This document shows, in pieces, positions 1-64,000 of a DNA stretch of 64,000 nt. This stretch comes from Cytophagaceae bacterium ABcell3 (GTDB lineage: Bacteria > Bacteroidota > Bacteroidia > Cytophagales > Cytophagaceae). Position 1 is the first letter of the stretch, and each line of letters begins with the position of its first letter. The notes under the pieces are model-generated. The model saw nothing but the letters and a program-made list of their open reading frames with translations. It ran no database searches and had not been told where the DNA came from. Made by a program: the position numbers and the translations under genes. The stretch spans positions 1 through 64,000 of the forward strand of contig CP133159.1 of NCBI GenBank assembly GCA_030913385.1, written 5' to 3'.

Positions 1-83
1 CACTTGAAATAAATTACATGTTAACAGACACACATTCAATTACATGTTTAATAACATGTAGGAAAACTATACAAATAAACCGA

Positions 84-593
84 TCAGTTTTTAGGCTTTT
101 TATAAACAGGAACAGTACTGCATGGCTCACCAAACATAAGACTTTTGACCACAGGGGTTAATAAATTAGTGACTTCCACATAAGCAAACACCGGAACAGG
201 CAAATCACCACAACCTTTCACCACTACACGCTTATCTACAAACTCATTAGTATTAATTTTCAAAAGCTGTTCATGAAACAAAGCTTGTTCCAAATGATCA
301 AGCCCCCCGAAAACTACTTTATGAGCGAATTGATTGAGCTTTGAAGCCAATAACATATAGGCCCAAGCCGGCACTATGGCGTCGACACTGCAAATAATGG
401 CAACATTTTTTCCTTTATAAACCTCCCAGTCATTGGTTTTAATAAACTGTCGAAAATCCTTCTCACGGAGAATTAACTCCTGAAACAAATTATCCTTAAT
501 ATCATATACAACCCTTTCCCCAGGATGATAAAATTCGCCAAGATCAAGTGTTATAATTCCACTTTGTTCAACACGGTTAACTATTCCTTCCAT
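84..593 (-). CDS. DUF2480 family protein
   Basis: A 169-residue soluble protein matching from memory the DUF2480 family, found mainly in Bacteroidota and without a known function. It has no signal peptide or membrane segment. Mixed hydrophobic strands (for example VAIICSVDAIVPAW near residue 64) suggest a compact alpha/beta fold. The ATG start abuts the stop codon of tsaB with no gap, so it is the last gene of the rpmH-rnpA-protease-permease-tsaB run and is probably translationally coupled. Downstream, TACATGTT and AACATGTA form an 8-bp inverted repeat around positions 42-61, without a T-tract on the minus strand. Family assignment is fairly sure; role unknown. Confidence 0.85.
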   Translation of the reverse strand: MEGIVNRVEQSGIITLDLGEFYHPGERVVYDIKDNLFQELILREKDFRQFIKTNDWEVYKGKNVAIICSVDAIVPAWAYMLLASKLNQFAHKVVFGGLDHLEQALFHEQLLKINTNEFVDKRVVVKGCGDLPVPVFAYVEVTNLLTPVVKSLMFGEPCSTVPVYKKPKN

Positions 594-1277
594 TTAATTT
601 GATTTTTTCCCAGTCAAAAAAAACTCTTTAAGATAATAAGGTTCAAAATAAGCTAAATCCTCAAATTCCCCTTTCATATACTTTACATTAGCAAGCCGTC
701 CTGTATATTTTGCTGAAGGATACACATTATCCAAGAAATAGGCGTTGGGAGCGTGTCCTAAAAGCTTCTTGCACTTACCGGCACCATTGCCGCAAAAAAG
801 GACTTTATTATTTTCCAGCAAACTCCTAAATGAAGTTTCATCAACAACAACTGCTGATGTCTTTTGGATTTCCTTTAACCTGCCGTCATACACTGCACAA
901 TATACCTCCATCCTTCGAGCATCTAGCATGGGGCAAATGAGTATATCTTCATACAAGCTATCCGCTACTGAGGCGGCCATTCCCTGCAAGGTATTAACTG
1001 ATATTAATGGTTTGTCCAGCGCATAACATAAACCCTTTGCGGTAGAAACACCAATTCTAAGACCTGTATAAGATCCCGGCCCATGAGAAACAGATACAGC
1101 ATCAATTTCATTAAGTGTTATATTTACACCCTTTAATAAGTCCTGAACAAGGAGAGTAATCACTCTTGAGTGCGACTTTTCTATAAAAACTTCAGAAACC
1201 CCTAATAACTCATTATCGCTATAAATAGATACAGAGCACACTTTTACAGAAGTCTCCAATGATAAAATCAATGCCAT
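594..1277 (-). CDS. tsaB: tRNA threonylcarbamoyladenosine biosynthesis protein TsaB
   Basis: TsaB is the inactive ASKHA-fold partner that, with TsaD and TsaE, transfers threonylcarbamoyl to A37 of ANN-decoding tRNAs in the cytoplasm. The 227 residues match the usual length of about 230. The N-terminal ILSLETS phosphate-loop-like strand and the SHGPGSYTGLRIG motif near residues 64-76 are characteristic. ATG start. It lies 2 bp downstream of the TauE/SafE gene and abuts the DUF2480 gene, which indicates a tight operon. tsaD and tsaE are not in the window. Confidence 0.95.
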   Translation of the reverse strand: MALILSLETSVKVCSVSIYSDNELLGVSEVFIEKSHSRVITLLVQDLLKGVNITLNEIDAVSVSHGPGSYTGLRIGVSTAKGLCYALDKPLISVNTLQGMAASVADSLYEDILICPMLDARRMEVYCAVYDGRLKEIQKTSAVVVDETSFRSLLENNKVLFCGNGAGKCKKLLGHAPNAYFLDNVYPSAKYTGRLANVKYMKGEFEDLAYFEPYYLKEFFLTGKKSN

Positions 1278-1279
1278 TA

Positions 1280-2098
1280 TCAGCTAAGGAAATAAAGTTC
1301 TACAATTTTCTTAAGAATAACAATTACCAAAAATAAGGAATATATATAACTTATTTTTGCCGAAGATACCTTTCTAGACACACTTACACCAAAAGGAGCT
1401 GCAATAATCACGCCAAGCGTAATACTCAACCCAACTGGAAAAATAATATATCCCAGATTAAAATAGTGAAAATCATGAACCGGAGTAGATAAAAGATTAA
1501 TGAGGGTTATAGTAAACGCAGTAATCATTATAGCACCGGAAGAAATAGCGCTTGCTTTCTTCACGTCTACTTTAAGCAAGGAGTTCAATGCAGGAATAAT
1601 GACCACACCACCACCCAGTCCGGACAAAGCGGCAATACCGCCCCCAACAAGCCCTACCGCACCGAGCTTCCATTTGTTTATTGAGCGCAATGGTGTAATA
1701 TAGACCTTTTTTGCGCCCACTAGCGTAGTATACAACATATACGCCAACAAGAAAATTATAATCCCATTAAATACTTTTAATGAATAAAAAGGGGTATTAA
1801 CAACAAACTCTACCGTAAAGGCAGAACTAATAACCCCCAAGAGGCCAATGATGAAAACTTCTCTTTGATAAAAATTTTTTAGTCTTATAAGAACATAGTT
1901 TGCTGATGCAGAAGCAAAAAAAATAGCAAAAACAGAGTTTGCAATGGTATATTGGGGCATCTCTTCAAGAGGAACCCCAATATACCTTAATGCAAAGGGG
2001 ATAATAAAAATATAAATTACACCACCACCTATTCCAACTAGACCAGCTATAAAGCCTCCTAGCAGGCCGGCAATGAAAAGGTAGAAAAATGAAAGCAT
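1280..2098 (-). CDS. TauE/SafE family membrane permease
   Basis: A 272-residue inner-membrane protein with about eight hydrophobic segments. It has two related glycine-rich halves, GGFIAGLVGIGGGVIYIF near residues 14-31 and VGGGIAALSGLGGGVVIIP near 150-168, the internal repeat typical of TauE/SafE (DUF81) transporters. Family members export sulfite, sulfoacetate or other organosulfur anions; the substrate here cannot be read from sequence. It is placed between the S41 protease (9 bp upstream) and tsaB (2 bp downstream), so it is co-transcribed with housekeeping genes that have no clear link to sulfur. Confidence 0.9.
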   Translation of the reverse strand: MLSFFYLFIAGLLGGFIAGLVGIGGGVIYIFIIPFALRYIGVPLEEMPQYTIANSVFAIFFASASANYVLIRLKNFYQREVFIIGLLGVISSAFTVEFVVNTPFYSLKVFNGIIIFLLAYMLYTTLVGAKKVYITPLRSINKWKLGAVGLVGGGIAALSGLGGGVVIIPALNSLLKVDVKKASAISSGAIMITAFTITLINLLSTPVHDFHYFNLGYIIFPVGLSITLGVIIAAPFGVSVSRKVSSAKISYIYSLFLVIVILKKIVELYFLS

Positions 2099-2107
2099 AC
2101 TTTCATA

Positions 2108-3769
2108 TTACTCCCCTTTCAAAAGTTTGTTATACTCAGATGAATCTTTTAAAATTTTTATTGCTGCAAGAATTTCCTCATCACTATCAAAAGATGCTTC
2201 TATAACACCTTTTTGCAGGTAGTACCTAGAAACAATCTCTTGCTCAAGATGCTCTTTGATTTCATCTTGGAAGTTTTTCAAGTCATTATCCTTGTTGTGC
2301 GTAACCTGATCTCTTAGAGAGTATATTTGATCTTTTATAGCATCGTAATACTGTTCTTTCTTAGCAGTATTAATAAGTTCAGACAAAGTATTTTCTACTT
2401 TGGTAGTATAGTCATAATCCTTATCTGTTTTTTCAAGCCATTCAATAAACTCTTTATACTCTTTATCGCTCAATTGAAACTCTTTAGCAGGCTTAATTTC
2501 TTTGTTTTTCGCTGCATAAACAGTTGCATAGTCGAAAAGCAGACCCTTGCTGATCAAGCTGGCAGTTATCGGCCCTAAAGGCTTTTTATCCACTTCAATA
2601 TCTGGCGTAACACCACCTCCATCAAAAACTTTACGTCCGCCCTTAGTTTTAAATGCAACCCTCAAAGAATCTGGAATTTTACCTACAGACCCATCATCTT
2701 TACGGTTACTATAATCTATTGCTTGAATACATCTTCCACTAGGGGTATAATATTTTGCAGTGGTCACTTTTAACTGTGAATTGTAAGTAAGAGGTCTAGT
2801 TGCTTGCACAAGTCCCTTACCAAAGGTACGTTGTCCGACCAGGATACCCCTATCATAATCTTGAATAACGCCTGCTACAATTTCAGAAGCTGATGCACTT
2901 CTACCACTTGTTAACACGACCACTGGAATATCGGTATCTACAGGATGGCTCAAAGCACTGTATACTTTATTCCATTTTGCATTTTTACCTTTAGTTCTAA
3001 CAACTTCAGAATCTTTAGGAATAAAAATATTAGAAATATTTACCGCTTCACTCAAAAGGCCTCCTGGATTGTCCCTCACGTCAAGAATAATGCTTGTGGC
3101 ACCTTCTTCCTTAAGCTGCCCAACAGCCTTTTTAATATCTTTTGAAGCACCGCTAGTAAAGTCGCTCAATTGTATATAGCCTACATGTTCATCAACAAGT
3201 CCATAATATGGAACAGCATCAATCTTAACTTTTTCACGTGTAATGGACATTTCAATAGGGGCTTCTTCTCCAAACCTGTTTACCACCACTTTCACTTTGG
3301 TGTTAGATTGTCCTTTCAAAAGTTTACTGATTTCAGAGGTAGACTTATCTTTCACATTGACACCGTCCACTTCGATCAATTCATCACCCACTTTAAGCCC
3401 TGCTTTATGGGCAGGGAATCCTTCATATGGCATCAAGATCAAAGGCTTTTCATCCCTCTTACCGATTACGGCGCCTATACCTCCATACTGGCCTGTAGTC
3501 ATGGTACGAAAGTCCTCGACTTCATCTTCAGGTATGTAGTTGGTATAAGGGTCTAAAGACTCTAACATAGCGTCTATACCCTTTTTGATCAACATGTTTG
3601 GGTTAACTTCGTCTACGTAATAAGTGTTAACTTCTTTATATAGGGTAGCGAAAATGTCAAGGTTCTTTGCAATTTCAAAATACCTGTCTGATGGGCTGTT
3701 AAATGCAAAAAAGCTAAAAACAGAAAGGATTACAATCCCTGCTAAAGTTGGTTTCCTGTATCTTCTCAT
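2108..3769 (-). CDS. S41 family C-terminal processing peptidase (CtpA/Prc-like)
   Basis: A periplasmic or membrane-anchored serine protease that trims or degrades exported proteins. An N-terminal hydrophobic anchor (about residues 8-25) is followed by a PDZ domain (about 90-180) and the S41 catalytic domain. The SASASEIV motif holds the likely nucleophile Ser293 and RTFGKGLVQ holds the general base Lys318, 25 residues later as in the family. A charged, helical tail of about 150 residues follows. The open frame extends to a TTG at 3790, but the ATG at 3769 is preferred because it begins with a basic stretch before the anchor. It follows rnpA in the same operon. Confidence 0.93.
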   Translation of the reverse strand: MRRYRKPTLAGIVILSVFSFFAFNSPSDRYFEIAKNLDIFATLYKEVNTYYVDEVNPNMLIKKGIDAMLESLDPYTNYIPEDEVEDFRTMTTGQYGGIGAVIGKRDEKPLILMPYEGFPAHKAGLKVGDELIEVDGVNVKDKSTSEISKLLKGQSNTKVKVVVNRFGEEAPIEMSITREKVKIDAVPYYGLVDEHVGYIQLSDFTSGASKDIKKAVGQLKEEGATSIILDVRDNPGGLLSEAVNISNIFIPKDSEVVRTKGKNAKWNKVYSALSHPVDTDIPVVVLTSGRSASASEIVAGVIQDYDRGILVGQRTFGKGLVQATRPLTYNSQLKVTTAKYYTPSGRCIQAIDYSNRKDDGSVGKIPDSLRVAFKTKGGRKVFDGGGVTPDIEVDKKPLGPITASLISKGLLFDYATVYAAKNKEIKPAKEFQLSDKEYKEFIEWLEKTDKDYDYTTKVENTLSELINTAKKEQYYDAIKDQIYSLRDQVTHNKDNDLKNFQDEIKEHLEQEIVSRYYLQKGVIEASFDSDEEILAAIKILKDSSEYNKLLKGE

Positions 3770-3806
3770 GTGAAAAAAGAATTTTGGCAATTGGATTTTG
3801 GCAATT

Positions 3807-4211
3807 TTAATTTTTTAAACGCTGTAAAATTAAAATTAGTTTTCTTTCTACTTCCTTAAACGGCAAAACCTCTTTTGCTACATATATAATAGCAAGATAG
3901 TCAGGGACTTTATTTTTATCTTTTCCAAAAATAAAAGGCTTATTTAATCTGTATGCCTCTTTAACCTTCCGACGAATCTTGTTACGATCGGTAGCTTTAC
4001 GGAAATTTTTACGGGAAATAGTAAACAAGACCTGCGGAAACGGTTGTTTCTCAGACACGTCCTCTTTATCCAAATATACTATTTTGAAGGGATATAAAAA
4101 ACAAGAAGAGCCTTTTTTAAAAAGCTCTTCTATTATTTTCTTACTACTAAGCCTTTCATTTTTAGGCAAAGTAAAACGAATACGATCTTCATGCTGTTCC
4201 GCTACTGTCAT
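3807..4211 (-). CDS. rnpA: Ribonuclease P protein component
   Basis: The protein subunit of RNase P, which assists the catalytic RNA in maturing tRNA 5' ends. The 134-residue basic protein carries the RnpA signature RNKIRRKVKEAYR near residues 72-84 and an N-terminal LPKNERLSSKK segment typical of the family. It sits 43 bp downstream of rpmH, the conserved rpmH-rnpA arrangement of bacteria. The gene for the RNA partner, rnpB, is not seen in this window. ATG start. Confidence 0.95.
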   Translation of the reverse strand: MTVAEQHEDRIRFTLPKNERLSSKKIIEELFKKGSSCFLYPFKIVYLDKEDVSEKQPFPQVLFTISRKNFRKATDRNKIRRKVKEAYRLNKPFIFGKDKNKVPDYLAIIYVAKEVLPFKEVERKLILILQRLKN

Positions 4212-4254
4212 AGAAATAATTTTATAAAAGACAGCTTGTCAGCATCAAAAAATA

Positions 4255-4413
4255 TCAGCCTTTGTGTCTCTTTTCGTCAGAAACTGTTAATTTCTTTCTT
4301 CCTCTGGCTCTTCTTGCGGCCAGTACTCTTCTTCCATTAGGCGTAGACATTCTTTCTCTGAAACCGTGCTTGTTTCTTCTCTTTCTGAGTGATGGCTGGA
4401 ATGTTCTTTTCAT
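4255..4413 (-). CDS. rpmH: 50S ribosomal protein L34
   Basis: A 52-residue, strongly basic protein beginning MKRTFQPS and containing [13 protein letters not shown] and [17 protein letters not shown], which are the hallmarks of L34. It is too short for most ORF cut-offs and was found by translating the strand opposite 4255-4413. It heads the minus-strand operon leading to rnpA. A well-formed promoter (TTG, 20 bp, TACCTTTG) lies immediately upstream at 4436-4466. Confidence 0.97.
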
Positions 4414-4435
4414 TAGTGATATTTATTTAGGGCTG

Positions 4436-4466
4436 CAAAGGTAAAATTAATTTACTTTTCAAACAA
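4436..4466 (-). promoter_or_regulatory. Predicted rpmH operon promoter
   Basis: On the minus strand TACCTTTG (4436-4443) matches the Bacteroidota -7 consensus TAnnTTTG, and a TTG (4464-4466) lies 20 bp upstream, within the 17-23 bp reported for the phylum. The distance to the rpmH start codon is about 23 bases, giving a short leader. Confidence 0.6.
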
Positions 4467-4520
4467 TTTTTTTTTAACTTAATTCCTCAAAGAACACAAA
4501 GATACAAAAGATTCTTGTCA

Positions 4521-6227
4521 ATGAAATATGTAATTGAATTTTCCGAAAGAAAGAGAAGCATTATTAATATAGAACTTACCATTTCAACATCACAACCTGA
4601 AATAATTCTTAACCTGCCAACCTGGCGCCCTGGTAGATACGAAAAAGCCAACTTTGCCAAAAATATATATCCTGTATCTGCAACCGACGATCAAGGAAAA
4701 CACTTGCATGTAGAAAAAACAGCGACCAATCAATGGAAAGTAAAAACAGCCGACGCTAGCAATGAAGTAAAAGTAAAGTATGCATATTATGCAAACCAGA
4801 TGGATGCCGGAAGCTCTTGGGTAGACGAAACATTGATTTATCTAAACTTCATCAATTGCTTACTTTATGACCAAGCTTTTGTAGATCAGCCATGTACTGT
4901 TATATTAAACATTCCAGATTCCTATCAGGTAGCTTGTGGAATACCGTTTAAAAACAGAAGCATCCATGCTGAAAATTATTACCATCTTGTAGATGCTCCT
5001 CTGATGGCAGCAGAAAAACTTCAACATAAATCCTACTCTTACCAAGACACTGCATATCACCTATGGCTCTATGGGGAGTGCTCTCCAGACTGGCCTTCAA
5101 TTATTGAAGATTTTACCAAGTTTACCAAGGTTCAAGTTGATACGCTAGGCTCCTTTCCGGAAAATAACTATCACTTTTTATTTATTATCCTACCCTACAG
5201 GCATTACCACGGTGTAGAGCATCGAAATTCTACCGTTATTACATTAGGGCCTGACGAGGATTTTAAAGAAGGTAGTTTTTACGAAAATTTTTTAGGAATA
5301 AGCTCACATGAGCTGTTCCACTCATGGAATGTCTGTAAAATCCGTCCAAAAGAATTGACTCCTTATGACTTTACGAAAGAAAATTATTTTACCACCGGAT
5401 ATGTAGCTGAGGGGGTAACTACATATTATGGAGACCTTTTCTTAAAAAGGTCCGGTGTATTTTCTATCAATCAATATCTGAATGAAATAAACAAACTCTT
5501 AAAAAGGCATACCTATTTATATAAAAATGCAGCATCAAGCCTTTCTCAATCATCCCTAGACTTATGGGTAGATGGATATGCCCCAGGTATACCTGACAAG
5601 AAGGTATCGATATATGAAAAAGGGGCGCTTATGGCAATGCTATTGGACCTTAAGATCAGGAAGGAAAGTACAAACTCTAAATCTTTAGATGATGTAATGC
5701 GTGTTTTATGGGAACAGTATGGCCAAAATGGCACAGGGTATTCAGATGCAGATTATAAATCTATAGCAGAAAATGTATCAGGCATACCTCTTGATGATTA
5801 CTTCAACCTGTATATCAATGGGGTTACTGACTTTTCCGAAGAATTAAAACAATTGCTTGATTATATGGGGCTAGCATTCATTCAAATTCATTCAGAAAAG
5901 AAATCTGAAAGTTTTTACGGCATTAAGCTAAATGAAGGAATGGAAAAAACCATAGTAGACCTGGTAGACCAAAAGGCACCCTCAGCAGAGATTTTCAAAA
6001 AAGGCGATGAAATCATAGCTGTTAATGGGAGAAAGATAAATAAAAATACAGACAAGCTACTTAACAACAACTCCAACACCTTTCATTACTTCAGAGACAA
6101 TAAGTTAATGCAAGCAGAGTTAAAGGTGGAGGGTAAATCTTATTTCTCCTATTACCATATTAGTTTTGCTAAAAACCCAGTTGGCGAGAAACAAAAGAAC
6201 CTTATTGCATGGTTAGGGAACCATTAA
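4521..6227 (+). CDS. M61 family metallopeptidase with PDZ domain
   Basis: A zinc aminopeptidase-like enzyme of the glycyl-aminopeptidase (M61) family. An N-terminal beta domain (about residues 1-170) precedes a gluzincin catalytic domain with HELFH at about 263-267 and the downstream glutamate in YVAEGVTTYYGD at about 297. A C-terminal PDZ-like region (about 470-560) contains KGDEIIAVNGRKI. The protein has 568 residues, close to the family norm. An in-frame TTG lies at 4515, but ATG 4521 gives the expected N terminus. No clear signal peptide is seen, so it may be cytoplasmic. It is divergent from rpmH and monocistronic; no T-tract terminator follows. Confidence 0.92.
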   Translation: MKYVIEFSERKRSIINIELTISTSQPEIILNLPTWRPGRYEKANFAKNIYPVSATDDQGKHLHVEKTATNQWKVKTADASNEVKVKYAYYANQMDAGSSWVDETLIYLNFINCLLYDQAFVDQPCTVILNIPDSYQVACGIPFKNRSIHAENYYHLVDAPLMAAEKLQHKSYSYQDTAYHLWLYGECSPDWPSIIEDFTKFTKVQVDTLGSFPENNYHFLFIILPYRHYHGVEHRNSTVITLGPDEDFKEGSFYENFLGISSHELFHSWNVCKIRPKELTPYDFTKENYFTTGYVAEGVTTYYGDLFLKRSGVFSINQYLNEINKLLKRHTYLYKNAASSLSQSSLDLWVDGYAPGIPDKKVSIYEKGALMAMLLDLKIRKESTNSKSLDDVMRVLWEQYGQNGTGYSDADYKSIAENVSGIPLDDYFNLYINGVTDFSEELKQLLDYMGLAFIQIHSEKKSESFYGIKLNEGMEKTIVDLVDQKAPSAEIFKKGDEIIAVNGRKINKNTDKLLNNNSNTFHYFRDNKLMQAELKVEGKSYFSYYHISFAKNPVGEKQKNLIAWLGNH

Positions 6228-6396
6228 ATAACAGGTTTTGCAGGTAAGGCCTAGCATTACTCATACCTGCTGGGATCATAAGAATAGCTGAGCCAATGAA
6301 ACCCACAAGAGAAGTCAATGGCAAATCCAAGATTTAACTTATCTTTACAAAAGTAAGCCAATGCTTATTTAATAAGATCTGAATTCACACTTGTTC

Positions 6397-7140
6397 ATGG
6401 AGCCTACAGTCGGAATTATAATCCCTTGTTATAATGAAGGTAAAAGACTTGACATAAAAGCTTTTGAAGCATTTGCACTGGAAAATGCAGATATTACCCT
6501 CATTTTTGCCAACGATGGCAGCACTGACAATACGGGATCAATATTATCTGAGCTGAGCAACAGGTTTCCTGGCAAAATATGTTATTTCCAAGCAAAAGAA
6601 AATAAAGGCAAAGCAGAAGTGATCAGGTCGGCTTCCCTTGTTTATACGAATCATTTCGACTTTATTGGCTATTTTGATGCAGACCTTGCCACCCCGCTTT
6701 CTGAGCTAAAAAGGATGTGGCAGTATCTCAAAACAAACAAAGAATGCCTGTTCTTACTTGGGTGCAGGCACCAAAGATTAGGTGTTAAAATAGAGCGCAG
6801 TTTGCTCAGGCACTATTTAGGACGGGTATTTGCAACCCTGGCCAGTACTTCGCTTGGGCTTCCTGTATATGACACCCAGTGTGGGGCAAAAATACTTGAA
6901 AGTAAAATAGCAGAGAAGGTTTTTGCTGAACCTTTTGTCACAAAATGGTTTTTTGATGTTGAAATCCTAAAAAGAATACTATTGCTAAAAGATTTTACCT
7001 TAAATAATAAGACGATAGTAGAGTTTCCGCTAAATGAATGGAATGGGATAGAGGGTTCTAAAGTGAAATTGATAGATTTCCTGAGAACCCCATTGTCACT
7101 ATTAAAGCTGCATTTTCATTATTATCAGAAAAGTAAATAA
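6397..7140 (+). CDS. Glycosyltransferase family 2, ALG5/DPM1-like
   Basis: A GT-A fold enzyme of 247 residues. The N-terminal GIIIPCYNEGKRL strand, the FANDGSTDNT nucleotide-binding loop and the metal-binding DAD in YFDADLATP (about residue 95) are clear. DTQCGAKIL and the KWFFDVEIL segment resemble polyprenyl-phosphate glucosyl/mannosyl transferases (ALG5, DPM1). It therefore probably loads a hexose from a nucleotide sugar onto undecaprenyl phosphate. There is no C-terminal membrane pair. It sits 22 bp before a GT-C-like membrane protein that could use such a lipid-linked sugar. ATG 6397 is preferred to TTG 6391. A near-consensus -7 (TATCTTTA) lies about 50 bases upstream. Confidence 0.85.
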   Translation: MEPTVGIIIPCYNEGKRLDIKAFEAFALENADITLIFANDGSTDNTGSILSELSNRFPGKICYFQAKENKGKAEVIRSASLVYTNHFDFIGYFDADLATPLSELKRMWQYLKTNKECLFLLGCRHQRLGVKIERSLLRHYLGRVFATLASTSLGLPVYDTQCGAKILESKIAEKVFAEPFVTKWFFDVEILKRILLLKDFTLNNKTIVEFPLNEWNGIEGSKVKLIDFLRTPLSLLKLHFHYYQKSK

Positions 7141-7162
7141 AAAAACTGTTGATTTAACAACA

Positions 7163-8605
7163 ATGATATCCAATTTAAAAAAATCAAACCAACCTATAAT
7201 ACCCCCTGTAAAGCAGAGAGGTTATGCTAATAAAAGTTTTAAATTGTTCATTATTGGGTTGCTCCTCCCAGTATTCTTATTTGGCACATTTTATCTTTTA
7301 CAGAAACCAGCAATTTATTCAAATACTCTTGGGCTTATAACCCTCCAATACATTAACATAGATGGTGAAATAAAAAAAGTAGATAGACCATACGAATCTA
7401 TCACTAATGAAAAACTGTTAGGCTGGGATGCCTGGCACTACTACAGAATAAAAAACAAGGTGTATCAACACATAACAAATACACCTGATGAATATATTTT
7501 AGCATTTTTCCCATTATTCCCACTTATATGGAAATTTTCACAACTTCCCCCTGTAGGGATTATAATTTTAAATTATATATTTTACCTCATTGGGTATTCA
7601 ATTCTTTTTTCCACTTTTATTCCCCCAAAAATACCGCATAGGCTTCCTTTATTCATTTCAGGTTTGACTATGCCTGTAGCAGTGGTTTACTTTATGCCAT
7701 ATACTGAAGGGGTTTTCATGATCACTTCAGCGGTATGTTTCTATGGTATAATAAGAAAAAACTACCCTATTTACTTTTTAGGATCACTTCTATTAGCCAC
7801 AACGCGACCAGCAATAACCATTGTTGCTTTGGCAATTTTATCTACAGAGGTTTTCTATTTTTTAAAACATAGAAATATAGCACATGTAGCAAAGGAAAGT
7901 GTTTTAAAAATCTTACCACTTGTTATCGGAACTATACTAGTTGGATTACTTCAAATGCACTATGGAAGCCCTTCAATAACAAACTTTGCTGCGGTGCAAA
8001 AATACTGGGGACATCATTTACAAGTTCCGAAAGGGCTTTCTGATTGGTCGAGCGAGGGATATGGGCTTAACCTAGCAACTCTATGTTTATTTATTCCTTG
8101 GGGAATATATACGCTACTAAGAAATATCAAGAAGGCTCCCCAGGATGCTATTTTGACATTTAGCAAAGAAAAGAATACAAAAGATATAAAAAATTATTTA
8201 CTAATTCTTGCAATAATGTATCAACTTGGTACGACATTGTACATTGCCCTATTTTCAGGAGGAAACTTGCACGGCCTCTTTAGATATCTATTGTGCACAC
8301 CATTTTTTCTTGTTATTCTTTTTACCTGGATAACAAACAAACAAAACACTCTTAGCTTTAAATTCCTAATAGGTGCTTTTATAATGGCAGTCGTTATTAA
8401 ACTAACAAATAATTATTCATCAAAAATAAGCTTTTCAGATTTAGGACTTCTAATGTTATTTGTATCAATTACCTATACATTATTTCTTCATAAGCTAAAA
8501 TCTAAAGGTAGATTACTGATGGGCGCAACAATAGTAGCAATTAATATTGTATGGATTACATTCATGTTTAATATTTTCCTTAGCAAAGGATGGATATTTA
8601 CCTAA
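7163..8605 (+). CDS. GT-C-like polytopic membrane protein (putative mannosyl/glucosyltransferase)
   Basis: A 480-residue protein with roughly ten to twelve hydrophobic segments. A long periplasmic loop after the first segment contains WDAWHYYRI (about residues 90-98), and FFPLFPLIWKF follows. These echo the WDxxWY and FPLYP features of PIG-V-like GT-C mannosyltransferases, which take sugar from a polyprenyl-phosphate donor. The assignment is by motif resemblance, so the reaction is inferred. Its position 22 bp after an ALG5-like GT2 strengthens the idea that the two act as a donor-maker and a donor-user. An inverted repeat at 8652-8691 terminates the unit. Confidence 0.65.
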   Translation: MISNLKKSNQPIIPPVKQRGYANKSFKLFIIGLLLPVFLFGTFYLLQKPAIYSNTLGLITLQYINIDGEIKKVDRPYESITNEKLLGWDAWHYYRIKNKVYQHITNTPDEYILAFFPLFPLIWKFSQLPPVGIIILNYIFYLIGYSILFSTFIPPKIPHRLPLFISGLTMPVAVVYFMPYTEGVFMITSAVCFYGIIRKNYPIYFLGSLLLATTRPAITIVALAILSTEVFYFLKHRNIAHVAKESVLKILPLVIGTILVGLLQMHYGSPSITNFAAVQKYWGHHLQVPKGLSDWSSEGYGLNLATLCLFIPWGIYTLLRNIKKAPQDAILTFSKEKNTKDIKNYLLILAIMYQLGTTLYIALFSGGNLHGLFRYLLCTPFFLVILFTWITNKQNTLSFKFLIGAFIMAVVIKLTNNYSSKISFSDLGLLMLFVSITYTLFLHKLKSKGRLLMGATIVAINIVWITFMFNIFLSKGWIFT

Positions 8606-8651
8606 GCACATTTAAGGTATAACTTTATAAAATACTTAATTGCAAGCAAAT

Positions 8652-8691
8652 AAAAGCCTTTGCTGACTACAAGTATCAGCAAAAGGCTTTT
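8652..8691. terminator. Bidirectional terminator
   Basis: AAAAGCCTTTGCTGA pairs with TCAGCAAAAGGCTTTT with one bulged base and a 9-base loop. A and T tracts flank both sides, so it can serve both the GT-C gene on the plus strand and the PfkB gene on the minus strand, which converge here. Confidence 0.8.
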
Positions 8692-8696
8692 AAACA

Positions 8697-9620
8697 TTAA
8701 CTAAGAACCATTTCAAACTGAACCAACTCTACGAAATCTTTGATTCGTCCTTCCAGCTCTTTTTGGGTTAGGTTGGCCAATCTTTCTGTTCCGAACTTTT
8801 CAACACAGAAAGAAGCCATAGCAGAGCCATAAATAACAGCTCTTTTCATATTTTCAAAAGAAATATCCCCACTTCCTGCCAAATAGCCAATGAAACCGCC
8901 AGCAAAAGTATCTCCCGCACCTGTGGGGTCAAAAACATCTTCCAAAGGAAGCGCAGGCGCAAAAAATACATGGTTCTCATTGAACAACAATGCACCGTGC
9001 TCTCCTTTTTTGATCATCAATATTTTTGGTCCCATGCAAAGGATCTTTTTCGCTGCTTTTACCAAGGAATACTCACCGGATAGCTGCCTTGCTTCTTCAT
9101 CATTTATCGACAGCACATCAACCATAGAGATCGTTTCTTTCAAATCATCCATGGCCACATCCATCCAAAAGTTCATGGTGTCCATAACTATGAGCTTAGG
9201 ACGTTTTTTTAACCGGTTAATAACAAGGCTCTGCACTTTTGGAGCAAGGTTGCCCAGCATTAAGTAATCACACTTCTGATAAGCATCTGGAACAACAGGG
9301 TCAAATTCCCCCAAAACATTTAATTCTGTTACAAGTGTATCGCGGGAATTCATATCATTATGATACCTTCCAGACCAAAAGAAAGTCTTTTCTCCTTCTT
9401 TTATTTGAAGCCCAGCGGTATCAATACCTTTTGCCTCCAACAGCTTTACATCTTCTTTAGGAAAATCTTCCCCTACAACAGAGACTAAATTAATATTATT
9501 TGAAAAATACGAAGCAGACAGCCCTATGTAAGTGGCAGCGCCACCGACTATTTTATCGGTTTTACCAAATGGCGTTTCTATAGCATCAAAAGCAACTGAT
9601 CCAACAACTAACAAGCTCAT
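8697..9620 (-). CDS. PfkB family carbohydrate/nucleoside kinase
   Basis: A 307-residue ribokinase-fold enzyme that phosphorylates a sugar or nucleoside hydroxyl with ATP. It shows the N-terminal GGAATYIGLSAS substrate-side motif (about residues 26-37) and the C-terminal PfkB signature DPTGAGDTFAGGF (about 231-243) with the catalytic Asp of GAGD. The lid region contains a FWSGRYHNDMNSRDT stretch. The substrate cannot be fixed; adenosine kinase or sugar kinase would both fit. It stands alone between two gaps and shares a terminator with the convergent GT-C gene. Confidence 0.9.
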   Translation of the reverse strand: MSLLVVGSVAFDAIETPFGKTDKIVGGAATYIGLSASYFSNNINLVSVVGEDFPKEDVKLLEAKGIDTAGLQIKEGEKTFFWSGRYHNDMNSRDTLVTELNVLGEFDPVVPDAYQKCDYLMLGNLAPKVQSLVINRLKKRPKLIVMDTMNFWMDVAMDDLKETISMVDVLSINDEEARQLSGEYSLVKAAKKILCMGPKILMIKKGEHGALLFNENHVFFAPALPLEDVFDPTGAGDTFAGGFIGYLAGSGDISFENMKRAVIYGSAMASFCVEKFGTERLANLTQKELEGRIKDFVELVQFEMVLS

Positions 9621-9659
9621 ATTAAAAATTTGATTAAAGGTGTAACAAAAATTTTAAAA

Positions 9660-10826
9660 TCAATCTATCATTTTAGCAGGATAGAAAGGTTTCGACTGGT
9701 CAAACAAATATCTATAAGTTATATGCGTTTTTTTAACTTTCGCCCCAACAGATTCTGATATTTTAATCATTTTCGGATTAAAGCTACCAATCCAGTTCAT
9801 TTCAAAGTCTGTGTACCTTCCAGAAGGCTGAATCTTTTTTGCAGCAGCCATTACAATAGCACCTTCCACCCCTCTACCTTGAAATTCAGGGATTATCCCA
9901 AACACTACGCCAAACATCTTTTTGCACTTACCAGTAAGTTTGTAGTACAAAAACTTAAGCTTTCCAATTAAATCAAGTTTACCATTAAGGTGTTTGAAAA
10001 TTTGGTTTAATTCCGGTATCATAATAAAAAAGCCTATAGGTTCGTCATCGTAGTATGCAAACCAAATCAACTCCTCATCCAAAACAGGTTTAAGTTGGCC
10101 AATATTAGCTTTAGCCTGCGCTTTGGACATTTCCCTGACACCTTCATGTTTAACCCAGGCCTTATTGTATATGTACCTAAAGTCTTCGGTATACTTATCA
10201 ATCTTACTTTTCTTAATATGTTCAAAAGTATATTTTGGGTCGGCACCAATTCTATCAGCCTTTTCTTGGTAAACAGGCGGTAATGGGTCTTCTACCTTTC
10301 TATGGAAGGTATACTGTTCGTAATATACCTTAAAACCGTATGCTTCAAAAAGTTTTTTATAATATGGGAAGTGATAAGGCATCATATAGTTAGGTTCCGT
10401 AAAACCATCTACAAGAAGCCCCCACCAATTATGCCGTTCTCCAAAGTTTATTGGCCCATCCATGGCTTCCATGCCTCTTTCCTCAAGCCAATGTTTACAA
10501 GTATCAAATAATTTGAAAGCAGCTTTTTGATCATCAATACATTCGAAAAAACCCATTCCTCCGGTAACATACTCGGTAGTTTTCATGGTTTTTCGATTAA
10601 TAAAAGCCGCTACACGCCCTATAGTGGTTCCTTTGTCATCGGTCAAAATCCACCGGGTAGCTTCTCCATGCCGAAAATATTTGTTGGTTTTAGGATCAAA
10701 GACCCCTTCAATATCTTTATCTAAAGGCCTAATCCATGGCTTTTCATTTTTGTATAACCTTACAGGAAAAAGCAAAAATTCTTTAGCAAGCTCAGGTGTA
10801 GTAACTTCTATTATATTCATACTCAT
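9660..10826 (-). CDS. GNAT-like N-acetyltransferase family protein (role unknown)
   Basis: A soluble protein of about 388 residues, larger than a single GNAT domain. Residues about 30-130 hold FPVRLYKNEKPWIRPLD and a WILTDDKGTTIGRVAAFI beta hairpin. Residues about 240-350 hold WFAYYDDEPIGFFIMIPEL and the acetyl-CoA loop-like GIIPEFQGRGVEGAIV. This looks like two degenerate GNAT halves, a family common in Bacteroidota and usually labelled hypothetical or GNAT. Two ATGs, 10826 and 10820, are possible starts. No substrate can be inferred from the neighbours (a PfkB kinase downstream, a barrel gene upstream). Confidence 0.7.
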   Translation of the reverse strand: MSMNIIEVTTPELAKEFLLFPVRLYKNEKPWIRPLDKDIEGVFDPKTNKYFRHGEATRWILTDDKGTTIGRVAAFINRKTMKTTEYVTGGMGFFECIDDQKAAFKLFDTCKHWLEERGMEAMDGPINFGERHNWWGLLVDGFTEPNYMMPYHFPYYKKLFEAYGFKVYYEQYTFHRKVEDPLPPVYQEKADRIGADPKYTFEHIKKSKIDKYTEDFRYIYNKAWVKHEGVREMSKAQAKANIGQLKPVLDEELIWFAYYDDEPIGFFIMIPELNQIFKHLNGKLDLIGKLKFLYYKLTGKCKKMFGVVFGIIPEFQGRGVEGAIVMAAAKKIQPSGRYTDFEMNWIGSFNPKMIKISESVGAKVKKTHITYRYLFDQSKPFYPAKMID

Positions 10827-11089
10827 TTTAAGCAAACCCTAAAATTAAAGGTTTTGAACAAAAAAGTGTAACACCTGGCACATTATCCTCAATAAATGCA
10901 ATTATCCATACAGGAAGGTTTCAACCTGAAACATCCAGTAGCACTTTTTATTAGGCAGCAAACAACTTCAGATCAGTCGCTTCGAACGCATTTGTATCTT
11001 TACAATAGCGCTTCTATACTTTGCGACCCCAAAATGCTGATATATTGCCACTTTGCTTCTCATGACGAAATCTATCGTATAATTCAGGA

Positions 11090-11752
11090 TCAATTTCCAA
11101 TGGGCCAAACATAGCCAGTAGAGAAATTCAGAAATCGGTTGTACCAAGGCCGCGTCCCTTCTACCTCCCTCCTTCTCAAATCTGCAAAACCATGCCCTAT
11201 ACGTCCATCTAAAAAAGTATAACCTGGGCCGACCATTAACTTTATTCCCATTCCTACCAATAAACCAAAATCGTACCTCTCAAGATTGTCGTCCTCAAAG
11301 TCTATGTTTCGGGTACCGTCATCCAAAGGCTCCACATTTCGGTAGTCCCACGATGTACGCCCCCATAAAGCATAACCTGCATAAGGCCCCACCTCTCCAT
11401 AAAATCTTAAGGATTTGGATCCAACGGAAAAGTTTGCCAAAAGATTGCTATTAAGATATTGAATCCTAGTTACCTCCCGCATATCCCCTTCAATGGATCT
11501 AAATTGTCTGCCAAGTGGAGAAAAGTTTACTTCTGTCTGAATAGAAAAATGCTTACCTGTCCGAAAGTTTAAAAACCCACCAATAGCAGGACTCGGCAGA
11601 AGCGGCATTCTTAACCCTTCAGGTCGAGAACCTGCTTCATAGTCAGATAAGTTTAAACCGCCACGAATGCCTAGGGAAACCTGCCCATCGACCTGAGCGC
11701 TTATAAACATTATCAGTAGAGTAAAAATTATACTATTCCTCATCAGCGTCAT
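11090..11752 (-). CDS. PorT-type outer membrane beta-barrel protein
   Basis: An exported protein of about 220 residues. The ATG at 11752 gives MTLMRNS followed by a hydrophobic stretch ending ISAQVDGQ, a plausible signal peptide. The frame is open to an ATG at 11821, but that would put 23 polar residues before it. The mature part alternates hydrophobic and aromatic residues (SLGIRGGLNLSDYEAG, FYGEVGPYAGYALWG) and ends in an aromatic strand (STGYVWPIGN), as in 8-stranded barrels of the PorT/OMP_b-brl family. A second barrel gene lies just upstream, but a strong terminator separates them. Confidence 0.8.
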   Translation of the reverse strand: MTLMRNSIIFTLLIMFISAQVDGQVSLGIRGGLNLSDYEAGSRPEGLRMPLLPSPAIGGFLNFRTGKHFSIQTEVNFSPLGRQFRSIEGDMREVTRIQYLNSNLLANFSVGSKSLRFYGEVGPYAGYALWGRTSWDYRNVEPLDDGTRNIDFEDDNLERYDFGLLVGMGIKLMVGPGYTFLDGRIGHGFADLRRREVEGTRPWYNRFLNFSTGYVWPIGN

Positions 11753-11825
11753 TAGAAAGTTACCTTTCAAAGAACAACCCGTAGCTAATGGTTTGGTTAT
11801 GTTATTCCCATTATAAAGCATAAAA

Positions 11826-11852
11826 AAAGGTTGTAGTTACACTACAACCTTT
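11826..11852 (-). terminator. Rho-independent terminator after the 11.9 kb barrel gene
   Basis: A 12-bp perfect stem (AAAGGTTGTAGT and ACTACAACCTTT) with a 3-base loop is followed on the minus strand by seven T residues. It lies 26 bases past the stop codon of the barrel gene at 11878 and before the start of the next gene. Confidence 0.9.
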
Positions 11853-11877
11853 AACAGTATATCTATTTATAATTTTT

Positions 11878-12459
11878 CTAATTACTTAGCATATACACAA
11901 TCCCAACATTAAGCCCAAACCAAGAATAAGGCCGGCTAACATTACTGCCTTCCAGTGTGTTCATGACATAGTTGTACCTTACACTACCATTAACATAGAA
12001 CCTTTCAGCAGTTTCAAACAATAATCCAAAAACAGGAGCCGCTCCAAACTTAGCCTCTGTTTGTACAGTAAGTTGATTTATGCCTGAAACCCATTGGGAG
12101 CCTCTATATATATACACGCCTGCATCAAGACCAATGTAGGGACGTATACTTTCGTCAGATAAATAATACTCAAAAAATCCCGTTACAGGTATAAAGTCTT
12201 GACTCCCCCTAGAAAAAGCACTACCTATGCTAAAACGGTTATAGCCAGCATTTAACCCAATAACAACCTCTTCCATGGCCTGATATCTAAAAGACCCTTG
12301 TACACCAAAAGAGGCATTATACCGGTCGCCCAAGGTGCCTACAGGAAGATTGACACCGGCCGAAGCCCCAAACCCCACCTGTCCAACCTGAGCATAAGAA
12401 GCTTGAGCAAACATTAGTAGCCCAGCTAAGAAAAATACAATAGACAATTTCCTTTTCAT
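11878..12459 (-). CDS. Outer membrane beta-barrel protein
   Basis: A 193-residue exported protein. ATG 12459 starts MKRKLSIVFFLAGLLMFAQASYAQ, a classic signal peptide with cleavage after AQA/SYA. A TTG four codons upstream is less likely. The mature chain has repeated amphipathic strands (GFGASAGVNLPVG, VVIGLNAGYNRFS, FYVNGSVRYNYVM) and an aromatic C-terminal strand (FGLNVGIVYMLSN), indicating an 8-stranded OmpW/OMP_b-brl-like barrel in the outer membrane. No enzymatic residues are evident. It is monocistronic, with the 11826-11852 terminator downstream. Confidence 0.8.
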   Translation of the reverse strand: MKRKLSIVFFLAGLLMFAQASYAQVGQVGFGASAGVNLPVGTLGDRYNASFGVQGSFRYQAMEEVVIGLNAGYNRFSIGSAFSRGSQDFIPVTGFFEYYLSDESIRPYIGLDAGVYIYRGSQWVSGINQLTVQTEAKFGAAPVFGLLFETAERFYVNGSVRYNYVMNTLEGSNVSRPYSWFGLNVGIVYMLSN

Positions 12460-12524
12460 ATTTTCATCCAATAAATTCTCAAATAAAGATAAGAAAAATA
12501 ATCTTTTCTCTATGCCAATAAGGC

Positions 12525-12556
12525 AAAAAAAATGGACAGGTATACCCTGTCCATTT
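12525..12556 (-). terminator. Rho-independent terminator (minus strand) of a short transcript
   Basis: AAATGGACAGG (12530-12540) and CCTGTCCATTT (12546-12556) form an 11-bp perfect stem with a 5-base loop, followed on the minus strand by eight T residues. No annotated gene precedes it on that strand except the short ORF at 12667-12792, so it marks a separate short transcription unit. Confidence 0.8.
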
Positions 12557-12666
12557 ACATATGAAGAAATTACTACCGGTTGTGCATTAAAACTCCTTAT
12601 TTCCCAAGTAAGATTGTCACATACGTCAACCGATAATCAAAATACAATTACTGGACAAAAAGGTAA

Positions 12667-12792
12667 CTAAAATAAAAAATCAATTTTAGACAAGGATCTT
12701 GACTCTCCTGCTGTGCATGAAGATGAAACCGTTTGTCCGAAACTCGAGTAGACCAGAATGGACATGATAAAAATTGCAAAACAATGCTTCAT
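12667..12792 (-). CDS. Possible 41-residue secreted peptide or truncated exported-protein remnant
   Basis: Translating the strand opposite 12667-12792 gives 41 residues from ATG to TAG. MKHCFAIFIMSILVYSSFGQ looks like a signal peptide with cleavage before Gln, which would leave a 22-residue polar peptide with one Cys. A strong terminator at 12525-12556 lies 110 bases downstream, and TATTTTTA with a TTG about 16 bp upstream is a weak promoter candidate around 12.85 kb. It could instead be the 5' end of a decayed larger gene. I do not recognise a family. Confidence 0.35.
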   Translation of the reverse strand: MKHCFAIFIMSILVYSSFGQTVSSSCTAGESRSLSKIDFLF

Positions 12793-12918
12793 AAAAGTAA
12801 CAGTTTAATAGCCAGTAAGATTTTTTTATTGTAAATAAAAATAAACCACCTCAATTTAACAACTAAAACCCACTTATTATAGACATATTCTTAATTACTA
12901 TAAGCTAAGCCTAGCTTG

Positions 12919-12951
12919 TTGTGTTAATTCCCGATAGGTAGTTTATTTTTG
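12919..12951 (+). promoter_or_regulatory. Predicted promoter of the candidate small RNA
   Basis: TTG (12919-12921), a 22-bp spacer and TATTTTTG (12944-12951) match the Bacteroidota -33/-7 consensus. No ORF of normal size follows before the terminator at 13070-13098, so the transcript would be non-coding. Confidence 0.5.
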
Positions 12952-12956
12952 TGGGG

Positions 12957-13104
12957 CAAGCTTTGAATGTTAGCGAAGTAGCATTCAAGCTCTAGCGAGT
13001 GTAGAGAAGGTTTAAAAAACTGGAGTATTGCGAAGAAGATGGAGCAATGTTATAATTGTCCTTTAATAAAAAAAGCTACCCTTAAAGAGTAGCTTTTTCT
13101 TGTG
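12957..13104 (+). ncRNA. Candidate small non-coding RNA, about 140 nt
   Basis: The stretch between a consensus promoter (12919-12951) and an intrinsic terminator (13070-13098) has no convincing coding frame. It can fold into three successive hairpins. The first is TTGAATG 12963-12969 with CATTCAA 12982-12988, the second CTCTA 12990-12994 with TAGAG 13002-13006, the third ATTGC 13027-13031 with GCAAT 13044-13048. GCGA-type sequences (AGCGAAG, AGCGAGT, TGCGAAG) recur in or beside the loops. I do not recognise it as 6S, SRP, tmRNA or RNase P RNA. A 17-codon frame running into the terminator is not credible as a gene. Confidence 0.45.
13070..13098. terminator. Bidirectional terminator between candidate sRNA and tRNA-Val
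   Basis: AAAAAGCTAC and GTAGCTTTTT form a 10-bp stem with a 9-base loop. T-rich tails occur on both strands, so it can end the plus-strand candidate sRNA and the minus-strand tRNA-Val transcript. Confidence 0.85.
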
Positions 13105-13177
13105 GGACGTACTGGATTCGAACCAGTGACCCCCTGCTTGTAAGGCAGGTGCTCTGAACCAGCTGAGCTAACATCCC
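13103..13177 (-). tRNA. tRNA-Val (anticodon TAC)
   Basis: The minus strand reads GGGATGT at the 5' end and ACGTCCC with discriminator A at the 3' end, a 7-bp acceptor stem with one G-T wobble. The D arm contains GCTCAGCTGGTTCAGAGC, the anticodon stem-loop is CCTGC-CTTACAA-GCAGG with anticodon TAC, and the T arm contains GGTTCGAATCC. The CCA end is not encoded. A terminator follows at 13070-13098. Confidence 0.96.
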
Positions 13178-13260
13178 GTTTTTTGTTTTTATTTAAGAAT
13201 TTCCCTTCTGAAAACTTCTTTTTTTATTTTTGTTTTCGGTTATTGTTCCGATTACGTGTG

Positions 13261-13290
13261 CAAAGGTAGGCAATGTTTTTTAATATACAA
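13261..13290 (-). promoter_or_regulatory. Predicted promoter of tRNA-Val
   Basis: On the minus strand TTG (13288-13290), a 19-bp spacer and TACCTTTG (13261-13268) fit the Bacteroidota consensus closely. The tRNA 5' end is about 84 bases downstream, leaving a leader for removal by RNase P. Confidence 0.6.
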
Positions 13291-13390
13291 GCTTTCTGCA
13301 AAAATATTTTCATAAATAAATTTTATACCGCTATTAAAGACTAAAAACATAATTTCCCGTTAACTTTGAATAGGGAATGTTATCCAAAGA

Positions 13391-15901
13391 ATGTTCAAAA
13401 GAATAGCCAAAATACTGCTCTACCTGTTTTTCTCAATTGCGATAGTCTTTACTATCTTGTTTAGCATTATTTTTATAAATCAGGATAGAATAATTAAGTT
13501 AACTATCAATGAACTGAATAAATACCTGATAACCAAAGTTGAAGTTAGTGACAATATAGACACAGAACTTTTCTCAACCTTTCCCAATGCATCTGTCAAA
13601 CTAGAAAAAGTTCGTATTTACGAATCCATAAAAGGAAGCGATGCTTTATTAGCTGACCTAGAGTCTGCTTATTTGGCTATAGACCTATGGACTTTAATAA
13701 CCAAGGGCAACATAAGCATTTCCCGGATTTTTTTAGAAAATGGAAGTATAGATATTAAGTTTCTTTCAGACGGCTCTAATAATTTTTCCATTATTAAGTT
13801 TCCTGACGAGCCTTCAGACGACACCGGCGCCGACTTTAATATCAACCTGATTTCTCTGGAAAAAGTAAACCTGAAATACTCAAACGAAGTATCAGAGCAA
13901 CGCTACGACATATTTTGTAAAAACAATCAAGCCACCCTATCCTATGTCAATGAAATTTGGGACATAAAAATTTCGGGGCACTCCCATGTCAATTATGTGA
14001 GCATATCTAACCACGATTATGTAAAAGACAAATCATTGGACATTACTTGCAGGCTAGCCTATGACGAAAGTCAGGAATACCTAAACATCAGCCAATCTGC
14101 GATAAAACTCAATAGTTTCCTTTTTTCCATTTCAGGAGATGTGAAAACAGGAAACACTTCGGAGGTCAACATCAATATAGAAGGCGAAGAAGGAAGGGTT
14201 GAGTCATTGCTTTCTCTATTGCCCCCTCGATTCAAAAAAGACTTGGGGAAATTTAGGGCGAAAGGAGATGTTTATTTTAAAGGAAAAGTTGCAGGAGTAG
14301 TATCTGCCACTAAAAACCCTCTAGTAGAGCTTAGCTTTGGGTTTTCCGACACATCATTAGAACACCCTAACCTAAACAGCCCTGTAACTGGCGCAACTTT
14401 AAAAGGCAGCTTCACCAATGGCAAGTTCCGTAATGAGACGTCCACCTTACTTGCCTTAGATGAGCTTAAAGGAATATATGACGGAAAAACCATCAAAGGC
14501 AGGATAGTCGTTGCCAATTTCCAGGAACCAACGTTAGATATGGAATTATCTGGTGCTATCAACTTAGGTTTCCTTTTGGCTATTTACCCAATTGAAGAAA
14601 TAAACTCCGCAGAAGGGGAAGTAGAAATGAATATTCACTTCAACGGCCGTTTGGCTGACTTTAAAACTCACGCTGGGAGCAAACGCATAAATACCTCTGG
14701 TGACATCATTTTAAGGAAAGTAAGGTTTAAGCATGTAGATTACCCCTATGAGTTCAAGAAGCTGAACGGAAACTTCCTTTTTAACAGAAGCGATTTGGCA
14801 ATCAATGAATTTACCGGCTATTTGGGCAAAAGCCACTTTGATCTCAAAGGTTCATTCAGGAATATTATACCTAGACTCGTTTTCCAAAGAGAGAAGTTAT
14901 TTATAGAAGCTGATTTAAAATCTAACCACGTTGATCTAGAAGAGCTACTGGATTATTCAGACAGCAATAATAAGCAAAGCGTATCAAAAACCACCTATCA
15001 AAATACACTTTTTGACCATTACGACTTTAAGCTGAACTGCGACATCAGGAAATTGAACTTTAAGAAATTTTCTGCTAAAAACATCAAGACCACTATAAAG
15101 ACCAATACCCCATTCGTCAAAGTAAACCGAGCATCATTAGATATTGCTGGCGGAAATTTATCATTCAACTCTGATTTTAACCTTAGCAACTTAGATAATA
15201 TAAATGTCACTATAGACGCTATAGCTAAGGACATCCACTCTGACAGCCTATTTTACATCTTTGGAAATTTTGACCAACAGTTCATCACCCATAAGCATTT
15301 AAAAGGCCAAATCTTTTGCCAAGGGCTCATTTCGTTTAAAATGAACCAGCATTTGGACATTCATTTACCTACCATTGCCTCAGATTTAGATGTGACTATA
15401 AAAAATGGCCACTTAATAGCATTTGAACCTATGCAGCAACTTTCTAAGTTCATTGACGAAAAAAGCCTTGCCAACATCAACTTTTCTGAAATGAGAAATA
15501 AAATACATATAGTAAATGAGGTTATTTACATTCCAGAAATGATGATCAAGTCTAATATAGCAGACATAAGTGTCTCAGGCAGCCATTCATTCAATACAGA
15601 TATGGACTACAGATTGGGGGTGCCTTTGAAAGCAATTAAGAAAAACCACAAAGATAAAGACGAAGCATTTGGAGCTATAGAAGATGATGGCAGAAGAGGG
15701 GCTGTATTATTCCTTACTATAAAAGGAAATAGTGATAACTATAAAGTAGGATATGACTCAAAAAGAGCCGTCAAAAAAATAGGAGAAGATATTAAAGGTC
15801 AAGGCCAGGAGATCAAAGATATCATCAAAGGACGCAAAGATTCCGAAACCAGGTACCATGAATTAGACACTGAGGAGTACTTTGACTTTGATGAAGATTA
15901 G
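13391..15901 (+). CDS. AsmA-like inner membrane protein
   Basis: An 836-residue protein with one N-terminal membrane segment (about residues 8-30) and a long periplasmic beta-rich region, the AsmA/TamB-like layout. The start NELNKYLITKVEVSDNIDTELFSTFPNASVKLEKV matches the AsmA N-terminal domain, and the C-terminal AsmA_2-like region (about 640-760) includes IYIPEMMIKSNIADISVSGSH. The tail is highly charged. Such proteins are thought to bridge lipids between inner and outer membrane. A TAACTTTG -7 element lies at 13361-13368, 22 bases before the ATG. It converges with the DUF547 gene 15 bp away. Confidence 0.85.
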   Translation: MFKRIAKILLYLFFSIAIVFTILFSIIFINQDRIIKLTINELNKYLITKVEVSDNIDTELFSTFPNASVKLEKVRIYESIKGSDALLADLESAYLAIDLWTLITKGNISISRIFLENGSIDIKFLSDGSNNFSIIKFPDEPSDDTGADFNINLISLEKVNLKYSNEVSEQRYDIFCKNNQATLSYVNEIWDIKISGHSHVNYVSISNHDYVKDKSLDITCRLAYDESQEYLNISQSAIKLNSFLFSISGDVKTGNTSEVNINIEGEEGRVESLLSLLPPRFKKDLGKFRAKGDVYFKGKVAGVVSATKNPLVELSFGFSDTSLEHPNLNSPVTGATLKGSFTNGKFRNETSTLLALDELKGIYDGKTIKGRIVVANFQEPTLDMELSGAINLGFLLAIYPIEEINSAEGEVEMNIHFNGRLADFKTHAGSKRINTSGDIILRKVRFKHVDYPYEFKKLNGNFLFNRSDLAINEFTGYLGKSHFDLKGSFRNIIPRLVFQREKLFIEADLKSNHVDLEELLDYSDSNNKQSVSKTTYQNTLFDHYDFKLNCDIRKLNFKKFSAKNIKTTIKTNTPFVKVNRASLDIAGGNLSFNSDFNLSNLDNINVTIDAIAKDIHSDSLFYIFGNFDQQFITHKHLKGQIFCQGLISFKMNQHLDIHLPTIASDLDVTIKNGHLIAFEPMQQLSKFIDEKSLANINFSEMRNKIHIVNEVIYIPEMMIKSNIADISVSGSHSFNTDMDYRLGVPLKAIKKNHKDKDEAFGAIEDDGRRGAVLFLTIKGNSDNYKVGYDSKRAVKKIGEDIKGQGQEIKDIIKGRKDSETRYHELDTEEYFDFDED

Positions 15902-15916
15902 GCATTTAGCCAGTCA

Positions 15917-16639
15917 TCATTTGTTTAAAATATGACTGGCCGGATACCAGACAATCTTATAGCTATCCGGTATTTCCTCATTCCGATGTTCGTTAATAAA
16001 CTTAATGATATCTTTCTTGTCTACCGCTTGTTTCCACATCATCAAAGATTCACTTAACAAGACAGTTCCAGAATTCTTCTTTACCCTAACAAACTTTTCA
16101 TCGTTGACCGCATTTCTCAAGCACTGCTTTAACTGCTTATCGAGTGTTTTTGGGAAAAAGGCTTCTTCGGGGGCTGGAAAAAACCCAGAGGTTCCTGTTG
16201 ACAAACCAAAATAAAGCTTTTTATCCGAAAACTTGCTCAAAATTATATCATGCTTAAGCTCTTGTAATGAAAGCGTTTGCCCTGAAACTTTAAAATCTTT
16301 GTTAGTAAAAAAACCTTCAATATCATAGGGAGAGCTAACAGGGTAGTTTTTCACCACACCCGATATGACCAATACATTGTGGGCATTTAAATAAAAAGCC
16401 TTAAGCACAGGTTCAGGAGAGCGAGAAAGGTTTGCTTTTTCTATCAATTGAAGAAGGTCATCTAGCTTATGAGGCTTTTTCTTGACTCTGGCATAGTCTA
16501 CTTTTCCTTCAGAAACATATTCTTTAAAAAACTTATTAGATTTTCTAAAGAACTTTCTTTGAAATTTTTGAGCATCTGCCGGAACAACACTCACAATCCA
16601 AAGAAAGAAAACTAGCACACCAATTTGAAACTTCTCCAT
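15917..16639 (-). CDS. DUF547 domain-containing exported protein
   Basis: A 240-residue protein with a signal peptide (MEKFQIGVLVFFLWIVSVV, cleavage near ADA-Q). The mature region carries DUF547 features: an AFYLNAHNVLVI strand-helix near residue 104, a YDIEGFF segment, and LSLQELKHDII. The canonical family often has a Cys-His-rich core resembling a papain/transglutaminase fold, but no catalytic Cys is obvious here, so enzymatic activity is doubtful. It probably sits in the periplasm. It follows ilvA on the same strand after a 65-bp gap holding a hairpin, so it is probably separately transcribed. Confidence 0.85.
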   Translation of the reverse strand: MEKFQIGVLVFFLWIVSVVPADAQKFQRKFFRKSNKFFKEYVSEGKVDYARVKKKPHKLDDLLQLIEKANLSRSPEPVLKAFYLNAHNVLVISGVVKNYPVSSPYDIEGFFTNKDFKVSGQTLSLQELKHDIILSKFSDKKLYFGLSTGTSGFFPAPEEAFFPKTLDKQLKQCLRNAVNDEKFVRVKKNSGTVLLSESLMMWKQAVDKKDIIKFINEHRNEEIPDSYKIVWYPASHILNK

Positions 16640-16678
16640 AGTTTTAACAACAGGTTACGACAACACGCCACATCAAAC

Positions 16679-16699
16679 GGCCAGGAAACACTCCTGGCC
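16679..16699 (-). terminator. Hairpin between ilvA and the DUF547 gene
   Basis: GGCCAGGA (16679-16686) and TCCTGGCC (16692-16699) form an 8-bp GC-rich perfect stem just after the ilvA stop. The minus-strand tail (GTTTGATG) has only a short T run, so it may be a weak terminator or an attenuating hairpin. Confidence 0.5.
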
Positions 16700-16704
16700 T
16701 TAAT

Positions 16705-17955
16705 TTATAAGAAATAACCGAACAGGTTCGGATCTTTATTGATTTCTATATAATCTATCTTCTTCTTGTTCATCCGCTCCATCAACAAATTATAATCCTC
16801 TCTGTATTTCAGCTCTATACCTACCAATGCGGGTCCTGCTTCTTTAATGTTTTTCTTAGTATATTCAAAACGGGTAATATCGTCATTTGGCCCCAAAACT
16901 TCATCGAGAAACTCCCGCAAGGCACCAGCCCGTTGAGGGAAGCTAACAATAAAGTAATGCTTAAGGCCTTCATAAATAAGTGAGCGTTCCCGAATCTCAT
17001 TCATTCTGCCCAAATCATTATTACTGCCACTGACCACACAGACCACATTTTTACCTTTGAGCCGATCTGCTATAAAATCAAGGCCGGCAATAGACAGTGC
17101 ACCAGCGGGCTCAGCCACGATAGCCTCTTCGTTGTAAAGCTTGATAATGGTAGAGCAAACTTTTCCTTCAGGCACTAAAACAACTTCATCCAGGGTTTTG
17201 GAACAAATTTTAAAATTTAGCTCCCCCACTGTTTTAACAGCAGCGCCATCAATAAACTTGTCTATTTTATCAAGAGTAACTACTTTTCCCTGCTTAATAG
17301 ACTCGTACATGGCAGGTGCCCCAGCAGGCTCCATCCCAATAATTTTTGTTTTAGGACTAATCTTTTTAAAATAAGAAGAAATTCCTGCCGCAAGTCCACC
17401 ACCACCAATAGGAATTACTAAATAGTCAATTTCCTCAGAAAGGTCGTCCAGTGTTTCTACAGCAACCGTTCCCTGCCCTTCAATGACCTTCTTATCATCA
17501 AACGGATGTATAAAGAGTTTCTTGTTTTGGTCAGAATATTTGATGGCTTCTTCATAGGCATCGTCAAAGGTGTCGCCGGTAAGCACAACCTCTACAAAAT
17601 CACTTCCAAACATTTTGACCTGCTTTACCTTTTGCTTAGGAGTGGTATTAGGCATAAATATTTTCCCTGGTACCTTCATGAGCTTACATGAGTAAGCTAC
17701 CCCTTGCGCATGGTTTCCGGCACTTGCACACACTACCCCTTTCTTCAGCTCATTTTGAGGATAGCTGCACATAAGGTTATAAGCACCTCTGATCTTATAA
17801 GACCTGACCACTTGCAGATCTTCTCGTTTCAAATGGAGCTCACAACCATATTTAGTGGATAAATTATGATTTTTGATTAAAGGGGTATGTGTTACTATAC
17901 CATTTAGCCTTTTACTGGCTTTTACTATTTCTTCAACAGAAATTAATTCCGACAT
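16705..17955 (-). CDS. ilvA: Threonine ammonia-lyase (threonine dehydratase)
   Basis: A PLP enzyme converting threonine to 2-oxobutanoate and ammonia, the first step of isoleucine synthesis. The PLP lysine is Lys54 in SYKIRGAYN, the phosphate-binding loop is GGGGLAAGI near residue 188, and ASAGNHAQG binds substrate. Residues about 330-416 form a single ACT-like regulatory domain (HYFIVSFPQRAGALREFL), the 416-residue form rather than the two-ACT E. coli form. Isoleucine feedback is likely but not shown. The thrABC operon that supplies threonine is elsewhere in the window (43-48 kb). The rest of the ilv/leu set is absent. Confidence 0.95.
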   Translation of the reverse strand: MSELISVEEIVKASKRLNGIVTHTPLIKNHNLSTKYGCELHLKREDLQVVRSYKIRGAYNLMCSYPQNELKKGVVCASAGNHAQGVAYSCKLMKVPGKIFMPNTTPKQKVKQVKMFGSDFVEVVLTGDTFDDAYEEAIKYSDQNKKLFIHPFDDKKVIEGQGTVAVETLDDLSEEIDYLVIPIGGGGLAAGISSYFKKISPKTKIIGMEPAGAPAMYESIKQGKVVTLDKIDKFIDGAAVKTVGELNFKICSKTLDEVVLVPEGKVCSTIIKLYNEEAIVAEPAGALSIAGLDFIADRLKGKNVVCVVSGSNNDLGRMNEIRERSLIYEGLKHYFIVSFPQRAGALREFLDEVLGPNDDITRFEYTKKNIKEAGPALVGIELKYREDYNLLMERMNKKKIDYIEINKDPNLFGYFL

Positions 17956-18075
17956 CTGACAATTTTAGAAAGGATTGAATGTAAAATTAAATTTTTACGT
18001 TGTTTCTGCCAAATAAGAATAAAACTTAAAGTTGAAGATTTTATCAATTTTCAAAAACTAATAGTAATTTTACGT

Positions 18076-18276
18076 ATGAAGTTTATACAAAGCCTTAACC
18101 TTTTCCAAACCCTCGCCATGCTGGGGATCATTTTCAGCATAGCCGCACAATTTATTTTATCTTTGATAAACAAGCATGTAGATAATTTTTGGGCTGTTTA
18201 CCCTACCTGGATCTTTGTCTTCATTTTTGGCACTATTGTAAAGAAGTATGTCAAACCAGACGACCATCACCATTAA
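18076..18276 (+). CDS. Small membrane protein, two predicted helices
   Basis: A 66-residue protein with two hydrophobic segments (about residues 8-31 and 37-56) and a basic, histidine-rich C terminus (KKYVKPDDHHH). I recognise no family. The ATG is preceded by a near-consensus -7 (TAATTTTA) at about 18065. It is flanked by a terminator-like hairpin and is monocistronic. The reading frame, hydrophobic pattern and upstream promoter support a real gene; function unknown. Confidence 0.65.
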   Translation: MKFIQSLNLFQTLAMLGIIFSIAAQFILSLINKHVDNFWAVYPTWIFVFIFGTIVKKYVKPDDHHH

Positions 18277-18309
18277 AAAAACCCGGCACATGTTACCATG
18301 TTTACCGGG
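18275..18309 (-). terminator. Terminator of the 18.3 kb gene
   Basis: CCCGG (18282-18286) and CCGGG (18305-18309) enclose a nested ACATG/CATGT stem. On the minus strand seven T residues follow, which fits termination of the 106-residue gene. The plus-strand gene at 18076 may also use the hairpin. Confidence 0.75.
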
Positions 18310-18338
18310 AATAAACTATATTACAAGACCTAGTTAAC

Positions 18339-18659
18339 TTACAGACCGCCTGCTTTTCCCATAAAGGAGATCAATTTATCATCAGAATAAAGGCCAAAAG
18401 CGTCAACAACAGTACCCTTTAGCCCATTTTTTGTCTCTATAATATAGACAATAGCCATATCATCTGGGTCTGAAATACCTTCAAACCTTAATTTTTCAAT
18501 GATATTGACATCCTCTGGAGAAAAGGTATCTCCGGTCTCATAACATACTAGCCCTTCCTCAGTAATATGGAACTCCTTGTCGTAGCCTTTTTTTGTAAGG
18601 GCATCTATTTTCAAAGACATAGGCGTTCTTGAGTGGGGCATATTTGTTTCTTTTCTCAT
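18339..18659 (-). CDS. Conserved small Bacteroidota protein (often labelled phosphoribosylpyrophosphate synthetase)
   Basis: A 106-residue soluble protein with the pattern TKKGYDKEFHI, an RFEGISDPDDMAIVYII core and GLKGTVVDAFGLY. From memory this matches a family of about 100-residue Bacteroidota proteins that databases often call phosphoribosylpyrophosphate synthetase. It is far too short and lacks the PRPP-binding loop of the real enzyme, so that name is not supported. The fold looks like a small alpha/beta domain. It is monocistronic with its own terminator. Start ATG 18659 or the internal Met7. Confidence 0.75.
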   Translation of the reverse strand: MRKETNMPHSRTPMSLKIDALTKKGYDKEFHITEEGLVCYETGDTFSPEDVNIIEKLRFEGISDPDDMAIVYIIETKNGLKGTVVDAFGLYSDDKLISFMGKAGGL

Positions 18660-18707
18660 AACTTTTCCCTCCTATCATTTTAACAAATAACAAAAGAAAA
18701 AGTTATT

Positions 18708-19547
18708 CTAGGGCTGGAAATCAAAAGTCATAGGGTCGGGGTAAAGAAACTTATAATCAAGTTCTTTTTGCAGCAAACTTCCCTCTATAAGTTTATAACC
18801 TGATGCATCTTCTTCTTTATACTGAGGTTCCTGCATCCCCAACTTTTTGGCAATATGCGGATAGTAAATCTTCCTCAGCGGATGTCCTGGCGCACAAACA
18901 TTATATACTTTATTGAGGCCATGTTTGGCGCAAACTTCAGAAACAATACGAACCAAATCATCGCGATGGATTAGGTTTACTGGGTTATTTCCTCCCGATA
19001 GGTTGGTCTTTCCCGCAAAATAATTTACCAAAATGCGGTCATATCCCGTAAGCCCACCACACCTTAGGACGACGGCTTCTTGAGAGATAGACAAAATAAT
19101 TTGCTCTGCATCAAACAGCACTTTGTTCCCTGCCTGATTCTTATCTGCCAAATCACCCTCTTGAACAATTTTATCTAAATCTGGATAAACCGACGTAGAG
19201 CTAATATACACCACCTTACGGAGCGGGCTATCCTTTAGGAAAGGCGCCAAACCCTGCATTTGCCTGACATGATAGTCGCTTCCAGGGTTTTTCCTTGTTC
19301 CAGGAGGAATGTTTATAATTAGAATTTCTGAGGAGAGAAAATCCTCCAATTCTTCTTTTTCACATTTTGGTTCAGGGTCAAGGCGGATCAGGTAAGGCTT
19401 TATCCCATTACTTTCCAATAGACTTAACTTATCGGGAGAAGTAGAACTACCTTTAACATCATTTTTATGTTCAATCAGAAATTTAGCTAGTGGAAGTCCT
19501 AACCATCCACAGCCTAATATACTTACCGTCTTATTTTGAAGATTCAT
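18708..19547 (-). CDS. NAD(P)-binding SDR/epimerase family protein (YeeZ-like)
   Basis: A 279-residue atypical extended SDR. The N-terminal Rossmann motif is GCGWLGLPLAKFL (about residues 12-24), unusual but typical of the YeeZ subgroup. An STSVYPDLD segment (about 131-139) replaces the usual catalytic region, and the tyrosine-x3-lysine pair is not clear, so catalysis is uncertain. RDDLVRIVSEVC near residue 196 matches epimerase-type proteins. It diverges from pstS across a 160-bp gap. Substrate unknown. Confidence 0.8.
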   Translation of the reverse strand: MNLQNKTVSILGCGWLGLPLAKFLIEHKNDVKGSSTSPDKLSLLESNGIKPYLIRLDPEPKCEKEELEDFLSSEILIINIPPGTRKNPGSDYHVRQMQGLAPFLKDSPLRKVVYISSTSVYPDLDKIVQEGDLADKNQAGNKVLFDAEQIILSISQEAVVLRCGGLTGYDRILVNYFAGKTNLSGGNNPVNLIHRDDLVRIVSEVCAKHGLNKVYNVCAPGHPLRKIYYPHIAKKLGMQEPQYKEEDASGYKLIEGSLLQKELDYKFLYPDPMTFDFQP

Positions 19548-19708
19548 AATCTAAAATTATATTAAAAAAGCACACGGAACTATTGTTTGAGAATATTCCT
19601 TAAAATGATGTTTAACATGTTCGAATAAAACCAACTTAAGGCCAATATTTAACAATTCCGTAACATTAAATTACCTATTTTTACCAAAAGATATAAGACT
19701 TTATTTTA

Positions 19709-20680
19709 ATGCGTTGCCTGCTGCTGTATATATTTTTGTTCCCCCTGCTGTCTTGCAGCCAAAAGCCTAAAATAAAGGTGGACGGCTCTAGTACGGTATA
19801 TCCCATTACAGAGGCAGTGGCAGAAGATTTTATGTGGAACAACAGTGGCGCCAACGTAACCATAGGAGTTTCTGGTACCGGAGGAGGATTCAAAAAATTT
19901 ATTCGAAACGAAATCGATATTACCAATGCTTCTAGGCCTATTAAAGCTATAGAAGATGAAGAAACTAAAAAAGCAGGTATAGATTATTTGGAGCTTCCTA
20001 TTGCGTTTGATGGACTGGCCATTGTGGTTCACCCTCAAAACACCTGGGTTGACTACCTTACTGTAGAAGAGCTAAAGAAAATATGGCAACCTGAAGCGCA
20101 GAGCAAAGTAAAGAAATGGAACCAAATTAGACCTGAGTGGCCTAATAAAGAAATTCACCTATTTGGGGCCGGAACCCAATCTGGCACGTTCGACTATTTT
20201 ACAGAAGCCATTGTAGGTACGGCTAAATCATCACGTGGTGACTATACAGCGAGTGAAGATGACAATGTGCTTGTACAAGGAATATCTTCAGATGTATTAG
20301 CGTTAGGATATTTTGGCCTGGATTATTATGAAGCTAATCAAGACAAGCTTAAATTAGTGCCTATAGATAATGGCCACCATAAGGGGCCTATAATACCTAC
20401 ACAAGAGTCAATAAGTTCAGGTATTTACCAACCATTATCAAGACCGTTATTACTTTATGTTAATCAATCATCGCTCGAAAGGCCGGAAGTATTAAACTTT
20501 TTAATATTTTATCTAAAAAACGCTCCAAAACTAGTTAAAGAATCAGGATATGTACCGCTGACACCAGAAACCTATGAGCTGCTAATAAAAAGGGTAGAAG
20601 ACCGGATTTCTGGTTCGGTATTTTTAAGCTCCCGTTCTACTGTTGGCGTTAAAATCGAAGAACTAATACAGGAAGAATAA
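19709..20680 (+). CDS. pstS: Phosphate ABC transporter substrate-binding lipoprotein
   Basis: The periplasmic phosphate receptor of the Pst system. The signal peptide ends in a lipobox (FPLLSC, Cys16), so it is membrane-anchored. Phosphate-binding segments are visible: DGSSTVYP near residue 25, SGTGGGFKKF, TNASRP, and GAGTQSGTFDYF near 158. The 323 residues are typical. A near-consensus -7 (TATTTTTA) is at 19676-19683. The stop codon abuts the pstC start codon, which indicates coupling. No PhoB-type box could be identified with confidence. Confidence 0.95.
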   Translation: MRCLLLYIFLFPLLSCSQKPKIKVDGSSTVYPITEAVAEDFMWNNSGANVTIGVSGTGGGFKKFIRNEIDITNASRPIKAIEDEETKKAGIDYLELPIAFDGLAIVVHPQNTWVDYLTVEELKKIWQPEAQSKVKKWNQIRPEWPNKEIHLFGAGTQSGTFDYFTEAIVGTAKSSRGDYTASEDDNVLVQGISSDVLALGYFGLDYYEANQDKLKLVPIDNGHHKGPIIPTQESISSGIYQPLSRPLLLYVNQSSLERPEVLNFLIFYLKNAPKLVKESGYVPLTPETYELLIKRVEDRISGSVFLSSRSTVGVKIEELIQEE

Positions 20681-21556
20681 ATGAATTTGAAAGAGAAGAT
20701 TATAGAAAACCTCCTGTTCTGCTGTGCATTACTCACTATCCTTACCACTATAGGCATAGTAGGAGTGCTTGTTGTTGAAACTTTCAAATTCTTCATTGAA
20801 GTATCTATAATAGAGTTTTTCACCAGCACCCAGTGGACACCACTATTTGCGGAAAAACATTTTGGGATACTACCTCTTCTTGCAGGCACTTTTCTTACCA
20901 CGACAATCGCCATACTGGTTGCAGTTCCAATGGGATTATGCATAGCTGTATACCTGAGCGAGTATGCCCACCCCAAAACACGTGGCATCGTCAAGCCCAT
21001 ATTGGAAATTCTTGCAGCCATCCCTACCGTAGTGTATGGTTATTTTGCTCTGGTTTTTCTTACCCCAGCACTTCAAAACCTCATACCCGGATTAGCTGGA
21101 TTTAACGCCCTGTCTCCAGGAATTGTTATGGGAATAATGATTCTTCCGCTAGTGTCTTCCTTAAGTGAAGATGCTTTATATGCGGTACCAAAACCTTTAA
21201 GGGAGGGAGCTTTCGCCCTCGGTTCCACTAGATTTCAGACTGCATGGAAAGTAGTTGTTCCATCGGCATTTTCAGGCATTGCTGTTTCTGTCATACTCGC
21301 TGTTTCCAGGGCCATAGGCGAAACCATGATTGTGGCTATTGCAGCTGGGCAGCAACCTAGGTTTACACTAAACCCATTCGTTCCGATAGAAACAGCAACG
21401 ACCTATATAGTACAAGTGAGTCAAGGCGATATCCCCCATGACTCACTTGAATATAGAACTATTTTTGCAGTGGGCATAACCTTGTTTATTCTTACATTTA
21501 TTTTAAATAATGTTAGTTTCTGGCTCAAAAGAAGATTCCATCAAGCCTATCACTAA
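20681..21556 (+). CDS. pstC: Phosphate ABC transporter permease PstC
   Basis: A 291-residue inner-membrane permease with about six hydrophobic segments. The EAA loop region, [22 protein letters not shown] near residues 177-198, is the ABC-binding motif, followed by [10 protein letters not shown]. It pairs with PstA to form the phosphate channel. It starts at the base after the pstS stop and its 3' end overlaps pstA by 47 bases. Confidence 0.95.
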
Positions 21557-22466
21557 TAGGCCTAACAAGAGAAATAGAAAGAAACTTAAAAAGCGTTTAA
21601 AACAATTCAAAGGAAGCCATTACTTTGAGTTTCAAAACATTTTTTTTAAGAATCTGGCTATTCTATGTGCGTTAGTAGGTGTGTTGTTCTTGGGTCTACT
21701 GCTTTATGACGTAATTTCCAGAGGTATTGGAAGGTTAGATTGGGACTTTTTCTCCAACCCTCCGTCGAGAAAAGCTGAAAGAGCTGGAATTTATACTGCT
21801 TGGATCGGAACGGTTTGGATTATGCTACTTACGGCTGCTATTGCTTTCCCCATAGGTGTAGGAGCTGGAATTTACCTGGAAGAGTACAATAAGAAAAACA
21901 GGTTGTCAAACCTTCTTGAAGTAAATATTGCCAATTTGGCTGGTATTCCATCTATAATTTACGGCCTATTAGGGCTAGAAATTTTTGCAAGGACATTCAT
22001 GTTAGGAGGCAGTATTTTAACAGGCGCATTGACACTAGCACTCCTTATTTTACCTATCATTATAGTATCGACTAGAGAGGCCATAAAGTCCGTTCCCCAG
22101 TCCCTTCGAGAAGGCTCCTATGCACTCGGTGCCTCAAAGTGGCAGACCATCTGGCACCAAGTACTACCTGCATCTATGTCGGGGATAATTACCGGTGTGA
22201 TTCTTGCTATATCAAGGGCTATAGGAGAAACCGCACCACTGCTGGTTATAGGTGCACTCTTGTATGTGCCCATTGCCCCTGAAGGTGTCATGGACTCATT
22301 TACTGTGCTACCTATCCAAATCTATAACTGGATCAATAGGCCACAGCAGGAATTTACAGAAAATGCCGCAGCTGCCATTATCGTTCTACTGTTTATTACC
22401 TTTGTTATGAATGGGCTAGCAGTATATTTGAGGTATAGATGGCAGAAAAAGTCCAAGTGGCAGTAA
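21510..22466 (+). CDS. pstA: Phosphate ABC transporter permease PstA
   Basis: The second Pst permease, 318 residues. A basic N-terminal region of about 40 residues precedes six hydrophobic segments. [22 protein letters not shown] (about residues 197-218) is the EAA motif and [11 protein letters not shown] follows, as in PstA. The ATG at 21510 lies inside pstC, giving a 47-base overlap. A later start is possible because the first 20 residues are poorly conserved in type. Its 3' end overlaps or nearly touches pstB. Confidence 0.93.
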
Positions 22467-22489
22467 ATTCGCCTATTAAAAGTGCGATT

Positions 22490-23239
22490 ATGAAAATAGA
22501 GACAAAAGATGTACATGTTTATTACGGTTCGGAACACGTGCTGAAAGGAATAAACATGAAAATAAAAAAGCAAACCGTAACAGCTCTAATCGGTCCTTCA
22601 GGATGTGGCAAGTCTACTTTTTTGCGACTGTTCAACCGAATGAATGACCTGATCGACGATGTGCGCATAACAGGAGAAATACTTATAGATGGTGTAAATA
22701 TATATTCTGAGAAAATCAATGTCAGTGAGTTAAGAAAATCAGTTGGAATGGTTTTTCAAAAACCAAACCCTTTTCCAAAGTCCGTTTTTGAAAATGTAGC
22801 TTATGGTCTCAAGGTCAAAGGAGTATCAAACAAGAGACATTTAGAAGAAAGCGTGGAGAAAAGCCTCCGTCAAGCGGCATTGTGGGATGAGGTAAAAGAC
22901 AAGTTAAAAAAATCAGCATTTACTCTATCTGGCGGGCAACAACAACGCTTATGCATAGCACGTGCTTTGGCGGTTGAGCCTTCCATTTTATTAATGGACG
23001 AGCCCGCTTCCTCGCTTGACCCTATCTCTTCTACAAAAATAGAAGAGCTTATTTATAATTTAAAAAGAGCCTATACTATTATTATTGTAACCCATAACAT
23101 GCAGCAAGCCTCTCGAACTAGTGACAAAACGGCATTCTTTCATATGGGAGAGCTGGTCGAGTATGACGACACAAGAAGTATATTTACAAATCCTAAAAAG
23201 ATAAAAACACAAAACTATATTACGGGCAGGTTTGAGTAA
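22490..23239 (+). CDS. pstB: Phosphate ABC transporter ATP-binding protein PstB
   Basis: The ATPase of the Pst importer. It has Walker [10 protein letters not shown], the Q-loop in [12 protein letters not shown], the signature [15 protein letters not shown] and Walker [14 protein letters not shown], ending in an IITGRFE-like tail (YITGRFE) typical of PstB. The ATG at 22490 ([13 protein letters not shown]) gives 249 residues, the usual PstB size; an upstream ATG at 22439 inside pstA would add 17 residues. A terminator follows at 23229-23251. Confidence 0.95.
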
Positions 23240-23251
23240 ACCCGTTTTTTT
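23229..23251 (+). terminator. Terminator at the end of pstSCAB
   Basis: GGTTT and AAACC around the pstB stop codon form a short hairpin (23229-23242), followed by CG and seven T residues (23245-23251). It separates pstB from phoU and suggests phoU has its own promoter. Confidence 0.65.
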
Positions 23252-23321
23252 AATCTTATTTTTTTAATACAAATCGTCTACCCTAAAAACTCAGCAAGCA
23301 TTTTACCGGTATAACAATTTT

Positions 23322-23456
23322 TTGAGAGAAATCGAGTAAATTATTTTGAAAGTCGTAGTGCAGCCATTAGCTTAACATACGAAGAATAGACAAACCAAGA
23401 ACAAAGTTCGTCGCTAATGGTAAATGAACTTTGAAAGCGTAAGTTTTAACTACTAC
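23322..23456 (+). promoter_or_regulatory. Structured phoU leader: promoter-like pair and interleaved inverted repeats
   Basis: TTG (23322-23324), 17 bp, then TATTTTG (23342-23348) is an imperfect -33/-7 pair. Just after it two perfect 8-bp inverted repeats interleave: CCATTAGC (23364-23371) with GCTAATGG (23413-23420), and CAAAGTTC (23402-23409) with GAACTTTG (23426-23433). In RNA this order is that of an H-type pseudoknot, or of two mutually exclusive hairpins. GTAGT (23355-23359) and ACTAC (23449-23453) could close the structure. phoU starts 79 bases later. The function is inferred from position only. Confidence 0.4.
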
Positions 23457-23511
23457 AACATTTTTTAAAAAACGAAAAAGCCGAAAACCTGCTTATTAGG
23501 CCATCTACAAT

Positions 23512-24183
23512 ATGAACCTACTAGAAACAGAAATAGGAGAGCTTAAAACAGAGCTTTTAGATATGATTGCCCTGGTAAAAGGGCAATTTGAAAAAGCTAT
23601 TGTCGCTCTTAGCACATTTGATAAAGATTTGGCTAAAGAGGTCCTCGTCAGTGAAAAAAAAGTTAACGAGAGCGAGCTAAAGATAGACAGCAAAGGAGAA
23701 CACATCCTTGCCCTTTTTAGTCCTGTAGCCATAGACCTCCGTTTTGTCATGGCATCTCTTAAAATGGTTTCTGACATTGAACGCATAGGAGATAATGCCA
23801 AAGCCATTGCCCATTACGTACTTTTATCTGAAAATCCTTTTGACAAACAACTTCAAAACCACCTTCAGCTTGAGAAAATAAGCAAAACGGGTTTAGAAAT
23901 GCTCAGTATTTTGCATGAATCTTTCGAAACCGACAACACCAGGCTTGCCAAGAGCATTTTTGTTAAAGACGAGACAATTGACAAAGTCAATATGGCAGCC
24001 AATGGTTCCATAGCAGAATATTTGCAACATGAAAAAGATAAGAGTAAGATTTTAGAAGCGCTATACCTACTGTCGATAGTAAGAAAAATAGAAAGAGTAG
24101 GCGACTGTGCCGCCAATATAAGTGAAGAAATAATTTTTTATGTAAAAGCAAAAGTGCTAAAACACCAAAGAAAAAACCTTTAG
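23512..24183 (+). CDS. phoU: Phosphate uptake regulator PhoU
   Basis: A 223-residue all-helical protein with two PhoU three-helix repeats. The pattern VAIDLRFVMASLKMVSDIERIGDNAKAIAH in the first half, with its ERIGDNA metal-binding motif, and KIERVGDCAANI in the second half are diagnostic. PhoU restrains Pst uptake and signals phosphate status to a PhoR-type kinase, but no phoR or phoB is nearby. A 272-bp gap with a structured element separates it from pstB, unlike compact pst-phoU operons. Confidence 0.95.
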   Translation: MNLLETEIGELKTELLDMIALVKGQFEKAIVALSTFDKDLAKEVLVSEKKVNESELKIDSKGEHILALFSPVAIDLRFVMASLKMVSDIERIGDNAKAIAHYVLLSENPFDKQLQNHLQLEKISKTGLEMLSILHESFETDNTRLAKSIFVKDETIDKVNMAANGSIAEYLQHEKDKSKILEALYLLSIVRKIERVGDCAANISEEIIFYVKAKVLKHQRKNL

Positions 24184-24387
24184 CTATTATTTTAGCCTAT
24201 CTTTTACAAGGCGATAAGCTTAGTAATAATACAATTGCTAGCCATAGAGAATATATTATTGACCAATACAATCCTAATCAATAAAATATTTTATATTTTT
24301 AAACTGATAATCTTTTAACATATCTTATTTAAAACAGGTTAGATAATAAACAGTAAGACCTGAAATTTTTTAGAAATAGTTCATACA

Positions 24388-24747
24388 ATGGAGAACCGCT
24401 TTTTTAAAATGTTTGGAGTAGAAAGCCTATTTGAAAACCTAAAAGGGTATATAGATGCAAGAATCCAGTTAATAAAGCTTGAGATACAGGAAAAAACGGC
24501 GCACATAATTACCATTATTGCCATTGCCGCCTTGCTGTTTTTTGCATTTTTCATGACTATTATTTTTCTTAGTATAGCACTAGGAGGGTTTTTAAATGAG
24601 GTTTTAAACAGCATGTTCTTGGGACACCTCATTGTAGGAGCTATCTATCTAGTAGCATCTATTGCACTGGCCATCAATATAAAAAGCGGATTTCTTAACA
24701 AAAAAATTCACCAAGCTGTAGCAGCAATTTTTAATCCCAAAAAATAA
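24388..24747 (+). CDS. Holin-like/DUF1469 membrane protein
   Basis: A 119-residue protein with an amphipathic N-terminal helix (about residues 10-40) and two hydrophobic segments (about 40-66 and 78-100). This matches the Phage_holin_3_6 (DUF1469) family, which is common on bacterial chromosomes and not a sign of prophage. Function unknown, possibly in envelope homeostasis. It is followed 9 bp later by a 140-residue membrane-associated protein, and the pair leads into the GGGP synthase gene. Confidence 0.75.
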   Translation: MENRFFKMFGVESLFENLKGYIDARIQLIKLEIQEKTAHIITIIAIAALLFFAFFMTIIFLSIALGGFLNEVLNSMFLGHLIVGAIYLVASIALAINIKSGFLNKKIHQAVAAIFNPKK

Positions 24748-24756
24748 GGTATAAAG

Positions 24757-25179
24757 ATGCAAGACAATACACTTGAACTAGAAGAGCAAAAAAAGTACCT
24801 GGACAGACAGACTAAACTTTATGAAATTGCCCTTAAAGATGATTTGGGAGAGCTTAAAGAAGACATAAAGAGGAAAGGGACTAAAGCGTTGTTATTAGGC
24901 GGCATAGCCCTTGCAGGTCTATTAATTTTCAGAAAACTTTCACGCAAGAAAGAAAAGCCTGGGCAAATAAAGAAAAAAGTTTTTTATCCTGACCCAGAAA
25001 CACAAATGGTTGTGCATCAACCTAAGCAGGAGTCCCCGATTTTATCCATGATCAAAGAGCATATAGCTTTATTTTTGATAGGAATCATTAAAGAAAAAAT
25101 TGCAGCATATATACGTGATGCAGAATTAAAGTATATTGCCAATACAACCAAGAACCCCAAAGATGAAAATCTACAATAA
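24757..25179 (+). CDS. Membrane-associated protein of unknown function
   Basis: A 140-residue protein. An acidic coiled-coil-like start (LELEEQKKYLDRQTKLYEIALKDDL) is followed by a hydrophobic segment (about residues 44-60, ALLLGGIALAGLLIF) and a basic stretch RKLSRKKEKPGQIKKK. A second weakly hydrophobic segment lies near 100-112. I recognise no named family. It is paired with the holin-like gene, and its 3' end overlaps the GGGP synthase start by 17 bases, so the three are probably co-translated. Confidence 0.7.
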   Translation: MQDNTLELEEQKKYLDRQTKLYEIALKDDLGELKEDIKRKGTKALLLGGIALAGLLIFRKLSRKKEKPGQIKKKVFYPDPETQMVVHQPKQESPILSMIKEHIALFLIGIIKEKIAAYIRDAELKYIANTTKNPKDENLQ

Positions 25180-25924
25180 GATTGTTAACAGTAAAGTACT
25201 TAACAAAAAATCATTTGCTGTACTTTTAGACCCTGACAAGTTGACAACTTCTGAATGCATTAAATTGGTCAACAAAAGTCAAGAAGCTGTTATCGATTAC
25301 TTTTTCATTGGCGGGAGCCTTATCACCCGAAAGAACTTTAATGACATTATCAAAGTAGTAAAAGACCACTCTGACATACCAGTGGTTATCTTTCCTGGCA
25401 GTAATTTACAAATAGACGAAAATGCCGACGCCATACTTCTATTATCGCTCATATCAGGACGAAACCCCGAATTCCTTATCGGCCAACATGTGATAGCCGC
25501 CCCACTTCTTAAAGAAAGTGGCATAGAAGTAGTGCCGACCGGCTATATGCTTGTTGACTGCGGAAAACCTACTACCGTAAGCTACATAAGCAATACCACC
25601 CCTATTCCTCATGACAAGCCCTCTGTAGCATCATGTACCGCATTAGCAGGAGAAATGCTTGGGATGAGACTCACGTATCTGGATGGAGGAAGTGGGGCAA
25701 AGGAGCCTATATCTCCAGAAATGATTGCGATGACACGAAAAACAGTCAATACACCGATCATTGTGGGGGGCGGCATCGATACAAAAGAAAAAGCCGCAGC
25801 TGCATTAAAAGCAGGTGCGGACATAATAGTTGTTGGAAATGCAATTGAAAGTAATCCTGATTTTCTAAACGAGGTGTCTGAAACTGTAAAGTTCCAGAAC
25901 TTACCATCAGATATTCATCAATGA
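25163..25924 (+). CDS. Geranylgeranylglyceryl/heptaprenylglyceryl phosphate synthase family protein
   Basis: A TIM-barrel prenyltransferase (PcrB/GGGPS family) that joins a prenyl diphosphate to glycerol-1-phosphate. Motifs include VLLDPDKL near residue 20, FIGGSLITR, FPGSNLQI, ISGRNPEFLIGQHV, PTGYMLVD, YLDGGSGAKEPI and the phosphate-binding GGGIDT with AGADIIVVGNAIE. ATG 25163 gives 253 residues; ATG 25136 adds nine residues not typical of the family. Biochemically studied Bacteroidota members make geranylgeranylglyceryl phosphate; chain length here is not established. Its 3' end overlaps the convergent AraC gene by 18 bases. Confidence 0.92.
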   Translation: MKIYNKIVNSKVLNKKSFAVLLDPDKLTTSECIKLVNKSQEAVIDYFFIGGSLITRKNFNDIIKVVKDHSDIPVVIFPGSNLQIDENADAILLLSLISGRNPEFLIGQHVIAAPLLKESGIEVVPTGYMLVDCGKPTTVSYISNTTPIPHDKPSVASCTALAGEMLGMRLTYLDGGSGAKEPISPEMIAMTRKTVNTPIIVGGGIDTKEKAAAALKAGADIIVVGNAIESNPDFLNEVSETVKFQNLPSDIHQ

Positions 25925-26830
25925 TTCTCTTCTTCTCATTTTACCAGCAGGTATTCCAAACATCATTTTAAACCTACGGCAAAAGTAAGCTGTATCTTTA
26001 TAGCCGACATCACGACCTATCTCCCTAATGCTTTTCTTAGAAGTTCTCAACAAGTTAACGGCCATTTCCATTCGCTGATACTCGATATAGTCTTGCGGGT
26101 TAATGCCGGTAAGCATTTTAAAGTACTGCCCTACATAATCTTCTGAAACATTAGCTACGCCTGCTAACACTTTGTTTGAGAGGTCGCCACCCAAATTTTC
26201 TTTAATAAAGGCAAATATATCAATCAGACGAGGGTCTTTAAAATAAGTACTATTCGTGGCTAATTGCTCAACAAAAAGACGATTTTCCAGAATATAACGA
26301 ATGACCTCTATAACAATTTGCTCCGTATAAAGCTTGATCAAACGCTCTTTTCCAGGCATGTCGCAAAGGTCTTCTTTTACAATATCAATAATGGCCTCGG
26401 AGAGTACGCTGCGACCAGGAATCACAAATGGAGGAATGTCAAGAGAAGCAAAGAAGTTTACAGAGTCAAAAACTTTCGCTTCAAATGTAATATAGGAAAA
26501 AGCATTTTCTCCTACACCTATACATTCGGGTTCATTGTTAGAAACAAAATATTTGTCTCTATGATTAAGCATCTCCTCATTTGTCAATCTGGCAGGATTG
26601 ATTTTACCATAAGTAACAGCAGTCATTTTTCCACCAGGAATAAATAATATATCCCCTTCTGCTACTCTTTGCTTATCTTCCCCATGAGCTAAATCACCTT
26701 TATGGAGCAACATAATGGTGTTACCTACATCGTAGAAATTTTCTACTGTTACCGGCTGAAGAATATTTATATTCTTGGCCTTAATAAACCTTACTCCTAG
26801 TGATTCGATAATTTTGTTGTACTCTTCCAT
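25907..26830 (-). CDS. AraC family transcriptional regulator
   Basis: A 307-residue regulator. The N-terminal half (about residues 20-180) looks like a cupin-type sensing domain (LLHKGDLAHGEDKQRVAEGDILFIPGG). The C-terminal AraC DNA-binding domain (about 205-300) shows both helix-turn-helix units: LAGVANVSEDYVGQYFKML and SIREIGRDVGYKDTAYFCRRFK. The ligand is unknown. A consensus promoter lies at 26912-26942. It converges with the GGGPS gene, overlapping it tail-to-tail by 18 bases. Confidence 0.92.
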   Translation of the reverse strand: MEEYNKIIESLGVRFIKAKNINILQPVTVENFYDVGNTIMLLHKGDLAHGEDKQRVAEGDILFIPGGKMTAVTYGKINPARLTNEEMLNHRDKYFVSNNEPECIGVGENAFSYITFEAKVFDSVNFFASLDIPPFVIPGRSVLSEAIIDIVKEDLCDMPGKERLIKLYTEQIVIEVIRYILENRLFVEQLATNSTYFKDPRLIDIFAFIKENLGGDLSNKVLAGVANVSEDYVGQYFKMLTGINPQDYIEYQRMEMAVNLLRTSKKSIREIGRDVGYKDTAYFCRRFKMMFGIPAGKMRRRESLMNI

Positions 26831-26911
26831 AGTAAAATCTTGCCAGTTGATTCAACAAATAAGAAAAAAAATATAACAATATTTAAAAATTGAACTTAAT
26901 CATGATTTGTA

Positions 26912-26942
26912 CAAATCTAATACAAACAAACTAATAAATCAA
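26912..26942 (-). promoter_or_regulatory. Predicted promoter of the AraC-family gene
   Basis: On the minus strand TTG (26940-26942), 20 bp and TAGATTTG (26912-26919) match the Bacteroidota consensus. The start codon is about 80 bases downstream. The surrounding 185-bp gap is otherwise AT-rich with no further gene. Confidence 0.5.
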
Positions 26943-27015
26943 TTAAAACATAAATTTTTAACAAATCAATTATATTAAATTAATAACCTCCACATTGTCC
27001 ACTAAAGAACAAATA

Positions 27016-28158
27016 TTAATTTTTAAATAATTCCCGGGAAATTACAATTTTTTGTATCTCAGATGTCCCTTCATATATCTGCGTAATCTTAGCGTCACGC
27101 ATCAGTCTTTCGACATGATATTCCTTTACATAACCATATCCACCATGAATTTGTACTGCTTCTACCGTTACATCCATCGCTACTTTAGAAGCAAATACTT
27201 TGGCCATGGCCGATGCTTTTGAGTAATCCTCATTGTTGTCCTTTAACACAGCAGATTTCAGACAAAGAAGTCTGGCTGCGTCTATATTTGTAGCCATATC
27301 TGCCAATTTAAATTGTATGGCTTGGTGATTAATAATCTCTTGGCCAAAGGCCTTCCGCTCTTTTGCGTACTCCAAAGAAAGCTCATAAGCGCCCGAAGCA
27401 ATACCTAGCGCTTGCGAGGCAATCCCGATACGGCCTCCATTAAGGGTAGACATGGCAAAATAAAAACCCGACCCATCTTCTCCTATTCTATTCTCTTTTG
27501 GCACTTTCACATTGTTAAACATAAGTGAATGTGTGTCAGAAGCCCTTATCCCAAGCTTACTCTCCTTTTTGCCAACTTCAAACCCCTCCATCCCTTTTTC
27601 AACTATTAATACATTAATACCTTTATGCTTCTTTTCAGGATATGTTTGTGCCACTACCAAATACACAGAAGCAGAGTTGCCATTGGTAATCCAATTTTTG
27701 GTGCCATTCAACAAGTAGTGGTCACCTTTATCTTCAGCAGTAGTTTTTTGCGATGTAGCATCAGATCCAGCTTCGGGTTCGGATAAACAAAAAGCGCCCA
27801 AAATTTCTCCACTGGCTAAACGGGGAAGATACTTTTTCTTTTGCTCTTCGGTACCATATTTTTCGATACCCCAACATACTAAAGAATTATTTACGGACAT
27901 GCACACAGAAACAGAAGCATCGATTTTAGAAATTTCTTCCATGGCCAACACATAGGACACCGTGTCCATTCCACCGCCCCCGTACTCCGGGCTCACCATC
28001 ATTCCTAAAAAACCTAACTGCCCAAGCTTTTTAATTTGCTCTGTAGGAAACTGCTGTAGTTCATCCCGCTCTATTACACCAGGCAAAAGCTCTGTACGAG
28101 CAAAGTCCCGGGCTGCAGCTTGTACAGCTAATTGTTCTTCTGTAAATTGAAAATCCAT
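27016..28158 (-). CDS. Acyl-CoA dehydrogenase
   Basis: A flavoprotein oxidising acyl-CoA to enoyl-CoA, 380 residues as usual for short/medium-chain types. The N-terminal helical domain (1-115) leads to the FAD-binding beta domain with AFCLSEPEAGSDATS and WITNGNSA, then the C-terminal helices. The catalytic glutamate is in IYEGTSEIQ near residue 367, the position of short-chain and butyryl-CoA dehydrogenases. QIHGGYGYVKEYHVERLMRDA is also diagnostic. It is separated by the terminator at 28167-28228 from the upstream operon. Chain-length preference is not decidable. No electron-transfer flavoprotein gene is nearby. Confidence 0.93.
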   Translation of the reverse strand: MDFQFTEEQLAVQAAARDFARTELLPGVIERDELQQFPTEQIKKLGQLGFLGMMVSPEYGGGGMDTVSYVLAMEEISKIDASVSVCMSVNNSLVCWGIEKYGTEEQKKKYLPRLASGEILGAFCLSEPEAGSDATSQKTTAEDKGDHYLLNGTKNWITNGNSASVYLVVAQTYPEKKHKGINVLIVEKGMEGFEVGKKESKLGIRASDTHSLMFNNVKVPKENRIGEDGSGFYFAMSTLNGGRIGIASQALGIASGAYELSLEYAKERKAFGQEIINHQAIQFKLADMATNIDAARLLCLKSAVLKDNNEDYSKASAMAKVFASKVAMDVTVEAVQIHGGYGYVKEYHVERLMRDAKITQIYEGTSEIQKIVISRELFKN

Positions 28159-28166
28159 AAGCTATC

Positions 28167-28228
28167 AAAAAAAAAGGATTCCCCATAAGGTGTTTCTCGC
28201 TATTAAAGCTAAACACAAGGGAACCCTT
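28167..28228 (-). terminator. Long terminator after the pan/rfaE2/Zn-peptidase operon
   Basis: On the minus strand AAGGGTTCCC pairs with GGGAATCCTT and, inside it, GTGTTT pairs with AAACAC, followed by a run of nine T residues. It lies 18 bases past the Zn-peptidase stop and just before the acyl-CoA dehydrogenase gene. Confidence 0.85.
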
Positions 28229-28245
28229 AATGTTGGAAAAAAACC

Positions 28246-28932
28246 TTAATCTCTTCTACCAAGAAGAAGTGACACGTAGTATAACAATGTAGCCAAAGAA
28301 CCTAAAGCCGCCACTACATAAGTCATAGCTGCCCATCTTAGCGCATCTTTTGACATTTCATGCTCCTGACTGGTCACCACCCCTCTATTGTGAATCCATG
28401 CCAAAGCTCTTTTGCTAGCATCAAACTCTACAGGCAGTGTGATAAAACTAAATAATGTAGTGATTCCAAATAACACCACCCCTGCGGCAAGCACTGTTGG
28501 ATTTCCTGTATTGTAAAGCAACAATATACCACCTAAGATAACCCATTGCATATAGCGCGATGCCACGCTCACTACAGGCACAATGGCCGAACGGAATTTT
28601 AAAAACGCATAAGCCCTAGCGTGTTGGATGGCGTGGCCGCATTCGTGTGCCGCAACAGCCGCCGCAGCAGCATTCCTTCCATAATACACTTCTTGGCTCA
28701 AGTTGACTGTTTTATCCGTAGGATTATAATGGTCTGTCAGCTTTCCTTCTACGGACAATACCTGAACGTCAAAAATGCCATTGTCGTGAAGCATCTGTTC
28801 AGCAATCTCTTTACCGCTTAAATTAGACCTCAATGAAGTCTGGCTGTATTTAGCAAACTTTCTTTTTAGTATTCCACTAACCGCCAAACTGACGATCATG
28901 AATACACCAGCAATTACATAATAACCTAACAT
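28246..28932 (-). CDS. Zinc metallopeptidase, YugP-like membrane protein
   Basis: A 228-residue membrane protein of the neutral zinc metallopeptidase (Zn_peptidase_2/YugP) family. An N-terminal membrane segment is followed by the HECGH zinc motif (about residues 96-100, AAHECGHAIQHA) and three hydrophobic segments. FDASKRALAW near residue 190 supplies the downstream Asp-containing element usual in the family. Targets are unknown. It is the last gene of the panC-panD-flippase-rfaE2 run, 5 bp after rfaE2, with a strong terminator behind it. Confidence 0.9.
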   Translation of the reverse strand: MLGYYVIAGVFMIVSLAVSGILKRKFAKYSQTSLRSNLSGKEIAEQMLHDNGIFDVQVLSVEGKLTDHYNPTDKTVNLSQEVYYGRNAAAAAVAAHECGHAIQHARAYAFLKFRSAIVPVVSVASRYMQWVILGGILLLYNTGNPTVLAAGVVLFGITTLFSFITLPVEFDASKRALAWIHNRGVVTSQEHEMSKDALRWAAMTYVVAALGSLATLLYYVSLLLGRRD

Positions 28933-28937
28933 CGTTT

Positions 28938-29414
28938 TTAGAACTTTTTAATTTTGTTAATAATGTTGGTTGTTGAATATCCATTTATGAGAGGGACAGT
29001 GAGCACCTCTCCACCATTTTCTACAACAATTTCCCTGCCAATTATTTTATCTATGGTATAATCATCACCTTTTGCTAAAATGTCAGGCTTAATGGCTTTG
29101 ATAAGGTTATAGGGCGTTTCTTCACCAAATAAAATAACGGCATCTACACACGCCAAAGACGCCATCACTCTGGCACGACAAACTTCATCTTGTACAGGAC
29201 GCTGAGGCCCCTTGACAGTACTGATTGAACGGTCGGTGTTTAAGCCAAGAATTAGCTTATGCCCAAGATTTCTTGTCTTTTCCAGATAATCAACATGACC
29301 AAGGTGAAGGATATCAAAGCAACCATTGGTAAAAACTATTTTACCCTCCTTTCTCCATACATCAAGAAAGGGTTGAATAGTTTCAATGGTCTTAATTTTA
29401 TCGGCGGTCTTCAA
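28938..29414 (-). CDS. rfaE2: D-glycero-beta-D-manno-heptose 1-phosphate adenylyltransferase
   Basis: A nucleotidyltransferase that adds AMP to heptose 1-phosphate in the ADP-heptose pathway for LPS core. The 158 residues correspond to the C-terminal (RfaE2) half of E. coli HldE. FTNGCFDILHLGHVDYL near residues 28-44 contains the HxGH site, and the ISTVKGPQRPVQDEVCRA loop is typical. The start appears to be TTG, overlapping the flippase gene stop (TTGA), and there is no upstream or internal ATG before the conserved core. A separate heptose kinase gene (rfaE1) is not in the window. Confidence 0.93.
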   Translation of the reverse strand: MKTADKIKTIETIQPFLDVWRKEGKIVFTNGCFDILHLGHVDYLEKTRNLGHKLILGLNTDRSISTVKGPQRPVQDEVCRARVMASLACVDAVILFGEETPYNLIKAIKPDILAKGDDYTIDKIIGREIVVENGGEVLTVPLINGYSTTNIINKIKKF

Positions 29415-30424
29415 GCTACAACGGTTTTAGCGGTAATGTTAGGTTTATTATTTTTCCGGCCTTTAAAAAGTGTAATGACAAAACAGATTCCACCTACTAT
29501 AAGAATCAATAACAACTGAGAAGTGTGGACGACAAAAGCGTAAGCAAGGCCATCTTCCTTGGCAATTCCATAAAAAAGCAGTAACGCGGCACTGACCATT
29601 TCATGAAAAACACCTATGCCTCCTTGAACAGGAGCTGACATGCCAATCCCCCCTATTACCAGTATCATCATTCCAGCCACTATTCCAAGGTGTGCAGTTT
29701 CTTCCATTGAGAAAAAAACCAAATACGACATAAGATAATAAAGTGTCCAAATGATAACTGTATGAAGGATAAAACCACCTCTCTTTTTAATTTTGGAGAT
29801 GCTCACTACGCCTTCCCATACACCTTTCAGAAAAACAAAAAGCTTGTTTAAGTAAGGATTCTTTAAAAGAACGGTACGCAGGTTATAAATAATTATGAGT
29901 GCAATCAAGCCAAAAAGCGCAAGGCCAGAAAGGATATAGTAAGCCGATTCGCCAGGCGCCACATGTTCCACAAAAAACGCCCCAAACTTATCGATCTCCA
30001 TCAAAAAAGCAAGGCTCAGCAAAACAATCAAGCACAGCAAATCAAAAGCACGCTCGGCGACCACGGTGCCAAAAGATGCATTGAAAGGTATTTTATCGGT
30101 TTTGGTAAGCACCACGCACCTTGAGACCTCACCCATCCTAGGCAGCACAAGATTCGCAAAATAACCCGTCATAACAGCGAGAAAGGTGTTGCCCGTAGAA
30201 GGTTTATAATTAATCGGTTCAAGCAGCAACCGCCACCTGTATGCCCTGCTGACGTGACTCAGCAATGAAGCACACAAAGCCAATGCCACCCACTTGAAAT
30301 CAGCAGCCAAGATTTTCCCCATCATACTGCTGATGTCTACCTGCCCGAGCACATACCAAAAAATACCTATAGCCAGTACAAAAGACAGGCTATATTTTAT
30401 AATATTATTTACACTAGAAGCCAT
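29411..30424 (-). CDS. LPG synthase TM/UPF0104 flippase-like family protein
   Basis: A 337-residue integral membrane protein with about eight hydrophobic segments, of the lysylphosphatidylglycerol-synthase membrane-domain (UPF0104, AglD-like) family. SHVSRAYRWRLLL near residue 59, GYFANLVLPRMGEVSRCVVL near 87 and GIGMSAPVQGGIGVFHE near 258 are family-type segments. The soluble catalytic domain of MprF is absent, so it is not an aminoacyl transferase. A lipid-flipping or glycolipid role is inferred. The stop overlaps the rfaE2 start by 4 bases. Confidence 0.85.
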   Translation of the reverse strand: MASSVNNIIKYSLSFVLAIGIFWYVLGQVDISSMMGKILAADFKWVALALCASLLSHVSRAYRWRLLLEPINYKPSTGNTFLAVMTGYFANLVLPRMGEVSRCVVLTKTDKIPFNASFGTVVAERAFDLLCLIVLLSLAFLMEIDKFGAFFVEHVAPGESAYYILSGLALFGLIALIIIYNLRTVLLKNPYLNKLFVFLKGVWEGVVSISKIKKRGGFILHTVIIWTLYYLMSYLVFFSMEETAHLGIVAGMMILVIGGIGMSAPVQGGIGVFHEMVSAALLLFYGIAKEDGLAYAFVVHTSQLLLILIVGGICFVITLFKGRKNNKPNITAKTVVA

Positions 30425-30437
30425 GACTTACAAACTT

Positions 30438-30788
30438 CTAATGTGTGAGCTTATTGTTCTGATCGGGAAATAACAGATAAGGCTTCCATTTCTTGGCATC
30501 ATCAATATTCATCAATGCATAAGAAATAACGATAACGATATCCCCCACCTGCACCTTTCTGGCAGCTGGGCCGTTTAGACAAACTACCCCAGAACTTCGA
30601 GGCCCTGTAATTACATAAGTTTCAAACCGTTCGCCATTGTTGATATTGACAATCTGAACTTTTTCATTTTCAATAATACCAGCGGCGTCCATCAGATCCT
30701 CGTCGATAGTGATACTACCTACATAATGAAGTTCTGCCTGAGTTACTTTTACTCTGTGGATTTTGGATTTAAGTACCTGAATTTGCAT
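30438..30788 (-). CDS. panD: Aspartate 1-decarboxylase
   Basis: A pyruvoyl enzyme that makes beta-alanine from aspartate for pantothenate. The 116-residue precursor has the self-cleavage site Gly24-Ser25 in YVGSIT and the [12 protein letters not shown]-terminal segment; Lys9 and other family residues are present. [22 protein letters not shown] near residue 80 is conserved. It lies 35 bp downstream of panC, which uses its product. Confidence 0.96.
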
Positions 30789-30823
30789 GAATTGCTTACA
30801 AAGAGGTTTTTTGAATTACAAAA

Positions 30824-31669
30824 TTAAGAAATAATGATAACATTATCTATAAGTCTAATACCGTCGAGCCATGCAGCAACACATAACGCTATTCGATTAT
30901 GTTCTTTAACACACTTTACCGGCCGAAGAGTTTCCGCATCTGCTATTTCAAAATACTCAAGTGTAAACTCAGGTTTTTGATCAAACAAGTTCCGAACAGT
31001 ATTGCAAACGCTATCCACCTCCGTTTCTTTCAGCAATTTTTCTGCCAGACACAGCGTCTCATAAATAAAAGGTGCTTGAGACCGGCCCTTCTGGCTCAAC
31101 CTCCGATTTCTGGAGGACATAGCCAGTCCATCCTCTTCCCTGGCTACAGGACACACCACAAGTTCAATAGGAAAGGCGAGTTCGTTGATAAGTTGCCTGA
31201 TAATGGTAACCTGTTGCAAATCTTTTTGTCCAAAATAAGCTTTATCAGGTTGGCAAATATTAAACAGCTTGCTAACCACAAGCGCTACACCACTAAAATG
31301 TCCATCCCGAAACTTTCCTTCCATGATTTTATCCAAATAACCGAAGTTAAAAGTCATTAAAGGCTTTACAGGATAAATTTCCTCAACAGAAGGTAGAAAA
31401 ACAGCATGGCAACCTATAGTACGAAGCATCTCCAAGTCTTCCTCTTCAGTGCGTGGGTACTTCAAGAGGTCTTCTTTATTATTAAATTGAGCAGGGTTAA
31501 CAAAAATACTACCTATGGTAACAGCGTTTTCGTTAAGAGAATGTAAAAAAAGAGATTCATGACCTTGGTGGAGCGCCCCCATAGTAGGCACAAAACCAAT
31601 CGTTGCGGACTTTTTCTTTTGACCGGCAACATACTCCCTCAGCCCCTTCATCTCCCGGAATATTAACAT
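30824..31669 (-). CDS. panC: Pantoate-beta-alanine ligase (pantothenate synthetase)
   Basis: It condenses pantoate and beta-alanine with ATP to pantothenate. The 281 residues include the HxGH-type motif in FVPTMGALHQGH (about residues 26-37), the FGQKDLQQ motif and the ATP-binding AMSSRNRRLS near 183. It heads the minus-strand panC-panD-flippase-rfaE2-peptidase run and diverges from a glycogen-synthase-like gene, an arrangement common in Bacteroidota. panB is not in the window. Confidence 0.96.
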   Translation of the reverse strand: MLIFREMKGLREYVAGQKKKSATIGFVPTMGALHQGHESLFLHSLNENAVTIGSIFVNPAQFNNKEDLLKYPRTEEEDLEMLRTIGCHAVFLPSVEEIYPVKPLMTFNFGYLDKIMEGKFRDGHFSGVALVVSKLFNICQPDKAYFGQKDLQQVTIIRQLINELAFPIELVVCPVAREEDGLAMSSRNRRLSQKGRSQAPFIYETLCLAEKLLKETEVDSVCNTVRNLFDQKPEFTLEYFEIADAETLRPVKCVKEHNRIALCVAAWLDGIRLIDNVIIIS

Positions 31670-31718
31670 AAAGAAAGGTTTTTAAAGGGCTAATTAAGTT
31701 TATAAAAACATAAAAACC

Positions 31719-31749
31719 TTGAAAAATGAGATTTTTTTTTATATTTTTG
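31719..31749 (+). promoter_or_regulatory. Predicted promoter of the glycogen-synthase-like gene
   Basis: TTG (31719-31721), 20 bp and TATTTTTG (31742-31749) match the Bacteroidota consensus closely. The ATG lies 43 bases downstream at 31793. Confidence 0.65.
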
Positions 31750-31792
31750 CATAACCTTAAAAATTTGTAAGGATTATCAAACCTCCGCATAT

Positions 31793-32593
31793 ATGTCAAA
31801 ATTACGAATTCTTTATGTAGCAAGCGAAATCTATCCATTCCTAAAAACCTCATCTGTAGCAAGTCTGGTTGGCAAACTTCCTCAGGCAATGCAGGAAAAA
31901 GGTATGGAAATCCGTATCCTTGTCCCGAGGTTCGGTTTGATCAATGAAAGAAAAAACAGGTTACATGAAGTTGTAAGACTGTCAGGAATTAACATTACTG
32001 TCGGAGAAGAAGAAAAACCGCTTATCATTAAAGTTGCATCCATACCTAATGCAAAACTACAGGTTTACTTCATTGACAATGAAGACTACTTTCAGAGAAA
32101 ACATGTTTTTGTTGACAAAGACAACAAGTTCTACCCTGACAATGACGAGAGAGCCATATTTTTCTGCAAGGGTGTATTAGAAACGGTAAAAAAATTAGGA
32201 TGGGCACCTGATATTGTTCACTGTAACGACTGGATGACCAGCTTAATACCTTTATATTTAAAGACTAGATATAAAAACGATCCAGTATTCAAGAATGCCA
32301 AATCTGTTTACTCTGTTTTCAATACAGCATTTAACCACAAGTTTTCCAACGACATTTTTGAAAAAATCAAAATGATGGACATAGAAGATTCTATGCTCTC
32401 TCACCTTGAAAGTGCCGATTTTGAAGGATTTGTGAAAATTGGCGTTGAGTATGCTGACGCAGTTATTAGATCTGAAGACAGCTACAGTGAAAACCTAACC
32501 AAGTTTTTCGAAAATACCGACAAGAAAATCTGCTGCGTCGATAAGGACAATGCAGAAGGCTACTACGAAGTCTACAACGAACTTTTCGATTAA
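31793..32593 (+). CDS. Half-length glycogen/starch synthase-like protein (GT5 N-terminal domain)
   Basis: A 266-residue protein resembling only the N-terminal Rossmann domain of GlgA, which is normally about 480 residues. The start KLRILYVASEIYPFLKTSS corresponds to the KTGG ADP-glucose loop, but the two glycines are serines (K18-T-S-S). IVHCNDWMTSLIPLYLKT matches the domain's DWHT-like segment. The whole C-terminal domain that carries most catalytic residues is missing, and a clean stop and terminator follow. Catalytic activity is therefore doubtful; a sensing or binding role is possible. Such short forms occur next to panC in many Bacteroidota, so this is a lineage trait and not recent decay. 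Confidence 0.82.
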   Translation: MSKLRILYVASEIYPFLKTSSVASLVGKLPQAMQEKGMEIRILVPRFGLINERKNRLHEVVRLSGINITVGEEEKPLIIKVASIPNAKLQVYFIDNEDYFQRKHVFVDKDNKFYPDNDERAIFFCKGVLETVKKLGWAPDIVHCNDWMTSLIPLYLKTRYKNDPVFKNAKSVYSVFNTAFNHKFSNDIFEKIKMMDIEDSMLSHLESADFEGFVKIGVEYADAVIRSEDSYSENLTKFFENTDKKICCVDKDNAEGYYEVYNELFD

Positions 32594-32595
32594 AT

Positions 32596-32630
32596 AAAAA
32601 GGGGGATTTTATCCCCCTTTTTATTTTTTT
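32596..32630 (+). terminator. Terminator after the glycogen-synthase-like gene
   Basis: AAAAAGGGGGAT and ATCCCCCTTTTT form a 12-bp perfect stem with a 3-base loop, followed by a T-rich run (TTATTTTTTT region). It starts 3 bases after the stop codon. Confidence 0.92.
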
Positions 32631-32748
32631 ATTCCCCTTCTTTATCCAAAATCCCTTATATTTCGTTTATTAATAAGCCTTCAATTAAAGTATTATTACT
32701 ACTTTCAACTTTTGAAGCGTATGGTAACTGACTAAACATAAAACAACT

Positions 32749-34587
32749 ATGTGTGGAATTGTAGCATATATTGGAGAGAAAGAAGCAGCGCCTATTGTAC
32801 TTAAAGGACTGAAAAGACTTGAATACAGAGGGTATGACAGTGCGGGCATAGCTCTACTTAACGATGATCTTAAAGTATATAAAAAAAAGGGAAGGGTTAA
32901 AGATTTAGAAGAGGAAATTGCAGGAAAAGACCTTCACTCGACCATAGGCATGGGGCATACCCGTTGGGCAACTCATGGAGAACCTAACGATATAAATGCC
33001 CACCCACATTTTTCAGCTAATAAAGGATTGGCTATTGTTCATAACGGTATCATTGAGAACTATGGCTCTTTGAAGATGGACCTTATAAAAAGAGGTCACA
33101 AATTTCTGAGCGATACAGACTCTGAAGTTATGATCCACTTTATAGAGGACATCCAGGACAATAACGATTGTACTTTAGAGGAGGCTGTAAGAATAGCTTT
33201 ATCAAAAATAGTGGGGGCATATGCCATAGTGATTCTTTCTAAAGAATGCCCTGGACAGATAATTGCCGCCAAAAAAGGCAGTCCACTAGTAATTGGCGTT
33301 GGAGACCAAGGTGAGTTTTTCCTGGCCTCAGATGCAACCCCTATTATTGAATATACAGACAAGGTTGTTTACATGAACGACCTTGAAGTAGCTGTCATAA
33401 AAAATGGAGAGCTTTCAATCAAAAACTTGGAGGACACTCCTAAGACTCCATACATCCAAAAGCTAGATATGGAGCTTGACTCCATAGAAAAAAGCGGCTA
33501 TGAACACTTTATGCTTAAAGAGATCATGGAGCAGCCTAGTTCCATACAAGATTGCATGCGTGGGCGCATCAATTCCGATGAACTTTCTCTGACATTAGGT
33601 GGACTAAGGCAGCATGTAAACAAGCTAGTCAATTCAGACAGAATTATTATCGTCGCTTGCGGAACATCATGGCACGCAGGGCTCGTAGCAGAATACCTTT
33701 TTGAAGACCTTGCCAGGATACCGGTGGAGGTTGAGTATGCATCAGAGTTCAGGTACAGAAACCCCGTAATCAAGGAAGGCGATGTTGTTATTGCCATCAG
33801 CCAATCAGGCGAAACTGCCGACACCCTTGCAGCCATAGAGCTTGCCAAGTCAAAGGGCGCTTTGATCTTAGGTGTTTGTAATGTGGTGGGTTCTTCTATA
33901 GCCAGGCTTACACACGAAGGAGCATACCTGCACGCTGGACCGGAGATTGGCGTAGCCAGTACCAAAGCTTTTACCGCTCAGGTGACCGTACTTTCCATGA
34001 TGGCCATTATAACCGGATACAAGAAAGGCGTGCTTTCAGAAAACAGGTATAGAGAGCTACTGGTTGAGCTAGAAAAAATACCTTCCAAAATAGAAAAAGC
34101 CTTAGAGGCAAACGAACAGATCAAGTATATTTCTGATATTTTTAAAGATGCTAAAAACTTCCTTTACCTAGGTCGTGGCTACAACTTTCCTGTAGCTTTA
34201 GAGGGCGCTTTAAAGCTAAAAGAAATTTCATATATTCATGCAGAGGGGTACCCTGCCGCAGAAATGAAACATGGCCCCATAGCACTTATAGATGCTGAAA
34301 TGCCAGTGCTTGTAATAGCCACCAAAGACAACTCTTACGAAAAAATTGTATCAAATATACAAGAGGTAAAAGCCAGAAAAGGTAGGGTCATTGCCATTGT
34401 AACAGAAGGCGACAAACTAATCCCGGAGATGGCTGAGTTTACTATAGAGGTGCCGACAACCAATGAAATTTTCATGCCGTTGCTTTCTGTCATTCCGCTC
34501 CAACTACTGTCTTACCATGTTGCTGTTATGAGAGGCTGCAATGTGGACCAACCTAGAAACTTGGCAAAGTCGGTAACGGTAGAGTAG
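32749..34587 (+). CDS. glmS: Glutamine-fructose-6-phosphate aminotransferase (isomerizing)
   Basis: It makes glucosamine-6-phosphate, the entry to peptidoglycan and LPS amino sugars. The 612 residues carry an N-terminal Ntn glutaminase domain with the nucleophile Cys2 in MCGIVAYIG, RLEYRGYDSAGI, GHTRWATHG and the ammonia-channel region. Two SIS isomerase domains follow, with IVACGTSWHAG, AISQSGETADTLAA and the C-terminal PRNLAKSVTVE. There is no glmS ribozyme-like leader; the 155-bp gap upstream holds only AT-rich sequence. The DUF4270 gene that often lies between this pair of neighbours in Bacteroidota is absent. Confidence 0.97.
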   Translation: MCGIVAYIGEKEAAPIVLKGLKRLEYRGYDSAGIALLNDDLKVYKKKGRVKDLEEEIAGKDLHSTIGMGHTRWATHGEPNDINAHPHFSANKGLAIVHNGIIENYGSLKMDLIKRGHKFLSDTDSEVMIHFIEDIQDNNDCTLEEAVRIALSKIVGAYAIVILSKECPGQIIAAKKGSPLVIGVGDQGEFFLASDATPIIEYTDKVVYMNDLEVAVIKNGELSIKNLEDTPKTPYIQKLDMELDSIEKSGYEHFMLKEIMEQPSSIQDCMRGRINSDELSLTLGGLRQHVNKLVNSDRIIIVACGTSWHAGLVAEYLFEDLARIPVEVEYASEFRYRNPVIKEGDVVIAISQSGETADTLAAIELAKSKGALILGVCNVVGSSIARLTHEGAYLHAGPEIGVASTKAFTAQVTVLSMMAIITGYKKGVLSENRYRELLVELEKIPSKIEKALEANEQIKYISDIFKDAKNFLYLGRGYNFPVALEGALKLKEISYIHAEGYPAAEMKHGPIALIDAEMPVLVIATKDNSYEKIVSNIQEVKARKGRVIAIVTEGDKLIPEMAEFTIEVPTTNEIFMPLLSVIPLQLLSYHVAVMRGCNVDQPRNLAKSVTVE

Positions 34588-34608
34588 TTTGCTTTAAGTC
34601 TATAAAGT

Positions 34609-34650
34609 AAAAGGGGCAGTCCATTTTTATAAACGGACAGCCCTTTTTCT
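34609..34650 (+). terminator. Terminator after glmS
   Basis: GGGC-GTCC (34614-34622) pairs with GGAC-GCCC (34635-34643) across one A-A mismatch, with a T-tract from 34644. Confidence 0.8.
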
Positions 34651-34759
34651 GTTATAACCCTTTTGCACCACAACCATAAGTGAATAAGTGGTACAACAAT
34701 TGTAAAAGCCGCAATAACTGTATAAGAAGAGAGCATTAAATACTGAAAACATATCAGGC

Positions 34760-34791
34760 AAAAATAAAAAATCCTGCTTTATAGGCAGGAT
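34760..34791 (-). terminator. Terminator after the DUF2062 gene
   Basis: ATCCTGC (34771-34777) and GCAGGAT (34785-34791) form a 7-bp stem with a 7-base loop. On the minus strand TTTTTTATTTTTG follows. Confidence 0.8.
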
Positions 34792-34818
34792 CAGCTTATA
34801 CTAATAGTGTGAAAATGT

Positions 34819-35328
34819 TTACACCCCTTCTTGAATAGGCTTGCTCAAAAGAACATCCTTTTTCTTTAAAACATCTACCACTTTATAAATCACAAAATAA
34901 CTAATAACCGCTAAGGTAATAGCAAGAATAAAGTTTCCAAACAAATACTCTTGAGCAAACACCGAAACCTTTTGCAATAAAGAAGCTCCTTCATGGTGTG
35001 CTAGGTCAGGATGAATGAGTGTGCCTAGTTTATAACTAAAAAAGTGAATAGGCGACAACAACAGTGGATTCCACACCGCAAAAGAAAATAAAATAGATGG
35101 TTTATTGATTCTCCTAAATATATAGGCAAGGGAAATAGCAATGAAGATCCCAAAACCAGGGGTAGGAAGTATGGCTATAAAACTTCCCAAGCCAAAACCA
35201 AAAGCCAAATCATGATTTGACACCTCGCTATTCCTTATTTTCTGGAAATAGTCTTTAATATTATCCCTGAAAGCCCTGAAGCTCAAATTCTTTAGCCAGG
35301 ACTTTTCACCCATTTGACCGTTACGCAT
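34819..35328 (-). CDS. DUF2062 domain-containing membrane protein
   Basis: A protein of about 169 residues with a basic N terminus and three hydrophobic segments. GFGLGSFIAILPTPGFGIFIAI and NKPSILFSFAVWNPLLLSPIHFFSYKLG are the DUF2062 core, a membrane domain that is often fused or adjacent to glycosyltransferases but has no assigned reaction. The frame is open to a TTG at 35379; ATG 35328 or ATG 35313 is preferred. It is monocistronic between the porin terminator and its own terminator. Confidence 0.85.
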   Translation of the reverse strand: MRNGQMGEKSWLKNLSFRAFRDNIKDYFQKIRNSEVSNHDLAFGFGLGSFIAILPTPGFGIFIAISLAYIFRRINKPSILFSFAVWNPLLLSPIHFFSYKLGTLIHPDLAHHEGASLLQKVSVFAQEYLFGNFILAITLAVISYFVIYKVVDVLKKKDVLLSKPIQEGV

Positions 35329-35456
35329 TTTCTCTGTTCCGTCTTTCAGATTGTTATTACTAATAATATAACTACTCAAAATGTTAAAATGATTATAAGT
35401 TTTCAGGAAATTAAAGCATGCGCTTCACCATATCTTAAAATCCTAACCAACGTTAT

Positions 35457-35495
35457 AAGAAAAAAGTGCCAGCTGGTGTTGTAGACACTGCACTT
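35457..35495 (-). terminator. Terminator after the porin gene
   Basis: AAGTGC (35464-35469) pairs with GCACTT (35490-35495), with an inner GTGT/ACAC stem. Six T residues follow on the minus strand. It lies 87 bases past the porin stop. Confidence 0.7.
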
Positions 35496-35581
35496 CCGTA
35501 AGGCCGTCCAAACTTATATCTTTATATTATTAACGGAAAAATGCTACCAAATATATAAATTATTTTTGAATATGAAAATAA

Positions 35582-36805
35582 TTAAAAGTTTACTTGAAGC
35601 TGAAGTCTTAAAAGACTGCCCGCTTGCCTGTTGATTGGCCGTAGGGCATCCTCAAAAGTACGGTCTGAAAAAGTATACATAGCCACTAGTTCGACAAATG
35701 GGTTTGGCTGCCATTCAAAGCCAATTTCCTGTTCATTGACAACATAGCTTCTGGCGTCAAGCTCGTGCTTTTTACCGCCATCAAAATAATGCCACCTAGC
35801 AAAAGGTATAAATAAAGACCCACCCGATCTGATAAAATAAGAAACCTGCACATAGCCACCATGCAGCCGGCCTTGTTCTATAGACATTGTCTCGGGATTA
35901 AAGCGTGGCCCTGTTCCTATATTATATTCTGCTTGAATACCTAACGGTTGTGGATATACAATAAAACTTGCTGCAGCACGCTGATCTAGGAATTCAGAAG
36001 GGCTGTTTTCTTGTGTAATTTCTGATCTAGACGGAAGTACATAAAAACCTCTATATGCCTGTATACCCGGCTCTATAATTTGCCCCCCTGGAAGAAGAAA
36101 AGGATAAGAAATACGTCCTACAACATGCTTATTTCTGTTTAGTTCAGGACTATTGGCCAATTGACCATTGTAAACACCAAGCCCTAGCACCCCATAGTCG
36201 CCACTTCCTTTAAGGCCAGAGCTCACAAGCCATGACAAACGCTTTCTGATATGCTGAGGCGCATAGTAAAAAAACACACCCATATCACGTTCATTGGCTA
36301 CAGCACTGTTAATACCATCGTGTCTATCAAGCGGTATCCTGTTTTGGCTAGACTGAAGGTTTTCAAAACCGAAAGGAACCTTACTCTGCCCTACCCTAAA
36401 GCGAAACTCTTTCTTTTTATCTAAACTGAGATCAAAATAGGCATCACGGATTTGAGCAAAGTGAAGTCGACCAGAGGCAGGAGAACTGGCAAAGTCAGGC
36501 TGGATATAAACATATACTCGCTCATGGACATTACCATAAAAAACCAAACGAATCCGTCTAAAGAAAAACTCAGGATCACCGCCCCAAGACCGGTCGCATT
36601 GCGCACACTCAAGATCAGGGTTTGTTTGGATCAGCCCATTATACCTCAACTGTGCATATCCTCGGATATTTAATGATTCATACCATTTTTTTACTGGGGC
36701 TGTGGCCTTAGTAGAGGAACTATCGTCCTCTACTACATTTGCGCTGGCGGCAAAAACTACAAAAAGTAAAAACAAAGAAACCCTAAGTCCTTTCAATAAT
36801 TCCAT
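35582..36805 (-). CDS. Phosphate-selective porin OprO/OprP-like
   Basis: A 407-residue outer-membrane porin. A signal peptide (MELLKGLRVSLFLLFVVFAASA) precedes a barrel of about 16 predicted strands. YAQLRYNGLIQ at the start, FFFRRIRLVFYGNVHERVYVYIQPDF and FRVGQSKVPFGFENLQSS (about residues 140-157) are hallmarks of the OprO/P family. Members in pseudomonads take up phosphate or polyphosphate, but in Bacteroidota the selectivity is usually untested. Four Cys residues including CAQC near residue 67 are unusual for a porin. It is monocistronic. Confidence 0.88.
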   Translation of the reverse strand: MELLKGLRVSLFLLFVVFAASANVVEDDSSSTKATAPVKKWYESLNIRGYAQLRYNGLIQTNPDLECAQCDRSWGGDPEFFFRRIRLVFYGNVHERVYVYIQPDFASSPASGRLHFAQIRDAYFDLSLDKKKEFRFRVGQSKVPFGFENLQSSQNRIPLDRHDGINSAVANERDMGVFFYYAPQHIRKRLSWLVSSGLKGSGDYGVLGLGVYNGQLANSPELNRNKHVVGRISYPFLLPGGQIIEPGIQAYRGFYVLPSRSEITQENSPSEFLDQRAAASFIVYPQPLGIQAEYNIGTGPRFNPETMSIEQGRLHGGYVQVSYFIRSGGSLFIPFARWHYFDGGKKHELDARSYVVNEQEIGFEWQPNPFVELVAMYTFSDRTFEDALRPINRQAGSLLRLQLQVNF

Positions 36806-36831
36806 CAGAAACTGTTTTATTTTTCCGATGG

Positions 36832-36875
36832 CAAAGTAAGGACACCAATATTATCCCAACATTACACCAATGTTA
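36832..36875 (-). promoter_or_regulatory. Porin promoter region with operator-like repeats
   Basis: TACTTTG (36832-36838) resembles the -7 element with one base fewer, and TTG (36857-36859) lies 18 bp upstream. AACATT-ACACC-AATGTT (36858-36874) is a 6-bp inverted repeat overlapping the -33 position, and CACCAATATTA / CACCAATGTTA (36843 and 36865) are 22-bp-spaced direct repeats. This is the placement expected of an operator, but no regulator is known. Confidence 0.4.
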
Positions 36876-36927
36876 AGAAATTGTTAAGTATAAAAATAGG
36901 CTGACGCAAAAGGCAGGCTTTGGCAAC

Positions 36928-37569
36928 TTATATATCAACACACTCATTTTTATGCGAAGCAACAGAATGCTTAACCTTATTGCCCTGAAATTTTTCCATT
37001 GTATATGCTTCTCCGGCATTGATACCTTCTGGCTTAAATATCTGTTTTACAGTATAAACAATAATTTTTAGATCAAGAAAAAAAGACACCCTATCCACAT
37101 ACTCATTGTCAAATTTAAACTTTTCTTCCCAAGAAATACTGTTCCTCCCGGACACCTGTGCCAAACCTGTGATACCGGGTTTGACATCGTGTCTACGCAT
37201 TTGCCAAGCATTATAAAGAAGGAGATATTCTTTTAACAATGGACGAGGGCCAATCAAACTTAACTCACCCTTAACAATATTTATTAGCTGAGGCAGCTCA
37301 TCCAAAGAGTATTTCCGAAGAAATTTCCCCACATAGGTAATCCTTTGAACATCTCCAGAAAGTTCGTCTGCACCATCCTTCATGGTACAAAACTTTATCA
37401 ACTTAAAGATTTTCCCTTTATACCCAGGCCGCTCTTGAATAAAGAAAACCCGCCTATTGTTGGTAAAATAAAGACATAAAGCTATTCCCGCCAATATTGG
37501 AGCCAGCAAAACCAGCAGCAAAATAGCAGAACAAAAATCAAATAACGGCTTTATGTAACTGATATACAT
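36928..37569 (-). CDS. Sugar transferase (PglC/WcaJ-like initiating phosphoglycosyltransferase)
   Basis: A 213-residue monotopic enzyme that transfers a sugar-phosphate to undecaprenyl phosphate and starts a polysaccharide or glycan. The N-terminal membrane segment (about residues 8-33) precedes FIQERPGYKGKIFKLIKFCTM, then LDELPQLINIVKGELSLIGPRP and KPGITGLAQVSGRN, all diagnostic. The catalytic Asp-Glu pair is in SLDELPQL. The small size matches the single-helix PglC type. No polysaccharide gene cluster surrounds it, so the product is unknown. Confidence 0.93.
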   Translation of the reverse strand: MYISYIKPLFDFCSAILLLVLLAPILAGIALCLYFTNNRRVFFIQERPGYKGKIFKLIKFCTMKDGADELSGDVQRITYVGKFLRKYSLDELPQLINIVKGELSLIGPRPLLKEYLLLYNAWQMRRHDVKPGITGLAQVSGRNSISWEEKFKFDNEYVDRVSFFLDLKIIVYTVKQIFKPEGINAGEAYTMEKFQGNKVKHSVASHKNECVDI

Positions 37570-37591
37570 TGAAGTTTAAGCACTAATTAAA

Positions 37592-37621
37592 TAATGTAAA
37601 CACAAATGATGATTTACATTA
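37592..37621. promoter_or_regulatory. Palindrome between divergent sugar transferase and ispE genes
   Basis: TAATGTAAA (37592-37600) and TTTACATTA (37613-37621) form a perfect 9-bp inverted repeat with a 12-bp centre, in the gap from which both genes are read outward. Operator function is an inference from the symmetry and place. Confidence 0.35.
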
Positions 37622-37678
37622 ATGACTTTTAGGTATTTTTCAGATAAATTTACAACTTATAATAACGTAATTTTTCCG

Positions 37679-38485
37679 ATGATCACATTTCCCAATGCAA
37701 AAATTAATGTTGGACTTTTTGTAACCGAAAAGAGACCTGACGGTTTTCACAATTTGGAGACATGTTTTTACCCCATCCCTTTGCACGATACACTGGAAAT
37801 TTTGCTGGCACCAACTTTCAAATTTTCCACATCAGGCATCCCTGTAGAAGGCCCTGAGACGCAGAACTTATGTGTTAAAGCTTATCAGCTACTAAACGAA
37901 GCGTACAGTTTACCACCTGTCCATATTCACCTTCACAAAGTTATACCTATGGGTGCAGGGTTAGGCGGAGGGTCATCCGACGCTGCCTTTACCATTAAAC
38001 TGCTAAATGACATTTTCGACCTGAACCTCACAACTGCTAAGATGGAGGAGTTTGCAGGAAAGCTAGGCAGCGACTGTCCTTTTTTTATTCGCAACAAACC
38101 AGTGTTGGCAACGGGAAAAGGAACTGCTTTCGCCCCGACTACTTTTTCTCTCCATGGAAAATTCCTGCTTCTCGTATACCCAGACGTACATATATCCACA
38201 GCCCAGGCCTATGCGGCCGTAAAGCCAGCACCACCCAAAATAAAGCTGGAACAACTACTTGCCCCTACTCCTAACTGGATTGAAATCGTAAACGATTTTG
38301 AACAATCAGTTTTATCATCAAACCCTCGGTTGGCACAACTGAAAGATACACTCATTGAGACAAACCCCATTTATGCATCAATGAGCGGGAGCGGATCTAC
38401 ATTTTACGCCATTTACAATGAGAAACCTCAGAACGTCCCACAATTCCCTGACAATTATTATTCAGAAATCATGCAACTAAGTTAA
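37679..38485 (+). CDS. ispE: 4-(cytidine 5'-diphospho)-2-C-methyl-D-erythritol kinase
   Basis: A GHMP kinase of the MEP isoprenoid pathway. PNAKINVGLFVTEKRPDGFHNLET (about residues 5-28) is the IspE N-terminal motif, PMGAGLGGGSSDAAF near 88-102 the ATP loop and MSGSGSTFYAIY the C-terminal GHMP motif. ATG 37679 gives 268 residues; the upstream frame to 37622 adds a stretch not seen in IspE. It supplies precursors that the GGGPS elsewhere in the window would use. It converges with the EVE gene with 5 bp between. Confidence 0.95.
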   Translation: MITFPNAKINVGLFVTEKRPDGFHNLETCFYPIPLHDTLEILLAPTFKFSTSGIPVEGPETQNLCVKAYQLLNEAYSLPPVHIHLHKVIPMGAGLGGGSSDAAFTIKLLNDIFDLNLTTAKMEEFAGKLGSDCPFFIRNKPVLATGKGTAFAPTTFSLHGKFLLLVYPDVHISTAQAYAAVKPAPPKIKLEQLLAPTPNWIEIVNDFEQSVLSSNPRLAQLKDTLIETNPIYASMSGSGSTFYAIYNEKPQNVPQFPDNYYSEIMQLS

Positions 38486-38490
38486 AAGAA

Positions 38491-38898
38491 CTACTCTTCC
38501 GAGATAGAGAGTATGATATCAAATTCTTCTTTTTTCAGAGGCATAACAGAAAGACGGGATTGCCGGATAAGGGCAATATCACTAAGTCTATCATCCTGCT
38601 TGATCCTTTCCAAAGTAACGGGCTTTTTCAACTCCTGCACAGGCGCAACATCCACAACCACCCATTTTGGGTCTTCCGTAGTCGGATCTTGGTAGTGTTC
38701 TTTAACAACTTTGGCAACACCCACTACCTCTTTCCCAACATTGCTATGATAGAAAAGCACTAAATCTCCTTCTTTCATAGCCTTTAAGTTATTACGGGCC
38801 TGATAGTTCCTCACTCCATCCCAATAAGTCACTTTATCTTCCAGCAACTGGCTAAAAGGATACTTAAAAGGCTCTGACTTTACCAACCAATAATTCAT
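38491..38898 (-). CDS. EVE domain-containing protein
   Basis: A 135-residue PUA-like EVE domain, thought to bind modified bases or small RNA. MNYWLVKSEP at the start, YWDGVRNYQARNNLKAMKEGDLVLFYHS (about residues 25-52) and ADVAPV-like VVVDVAPVQEL follow the single-domain bacterial EVE pattern. A TTG at 38907 would add three residues, but ATG 38898 fits the family. It stands alone, with no restriction or methylation genes beside it. A 9-bp inverted repeat lies in its upstream gap. Confidence 0.92.
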   Translation of the reverse strand: MNYWLVKSEPFKYPFSQLLEDKVTYWDGVRNYQARNNLKAMKEGDLVLFYHSNVGKEVVGVAKVVKEHYQDPTTEDPKWVVVDVAPVQELKKPVTLERIKQDDRLSDIALIRQSRLSVMPLKKEEFDIILSISEE

Positions 38899-38939
38899 AT
38901 ACTGCAATTTTTAGCTAAATTAAAGACTTATTTTTTTAA

Positions 38940-38972
38940 AACAAGTATGATTATTTACATCTAATACTTGTT
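38940..38972. promoter_or_regulatory. Palindrome between divergent EVE and PolX-like genes
   Basis: AACAAGTAT (38940-38948) and ATACTTGTT (38964-38972) are a perfect 9-bp inverted repeat separated by 15 bp. It lies 42 bp upstream of the EVE start and 57 bp upstream of the PolX-like start, a position suited to a shared operator. Confidence 0.4.
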
Positions 38973-39028
38973 CATACTATTGGAGAATATATAAATTGTT
39001 AATTTTACAGTAATAAAACTTTTCTGCA

Positions 39029-40732
39029 TTGGACAACAAAGATATAATAAAAGTAATAAAGCTAGCGGCTTCTATCATGGAGCTGCACAATGAAAACCCG
39101 TTTAAAATAAGGCAGTACCAAAGCCTAGTTTTTAAACTGGAAAAAGCCAACAATAGCCTCAGCCTGCTGTCAGAGGAAGAAATTGCCGCTACAGAAGGCA
39201 TAGGTAAAAATATGGCTGCAAAGATTAAAGCCATATCAGAGACCGGTAGTTTCCCAGAGTTGTCAACGCTTTTGGAAGAAACCCCTAAAGGCCTCCTCGA
39301 TATTATGAACCTAAAAGGTCTAGGCCCTAAAAAAATTCGGGTTTTATGGCAAGAGCTTAACATTACCAATACAGAAGAGCTCCGGAAGGCATGCGAGGAA
39401 AGCCAAGTGGCAAAGCTTAAAGGTTTTGGGGCAAAGACCCAAGACACCATCAAGCAAGGACTCGCGTTTCTTGAGCAGCAAAAAGATAAGTTTCTCTATG
39501 CAGAGGTAGAAGAGCTAGCCTACTCACTAGAAAAGCTTATTAAAGAATCTCCATACGCAGAGAATGCTTGCCTGGCTGGCGATATACGGCGTAAAATGGA
39601 AATTGTCCATAATTTGCAAATACTGGTAGCCTGTACCGAATTTCAAGCCATGCACTCCTTTCTTGACTCCCTAGAAGGCATCAAAAAAGATGTAGCCGCA
39701 TCAGCCCCGTTTGCCTGGAGAGGAAAACATGAGTCAGGACTTAATATTGAAGTTAAAATGTACCCCCCTGCTGAGTTTGGAGGAAGGTTGTATATACATT
39801 CGGCCAGTAAAGAACACCTAATTCAGGAAGTAAGCCCTGGGAAGAACTTCATAAGTATAGTCAATGAGCATAAGTTCAAAACGGAAAGTGATCTGCTGGC
39901 ACATTTAGAACTTCCCAACATTGACCCAGAATACCGTGAAGGTTTTGATGAAATTTCTTTATGCAAAGAAGGAAAAGCCCCTTGCTTGGTAACTTATGAA
40001 GACCTCAAAGGCATACTTCACAACCATACCACATACAGCGACGGAGTTCATTCATTGGAAGAGATGGCCGCTTACTGCAAAAATCTTGGATTTGAGTATT
40101 TAGGGATATCAGACCATTCAAAAACTGCTTATTATGCAGGAGGGTTAACAGAAGAGGATATTTTAAAGCAACATGCGGAGATTGATGAGCTGAACAAGAA
40201 ATTAACTCCATTTAAGATCTTTAAAGGCATAGAGTCTGATATTTTGAACGATGGTGCACTCGATTATGAAGATTCGGTGTTGGCTTCATTTGATTTCATT
40301 GTTGCTTCGGTTCATGCAAACCTTAAGATGACAGAAGAAAAAGCGACACAGAGGCTGATTACTGCCATTGAAAATCCTTATACAACCATCCTAGGTCATG
40401 CAACTGGCAGGTTATTGCTTAGAAGAGAAGGGTACCCTATAGATCATAAAAAAGTAATTGATGCCTGTGCCGCAAATAATGTGGTCATAGAAATTAACGC
40501 CAACCCTAGGCGGTTAGACATGGATTGGAGATGGATCAGGTATGCCATTAGTAAAAATGTGATGATCAGCATCAATCCAGATGCCCATAAAACAGAAGGG
40601 TATCACGATATGAAATACGGTGTATATATGGGAAGAAAAGCTGGACTCACCAAAGAAATGACTTTCAATGCACTTTCCCTGAGCGAAATAGAAAAATTCT
40701 TTGCCCAACGCAAAAAAGCTGTAGGAGTATAA
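39029..40732 (+). CDS. PolX-like protein with PHP domain; polymerase site degenerate
   Basis: A 567-residue protein with the layout of bacterial DNA polymerase X: helix-hairpin-helix region (about residues 1-145, TEGIGKNMAAKIKAI and LKGLGPKKIRVL), a Pol-beta-like nucleotidyltransferase region (about 150-310) and a C-terminal PHP domain (about 330-567). The PHP metal motifs are intact: ILHNHTTYSDG, LGISDHSKTAYY, INANPRRLD and INPDAHKTEG. The palm motif usually GSxRR...DLDI reads GDIRRKMEIVHNLQIL, with Asn195 and Gln197 where catalytic aspartates belong. It is probably a 3'-5' exonuclease or phosphoesterase without polymerase activity. The TTG start is supported by N-terminal family similarity. 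Confidence 0.88.
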   Translation: MDNKDIIKVIKLAASIMELHNENPFKIRQYQSLVFKLEKANNSLSLLSEEEIAATEGIGKNMAAKIKAISETGSFPELSTLLEETPKGLLDIMNLKGLGPKKIRVLWQELNITNTEELRKACEESQVAKLKGFGAKTQDTIKQGLAFLEQQKDKFLYAEVEELAYSLEKLIKESPYAENACLAGDIRRKMEIVHNLQILVACTEFQAMHSFLDSLEGIKKDVAASAPFAWRGKHESGLNIEVKMYPPAEFGGRLYIHSASKEHLIQEVSPGKNFISIVNEHKFKTESDLLAHLELPNIDPEYREGFDEISLCKEGKAPCLVTYEDLKGILHNHTTYSDGVHSLEEMAAYCKNLGFEYLGISDHSKTAYYAGGLTEEDILKQHAEIDELNKKLTPFKIFKGIESDILNDGALDYEDSVLASFDFIVASVHANLKMTEEKATQRLITAIENPYTTILGHATGRLLLRREGYPIDHKKVIDACAANNVVIEINANPRRLDMDWRWIRYAISKNVMISINPDAHKTEGYHDMKYGVYMGRKAGLTKEMTFNALSLSEIEKFFAQRKKAVGV

Positions 40733-40742
40733 CAAAGTAAAA

Positions 40743-41711
40743 ATGCCCAAAATTTTAATCATAAGGTTTTCATCCATTGGAGATATAGTACTTACCACCC
40801 CCGTTATCAGAAATCTACGAAAGCAGATTGGCGATATAGAACTACACTATTGTACCCAAAAAAGCTTTCGTTCAATAATAGAACACAATCCCTACCTGCA
40901 CAAAGTCCATTATTTGGACAATAACATGGGAAACCTGATTGAAGCATTAAAAAAAGAGGAATATGACTATGTTATAGATCTTCACAATAACTTAAGAACG
41001 GCCCAAATAAAACTTAAATTAAGAACCAAAGCCTTTAGTTTTAATAAACTAAACATACAAAAGTGGCTCTATGTTAATTTCAAGATCAACAAAATGCCTG
41101 ATCTACACATTGTAGACAGGTATATGGAAACCGTAGAACCCTTGAATGTTTACAATGACTATCTGGGCTTGGACTATTTTATTCCTTCGGCAGATGAAGT
41201 TAAAAAAGAGTCACTACCTGAGAGTCACCAAAACGGATTTGTTGCTTTTGCCATAGGCGCACAGCATTATACCAAAAGGTTACCGGAGGAGAAAATTATA
41301 GAGTTTTGCGAAAAAATTAATAAACCATTGGTACTTCTTGGAGGAAAAGAAGATAAGGCAGTAGGGGATAAAATAGAAAAACACTTTAAAACCAACAAAA
41401 GCAACATAATTTACAACGCCTGTGGCAAGTATAATCTAAACCAATCTGCGTCTCTGGTAAAACAAGCTTCACTGGTTTTTTCTCATGACACAGGGCTTAT
41501 GCATATAGCGGCTGCATTTAAAAAAGAGATTTATAGCATATGGGGAAATACGACACCATCATTGGGTATGTATCCTTATTTAACAAAATTTCATATTATA
41601 GAAAACAATGATCTTTCTTGTCGGCCATGTTCAAAAATTGGGTACAGTCGCTGTCCAAAAAAACACTTCAAATGCATGAGGGACTTAAAACCTGCATTTG
41701 AAATCCACTAA
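40743..41711 (+). CDS. Glycosyltransferase family 9 (heptosyltransferase-like)
   Basis: A 322-residue GT-B enzyme of LPS core assembly. The N-terminal ILIIRFSSIGDIVLTTPVIRNLR is diagnostic, as are YDYVIDLHNNLRTAQIK and the nucleotide-sugar motif FSHDTGLMHIAAAFKKEIYSIWGNTTP near residue 242. It probably adds a heptose or related sugar from ADP-heptose to lipid A core, in line with rfaE2 in the same window. Four Cys near the C terminus (CRPCSKIGYSRCPKKHFKC) form a cluster common in Bacteroidota GT9 proteins. It starts 10 bp after the PolX-like gene, so they are likely co-transcribed. Confidence 0.93.
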   Translation: MPKILIIRFSSIGDIVLTTPVIRNLRKQIGDIELHYCTQKSFRSIIEHNPYLHKVHYLDNNMGNLIEALKKEEYDYVIDLHNNLRTAQIKLKLRTKAFSFNKLNIQKWLYVNFKINKMPDLHIVDRYMETVEPLNVYNDYLGLDYFIPSADEVKKESLPESHQNGFVAFAIGAQHYTKRLPEEKIIEFCEKINKPLVLLGGKEDKAVGDKIEKHFKTNKSNIIYNACGKYNLNQSASLVKQASLVFSHDTGLMHIAAAFKKEIYSIWGNTTPSLGMYPYLTKFHIIENNDLSCRPCSKIGYSRCPKKHFKCMRDLKPAFEIH

Positions 41712-41721
41712 AAAACAGAAG

Positions 41722-41990
41722 CCCGAGTTTCCCCGGGCGCTCTGATATTAATAACCTTAACTATGATTGTTCCCGACAATCATTATTATAACGCTGGGAG
41801 CAATAAAATAATTCTATATATTTCATTTTTTTCTCATATTAACCCTGAAATATGCTTCAGAACTTTCTATTGTTTATATCAGGTTAAAAATCGCAATGCA
41901 TTCGTAGCTACAAAGCATGCCTTGTGGCTACGCAACTATGCAGCATCGAAATAACCCTTTTCGTCTATAGGTCATAAAGTTTTTAAATAT
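41722..41990. other. Non-coding region with several strong hairpins
   Basis: The 321-bp gap between the GT9 gene and the cold-shock gene has no convincing ORF. It holds GCCCG/CGGGC at about 41722-41739, ATGATTG/CAATCAT at 41763-41783, and a striking 11-bp stem CGTAGCTACAA (41903-41913) with TTGTGGCTACG (41922-41932) that includes one G-T pair. TGCAT and ATGCA flank the long stem and can extend it. No T-tract follows these stems, so simple termination is not an obvious role except for the first hairpin after GT9. Confidence 0.4.
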
Positions 41991-42032
41991 TAGCAAATCA
42001 ACTTTTAGGGCGTTTGTTACCACGCACTAAAG

Positions 42033-42224
42033 CTAGACCTTCTGCACATTTACAGCATTTTGCCTTTTTTTTCCTTCCACTATTTCAAAAGAAACTTTAT
42101 CATTTTGGGCAACTTTCTCTTTTAATCCCGTTGCATGGATAAATATTTCTTGATTAGTGTGATCCTCTCTAATAAAACCAAACCCTTTAGTTTCATCAAA
42201 GAATTTAATAGTACCTGTATTCAT
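42033..42224 (-). CDS. Cold-shock domain protein (CspA family)
   Basis: A 63-residue OB-fold nucleic-acid chaperone. GTIKFFDETKGFGFIRED carries RNP1 (KGFGFI) and EIFIHATGL carries RNP2 (IFIHA). These proteins melt RNA structure, often upon cold shock or growth change. It is monocistronic, with a 140-bp AT-rich upstream gap that may include a regulatory leader. The short size is at the low end for CspA. Confidence 0.93.
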   Translation of the reverse strand: MNTGTIKFFDETKGFGFIREDHTNQEIFIHATGLKEKVAQNDKVSFEIVEGKKRQNAVNVQKV

Positions 42225-42367
42225 CGTATTAATAATTATTACCTAACCTACGAAATAATACTGTAGCCTAACCAATAAACCACATTAAAAATTTTATTAA
42301 ACTATTTTCACCAAAATCGTATATAGTACCAGTTACATTTCAATATTTTGAAACCTCAAAACAATCA

Positions 42368-43147
42368 ATGAATAAATCTATATGCATCTTGTTTGCCATG
42401 TTATGCACTTCCATTCACTGTATGGCTCAAGATTATCTGACTATAGGAGCAAGGGCTGGATTAAATATTGCCTGGCAAAATGGCTACGAAACATGGGTGT
42501 CAGACAATAATTTTAGGACTAGGGTGAACAACCAGAATATTTTAGGCCCATCCTTTGGAGCGCATGCAAGCTACGAGTTAAAATACTGGTTGGCAGTGCA
42601 AACAGAGATAAACTTCTTAAGGCTAGGCGGAGGCGTTGTAACCACGCTACATGATGATGATTTAGGCTTTGAAGATAGCCGTCTATACGACGAAGGAATG
42701 ATGTTCAGAACAAACCACTTACAAATGCCTTTTCTAATCAAGTTTATAACAGGCGAAGAGAAGCTAGGGGCATTTTTCAACCTAGGCCCCTATGTTGGAT
42801 ATAGGTTTTCCGGAAACACCAGGACAGCATTAACAAACTATGAAACAGGAGACATTGAAGGCTGGCAACAGGCAAGCCTAGACTATGATGGGTTAAGAAG
42901 GTTTGACGCTGGATTTGTAATAGGTGGCGGCTTTATGAAACCCTTAGGAAAAGGAGATATATTTACTGAAGTCAGGTACACCCACAGCTTTTCAGATATG
43001 TTCGACATAGGAGAAGCGCCTAAAGGTTACAGAGGAATTAGCAACCGTGCCATTACCATTAGTTTTGGCTATATGTATCCTTTAGGAAAAATGGGATGGA
43101 TAAAGGAGAAAATAGACGAAAATGATGTTGCACCGGAAGGGTCCTAG
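42368..43147 (+). CDS. PorT-type outer membrane beta-barrel protein
   Basis: A 259-residue exported barrel. A signal peptide (MNKSICILFAMLCTSIHCMAQ) precedes LTIGARAGLNIAWQNG, the PorT/OMP_b-brl_2 start. WLAVQTEINFLRLGGGV and GAFFNLGPYVGYRFSG are typical strands, and the chain ends with FGYMYPLGK plus a 15-residue charged tail. It is related in type to the 11.1 kb barrel, sharing the GxRxGLN and FNLGPYxGY-like patterns. Upstream, TTTCAA-TATT-TTGAAA forms a short palindrome around 42349. A bidirectional terminator follows. Confidence 0.82.
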   Translation: MNKSICILFAMLCTSIHCMAQDYLTIGARAGLNIAWQNGYETWVSDNNFRTRVNNQNILGPSFGAHASYELKYWLAVQTEINFLRLGGGVVTTLHDDDLGFEDSRLYDEGMMFRTNHLQMPFLIKFITGEEKLGAFFNLGPYVGYRFSGNTRTALTNYETGDIEGWQQASLDYDGLRRFDAGFVIGGGFMKPLGKGDIFTEVRYTHSFSDMFDIGEAPKGYRGISNRAITISFGYMYPLGKMGWIKEKIDENDVAPEGS

Positions 43148-43180
43148 GCTATTGTATTTTAAGGCCCCTATAAATATCAT

Positions 43181-43213
43181 AAAAAAAAGAGAAGCTTTGC
43201 TTCTCTTTTTTTT
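43181..43213. terminator. Bidirectional terminator between the barrel gene and thrC
   Basis: AAAAAAAAGAGAAGC (43181-43195) pairs with GCTTCTCTTTTTTTT (43199-43213), a perfect 15-bp stem with a 3-base loop, with T-rich flanks in both directions. It overlaps the thrC stop codon. Confidence 0.92.
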
Positions 43214-44513
43214 ATTTACTGTATAAGTAGTTTTTAAGTCCCTCAAAAGTTGGCTTGAGCGGAATACTTTTCTTTTCCTGTTTTACGGCTTTTTGTAAAC
43301 TTTCAGGAATCTCTACTTTCTTGTTAATAGTACCTTCTACTATATCTAAAAACTTCGCTGGGTGGGCTGTAGCAAGAAAAACGCCATTAGCATCATCACC
43401 AGACTCTTTCAAGTAATCTCTAAGTCCCAAATACCCTACAGCACCATGCGGATCCAATACATATCCATGCTTTTCATACACCTGTGTCATGATATTCCGA
43501 GTCTGCTCATCGGTATAGGACTTACCAGTTATTTCAGACCTGATTTTCTCTATATCGTTGCCATAAAGATCAGTCAACCTAAAGAAGTTGCTAGGGTTAC
43601 CCACATCCATGGCATTTGAAATGGTCATGATAGATTCCCTTGGGCTAAAGTTTCCATCAAAAAGATATTTAGGGACTATGTCATTCACATTGGTAGAGGC
43701 TATAAACCTGTGAACAGGAAGTCCCATTCTTTTTGCTATAAGCCCTCCACATAAGTTTCCAAAGTTTCCGCTAGGTACAGAGAAAACCAAAGGTTTGCCT
43801 TGCTTCTTTAATTGAGCATAAGCATAAAAATAATAAAAAGACTGTGGTACAAGTCTACTGATATTGATAGAGTTGGCTGAGCTTAGGTTGAAGTCTTTAT
43901 TAAGCTGCTCATCAAGGAAAGCTTCTTTAACCAAGCGTTGGCAGTCATCAAAAGTACCTTGCACTTCAAGAGCTGTAACATTTTGCCCTAAGGTGGTCAA
44001 CTGTTTTTCCTGAATCTCGCTTACTTTTCCACTTGGATATAAAATAGTAACTTTAATACCAGGCATTCCCAAGAAGCCTTGAGCGACAGCACTTCCTGTA
44101 TCTCCTGAGGTAGCTACCAGAATATTTATTTCCTTTTGCTCCTGCTCCAAAAAGAAAGCCATGACCCTTGCCATAAACCTCGCTCCAAAATCCTTGAAAG
44201 CAAAAGAAGGACCGTGAAACAGCTCCAGCACATGCATATTGTCATGTATATTTACGACAGGGGCATCAAAAGAGAGCATATCGTAAATAATATCTTTCAA
44301 ACGATCTTCCGGAATTTCGTCTCCGATCAGTTTACTGCTTACTTGTAAAGCAATCTCCTGAAAAGAAAGTTGGTCAATATTGTTAAAGAATGATTCCGGC
44401 AAAGACGGAATAGAATGAGGCATGAACAACCCGTTGTCAGATGGCAATCCTTTAAAAACCGCCTCTTTGAAATCAACCTCCGGGGCTTGATGCCTGGTGC
44501 TATATAACCTCAT
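43212..44513 (-). CDS. thrC: Threonine synthase
   Basis: A PLP enzyme converting O-phosphohomoserine to threonine. The 433 residues begin MRLYSTRHQAPEVDFKEAV, as in the class with a long N-terminal arm. The PLP lysine is in SFAFKDFGARF (about residue 108), with ATSGDTGSAVAQGF and SVPSGNFGNLCGG as cofactor loops. It is the last gene of the thrABC operon, 52 bp downstream of thrB, and overlaps the shared terminator. Threonine then feeds ilvA. Confidence 0.96.
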   Translation of the reverse strand: MRLYSTRHQAPEVDFKEAVFKGLPSDNGLFMPHSIPSLPESFFNNIDQLSFQEIALQVSSKLIGDEIPEDRLKDIIYDMLSFDAPVVNIHDNMHVLELFHGPSFAFKDFGARFMARVMAFFLEQEQKEINILVATSGDTGSAVAQGFLGMPGIKVTILYPSGKVSEIQEKQLTTLGQNVTALEVQGTFDDCQRLVKEAFLDEQLNKDFNLSSANSINISRLVPQSFYYFYAYAQLKKQGKPLVFSVPSGNFGNLCGGLIAKRMGLPVHRFIASTNVNDIVPKYLFDGNFSPRESIMTISNAMDVGNPSNFFRLTDLYGNDIEKIRSEITGKSYTDEQTRNIMTQVYEKHGYVLDPHGAVGYLGLRDYLKESGDDANGVFLATAHPAKFLDIVEGTINKKVEIPESLQKAVKQEKKSIPLKPTFEGLKNYLYSK

Positions 44514-44565
44514 GGTTTAGGAGAACTTTATATTATAGTTAAAACAAAATCGTAATAAATCAGAA

Positions 44566-45546
44566 CTACTCTATGATCAAAGGCCCTTCGTTATTGATCC
44601 TGGACACATAAACTTCGCTACCAATCTGCATCCGCTGAAAGGCCCTAGACATTTCCTCCCCTACTGATTTAGCAGTATCTTCATCCTTGCTAAGCGCAAA
44701 CAGAGATGGTCCTGAGCCAGAGATTCCACAGCCTAATGCTCCAGCCTGCAAGGCACTTTCTTTAACCTCATGATAGCCTGGAATTAAAATAGACCTTACT
44801 GGTTCAACAATCACATCCTGCATAGAACGTCCTATAAGGTCATAGTCAGACATGAAAAGTCCAGAAATTAACCCTGCAACATTTCCCCATTGGACTACTG
44901 CGTCTTTCATCGGGATTTGTTTGCGTAGAATAGAACGAGCATCTTTGGTCTGAACTTCTATTTGTGGGTGTATAATTGTGCAAAAAAGATTTTCTGGAAC
45001 AGGAATACGAACCACGTCAAGTGGGTCATAGCTTCTAACCAAAACAAAGCCTCCAAACAAAGCTGGCGCTACATTATCGGCATGGGCAGATCCACATGCT
45101 ATACGCTCGCCCTCCATTGCAAAAGGCAGCAAATCTTCTTGCTTAAAAGGATTCCCTAGCAGTTGATTGACAGCAAAAACGCCTGCTACAGAACTTGCCG
45201 CACTAGAGCCTAAGCCGCTTCCTAAAGGCATTTTTTTATGCAGTTCAATCTCAATGCCCAGATTGTCCTCACCGATGTGCCTAAGAAAATTACTAATAGA
45301 AACCCCAACGGTGTTTCTCTCGGGTTCTGTAGGAAGCCTCCCCTCATCGCCGGTAACTTTAGTAATTACCAGGCCCGGTTTGTCGCTTTTCCTCAACACA
45401 ACCTCATCACCAGGATTGTCTACAGCAAATCCTAACACATCAAAACCACAAACTACATTTGCAACAGTGGCAGATGCAAATACCCTAATACTTTCTTTCA
45501 TTTTCACCTTACTTCCGGTAGCAGGTGCCGGAGTATTATTATTCAT
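44566..45546 (-). CDS. thrB: Homoserine kinase
   Basis: A GHMP kinase phosphorylating homoserine. VFASATVANVVCGFDVLGFA (about residues 28-47) is the ThrB N-terminal motif, MPLGSGLGSSAASSVAG (about 106-122) the ATP loop, and GCGISGSGPSLFALS (about 273-287) the C-terminal GHMP motif. At 326 residues it is slightly long because of a 20-residue polar N-terminal tail; ATG 45501 is an alternative start. It lies 15 bp after thrA and 52 bp before thrC. Confidence 0.95.
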   Translation of the reverse strand: MNNNTPAPATGSKVKMKESIRVFASATVANVVCGFDVLGFAVDNPGDEVVLRKSDKPGLVITKVTGDEGRLPTEPERNTVGVSISNFLRHIGEDNLGIEIELHKKMPLGSGLGSSAASSVAGVFAVNQLLGNPFKQEDLLPFAMEGERIACGSAHADNVAPALFGGFVLVRSYDPLDVVRIPVPENLFCTIIHPQIEVQTKDARSILRKQIPMKDAVVQWGNVAGLISGLFMSDYDLIGRSMQDVIVEPVRSILIPGYHEVKESALQAGALGCGISGSGPSLFALSKDEDTAKSVGEEMSRAFQRMQIGSEVYVSRINNEGPLIIE

Positions 45547-45561
45547 TCCCTATCGGTTCAA

Positions 45562-48021
45562 TTAACCTTTTAAATAATTACTGATACTGATGATCTCAGC
45601 AAAAACACCTGCTGCAGTAACTTCTGCACCAGCTCCTGGGCCTTTGATCACCAAAGGACGTTCCATATATCTCTCCGTGGTGAAAGATATCATATTATCA
45701 CTACCAGACAACGAATAGAATGGATGACTGCTATCAACACTTTCCAGTGCTACAGTGGCTTTTCCGTTCTCAAGTTTAGCTATAAACCTTAGAACTTTGC
45801 CTTCTTTTTCTGCCTGATCACGCTTGTCTGAAAATACTTTGTTGTTCTTTTCAAGTTCATCTAAAAAGGCATCAACAGTCTCTGCATTTCTGCACGATTC
45901 TGGCAAAATATTTTCAACCTCTACATCTTCAAACTCTAGCGGATAACCAGCCTCTCTTGATAAAATCAAGATCTTTCTGGCCACATCCATACCATTTAAG
46001 TCATCGCGAGGGTCAGGTTCTGTAAACCCTTTCTCTTTTGCTTGGCGAACCACATCGCTAAACTGCACGTCACCTTTAAAAGTGTTGAAAATATATGATA
46101 AGGTACCAGAAAGTATACCTTCAATTCTGACAATTGTATCACCACTGAACTTAAGGTCTCTAAGCGTATTGATTACTGGAAGACCCGCCCCTACATTGGT
46201 TTCGTATAAGAACTTAACGCCATGCCTTTTTTCAGCATTCTGCAATTTTGCATAATCGCTATACAGGCCAGAGTTACCAAGTTTGTTAGGCGTAACCACA
46301 GAAATACTCGTAGAAAGCACACTATAGTAATGCTTTACCACTTCACCGCTCGACGTACAGTCTACAAATACACTGTTAGGCAGATTAAGCTCTTGCATTT
46401 GTTTCACAAAAGATGCCATATCTGCTTTCACACCATCTTTCTCAAGCTGGTCATTCCAATTCTGAAGGTCAATGCCCGCATCATTGAAAAGCATTTTTCT
46501 ACTGTTCGAAACAGCAACAATATTGATATTGAGAGACTTCTGTTCTACCAACTCCTGCGCTTGCTTTTGGATCTGGTTTAGGAGTGTCCCCCCAATAAGC
46601 CCTACCCCTGCCACATATAAGTTAAGGGACTTAATGTCAGACAAGAAGAAAGCTTCATGTAGTGAGTTAAGCGCCTTCGAAAGGTCTACTTTATTAATTA
46701 CCACAGATAGGTTAAACTCCGAAGATCCTTGAGCGATAGCCGCTACATTGATCCCGTTTTTCCCAAGTGCTGTAAAAAGCTTGCCGGAAATACCAGGCGT
46801 ATTCCTCATATTCTCCCCTATAATGGCCAAAATTGACAAGCCATTCTCCACTTTCACACGGTCAATTTTGCTGATAGAAATAGCATAGGCAAATTCTTCT
46901 TCAAGCGCATCTTTAGCTTTTTCAGCATCAGCAGGATCTACTGCCAGGCAGATGGAATATTCAGAAGAAGCTTGAGTAATCATAATTACGTTAACTTCTT
47001 TTGCAGCCAAAGCCCCAAAAATACGGGCAGAAATGCCAGGTACACCTACCATGCCGCTACCTTGCAGGGTAACCAAAGAAATATTGTCTATAGAAGATAT
47101 ACCTTTGATAATATAGTTAGAGGAATCAGTTTTTTCACTGATCTTTGTGCCAGGAAATTCTGGGTTAAAGGTATTCCTTATACGAATAGGTATTCTTTTG
47201 TTAAAAGCAGGTTGCAATGTCGGAGGGTATATCACTTTAGCCCCGAAATGCGACATTTCCATAGCTTCTACATAAGAAATGGCCGGCAGGGAAAATGCCC
47301 GCTTGACCGTTCTCGGATCGGCAGTCATGACACCGTCTACATCAGTCCAGATTTCAATCTCTTCTGCGCCTAGTGCTGCTCCTATGACCGAAGCTGTATA
47401 ATCCGAACCTCCACGTCCTAAAGTAGTAGTTTCGTTCTTTTCGGTAGAACTGATAAAACCGGTTATGATCTGCACCTTCGACTTATTGCTAAAATAGGCC
47501 TTGATGTTTTTATCGGTAACAGAAAAGTCAATTTTAGCACCGCCAAAAGTATGGTCTGTTTTTATAAGCTCCCTTGCATCTACATATTCACAAGGAATAC
47601 CACTTTGGTTAACAAACTCAGAAATAATATAAGCAGAAAGTCTTTCCCCAAAACTGAGCGCGAGATCTAATGTCCTTGGAGAACGTTCCTTTAAAAGGAA
47701 AACCCCATGAAGAAGATCTTCCAACTCATTGATGATCATTTTAATATGAGCTACTACATGGCTCTGGTTCTTTACATCAATAAGTTCTTTTACTACAGCT
47801 AAGTGCTTATTTTCTACCTCCTTCAGAATCTGCAGGTAGCTTTCATTACTTTCAGAAGCTTTCTGACTTAATTCTACAAGTTGGTTTGTAATACCTGACA
47901 TAGCAGAAAAGACAACTGCTATTTCAGTTTTAGACTTATTATAACCCTTCAGTATCTCTACAACCTGTCGTATGTTTTCTGGTGATCCGACTGAAGTACC
48001 GCCAAACTTTAGAACCTTCAT
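45562..48021 (-). CDS. thrA: Bifunctional aspartate kinase/homoserine dehydrogenase I
   Basis: It catalyses the first and third steps of the aspartate family. The 819 residues match E. coli ThrA (820). The kinase domain (about 1-300) has MKVLKFGGTSVG and TLGRGGSDYTA. A regulatory region with two ACT units follows (about 310-460, SLVTLQGSGMVGVPG and LSILAIIGENMRNTPG). The NAD(P)-binding homoserine dehydrogenase (about 465-819) has VAGVGLIGGTLLNQI, VVTPNKLGNSGLY and EPDPRDDLNGMDVARK. Threonine feedback is expected from the family. The upstream leader shows no obvious threonine-rich leader peptide. Confidence 0.97.
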   Translation of the reverse strand: MKVLKFGGTSVGSPENIRQVVEILKGYNKSKTEIAVVFSAMSGITNQLVELSQKASESNESYLQILKEVENKHLAVVKELIDVKNQSHVVAHIKMIINELEDLLHGVFLLKERSPRTLDLALSFGERLSAYIISEFVNQSGIPCEYVDARELIKTDHTFGGAKIDFSVTDKNIKAYFSNKSKVQIITGFISSTEKNETTTLGRGGSDYTASVIGAALGAEEIEIWTDVDGVMTADPRTVKRAFSLPAISYVEAMEMSHFGAKVIYPPTLQPAFNKRIPIRIRNTFNPEFPGTKISEKTDSSNYIIKGISSIDNISLVTLQGSGMVGVPGISARIFGALAAKEVNVIMITQASSEYSICLAVDPADAEKAKDALEEEFAYAISISKIDRVKVENGLSILAIIGENMRNTPGISGKLFTALGKNGINVAAIAQGSSEFNLSVVINKVDLSKALNSLHEAFFLSDIKSLNLYVAGVGLIGGTLLNQIQKQAQELVEQKSLNINIVAVSNSRKMLFNDAGIDLQNWNDQLEKDGVKADMASFVKQMQELNLPNSVFVDCTSSGEVVKHYYSVLSTSISVVTPNKLGNSGLYSDYAKLQNAEKRHGVKFLYETNVGAGLPVINTLRDLKFSGDTIVRIEGILSGTLSYIFNTFKGDVQFSDVVRQAKEKGFTEPDPRDDLNGMDVARKILILSREAGYPLEFEDVEVENILPESCRNAETVDAFLDELEKNNKVFSDKRDQAEKEGKVLRFIAKLENGKATVALESVDSSHPFYSLSGSDNMISFTTERYMERPLVIKGPGAGAEVTAAGVFAEIISISNYLKG

Positions 48022-48102
48022 AATACGTGAATTCTCATTTAAACTTTAAAGTTGATAATATTTTGGTAATTATCATACTTTTTACAAGGTATAATTCGAC
48101 TG

Positions 48103-48136
48103 CAAAATTACATTATTATGCCGTACCATCATCAAA
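48103..48136 (-). promoter_or_regulatory. Predicted thrABC promoter
   Basis: On the minus strand TTG (48133-48135), a 22-bp spacer and TAATTTTG (48103-48110) fit the Bacteroidota consensus. The leader to the thrA ATG is about 75-80 bases, without a leader peptide or terminator hairpin, so classical attenuation is not visible. The rest of the 301-bp gap to the plus-strand lipoprotein gene holds nothing else I can assign. Confidence 0.55.
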
Positions 48137-48322
48137 AAATTAGGAAAACTGTGATAAAATCTACTATCGCCACTCCTCCGATACCGAAAAATCAGGTTTC
48201 CAGCACCACAAGCTTACCTTTTAATACACCAAAAAAGTTCTCCCTTTTTCTCAACATTCACTTCTAAAGTACTGTTATTTAAACAAGAGGGTTGAATGTG
48301 AAGAGGAAAAGAAGGGTTGATT

Positions 48323-49525
48323 ATGAGGGAGAAGGCTACATTATGCTGGAATTGTGCATTATTATTGGCATTTATATTTTTAACAGGTTGCGCACAGAAG
48401 CCTGAGACTATAGTCGAAAAATATCTAGAATATACTTTCCTGGACGATAATGGAGAAGAGGCTTATAAGCTGTTGAGTTCAGAAGACCAGTTTTATGAAG
48501 CAGAGGAAGTTTTTACCAGCAAGCTCAGAAAGGAGAATATGCTAAACAAAAAAATTCTCCAAAAAAACGCCTCCAGCTTTAAGTATGAAATTATTGACAG
48601 TAAAACAAGCGGCGACACTACCCAAGTCAGGGTAAGGCTAACGCGTCCTAATGCTGAAGAAATTCTAAGCAATATACTTAGTCATGCCATGGTTACCGCC
48701 CTGTCTCCCGATGAAGAAGACGGGAAAATAGAGCACGCAACCAAGAAGTTTAATGAATTGCTTCATGACAATGCTGTAGAGTCTGAAATTGAGGAAAAGG
48801 AGTTTACGGTTATCAAAGAAAATAATAAATATAGACTCTACTTAAACTTAGGGCGCCCCTATAAACTTGAAAAAATAAAGCAGCAAGTGAAAGAGCTTAA
48901 AAAAGCTGCCGCTGACCATGAAAAACGCTTAGACTTTTCAAGGGCACTGGACAATTATAACCAGATCAAAACCTTGGACGCTGATAAAGAAGCATTAAAA
49001 AGGATTACAAACATAAGAAACATAAAGGAAAACACCGTTGAGCTAGGTAAATCCAGAAAATTTGGGCATTTGGAGTTCACACCAGAGAAAATAGAGTTAA
49101 GAACCATTAACCTGATGCGGATGAATTGGCATTTGGGACGACCAGTACAAGAAAAATCTAACTCTGAATACCTGGTACTAACTTTCAAGGCGACCAATAC
49201 ATCACAAGACCAGAAGTTTTGCTACGGCGAGAAAGACAAATATTACAGAGAAAATGTGGTCAGGGACAATATTGGAAATGTTTTAAATGAAATTGGCCCA
49301 TCGTATGACATTTATCGGGTGGAGGATAATGACTTTAAAAAACTAGGCCCGGGAGAATCTGCCACTTATACAGTCGTATGTGAAAGTCCGGTAGATGTAG
49401 CGGAAGATTATCTATGGGAGATTGAGCTTTATACAGACAACCAAAAAAATAAACAAAAGGCCTATATAAGGTTCTCAAAAGAAGACATCAATGGGCAAGA
49501 AGGGGTGCAGTTGGCAAATAAATAA
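48323..49525 (+). CDS. Lipoprotein of unknown function
   Basis: A 400-residue predicted lipoprotein; the signal peptide ends LAFIFLTGC with Cys at about residue 23. Residues about 30-190 (PETIVEKYLEYTFLDDNGEEAYKLLS...) resemble DUF4878-type NTF2-like domains. A short coiled coil (about 190-225, KQQVKELKKAAADHEKRL) is followed by a beta-rich domain (about 240-380) resembling DUF4352-like folds (EYLVLTFKATNTSQDQKF, LGPGESATYTVV). These are by-eye resemblances. An in-frame TTG at 48317 is a less likely start. It converges with mdh across a terminator. Confidence 0.75.
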   Translation: MREKATLCWNCALLLAFIFLTGCAQKPETIVEKYLEYTFLDDNGEEAYKLLSSEDQFYEAEEVFTSKLRKENMLNKKILQKNASSFKYEIIDSKTSGDTTQVRVRLTRPNAEEILSNILSHAMVTALSPDEEDGKIEHATKKFNELLHDNAVESEIEEKEFTVIKENNKYRLYLNLGRPYKLEKIKQQVKELKKAAADHEKRLDFSRALDNYNQIKTLDADKEALKRITNIRNIKENTVELGKSRKFGHLEFTPEKIELRTINLMRMNWHLGRPVQEKSNSEYLVLTFKATNTSQDQKFCYGEKDKYYRENVVRDNIGNVLNEIGPSYDIYRVEDNDFKKLGPGESATYTVVCESPVDVAEDYLWEIELYTDNQKNKQKAYIRFSKEDINGQEGVQLANK

Positions 49526-49526
49526 A

Positions 49527-49553
49527 AAAAGGAACGCATTACACGTTCCTTTT
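49527..49553. terminator. Bidirectional terminator between the lipoprotein gene and mdh
   Basis: AAAAGGAACG (49527-49536) and CGTTCCTTTT (49544-49553) form a 10-bp perfect stem with a 7-base loop; A-rich and T-rich flanks serve both strands. Confidence 0.88.
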
Positions 49554-49580
49554 CTTCTTCTTCTTTAACAGTTAAAAAAA

Positions 49581-50519
49581 TTAGGCTTTGGCAGGCATAT
49601 TGTCAAGCACACTCATTACTTCTTTAACATGTTTCTTAGAAACCTGAAGAAGCTCCATTTCTTCATCGTTAAGCTGAAGCTCTATTACTTTTTCAACGCC
49701 GTTTTTACCAAGTACCACAGGTACTCCAAGGTAACAGTCGCTGATACCATACTCACCTTCTAACTTGATGCAGCAAGGTAAAATTCTTCTTTGGTCTTTA
49801 ACGATAGCTTCTACCATTTGAGCTGCTGCAGAACCAGGAGCATACCAAGCAGAAGTACCCATTAGTTTAACCAATTCCCCACCACCATTTTTAGTCCTAT
49901 CAATGATAGCGTCAAGTTTATCTTTAGCAACAAGTTCAGTTACAGGAATACCGCCTACAGTTGTGTATCTAGGAAGTGGAACCATTGTATCACCATGGCC
50001 ACCTAATAGCATACCTTGAATTTCTTTTGGAGAACAGTCAATTTCGCTAGCAAGAAACGCTCTGTAACGAGCAGTATCAAGGATACCTGCCATACCAATC
50101 ACCTTTTCTCTAGGCATTTTGCTAGCAAGGTGGGCACAGTATGTCATTACGTCAAGTGGGTTAGACACCACTACAATAATGCAGTTAGGAGAATATTTCA
50201 TGATGTTTTCCGTAACCGACTTCACAATACCGGCATTGGTACTGATCAAGTCATCACGGGTCATACCAGGCTTTCTAGGAAGACCAGAAGTAATTACCAC
50301 AACATCAGAATCTGCAGTTTTAGAGTAGTCATTTGTAACCCCTATTGTACGGGTGTCGTACTGGTTAACAGGAGCTTTTTGCCACATATCAAGGGCTTTT
50401 CCTTCTGCTACGCCTTCTTTGATATCAAGAAGTACAACTTCGTTAACTATTTCTCTGTAGGCAAGAACATCTGCACAGGTTGCACCAACATTACCTGCTC
50501 CAACAACTGTTACTTTCAT
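49581..50519 (-). CDS. mdh: Malate dehydrogenase
   Basis: An LDH-like NAD-dependent malate dehydrogenase of the TCA cycle, 312 residues. VTVVGAGNVGATCADVLA is the Rossmann motif and Asp34-type DIKEG indicates NAD preference. The substrate loop TSGLPRKPGMTRDDL contains the arginine typical of malate-specific enzymes, and LLGGHGDTMVPLPR holds the catalytic His near residue 174. TAAATTTG at 50582-50589 on the minus strand is a likely -7 element, about 63 bases upstream of the ATG. Confidence 0.96.
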   Translation of the reverse strand: MKVTVVGAGNVGATCADVLAYREIVNEVVLLDIKEGVAEGKALDMWQKAPVNQYDTRTIGVTNDYSKTADSDVVVITSGLPRKPGMTRDDLISTNAGIVKSVTENIMKYSPNCIIVVVSNPLDVMTYCAHLASKMPREKVIGMAGILDTARYRAFLASEIDCSPKEIQGMLLGGHGDTMVPLPRYTTVGGIPVTELVAKDKLDAIIDRTKNGGGELVKLMGTSAWYAPGSAAAQMVEAIVKDQRRILPCCIKLEGEYGISDCYLGVPVVLGKNGVEKVIELQLNDEEMELLQVSKKHVKEVMSVLDNMPAKA

Positions 50520-50697
50520 ATTTATCGGAATTTTAGGTGAGTTAAATTATCTTATTAAAAAATATTTATTTTGAATTCACACAAATTTATTATTTTGATG
50601 CTAACAATAAAATTTTTTAAATAAATAATTGAATCCTGTCAACCTGAGCCGGCCAGAAAACCAGACACAGGTATTTTTACTATCAGTAAATACAACT

Positions 50698-51594
50698 ATG
50701 AAATTCAGCATTAAACACAGGTTAACCTCCCTGTTCACATTAGCATTATTTGTTTGTTGTTCATCAAACCCGGACAATTATACCCAAAGAGCCAAAGCAG
50801 CTACCAATACCTCTTTGAAAGAAAAAAGCAAAACCGACTTCACGACTGATACCTCGGGCATAACCATTGACAAAAGATATAAGCTCAACCATCCATGGCA
50901 AAGGACTTCTGCCGAAGCAGGCAGCTTTGCTGCTTTTTTGAGACAGCTTCCTTTAAAACCATACGGAAGCCCTGTATTATATTTCAATGGAAAAGAGAAG
51001 CAGACTCCCGGGGTGTATGATTCTGTACTTGACTTAGATATAGGCAATAAAGATCTCCAGCAATGTGCAGATGCAATCATTAGGCTAAGGGCAGATTACC
51101 TTTTTGAAAATGCGAGGTACGAGGATATTCATTTTAATCTAACCAATGGCTTTAAAGTTGAGTATAACAGATGGCGAAAAGGTGAAAGGGTAATGGTAAA
51201 TGGAAACAAAACCTGGTGGGAACCTAAGACTATCCCTTCCGAAAATTACTACCCAAGCTACCTGGAGTTTGTTTTTATGTATGCCGGCACGCTTTCTTTA
51301 TCAAAAGAACTGAGACCTGTATCAATAAAAGATATCCAAATGGGCGATGTCTTCATCCAAGGAGGAAGTCCAGGCCATGCTGTTATCGTTATGGATACTG
51401 CCATTAACACGGAAAGTGGGGAGAAAATTTTCTTATTGGCACAAAGCTATATGCCAGCGCAAGACATTCAAATTTTGCATAATCCATCTTCACCGGAACG
51501 CTCACCTTGGTATGCCGTGGATTTCGGCGAAGAGTTGACCACCCCAGAATGGACATTTAAAAAAACGGACTTGAAACGGTTTCCTAAAGAATAA
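50698..51594 (+). CDS. DUF4846 domain-containing lipoprotein
   Basis: A 298-residue predicted lipoprotein; ATG 50698 starts MKFSIKHRLTSLFTLALFVCCSS with a lipobox Cys. The frame opens earlier at 50629, but that N terminus is polar. The mature part matches DUF4846: FAAFLRQLPLKPYGSPV, RLRADYLF, NRWRKGERV, GDVFIQGGSPGHAVIV and LAQSYMPAQDIQIL. The GSPGHAVIV His and the later AQSYMPAQ segment recall an NlpC/P60-like or related fold, but activity is unproven. It diverges from mdh. Confidence 0.85.
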   Translation: MKFSIKHRLTSLFTLALFVCCSSNPDNYTQRAKAATNTSLKEKSKTDFTTDTSGITIDKRYKLNHPWQRTSAEAGSFAAFLRQLPLKPYGSPVLYFNGKEKQTPGVYDSVLDLDIGNKDLQQCADAIIRLRADYLFENARYEDIHFNLTNGFKVEYNRWRKGERVMVNGNKTWWEPKTIPSENYYPSYLEFVFMYAGTLSLSKELRPVSIKDIQMGDVFIQGGSPGHAVIVMDTAINTESGEKIFLLAQSYMPAQDIQILHNPSSPERSPWYAVDFGEELTTPEWTFKKTDLKRFPKE

Positions 51595-51612
51595 GAAATA
51601 AGGTGAAGGTTA

Positions 51613-51747
51613 TTATAGGTTACCCATTTAGGTATCTTATATTTTATTAGCTCACATAGGCTCGTTTAGTTACTTTTTGCCTCGCCGGTAGGGCCGCATA
51701 TAAGTAAAAAAGCTTCATATTTAATAGAGACTTAAATGGGTTATCTA
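51613..51747. repeat. Imperfect palindromic element in the DUF4846-tilS gap
   Basis: ACCCATTTA (51622-51630) and TAAATGGGT (51733-51741) are perfect 9-bp inverted repeats about 100 bp apart, with partial similarity beyond. They enclose TTACTT (51670-51675) and AAGTAA (51702-51707), a smaller inverted repeat around a GC-rich centre (GCCTCGCCGGTAGGGCCGCA). This could be a dispersed palindromic repeat. Only one copy is in the window. Confidence 0.35.
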
Positions 51748-51803
51748 ATTAAGTGTTCCACGCTTGAGAAGGTGCTCTTAGATACTTGACTTTATCTAAG
51801 GCA

Positions 51804-53123
51804 TTACAAACTTGCCACCTTTATTCTTACTACCTTTTTAGTATTTCCTGTTATCTTAAAACGGTCATCCATTCTCATGCCTACTACCCAAACTATGTTT
51901 TCTCCAGAAGTAAGCACCAGCACTTTCTCCTTGTCCAGCAAAGAAAGCTTTCGGTCTATGAGAAAATCACTTAACTTTTTAAACCCATTCATGCCCAATG
52001 GTTTAAACTTGTCCCCTTCTTTCCAATGGCGAATATGTAAAGGAAAAGAAAGCTTATCATAATCTGCCAGACATACTTCAGGGTCTGGCTCAATTTTCCA
52101 ATGATCTAATATTGCTGTTTGAAAAACCTTCCCCTCCATTTCAACATCATTTCCAGGGGCATGAACTGTGACCTCAGAAGTTTGCTTGGCTGCCAATGGA
52201 GCGATCTGCAACCCTCCCCTACTGGTCACAAGCTTATGAGAATCCGAAAGAAACACCTTTCCACTTTCCTTATAAACTAAAAATATATTTTTGGCATCTG
52301 TATACGAAAAGTTGTAAGGCTCTAAGATACTTGCCAACAAAGTAGCCCCTTCCGTTTCCTTCGAAAGGACACTCATATCAACATAAAGCATTTCTCCTTC
52401 CGTTCGGACTGCTTTACGAACCAGTTCGTCAACTTTTGCTTTATAAATACGCTCTATTGCAGACACCTTTTCAACAGTTTGCTGCATAGCGTCTTCAAAC
52501 TGAGGATTTAAATGCTTAAACAAAGGTATCATTTTGTGCCTCACTAAGTTCCTTGCGTACTTTGTAGATTTGTTGGAGCTATCTTCTCTCCAATCCAGCG
52601 TTTTCTGAGCAGCGTACTTTTCTATATCCGTTCTTCCAGCAAAAAGCAACGGACGGATTATATTTTTAACCTTTGGGGCTATGCCATGCAAACCAGCGAT
52701 TCCTGTCCCTCTAGCCAAGTTCAAAAGCACAGTCTCTACGGTATCCGATTTATGGTGCGCCACAGCCACATAGTCATACCCTTCAGCCATTCTTAGTTCT
52801 TCAAACCACTGGTACCTGATATCTCTCGCAGCCATTTGAATAGAAATTTTTTCCTGCGACGCAATTTTTTGGGTATCAAAAGTTTTCAAGAAAAAAGGCA
52901 CCCCCAGCCGTTCTGCCAAACCCCTCACAAACAGTTCATCCTCCTCAGATTCAGCACCTCTCAATTGAAAATTACAATGGGCAATAGCAACTTTAAACCC
53001 TGCGTTATACAATAAATCGACAAGGACTACTGAGTCAATGCCACCACTTACTGCAACAATTACAGATTGATGCAATCTTATTAGATCTTTTTGTGTTATA
53101 TAGCGAAGAAAACAGTCTAACAT
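51804..53123 (-). CDS. tilS: tRNA(Ile)-lysidine synthase
   Basis: It converts C34 of the CAU-anticodon tRNA-Ile to lysidine. The 439 residues have the PP-loop VAVSGGIDSVVLVDLL (motif SGGIDS at about 26-31), AIAHCNFQLRGAESEEDELF, AVAHHKSDTVETVLLNLARGTG and RNLVRHKMIPLF, all TilS marks. The C-terminal TilS domains include HIRHWKEGDKFKPLGMNGFKKLSDFLIDRK. Divergent from the lptA-like gene with a 50-bp gap. Confidence 0.96.
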   Translation of the reverse strand: MLDCFLRYITQKDLIRLHQSVIVAVSGGIDSVVLVDLLYNAGFKVAIAHCNFQLRGAESEEDELFVRGLAERLGVPFFLKTFDTQKIASQEKISIQMAARDIRYQWFEELRMAEGYDYVAVAHHKSDTVETVLLNLARGTGIAGLHGIAPKVKNIIRPLLFAGRTDIEKYAAQKTLDWREDSSNKSTKYARNLVRHKMIPLFKHLNPQFEDAMQQTVEKVSAIERIYKAKVDELVRKAVRTEGEMLYVDMSVLSKETEGATLLASILEPYNFSYTDAKNIFLVYKESGKVFLSDSHKLVTSRGGLQIAPLAAKQTSEVTVHAPGNDVEMEGKVFQTAILDHWKIEPDPEVCLADYDKLSFPLHIRHWKEGDKFKPLGMNGFKKLSDFLIDRKLSLLDKEKVLVLTSGENIVWVVGMRMDDRFKITGNTKKVVRIKVASL

Positions 53124-53145
53124 GCCGAAAGATAGGTTTTTTGAC

Positions 53146-53153
53146 TAAGTTTG
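53146..53153 (+). promoter_or_regulatory. Predicted -7 element for the lptA-like gene
   Basis: TAAGTTTG matches TAnnTTTG and lies 20 bases before ATG 53174. No clear TTG occurs at the expected -33 distance, so this is a partial match. Confidence 0.35.
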
Positions 53154-53173
53154 CATACAAAGATTGTAATTTG

Positions 53174-54796
53174 ATGAAATTATACTTTAAAATTCTTTTT
53201 TGCTTTTCAGCAACCTTTTTTCTGCTACAGGATGTGTACGCTCAAAAAGGGGACAAAATCGAGCTTATCCAGGCCGAAGAGCTTGAAGGTATTGAGATAG
53301 ATGGACTGCCCGTGAGGAAGCTCCGCGGCAATGTCATTTTCAAGCAAGACGACGTACTTATGTACTGTGACTCTGCCTATCAATACACAAAAAGAAACTC
53401 CATTGACGCATTTGGAAATGTGCGTATCAACCAAAGAGACACTGTCCAGTTAACAGGCGACAAGCTTTTCTATGACGGAAATACCAGGAAAGCCCGTGTG
53501 CGGGACAATGTTACCCTGCGCGACCCCCAAATGACTTTGACTACAGACAAGCTTGACTATGACCTGAACACCAAAATCGCCTACTATATGGAAGGCGGGC
53601 ATATTGTGGATGGACCAACAACATTAAAAAGTAAAAAAGGCCATTACAATACCAATACAAAGCTGTTCCGCTTTAGGGACGATGTAGTGGTAAACAACCC
53701 TGAAGAAAATTTCGTCCTGGAATCAGACACCCTGCACTATAGCACTGCAACAAAAATTGCGACCTTCTTTGGGCCGTCAACCATAACCTCAGACGATGGG
53801 ACTATTTTCGCACACGAAGGGACATACAACACGATTACGGCCGAATATGACTTTGCCAAACAAGCAGAGGTAAAAACTGAAGAATATACCATTTTAGGAG
53901 ATAAAATCCACCATGATGAAAAAGCAGACGTCACCATTATCAATGGTAATGTAAAGCTGCAATCTCCTAATGACAGTATTATCATCGAATCTGACCATGC
54001 CCGACACTGGGGCAAACAGGGTTTGGCTAAAGTATACGGCAATGTATTGCTCAAGCAGTATTCAGAAAAAGACACTTTGTTCCTAACTGCCGACACGTTG
54101 ATTTCCATCGACAAAAAAGACAACCCCGATAAAAAGCTAATTGCGTACCCGAAGTCAAAAATTTGGAGATCGGACTTACAGACCAAAGCTGATTCTTTAG
54201 TGTACGATTTTGCCGACTCTATCATTTACTTCTATAATGACCCAGTACTCTGGAGTGAGAAAAACCAGATTTCGGGCGACTCTATTCGTTTGCTAATGGT
54301 AAACAATAACCCAGACAAAATGTATGTCAACAATAACTCTTTTATTGTTTCTCAAGACACGATAGAGAACTTTAACCAGATAAAAGGGCGAAACATGACC
54401 GCTTTTTTTGTTGACAAAAAGGTGAACAAAGTGCTGGTAAACGGAAATGCAGAAAGCATATACTATGCAATAGAAGAAGAAAAGAATAAAACCACAGGCA
54501 TGAACAAATCCCTTTGTAGCGATATGCGAATCATGTTCAATTCAGATAATAAACTACATACGATTTCGTTCCTTGCCAACCCTAATGCCTCTTTTATACC
54601 TCCACACGAGATTAAGGAACCAGAGACAAGGCTCAAAGGTTTTAAGTGGAGAAAAGAAGAGCGGCCAAGCAGAGAAGAAGTGGTAGGCGTACGAATACAG
54701 CAAAACCAGGTAGTATTTGTACCGGCCCCAAGTCCTGTTTCAGACAAGGATGCAGGGGGTATAGATCAGGTAAAAGCTATAGAGGTACTTGAATAA
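53174..54796 (+). CDS. OstA/LptA-like LPS transport periplasmic protein
   Basis: A 540-residue exported protein with a signal peptide (MKLYFKILFCFSATFFLLQDVYAQ). The body is made of repeated OstA/LptA-type beta strands: GNVIFKQDDVLMYCDSAYQY, GNVRINQRDTVQLTGDKLFYDGN, ARVRDNVTLRDPQMTLTTDKLDYD and GNVKLQSPNDSIIIESDHARHW. LptA forms the bridge that carries LPS to the outer membrane; this Bacteroidota form is about three times longer than E. coli LptA. The frame is open to 53093, inside tilS, but only ATG 53174 gives a signal peptide. It heads the bamD-rpoZ-coaBC-recN cluster. Confidence 0.87.
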   Translation: MKLYFKILFCFSATFFLLQDVYAQKGDKIELIQAEELEGIEIDGLPVRKLRGNVIFKQDDVLMYCDSAYQYTKRNSIDAFGNVRINQRDTVQLTGDKLFYDGNTRKARVRDNVTLRDPQMTLTTDKLDYDLNTKIAYYMEGGHIVDGPTTLKSKKGHYNTNTKLFRFRDDVVVNNPEENFVLESDTLHYSTATKIATFFGPSTITSDDGTIFAHEGTYNTITAEYDFAKQAEVKTEEYTILGDKIHHDEKADVTIINGNVKLQSPNDSIIIESDHARHWGKQGLAKVYGNVLLKQYSEKDTLFLTADTLISIDKKDNPDKKLIAYPKSKIWRSDLQTKADSLVYDFADSIIYFYNDPVLWSEKNQISGDSIRLLMVNNNPDKMYVNNNSFIVSQDTIENFNQIKGRNMTAFFVDKKVNKVLVNGNAESIYYAIEEEKNKTTGMNKSLCSDMRIMFNSDNKLHTISFLANPNASFIPPHEIKEPETRLKGFKWRKEERPSREEVVGVRIQQNQVVFVPAPSPVSDKDAGGIDQVKAIEVLE

Positions 54797-54821
54797 AAAA
54801 GAAATAAATTTTATATATTTG
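54789..54821 (+). promoter_or_regulatory. Predicted bamD promoter
   Basis: TTG (54789-54791, inside the end of the lptA-like gene), a 22-bp spacer and TATATTTG (54814-54821) fit the consensus. The ATG follows only 6 bases later at 54828, so a start at ATG 54837 or a slightly different transcript start may apply. Confidence 0.45.
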
Positions 54822-54827
54822 CAAGCT

Positions 54828-55649
54828 ATGCACAAAATGCGTTTTAACATATCACTATTTACTCTGTTCACTGTCCTGCTCATGTCTTGTAGCCAGTTTG
54901 ACAAAATACAAAGAAGTGATAATCTGGATGAGAAACTAGATGCAGCGTATGCTTATTATGATAAGGCAGAATATCATAAAGCTAGTCTTCTGTTCGAAGA
55001 CTTAGTACCATTGTTAAAAGGTCGTTCTGAGTCTGAAACAGCCCTGCTTTATCAGGCAAAATGCCACTTTAACCAGAAGCAGTACATTATGAGTGCCTAT
55101 TATCTAAAAGATTTTATAGACACTTATCCGAGAAGCGAGCACATAGAAGAAGTTCGGTTTTTATATGCAAAATCGCTTTTCAATGATTCTCCAGACTATA
55201 ACCTGGATCAAACAAACTCTACTTCTGCCCTAAAAGCCATCCAAACCTTTGCTAACAGGCACCCTGATAGCGAACACATGGAAGAAATAAATTCAATGGC
55301 CGATGCCCTAAATGCAAAACTAGAGCATAAGGCTTATGAAAATGCAAAAATATTTTATAACCTTGGCGGCTATAATAACATCAACTATAAATCCGCCATT
55401 GTATCTTTCGACTCTTTTTTGGAGTCGTACCCTGATTCAGAGTTTAGTGAAGAAATCACCTATCTGAAAATTGACGCCCAATACAACCTTGCCAAATCAA
55501 GTGTAGTAAATAAGCAAAAGGAAAGGTACCACAGTGCTATTGAGTACTATCAGGACTTTATAGACAAGTATCCAGAAAGCAAATACAGAAAGGCGGCAGA
55601 AACTATTTATGAAAGCTGCATAAGCAGACTGGAAAAAGATAACTTATAA
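54828..55649 (+). CDS. bamD: Outer membrane assembly lipoprotein BamD
   Basis: A lipoprotein of the BAM complex, which inserts barrel proteins. ATG 54828 gives 273 residues with the lipobox VLLMSC (Cys at about 19). Five TPR-like repeats follow: YAYYDKAEYHKASLLFEDLVP, AKCHFNQKQYIMSAYYLKDFIDTYP, SALKAIQTFANRHPDSEHMEE, SAIVSFDSFLESYPDSEFSEE and SAIEYYQDFIDKYPESKYRK. The spacing and repeated YPxSE pattern are as in BamD. It is next to the lptA-like gene, and both are needed for the outer membrane. Confidence 0.93.
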   Translation: MHKMRFNISLFTLFTVLLMSCSQFDKIQRSDNLDEKLDAAYAYYDKAEYHKASLLFEDLVPLLKGRSESETALLYQAKCHFNQKQYIMSAYYLKDFIDTYPRSEHIEEVRFLYAKSLFNDSPDYNLDQTNSTSALKAIQTFANRHPDSEHMEEINSMADALNAKLEHKAYENAKIFYNLGGYNNINYKSAIVSFDSFLESYPDSEFSEEITYLKIDAQYNLAKSSVVNKQKERYHSAIEYYQDFIDKYPESKYRKAAETIYESCISRLEKDNL

Positions 55650-55687
55650 GAATTAATACTGTTTTAAATATAAAACCTACATAAACT

Positions 55688-55996
55688 ATGGCTGTATCAT
55701 CAATAATCACAAGAGATATTGATAAACTTTCTGAACCGACAGGAAATGTATATGAGTCTTTGGCTATCATTTCTAAGAGGGCAAGACAGGTTTCAACAAA
55801 AATGAAAGAAGAACTAAGCAACAAACTTGCTGACTTTGCTTCTACTGTTGACAACCTAGAGGAAGTGTTCGAGAACAAAGAGCAAATAGAAATTTCAAAG
55901 TTTTATGAAAGAATGCCTAAGCCAACGACCGTTGCGCTTGAAGAGTTTGCAGAAGGCAAAGTAATGTTCAGAAAACCGGATGAAGAACAAGAGTAG
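55688..55996 (+). CDS. rpoZ: DNA-directed RNA polymerase omega subunit
   Basis: The Bacteroidota form of omega, 102 residues. GNVYESLAIISKRARQVSTKMKEEL (about residues 18-42) is the RpoZ/Rpb6 core with the conserved AIISKRARQ helix. The C-terminal acidic tail differs from E. coli. It assists RNA polymerase assembly. It lies 38 bp after bamD and 5 bp before coaBC, as is common in this phylum, and as in other bacteria where rpoZ neighbours coaBC. Confidence 0.92.
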   Translation: MAVSSIITRDIDKLSEPTGNVYESLAIISKRARQVSTKMKEELSNKLADFASTVDNLEEVFENKEQIEISKFYERMPKPTTVALEEFAEGKVMFRKPDEEQE

Positions 55997-56001
55997 GTAA
56001 T

Positions 56002-57201
56002 ATGCTTACTGGCAAAAAAATACTCATTGGCGTGTGCGGAAGCATAGCGGCATACAAATCCGCACACCTGATCAGATTATTTATAAAAGAAGGAGCAGAA
56101 GTAAGGGTTGTCATGACCGCTTCTGCTTCTTCATTTATTACCCCGCTTACTTTATCAACTTTATCAAAGCACCAAGTTTATACGGACTTTGAAAACGGGT
56201 CATCTGGCGTTTGGAACAACCATGTAGACTTAGGCCTTTGGGCTGACGCTTTTATTATAGCCCCGGCAAGTGCCAACACCTTAGGAAAAATGGCCAATGG
56301 CCTATGCGACAACTTCCTAACGGCCGTTTATCTTTCTGCAAGGTGTCCAGTATTTTTTGCCCCTGCCATGGACCTAGACATGCACCAACACCCCGCTGTT
56401 GTCAGTGCAATAAGCAAACTAAAAGGCTTTGGAAACCATCTGATAGAGGCAGAGTCGGGCGAGCTGGCCAGTGGCCTTTACGGAACTGGCCGAATGGCAG
56501 AGCCAGAAAATATATTATCGCAAATACATCGTTTCTTTTCTAGTGGAAGGCTGAAAAACAAAAAGGTGCTAATCACCGCTGGCCCTACTAGAGAACCCTT
56601 AGACCCTGTGCGTTATATCACCAATCACTCCTCAGGGAAAATGGGCTATGCCCTGGCAAAATCTTTTGCAGCAGAAGGCGCAGAGGTAACAGTGGTATGT
56701 GGGCCAATACAAGAAAAGCCAGACACTTCTAACATAAAAACCGTTGACGTAACCACAGCAGTAGAGATGCACAAAGCGGTTATGGACATTTTCGAAAAGC
56801 AAGATATTTTAATTTTTGCTGCCGCCGTTGCCGACTATACACCTGCCGCCCCTTCGGACACTAAAATTAAGAAGAACGAAGACACCTTTGCCTTACACCT
56901 CAAAAAAAACCCAGATATTGCAGCAGAGGCAGGCAAAAAGAAACGACTAGGACAGTTTTTGGCAGGATTTGCACTGGAAACAAATAACGAAAAAGAGAAT
57001 GCCCTGAAGAAGCTTAAAAACAAAAACCTCGACATGATCATTCTCAACTCCCTTAAAGATGAAGGCGCCGGCTTTGGGCATGAAACAAACAAAATTTCCA
57101 TACTGGAAAAAGACAATAATTTTACGTCCTTTGAGTTAAAAAGTAAGGAAGAGGTGGCTAAAGATATTAAAGAGTTAGTGATCAAAAAAATCCATGTCTA
57201 G
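56002..57201 (+). CDS. coaBC: Bifunctional phosphopantothenoylcysteine decarboxylase/phosphopantothenate-cysteine ligase
   Basis: It performs two CoA steps. The N-terminal CoaC flavoprotein domain (about 1-185) has KILIGVCGSIAAYKS, the His-containing WNNHVDLGLWADAFIIAPASANTLGKMANGLCDNFL core and PAMDLDMHQHP. The C-terminal CoaB ligase (about 186-399) has ITAGPTREPLDPVRYITNHSSGKMGYALA and AAVADYTPAA. Its 399 residues match E. coli CoaBC. It uses phosphopantothenate derived from the panC/panD products. Its 3' end overlaps the DUF4835 gene by 8 bases. Confidence 0.96.
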   Translation: MLTGKKILIGVCGSIAAYKSAHLIRLFIKEGAEVRVVMTASASSFITPLTLSTLSKHQVYTDFENGSSGVWNNHVDLGLWADAFIIAPASANTLGKMANGLCDNFLTAVYLSARCPVFFAPAMDLDMHQHPAVVSAISKLKGFGNHLIEAESGELASGLYGTGRMAEPENILSQIHRFFSSGRLKNKKVLITAGPTREPLDPVRYITNHSSGKMGYALAKSFAAEGAEVTVVCGPIQEKPDTSNIKTVDVTTAVEMHKAVMDIFEKQDILIFAAAVADYTPAAPSDTKIKKNEDTFALHLKKNPDIAAEAGKKKRLGQFLAGFALETNNEKENALKKLKNKNLDMIILNSLKDEGAGFGHETNKISILEKDNNFTSFELKSKEEVAKDIKELVIKKIHV

Positions 57202-58099
57202 GATACTACCAATATTAATTACTTTTATTGTCCTGGGCTTTACTACAAAAGCCCAAGAGTTCGAAAGTCAGATTGAGATAAATGCTGAAAAACTCGAACT
57301 CTCTGACAAATCTATTGTCGAAGACTTGAAGCGTTCACTCTCCGACTTTATGGGAAGGCAGTGGACTGACGACGAGTTTAACACAGAAGAGCGTATCAAG
57401 GCCAACTTTATGATCACTATTATGGAGGGCACTGGTAACGCCAGTAAGCTAGATATAAAAAAAGCGAACCTACAGGTGCAGTTTTCAAGGCCGGTTTACA
57501 ACAGCTCTTACGAAACGGTGATGTTTAACTTCCTTGACCAAGGGGTTTCTTTTCAGTACCAACAAGGCCAGCCATTTAACTTTAACGAAAACTCATTTAT
57601 GGACAACCTGTCCAGTATTATGGGTTTTTATGCTTTTATCATACTCGGCATGGACTATGACAGCTTTTCAGAGCTAGGCGGCACCAAGTATTTTGAAACT
57701 GCCAGAAACATCGCAGGCGCTGCCCAATCGTCCAGTGCTTCTGGATGGGGGCAAGGTGAACAAAATGGTAGGTTCTGGCTGGAAGAAAATATCAATAGCC
57801 AAGTAATGATCCCTTTCAGAGAAGCCATGTACGTGTACCACCGCAAAGGGCTGGACACATTCTATAAAGATGTGGAAGAAGGGAGAAAAATCATTATGGA
57901 AGCATTCGAAGAAATTATACAGGTTAATAAAAACAAACCTAACACGCTACTAATGAAAAACTTTTTCCTGGCCAAAAACAGTGAACTGATTCAAATGTTC
58001 TCTGAAGCCCCACAGGAAGAGAAAAATAAAATAGTTCCTATCTTTAAACAGCTTGACCCATTGAACGCTGAAAAATATGACCGGATTCTCCGCAATTAA
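57194..58099 (+). CDS. DUF4835 family exported protein
   Basis: A 301-residue protein with a signal peptide (MSRILPILITFIVLGFTTKAQ). The sequence FESQIEINAEKLELSDKSIVEDLKRSLSDFMGRQWTDDEF at the mature start and FSRPVYNSSYETVMFNFLDQ follow the DUF4835 pattern, a family nearly confined to Bacteroidota and usually found between coaBC and recN, as here. Function unknown; a periplasmic location is predicted. Confidence 0.9.
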   Translation: MSRILPILITFIVLGFTTKAQEFESQIEINAEKLELSDKSIVEDLKRSLSDFMGRQWTDDEFNTEERIKANFMITIMEGTGNASKLDIKKANLQVQFSRPVYNSSYETVMFNFLDQGVSFQYQQGQPFNFNENSFMDNLSSIMGFYAFIILGMDYDSFSELGGTKYFETARNIAGAAQSSSASGWGQGEQNGRFWLEENINSQVMIPFREAMYVYHRKGLDTFYKDVEEGRKIIMEAFEEIIQVNKNKPNTLLMKNFFLAKNSELIQMFSEAPQEEKNKIVPIFKQLDPLNAEKYDRILRN

Positions 58100-58126
58100 T
58101 TTTCAGTAAATTTCTTAAATTTGGCA

Positions 58127-58354
58127 ATGGGCAAAAGACTCACCAGAATCAAGGCTTCTGAACTGGTTCAGAAAAGCAGTGAAGTAATAAACAAAGAATG
58201 TGATATTGTATGCTATGGAAACAGAACATTCCATGGCATAATCACTGATCTTAATAGCCATGTTCTGTATTTTAAAAACATGTTTCAGAAACAATCAGAG
58301 ATTAAGCTGGAACATATTGAAGAAATAATTCTGGACAATGAATCCGCTTGGTAA
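58127..58354 (+). CDS. Small LSm/Hfq-like fold candidate
   Basis: A 75-residue protein from ATG 58127; an in-frame TTG lies two codons upstream. After a helical N terminus (about residues 7-22), ECDIVCYGNRTFHGIITD and NSHVLYFKNM match the Sm1 pattern (hydrophobic strand, G in the loop, G-x-(I/L)-x3-D, then hydrophobic strand). EIKLEHIEEIIL resembles the Sm2 strand pair. It lacks the typical Hfq residues. Most Bacteroidota lack Hfq, so an LSm-like fold would be notable. It lies 27 bp after DUF4835 and 7 bp before recN. The fold call is from pattern reading only. Confidence 0.6.
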   Translation: MGKRLTRIKASELVQKSSEVINKECDIVCYGNRTFHGIITDLNSHVLYFKNMFQKQSEIKLEHIEEIILDNESAW

Positions 58355-58361
58355 AATCGCT

Positions 58362-60023
58362 ATGTTAAAAAACCTGCAGATCAAAAACTATACTTTAATT
58401 AACCACCTTGAAATCAATCCTTCAAGAGGGCTTAATATAATAACTGGTGAAACGGGAGCTGGTAAATCTATCATGCTCGGAGCCATTGGATTACTTACAG
58501 GAAACCGTGCCGACACCAAATGCCTGCTCAATGAAAAAGAAAAATGTGTAATAGAAGCAGTTTTTGACATTTCTGAATATCACTTACAGGCATTTTTTGA
58601 AGAAGAAGACCTTGACTATGATCCGCAGTGCATTATCAGAAGAGAAATCAGCCCAAGCAACAAATCCAGGGCTTTTGTAAATGATACGCCGGTCACCCTA
58701 GACATTCTCAAAAAACTAGGAGGCAAGCTTATCGATATACACTCGCAGCATGAAACCCTCTTGCTCGGCAGCAGCAGCTTTCAGCTAAACATCCTAGACA
58801 CATGCGCCGGCAACCAGGACATGCTAAAATCTTACACTTCAAGCTATAAAAAATGGTCAGCAAAAAAAGACCGGCTACAAAAGCTTGAAACACTGCTCAG
58901 AGAAAATATTCGGGAGCAAGAGTTTAACACGTTTCTTTACAACGAGCTTTCAGAAGCCACGCTGGTAGACGGAGAGCAGGAAAAGCTGGAAGAGGAACTG
59001 CAGCTATTAGAAAACGCGGAAGAAATAAAAACGCGTCTCCAAGAAACCAAATACCTACTTGAAGACAGTGAAACAGCCATAGTCCCCAACCTAGGCGTGG
59101 GGATGAAAAACTTGGAATCGCTGGCCTCGTTCTCGCCTGCGTATGAAGAGCTGCAAAAAAGAATAGAAGGGTGCTGGCATGAACTGAAAGATATTTCAGA
59201 AGAAATTTCCGGCCTCGAAGAAAAGGTAGAAACAGGTGCCGAAAGGACAGAAATTGTAAGAGAACGTCTGAACAAGATCTTTACCCTACAGAAAAAACAT
59301 GCCGTACGCACAGTGGCAGAACTTCTGGAGATTGAGCAACAGTTGGCGCAAAAACTGGAAGAAAGCTCCGGTTATAGCGAAGAAGTGGAACAGTTGAAAA
59401 AAGAACTCGCCACAGATCATAAAGACCTGAAAAAGCAAGCCACTGCGCTTACACAAAGTCGTAATAAGGTTGTTCAGCCACTCTGCAAAGAGCTTAAAGA
59501 ATTATTGGCAGAAGTCGGTATCAAAGACGCTACCATTCAAATAGACAATATTCCGCTGGACGAGCCAGGGCCAACAGGTGCAGACCAAATAAAATTTTTG
59601 TTCAGCGCTAACAAAGGAATCAAAGCCCAAGACCTCAAAAATGCAGCATCAGGTGGGGAATTTTCGAGACTTATGCTATGCTTGAAGTATATACTTGCCG
59701 GAAAAACAGCATTGCCTACCATTATTTTTGATGAAATTGACACAGGTATCTCTGGCGAAGTAGCCATTAAAGTTGGGAAGATCATGAACCAAATGGCAAA
59801 AGGACACCAGGTAATTGCTATTTCTCACCTTCCGCAAATTGCTGCCATGGGGCAAAAACACTATTTTGTTTATAAGGACAATACATCAGACAAGACCTTC
59901 AGCAACATTAAGGAGCTGAAAGACAAAGACAGGGAACACGAAATAGCACGAATGATTGGCGGTGACAACCCTTCAGAGACTGCTGTCAAAAACGCCAGGG
60001 AACTGTTAGATTTTACCACCTGA
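58362..60023 (+). CDS. recN: DNA repair protein RecN
   Basis: An SMC-like ATPase for double-strand break repair. ATG 58362 gives 553 residues beginning MLKNLQIKNYTLI, as in RecN; an ATG at 58338 adds eight residues. Walker A is GETGAGKSIML (about residues 30-40), followed by the long coiled-coil region (about 150-360), then the ABC signature ASGGEFSRLMLCLKYIL and Walker B TIIFDEIDTGISGEVA. FSRLMLCLKY and AISHLPQIAAMGQKHYFV confirm RecN. It ends the lptA-like-to-recN run. Confidence 0.96.
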   Translation: MLKNLQIKNYTLINHLEINPSRGLNIITGETGAGKSIMLGAIGLLTGNRADTKCLLNEKEKCVIEAVFDISEYHLQAFFEEEDLDYDPQCIIRREISPSNKSRAFVNDTPVTLDILKKLGGKLIDIHSQHETLLLGSSSFQLNILDTCAGNQDMLKSYTSSYKKWSAKKDRLQKLETLLRENIREQEFNTFLYNELSEATLVDGEQEKLEEELQLLENAEEIKTRLQETKYLLEDSETAIVPNLGVGMKNLESLASFSPAYEELQKRIEGCWHELKDISEEISGLEEKVETGAERTEIVRERLNKIFTLQKKHAVRTVAELLEIEQQLAQKLEESSGYSEEVEQLKKELATDHKDLKKQATALTQSRNKVVQPLCKELKELLAEVGIKDATIQIDNIPLDEPGPTGADQIKFLFSANKGIKAQDLKNAASGGEFSRLMLCLKYILAGKTALPTIIFDEIDTGISGEVAIKVGKIMNQMAKGHQVIAISHLPQIAAMGQKHYFVYKDNTSDKTFSNIKELKDKDREHEIARMIGGDNPSETAVKNARELLDFTT

Positions 60024-60247
60024 TAAGTTAGCTGTAGACTTATTGCGAGGCTATATGGGTTTCTGATCACAACTTTTTGGCAAGCGCTACTGGCAATCTT
60101 GGGCTTGTTCGACAGAAAAATTAGCAAGTACAAAGCTATTTGTGGATAACACATTATACTTTATAATTCTTTTTGTAGTACATTTGTCATATCAAATATA
60201 CTTTTTCAGTGTTTCCGGGCCTTACCGGAAGATAAATGTTGAGAGAA

Positions 60248-61060
60248 ATGGCTTATAATCTTTTAAAAGGAAAAAAAGGAATCATTTTCGGAGCACTAGA
60301 TGAAAACTCCATTGCTTGGAAGGTTGCGCTCAGAGCAAAAGAAGAAGGTGCAGAGTTTACACTTACCAATGCCCCAATTGCCATGAGAATGGGTGAAATC
60401 AACAAACTGGCTGAACAGTGCAACGCTACTGTTATTCCTGCCGATGCAACTTCTATAGAAGACCTTGAAAACCTTTACGACAAATCAATGGAGGCTTTAG
60501 GTGGCAAAATTGATTTTGTATTGCATTCTATAGGCATGAGCCCCAACGTAAGAAAGGGCAAAGAATACGGCGACCTGAACTACGAATGGTTTTTAAAAAC
60601 ATTAGATATTTCAGGCCTTTCTTTTCATAAAGTACTACAAGTAGCAGAAAAAAAGGATGCTCTAAATGAATATGCGTCAGTAGTGGCATTAAGCTATATA
60701 GCAGCGCAGCGCTCTTTCCCTGACTATTCGGACATGGCGCAAGCAAAAGCTGTATTGGAATCTATTGCCAGAAGCTATGGATACAAATTAGGAAAAAGCA
60801 AAAAAGTAAGGGTAAACACCATTTCCCAATCTCCTACCGTAACCACTGCCGGTAAGGGTATCAGCGGATTCAATACATTTATTGATTATGCAGAAATGAT
60901 GTCTCCACTTGGAAATGCAAGCGCACAGGAGTGTGCAGATTATGTCATTTCTATGTTCTCTGACTTGACTAGAAAAGTTACCATGCAAAACCTCTTCCAC
61001 GATGGAGGCTTCTCTTGCACAGGTATTACAGAAGCACTTATTGAAAGGTTAGAAAAATAG
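60248..61060 (+). CDS. fabI: Enoyl-[acyl-carrier-protein] reductase FabI
   Basis: An NAD(P)H-dependent reductase completing each cycle of fatty-acid elongation. ATG 60248 gives about 270 residues starting MAYNLLKGKKGIIFGALDENSIAWKVA; the earlier ATG 60236 is also possible. IIFGALDENSIAW is the FabI cofactor motif, VLHSIGMSPN replaces the usual NNAG, and YSDMAQAK holds the catalytic Tyr-x6-Lys. The DNA carries TACATTTG at 60179-60186 and a TTCCGG/CCGGAA hairpin (60214-60231) just before the first ATG. A terminator follows. Confidence 0.94.
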   Translation: MAYNLLKGKKGIIFGALDENSIAWKVALRAKEEGAEFTLTNAPIAMRMGEINKLAEQCNATVIPADATSIEDLENLYDKSMEALGGKIDFVLHSIGMSPNVRKGKEYGDLNYEWFLKTLDISGLSFHKVLQVAEKKDALNEYASVVALSYIAAQRSFPDYSDMAQAKAVLESIARSYGYKLGKSKKVRVNTISQSPTVTTAGKGISGFNTFIDYAEMMSPLGNASAQECADYVISMFSDLTRKVTMQNLFHDGGFSCTGITEALIERLEK

Positions 61061-61107
61061 TTTTTCAAAAAACCTTTTAAACAAAATATTACGTTAACAG
61101 TTTACCG

Positions 61108-61147
61108 AACGAGGTTGTCGCATTTTTGACAGCTTCGTTTTTTTTAT
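61108..61147 (+). terminator. Terminator after fabI
   Basis: AACGAGGTTGTC (61108-61119) pairs with GACAGCTTCGTT (61128-61139) over 12 positions, two of them G-U in RNA, followed by a run of T residues. It ends 14 bases before the next ATG. Confidence 0.9.
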
Positions 61148-61160
61148 TTAAATTAGTAAG

Positions 61161-61967
61161 ATGATAAAGAAACTATTACCCTTGGCTATGCTGCTTGCTT
61201 TTGGTTGTGGCAGCCCATCTGAAGAAACCACCAGCAACAACGAAAGCTCAACAGAAGACGCAGAAAAGAATACAATTCCCGCTGCTTATTATGAAAATGG
61301 CGACTATGCAGCATTAAGGGCCAGCAAAGATCCAGTAATTGACGGCTATGGCAATGAAGAGGATTGGGACCTTGTGCCTTGGAAAACTATGGACCACGTA
61401 TGGCTCGGCGAAGAACCTTCACCCGAAGACCTAAGCGGCCGATATAAAATGCTCTGGACAGATTCAAGGCTGTACTTCTTGGTAGAAATTACCGACGATA
61501 GCTTATCAAACCAAAGAGAGGACCCATTTGACGACTGGTGGGAAGATGATTGCTTAGAATTGTTTATCGACGAAGACCACTCTGGCGGAAACCATCAGTT
61601 TAACCACAGTGCTTTTGCTTATCATATTACCCTAGATTATGACGTAGTAGATTTAGGCCCTGACGAAAAACCACACCTTTACAATGACCATCTTGAAGTA
61701 AAAAGAACCAAAGATGGCAATGTGTATACTTGGGAGGTAGGCATGAAAGTGTTTGATGATACTTTTGAAGACGATGGCGATAATACGCCTGTTAAACTGC
61801 ATGCCGGCAAAAAAATGGGCTATGCTGTATCATACAATGACAATGATGGAAACTTTGAACGTGAGAACTTCTTAGGTTCAGTGTACATAGAAGGTGAGGG
61901 TGAAGAACGTAATAAAGGTTGGATAGATGCAGGTGTTTTTGGTACGCTGAGGCTGCTTGAACAATAA
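61161..61967 (+). CDS. Lipoprotein with CBM9-like carbohydrate-binding domain
   Basis: A 268-residue lipoprotein with lipobox AMLLAFGC (Cys at about 16) and a Ser/Thr/Glu-rich linker to about residue 38. The rest is a family-9 CBM-like beta sandwich (DOMON-related): DPVIDGYGNEEDWDLVPW, RYKMLWTDSRLYFLVEITDD, DDCLELFIDEDHSGG and YTWEVGMKVFDDTF. Such domains bind sugars or haem in secreted proteins. No polysaccharide utilisation genes lie nearby, so the ligand is open. A terminator lies at 61987-62022. Confidence 0.8.
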   Translation: MIKKLLPLAMLLAFGCGSPSEETTSNNESSTEDAEKNTIPAAYYENGDYAALRASKDPVIDGYGNEEDWDLVPWKTMDHVWLGEEPSPEDLSGRYKMLWTDSRLYFLVEITDDSLSNQREDPFDDWWEDDCLELFIDEDHSGGNHQFNHSAFAYHITLDYDVVDLGPDEKPHLYNDHLEVKRTKDGNVYTWEVGMKVFDDTFEDDGDNTPVKLHAGKKMGYAVSYNDNDGNFERENFLGSVYIEGEGEERNKGWIDAGVFGTLRLLEQ

Positions 61968-61986
61968 AAATATTTACCTCTATAGC

Positions 61987-62023
61987 AAAAGGCTTTACCT
62001 TAAATCTGGTAAAGCCTTTTTTT
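61987..62023 (+). terminator. Terminator after the CBM9-like gene
   Basis: AAAAGGCTTTACC (61987-61999) pairs perfectly with GGTAAAGCCTTTT (62008-62020), with an 8-base loop and a T-tract. Confidence 0.92.
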
Positions 62024-62108
62024 ATGCCTACAAACTAGCTGTTATTAACTCTAATAGCCTCCTGGTCTTTTTCTTACTGCAAACTTCCAGCCTGATTGAC
62101 TTCTCCCA

Positions 62109-62564
62109 TTAAGATTTCCCTCCAGAAGGCTTTGGGTTGTGGGATTTCTTTAAAGGTTCTTTTTGTACCTGGGCCTTTGACTCGCTATGCCTCCCCCCTT
62201 TTATAGGCTCCCGTTGCGGCCTTGCAGAATTGTCACGACTACCGCCTTCTGATTCTGGCTCGCCTATTTTAGTAGTGACTACCTTGTCAGACAAAGAAGA
62301 AACTTCTGCGCGTTCCACTGGAATTTTACCTTCTGAACCAGATTTTACTTGTGCACTAACTTCTGGACTAGAGGCGGCTTTATTAGCCGGTTTTTCCCTA
62401 CCCGAAATATCACGCTGTTCATTCGGTTTAGTACCATTTACCTTTTCTTTAACCCGCTCAGCCATCCCACTGGCCTTTGCGGTCATCTGTGAAGTAGTCT
62501 CAGAAACCTTCTCCATGATATCCTTAATAGTAGACTTCCCCTCCGGTGATTGTTTAGATGCCAT
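62109..62564 (-). CDS. Low-complexity, probably disordered small protein
   Basis: A 151-residue protein from ATG 62564 (an upstream ATG at 62588 adds eight residues). The N-terminal 40 residues (MASKQSPEGKSTIKDIMEKV...) can form an amphipathic helix; the remainder is rich in Ser, Lys, Glu, Pro and Gly with no hydrophobic core. I recognise no family. A same-size frame on the plus strand (62137-62595) is possible, but the minus frame has better start context and composition. The Gln/Lys/Ser-rich tail suggests intrinsic disorder or nucleic-acid association; that is speculation. Confidence 0.5.
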   Translation of the reverse strand: MASKQSPEGKSTIKDIMEKVSETTSQMTAKASGMAERVKEKVNGTKPNEQRDISGREKPANKAASSPEVSAQVKSGSEGKIPVERAEVSSLSDKVVTTKIGEPESEGGSRDNSARPQREPIKGGRHSESKAQVQKEPLKKSHNPKPSGGKS

Positions 62565-62687
62565 AATTGTAATATTTAGTTCTACCATCCCTTAAAAATC
62601 AACATTATGTATAAAAGATACGTTCGGGGAGGAACCTGCAGCATCTAAATAGGCGTTGTAACATGTAATTCAAAACATTCAGAAATA

Positions 62688-63155
62688 ATGAAAAATTTCA
62701 TAAAACCAATATTAGCGTTTGCCGCCATACTACTCATAAGCTTAGAAGTATCAGCCGCGCCTACCGCCAAATCTCCCGAAGACGTCATAGGTCTGTGGAA
62801 AACCTCCTCTGGCGACGGCATAGTGGAAACCTATAAAGAAAATGACAAGTTCTTTGGTAAAATTGTCTGGATTAAAGAACCTAAAGATAAAAACGGCAAC
62901 CCTAAAACTGACCTGAAAAACCCTAATCAAAAACTTCAAAAAGAACCTATTGTAGGCCTGGTAAACCTCAAGGATTTCAAGTTCAACAGTAATGGGAAAT
63001 GGGAAGATGGAAAAATTTACGACCCGTCCAACGGCAAAGAGTACAGTTGCGAAATGAAGCTCTCTGACGAGGAAACGCTCGAAGTTAGAGGTTATATGGG
63101 CTTTACCTGGATTGGCCGTACGGAAGTTTGGAAAAAACAAACACAGCTCCCATAG
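62688..63155 (+). CDS. DUF2147 domain-containing exported protein
   Basis: A 155-residue protein with a signal peptide (MKNFIKPILAFAAILLISLEVSA) and a single DUF2147 domain. The pattern DVIGLWKTSSGDGIVETYKEN, LKDFKFNSNGKWEDGKIYDPSNGKEY and LEVRGYMGFTWIGRTEVW is diagnostic of this lipocalin-like family. Function unknown. It lies between a disordered-protein gene and yebC, with 57 bp to the latter; a TATATTTG -7 element at 63179-63186 suggests yebC has its own promoter. Confidence 0.92.
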   Translation: MKNFIKPILAFAAILLISLEVSAAPTAKSPEDVIGLWKTSSGDGIVETYKENDKFFGKIVWIKEPKDKNGNPKTDLKNPNQKLQKEPIVGLVNLKDFKFNSNGKWEDGKIYDPSNGKEYSCEMKLSDEETLEVRGYMGFTWIGRTEVWKKQTQLP

Positions 63156-63212
63156 GCAAGGCATTTGAAAAATTGCTGTATATTTGAGACTTCTATTTCT
63201 TAAATAAAAATA

Positions 63213-63932
63213 ATGGGAAGAGCATTTGAATTCCGCAGAGCCCGTAAAGAAAAAAGATGGGACAAAATGGCAAAAACCTTTTCCAAGTACGGAAAAGAAA
63301 TTGCACTGGCCGTAAAACAGGGCGGACCAGAAGTTGAAACCAATCCGCGACTCAGGGTTGTAATCCAGAATGCCAAGTCTGAGAATATGCCCAAGGATAA
63401 AATTGAAGCCGCTATTAAAAGGGCATCTTCTAAAGACGAGAAAGATTATGAAGAGGTGGTCTATGAAGGATATGGCCCCCATGGTATAGCCTTTGTTATA
63501 GAAACCGCAACGGACAACCCTACCAGGACAGTAGCTAGCATCCGGCTGTATTTTGATAAAGCTGGAGGAAGTCTGGGTAAAACAGGCTCTTTGGAGTTTC
63601 TGTTTGAAAGAAAAGGCATCTTCAGGCTTAATGCAGGAAACCTAAACCTAGAAGACCTGGAGCTGGAACTTATAGACTTTGGCGCAGAAGAAATCAACCA
63701 GGATGGTGACATTATTTATATTGAAACCTCGTTTACTGATTTCGGAACCATGCAAAAGGCTTTAGAAGACAAAAAGCTAGACGTGATCAGCTCAGAATTG
63801 CAGCGTATACCCAATACACTCGTAGAGGTATCAGAGGCGCAAGCAGAGGAGATCAACAACCTCATTGACAAGTTTGAAGAAGACGACGACGTTCAGGCAG
63901 TATATACCAATATGCAGCCATTGGACATTTAG
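63213..63932 (+). CDS. yebC: YebC/PmpR family transcriptional regulator
   Basis: A 239-residue protein of the YebC/PmpR family. The N terminus MGRAFEFRRARKEKRWDKMAKTFSKYGKEIALAVKQGG is unmistakable, followed by NPRLRVVIQNAKSENMPKDKIEAAIKRA and YEGYGPHGIAFVIETATDNPTRT. Recent work links family members to translation of stalling sequences, but transcriptional regulation is the classic label. ATG 63213 is preceded by TATATTTG (63179-63186). The window ends 68 bases later with AAAGGAGGT near the last bases, an unusually strong Shine-Dalgarno-like sequence. Confidence 0.96.
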   Translation: MGRAFEFRRARKEKRWDKMAKTFSKYGKEIALAVKQGGPEVETNPRLRVVIQNAKSENMPKDKIEAAIKRASSKDEKDYEEVVYEGYGPHGIAFVIETATDNPTRTVASIRLYFDKAGGSLGKTGSLEFLFERKGIFRLNAGNLNLEDLELELIDFGAEEINQDGDIIYIETSFTDFGTMQKALEDKKLDVISSELQRIPNTLVEVSEAQAEEINNLIDKFEEDDDVQAVYTNMQPLDI

Positions 63933-64000
63933 CGTTTGCAGGAACTTCCCATTGCAACTATATGAAAAAACCTTGTGTTAATTAATAAAGGAGGTTTAAT

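Follow-up and report, generated by a model that had tools for sequence, protein, structure and literature searches.

A conserved small protein of Cytophaga relatives and green sulfur bacteria, predicted to form a stand-alone Sm-fold barrel, with the RimP C-terminal domain as its likeliest nearest relative

Does the small gene that lies between porD and recN in this member of the Cytophagales encode an Sm-fold protein, and if so, to which branch of the Sm proteins does it belong and what might it bind? The first-pass annotation of the window, by which we mean the whole stretch of 64,000 nt of DNA that was analysed, had described the product as an LSm-like candidate RNA chaperone in a phylum that largely lacks Hfq. 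According to the accessible portions of two reports on Bacteroides (PMC11697453, PMC7366714), this genus has many sRNAs and the classical chaperones are missing. The accessible portion of a third source names KH, RRM and cold-shock-domain proteins as RNA-binding candidates of Bacteroides, as well as an RRM-1 protein in Porphyromonas, and no Sm-type protein is among the candidates given there (PMC12119571).

The premise on Hfq held in our searches, in which no match above the Pfam Hfq cut-off was found in any of the 190 genomes of the order or the 247 genomes of the phylum sample, with 5 of 14 control genomes positive; Pfam LSM was likewise not matched at E ≤ 0.001 in any of 148 phylum-sample genomes. 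Sub-cut-off Hfq matches were considered as hidden Hfq genes and rejected: those in the order cover just 34 and 41 of the 64 model positions, and both of those in the phylum sample contain stop codons. The two partial matches of the order, L034 (G139:C3:181949-182050) and L035 (G043:C36:34368-34490), possibly represent chance similarity or a related small barrel.

The 75-residue open reading frame itself is present as the annotation had it, and the product of 58127-58354 is MGKRLTRIKASELVQKSSEVINKECDIVCYGNRTFHGIITDLNSHVLYFKNMFQKQSEIKLEHIEEIILDNESAW (75 aa; Table 1). This is no chance ORF, since near-full-length matches occur in many genomes and dN/dS is low (0.024-0.207 in the 18 close pairs listed), as expected under purifying selection. 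The ATG is supported by conservation of the MGKR start in the 43-member alignment A6 (M1 in 43, G2 in 38, K3 in 40 and R4 in 41 of 43). Most homologues are 73-75 aa long and some are 80-84 aa; three of 82 aa (L149-L151), from two other families, have their extra residues in the loop that precedes strand 4 (about positions 50-65). The window genome contains no convincing second copy (best E 0.39), tblastn with the window protein gave no match in phages and plasmids, and viral contigs scanned with two single family proteins yielded no relative.

Table 1. Features of the locus (window coordinates; residue numbers refer to the 75-aa product)
Feature	Coordinates	Strand	Remarks
coaBC	56002..57201	+	same cluster
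porD / DUF4835 (type IX secretion PorD), upstream neighbour	57194..58099	+	Pfam DUF4835; NCBIfam PorD
CDS of putative stand-alone Sm-fold protein (RimP-C-like), 75 aa	58127..58354	+	ATG, 75 codons and stop
N-terminal MGKRxxRI segment, residues 1-8	58127..58150	+	among the best conserved; K3 40/43, R4 41/43, R7 32/43
Predicted Sm-fold domain, residues 11-70: short helix, then strands 24-29, 33-42, 46-50, 56-60, 64-70	58157..58336	+	AF2 model
Gly37, equivalent of the Sm1 glycine (Hfq Gly34)	58235..58237	+	42/43 members
beta3-beta4 loop, residues 50-57, consensus K/R-D-x-R-x-K/R-K/R-H	58274..58297	+	A6 alignment
recN, downstream neighbour	58362..60023	+	ORF opens at 58338; RecN model matches from residue 9, ATG 58362

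A lack of conservation outside the species had been named beforehand as a result that would count against the LSm proposal, and conservation instead proved to be wide. Searching with a single sequence detected the family in 49 of 194 genomes of the order, and a 26-row profile (A1) matched 76 of 187 at E ≤ 0.01: 60 of these have a match over at least 68 of the 75 positions (E ≤ 1.1e-5), the other 16 have only partial matches inside larger ORFs, and a full-length match is thus absent from 127 of the 187 genomes. The phylum sample contains matches in 107 of 395 genomes, of which 100 cover at least 65 positions and 7 are partial, and 81 of those 100 come from a single family, f37. In the class sample, a 43-row profile matched 15 of 159 genomes, 8 of them nearly over the full length, including the window genome, thus leaving 7 others. 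The FMO protein family was found in 11 of 15 genomes tested (f37 7/7, f35 2/2, f48 1/1, f69 1/1) and was absent from those of f40 (0/2) and f32 (0/1) and from the window genome; because all seven f37 genomes carry it, we refer to f37 as green-sulfur-type. Judging from these searches, most carriers of the protein are Cytophaga relatives or green sulfur bacteria, and the distribution of the family is patchy.

For the fold, we relied on two AlphaFold2 models, both computed from the same three sequences only. The model of the window protein (mean pLDDT 85.7, pTM 0.73) consists of a strand (residues 5-9), a short helix and five strands; the model centred on a member from Microscillaceae (pLDDT 85.0, pTM 0.68) has the same elements in the same order, with strand bounds that differ by at most one residue (E34-42, E46-51 and E64-71 variants). 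In VIA-align comparisons with the first model, the RimP C-terminal domain (RimP-C) of Mycobacterium smegmatis RimP (5gl6) gave Z 9.1 over 72 residues (rmsd 2.0) and was the only listed structure whose matched range starts before residue 9. Hfq structures gave Z 8.4-9.0 over 54-63 residues, and Hfq or Hfq-like entries fill 45 of the 50 listed rows, the others being two Sm/LSm proteins, one Gemin6/7, RimP and a designed barrel, namely the de novo SH3-like barrel 7uwy (Z 8.5). With the second model, Hfq accounts for 48 of the 50 listed rows, RimP ranks 19th (Z 8.6) and the remaining row is a designed barrel; the absence of a family from the listed rows does not exclude that family. The best VIA Z is typically 7-8 for queries with no clear match, so that the margin of a Z around 9 is modest. 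Used by itself, Foldseek returned nothing at E ≤ 0.001: its top match, to a chain of the Mnx complex, had E 5.2e-3, though Hfq, Sm-like, LSm, decapping-complex (Edc3) and spliceosome/snRNP entries make up 43 of the 50 rows listed. Altogether, the modelled N-terminal helix and five-strand bent beta-barrel make assignment to the Sm fold well supported, as the LSm proposal had anticipated, although the predicted fold alone indicates no function.

The family profile provides a further, finer distinction. Alignment A6 was hand-picked from fetched members, with near-duplicates left out, so that the counts describe that set; A1 and A2, an 11-row f37 profile, were likewise chosen by hand. As references we used 8 Hfq sequences and a RimP-C set from the order, for which 25 proteins were fetched and 24 kept (L179, with 50 of 70 positions matched, was left out). 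With hhalign, A6 matched RimP-C at 93.8% (E 1.8e-7, score 36.6), where the best of 300 column shuffles scored 16.6, and Hfq at 24.7% (score 22.3), where the best of 300 scored 20.1; none of the shuffles reached the true score in either case, but this control is lenient, because shuffling destroys the strand pattern along with the sequence order. A separate profile comparison with Hfq gave 12.5% for A6 and 1.6%, over 9 columns, for A2 alone. The two reference sets are unequal in depth, and the comparison was therefore repeated at 8 sequences, whereupon the RimP-C sets scored 27.6-40.5 over 40 draws.

Scores of single sequences against A6 separate the candidates less clearly. E. coli RimP-C scored best (35.7), the 24 RimP-C sequences of the order 16.9-33.9, the eight Hfq sequences 11.4-25.8 and two archaeal Sm proteins 16.9 and 18.3; the best Hfq (L143, 25.8) stands above 17 of the 24 RimP-C sequences of the order, and the RimP-C sequences at the bottom of the range do not surpass random pieces cut from window ORFs, of which the best among 200 scored 17.3. 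Against PDB sequences, the window protein alone reached E 0.26 at best (phmmer), and A6 matched 25 chains at E ≤ 10 (HMMER), among which only the archaeal Sm protein 1m5q was significant (E 1.2e-4), the others being mostly Sm, LSm and EDC3 at 0.03-1.4, with RimP at 0.11. The window protein itself matched neither Pfam RimP-C (PF17384) nor Pfam Hfq (PF17209) at E ≤ 1; RimP-C was matched, weakly, by 1 of 26 and 1 of 11 members, Hfq by 1 of 26 (best E 0.012) and LSM by 6 of 26. Some weak matches of the family profile are RimP itself: G024:C2:52691-52837 coincides with an above-cut-off Pfam RimP-C match, and L152 and L153, weak matches of the class sample, are likewise read as RimP. RimP-C is the likeliest nearest relative, because its profile-profile scores exceed those of Hfq at equal depth as well, and profile-level homology together with the same modelled fold places the protein with RimP-C, even though single-sequence scores overlap with those of Hfq. 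The window genome encodes a complete RimP of its own elsewhere (L158), so the small gene would be an additional, stand-alone barrel. Of the label LSm-like candidate RNA chaperone, the modelled fold and the wide conservation stand; with RimP-C and not Hfq as the nearest profile, the label as a whole is overstated.

Canonical Sm proteins contact RNA through an Asp or Asn in loop 3 (Sm1) and an Arg-Gly pair in loop 5 (Sm2), and the Sm2 hallmark of Hfq is a YKH motif. None of these is conserved in A6: positions 43-46 are variable, Lys or Arg occurs in at most 5% of members at 61-63, where there is no conserved Arg or Gly either (n = 43), and the positions equivalent to YKH by our own alignment (about 60-62) lack the motif, whereas Y55, K56 and H57 are invariant in the 8 aligned Hfq sequences. 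The family's own Lys-His at 56-57 was rejected as a YKH equivalent, with H57 lying about five residues upstream of the Hfq counterpart when aligned from strand 5. The Sm1 spacing claimed by the first-pass annotation proved partly right, in that the glycine (G37) is nearly invariant but D41, the supposed Sm1 aspartate, is not conserved and was rejected; by our alignment the Sm1 Asp position is 43, which is Asn in the window copy and Asp in 9 of 43 members. Conserved polar residues lie elsewhere (K/R50 in 31, D51 in 39, R53 in 28, H57 in 36 and D70 in 38 of 43 members), and the conserved polar surface, as deduced from the alignment, differs from the canonical Sm RNA site. In the window copy the beta3-beta4 loop departs from the consensus (N51, F53, Q56, S57); with N51, F53 and S57 it is a divergent member of the family, and it may be drifting or specialised.

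These data bear on whether the protein could be the functional counterpart of Hfq, that is, a homo-oligomeric Sm ring binding sRNAs and mRNAs. Such a role would suit the Sm fold with an N-terminal helix, the Hfq-like lengths, the predominance of Hfq among the structural matches, a profile score with Hfq that none of the 300 shuffles reached, an archaeal Sm protein as the best PDB match and the broad conservation of the family where Hfq is not detected. RimP-C is nonetheless nearer by profile, the RNA-contact motifs of Hfq and Sm proteins are missing, the gene is rare in the class sample and has no full-length match in most genomes of the order, and sRNAs are reported, in the accessible portions of PMC7366714 and PMC11697453, from Bacteroides that do not carry it. 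We therefore regard an Hfq-like function as unlikely.

The gene neighbourhood was described correctly as a coaBC-DUF4835-gene-recN cluster, and the DUF4835 gene scores 319.8 bits against NCBIfam PorD (cut-off 170), so that PorD appears to be the better name for 57194-58099. Only 27 nt separate the gene from porD and 7 nt from recN (taking the RecN start where the RecN model begins to match), so the genes look co-transcribed. A sigma-70 and terminator scan of the cluster returned 12 promoter-like sites against 8.8 ± 3.2 expected and 4 terminator-like sites against 5.1 ± 2.2. As an observation further downstream in the window, 62109-62595 holds two long overlapping antisense ORFs, of 159 aa on the - strand and 152 aa on the + strand.

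One locus, with roughly 1.5 kb of flank, was fetched from each of 33 different genomes of the order; recN lies downstream on the same strand in 30 of them, at a gap of at most 213 nt in 25 and 611-895 nt in 5; porD lies upstream in 20, a count for which the upstream DNA was short at L056 (71 nt) and L018 (981 nt), and both flank the gene in 18. PorD is present in 110 of 119 class genomes. Of 30 PorD loci fetched, none showed the gene in a tblastn search with the window protein, although such a search is a weak test; 16 have recN after porD at 0-207 nt, too short for the gene, and the remaining 14 have no recN within the stretch examined. In f37, greA and tpiA both flank the gene in all 28 best-scoring loci (L059-L086). 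This stable greA-[gene]-tpiA order of green-sulfur-type genomes may imply co-expression with an RNA polymerase factor there. Twenty further regions chosen for diversity have greA and tpiA in 5 (L118, L121, L122, L123 and L125, the last from the same genome as L079), recN in 8, and neither recN nor greA in 7. Within the phylum, the stable contexts make vertical descent look likelier, as judged from gene order rather than from a tree.

The linked genes, recN in the order and greA with tpiA in green-sulfur-type genomes, would also suit a different role, that of an SH3-like adaptor that binds a protein partner (RecN, RNA polymerase/GreA or another) and has no part in nucleic-acid binding. A conserved polar surface that is not the canonical Sm RNA site fits this idea, as does the de novo SH3-like barrel, which matches the model about as well as the natural structures do. 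The neighbours vary by clade, however, so that neither RecN nor GreA can be named as the partner from linkage alone, and with neither gene present in 7 of the 20 further regions, neither is obligate by this measure; moreover, the conserved residues include basic ones (K3, R4, R7, K/R50, R53, K/R55-56). An adaptor role of this kind seems improbable to us.

Of all models in Pfam and NCBIfam, just two match the window protein below E 0.001: DUF6897 (PF21838; residues 21-64, E 1.9e-5, 24.7 bits, barely over the cut-off of 23.9) and MM0924 (NF041655; residues 19-64, E 9.7e-6, 25.2 bits, far under the cut-off of 45). MM0924 is matched at E ≤ 1 by 12 of 26 and 7 of 11 members, but DUF6897 by only 5 of 26, leaving 21 of 26 with no match at that level, and an admittedly insensitive survey of 39 genomes of the order found DUF6897 above cut-off in one, the window genome. 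A search for either name in the open-licence literature found nothing relevant. Given these scores, and gene contexts that favour vertical descent within the phylum, it is very improbable that our proteins form the bacterial arm of the archaeal MM0924/DUF6897 family, perhaps horizontally transferred and with the same function.

Our leading reading, tentative and held at a little below even confidence, is that the gene encodes a free-standing RimP-C-like Sm-fold domain that binds RNA or the small ribosomal subunit. The fold in this reading comes from models, the conservation, purifying selection and closer profile kinship to RimP-C than to Hfq from sequence comparison, and the function by analogy. 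In the accessible portion of PMC9032327, RimP is described as a monomeric protein with a C-terminal domain of the Sm fold, which acts on assembly of the 30S subunit and binds S12. The protein would then be a small accessory factor that binds nucleic acid or ribosomes. Its barrel would most likely dock, much as RimP does on S12, onto the small ribosomal subunit or some other ribonucleoprotein, and contact would probably be made through the conserved basic N-terminus (MGKR..R) and the K/R-D-x-R..H loop. Given the kinship to RimP-C and the presumed RimP-like docking, a monomeric or small-oligomer RNP factor would be likelier than a hexameric sRNA matchmaker of the Hfq type. Several observations run against this RimP-C-like reading: single-sequence scores overlap, HMMER ranks 1m5q over RimP in the PDB, members match Pfam LSM more often than Pfam RimP-C, the neighbours recN, porD, greA and tpiA include no ribosome-assembly genes, and the window copy lacks D51, R53 and H57 in the proposed contact loop. 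A bolder version, in which a second, RimP-C-related lineage of RNA-binding Sm proteins was already present in the common ancestor of Cytophagales and green sulfur bacteria and serves as a global RNA binder that replaces Hfq, through a new RNA surface made up of the MGKR tail and the beta3-beta4 loop and not the Sm pore, is distinctly unlikely.

We found no description of the family in the open-licence literature, including the accessible portions of PMC11697453, PMC12119571, PMC9029176, PMC7366714, PMC9032327 and PMC1887533. For Cytophagales and green sulfur bacteria, in which no Hfq is detected, a conserved small protein of predicted Sm fold, invisible to the Pfam Hfq and LSM models, is a candidate for binding RNA or ribosomes. 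Its existence hints at free-standing relatives of the Sm barrel of RimP, a point of interest for the kinship between bacterial Sm proteins and ribosome-assembly factors.

Set beside the known systems, the family shares with archaeal and eukaryotic Sm/LSm proteins (PF01423; 1m5q, SmD1, EDC3) its best PDB matches, mostly over the helix and the Sm1 half, and differs from them in the Sm1 loop and the Sm2 Arg-Gly. With Hfq it has in common the helix-capped fold, a weak profile similarity and, by our reading of the alignment, an equal distance between the Sm1 glycine and the point where strand 3 ends, but not the YKH motif. The likeness to RimP-C (DUF150_C) extends to the N-terminal strand included in the 72-residue superposition, the G-K/R before the first strand, the G-x-hydrophobic in strand 2 and the hydrophobic-x-hydrophobic-x-(often D/E)-I at strands 4-5. 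Whereas RimP comprises two domains and carries an RQY motif, the family lacks both that motif and the N-terminal alpha/beta domain, and consists of the barrel only, 75 aa in the window copy, with its own MGKR start, K/R-D-x-R..H loop and D70.
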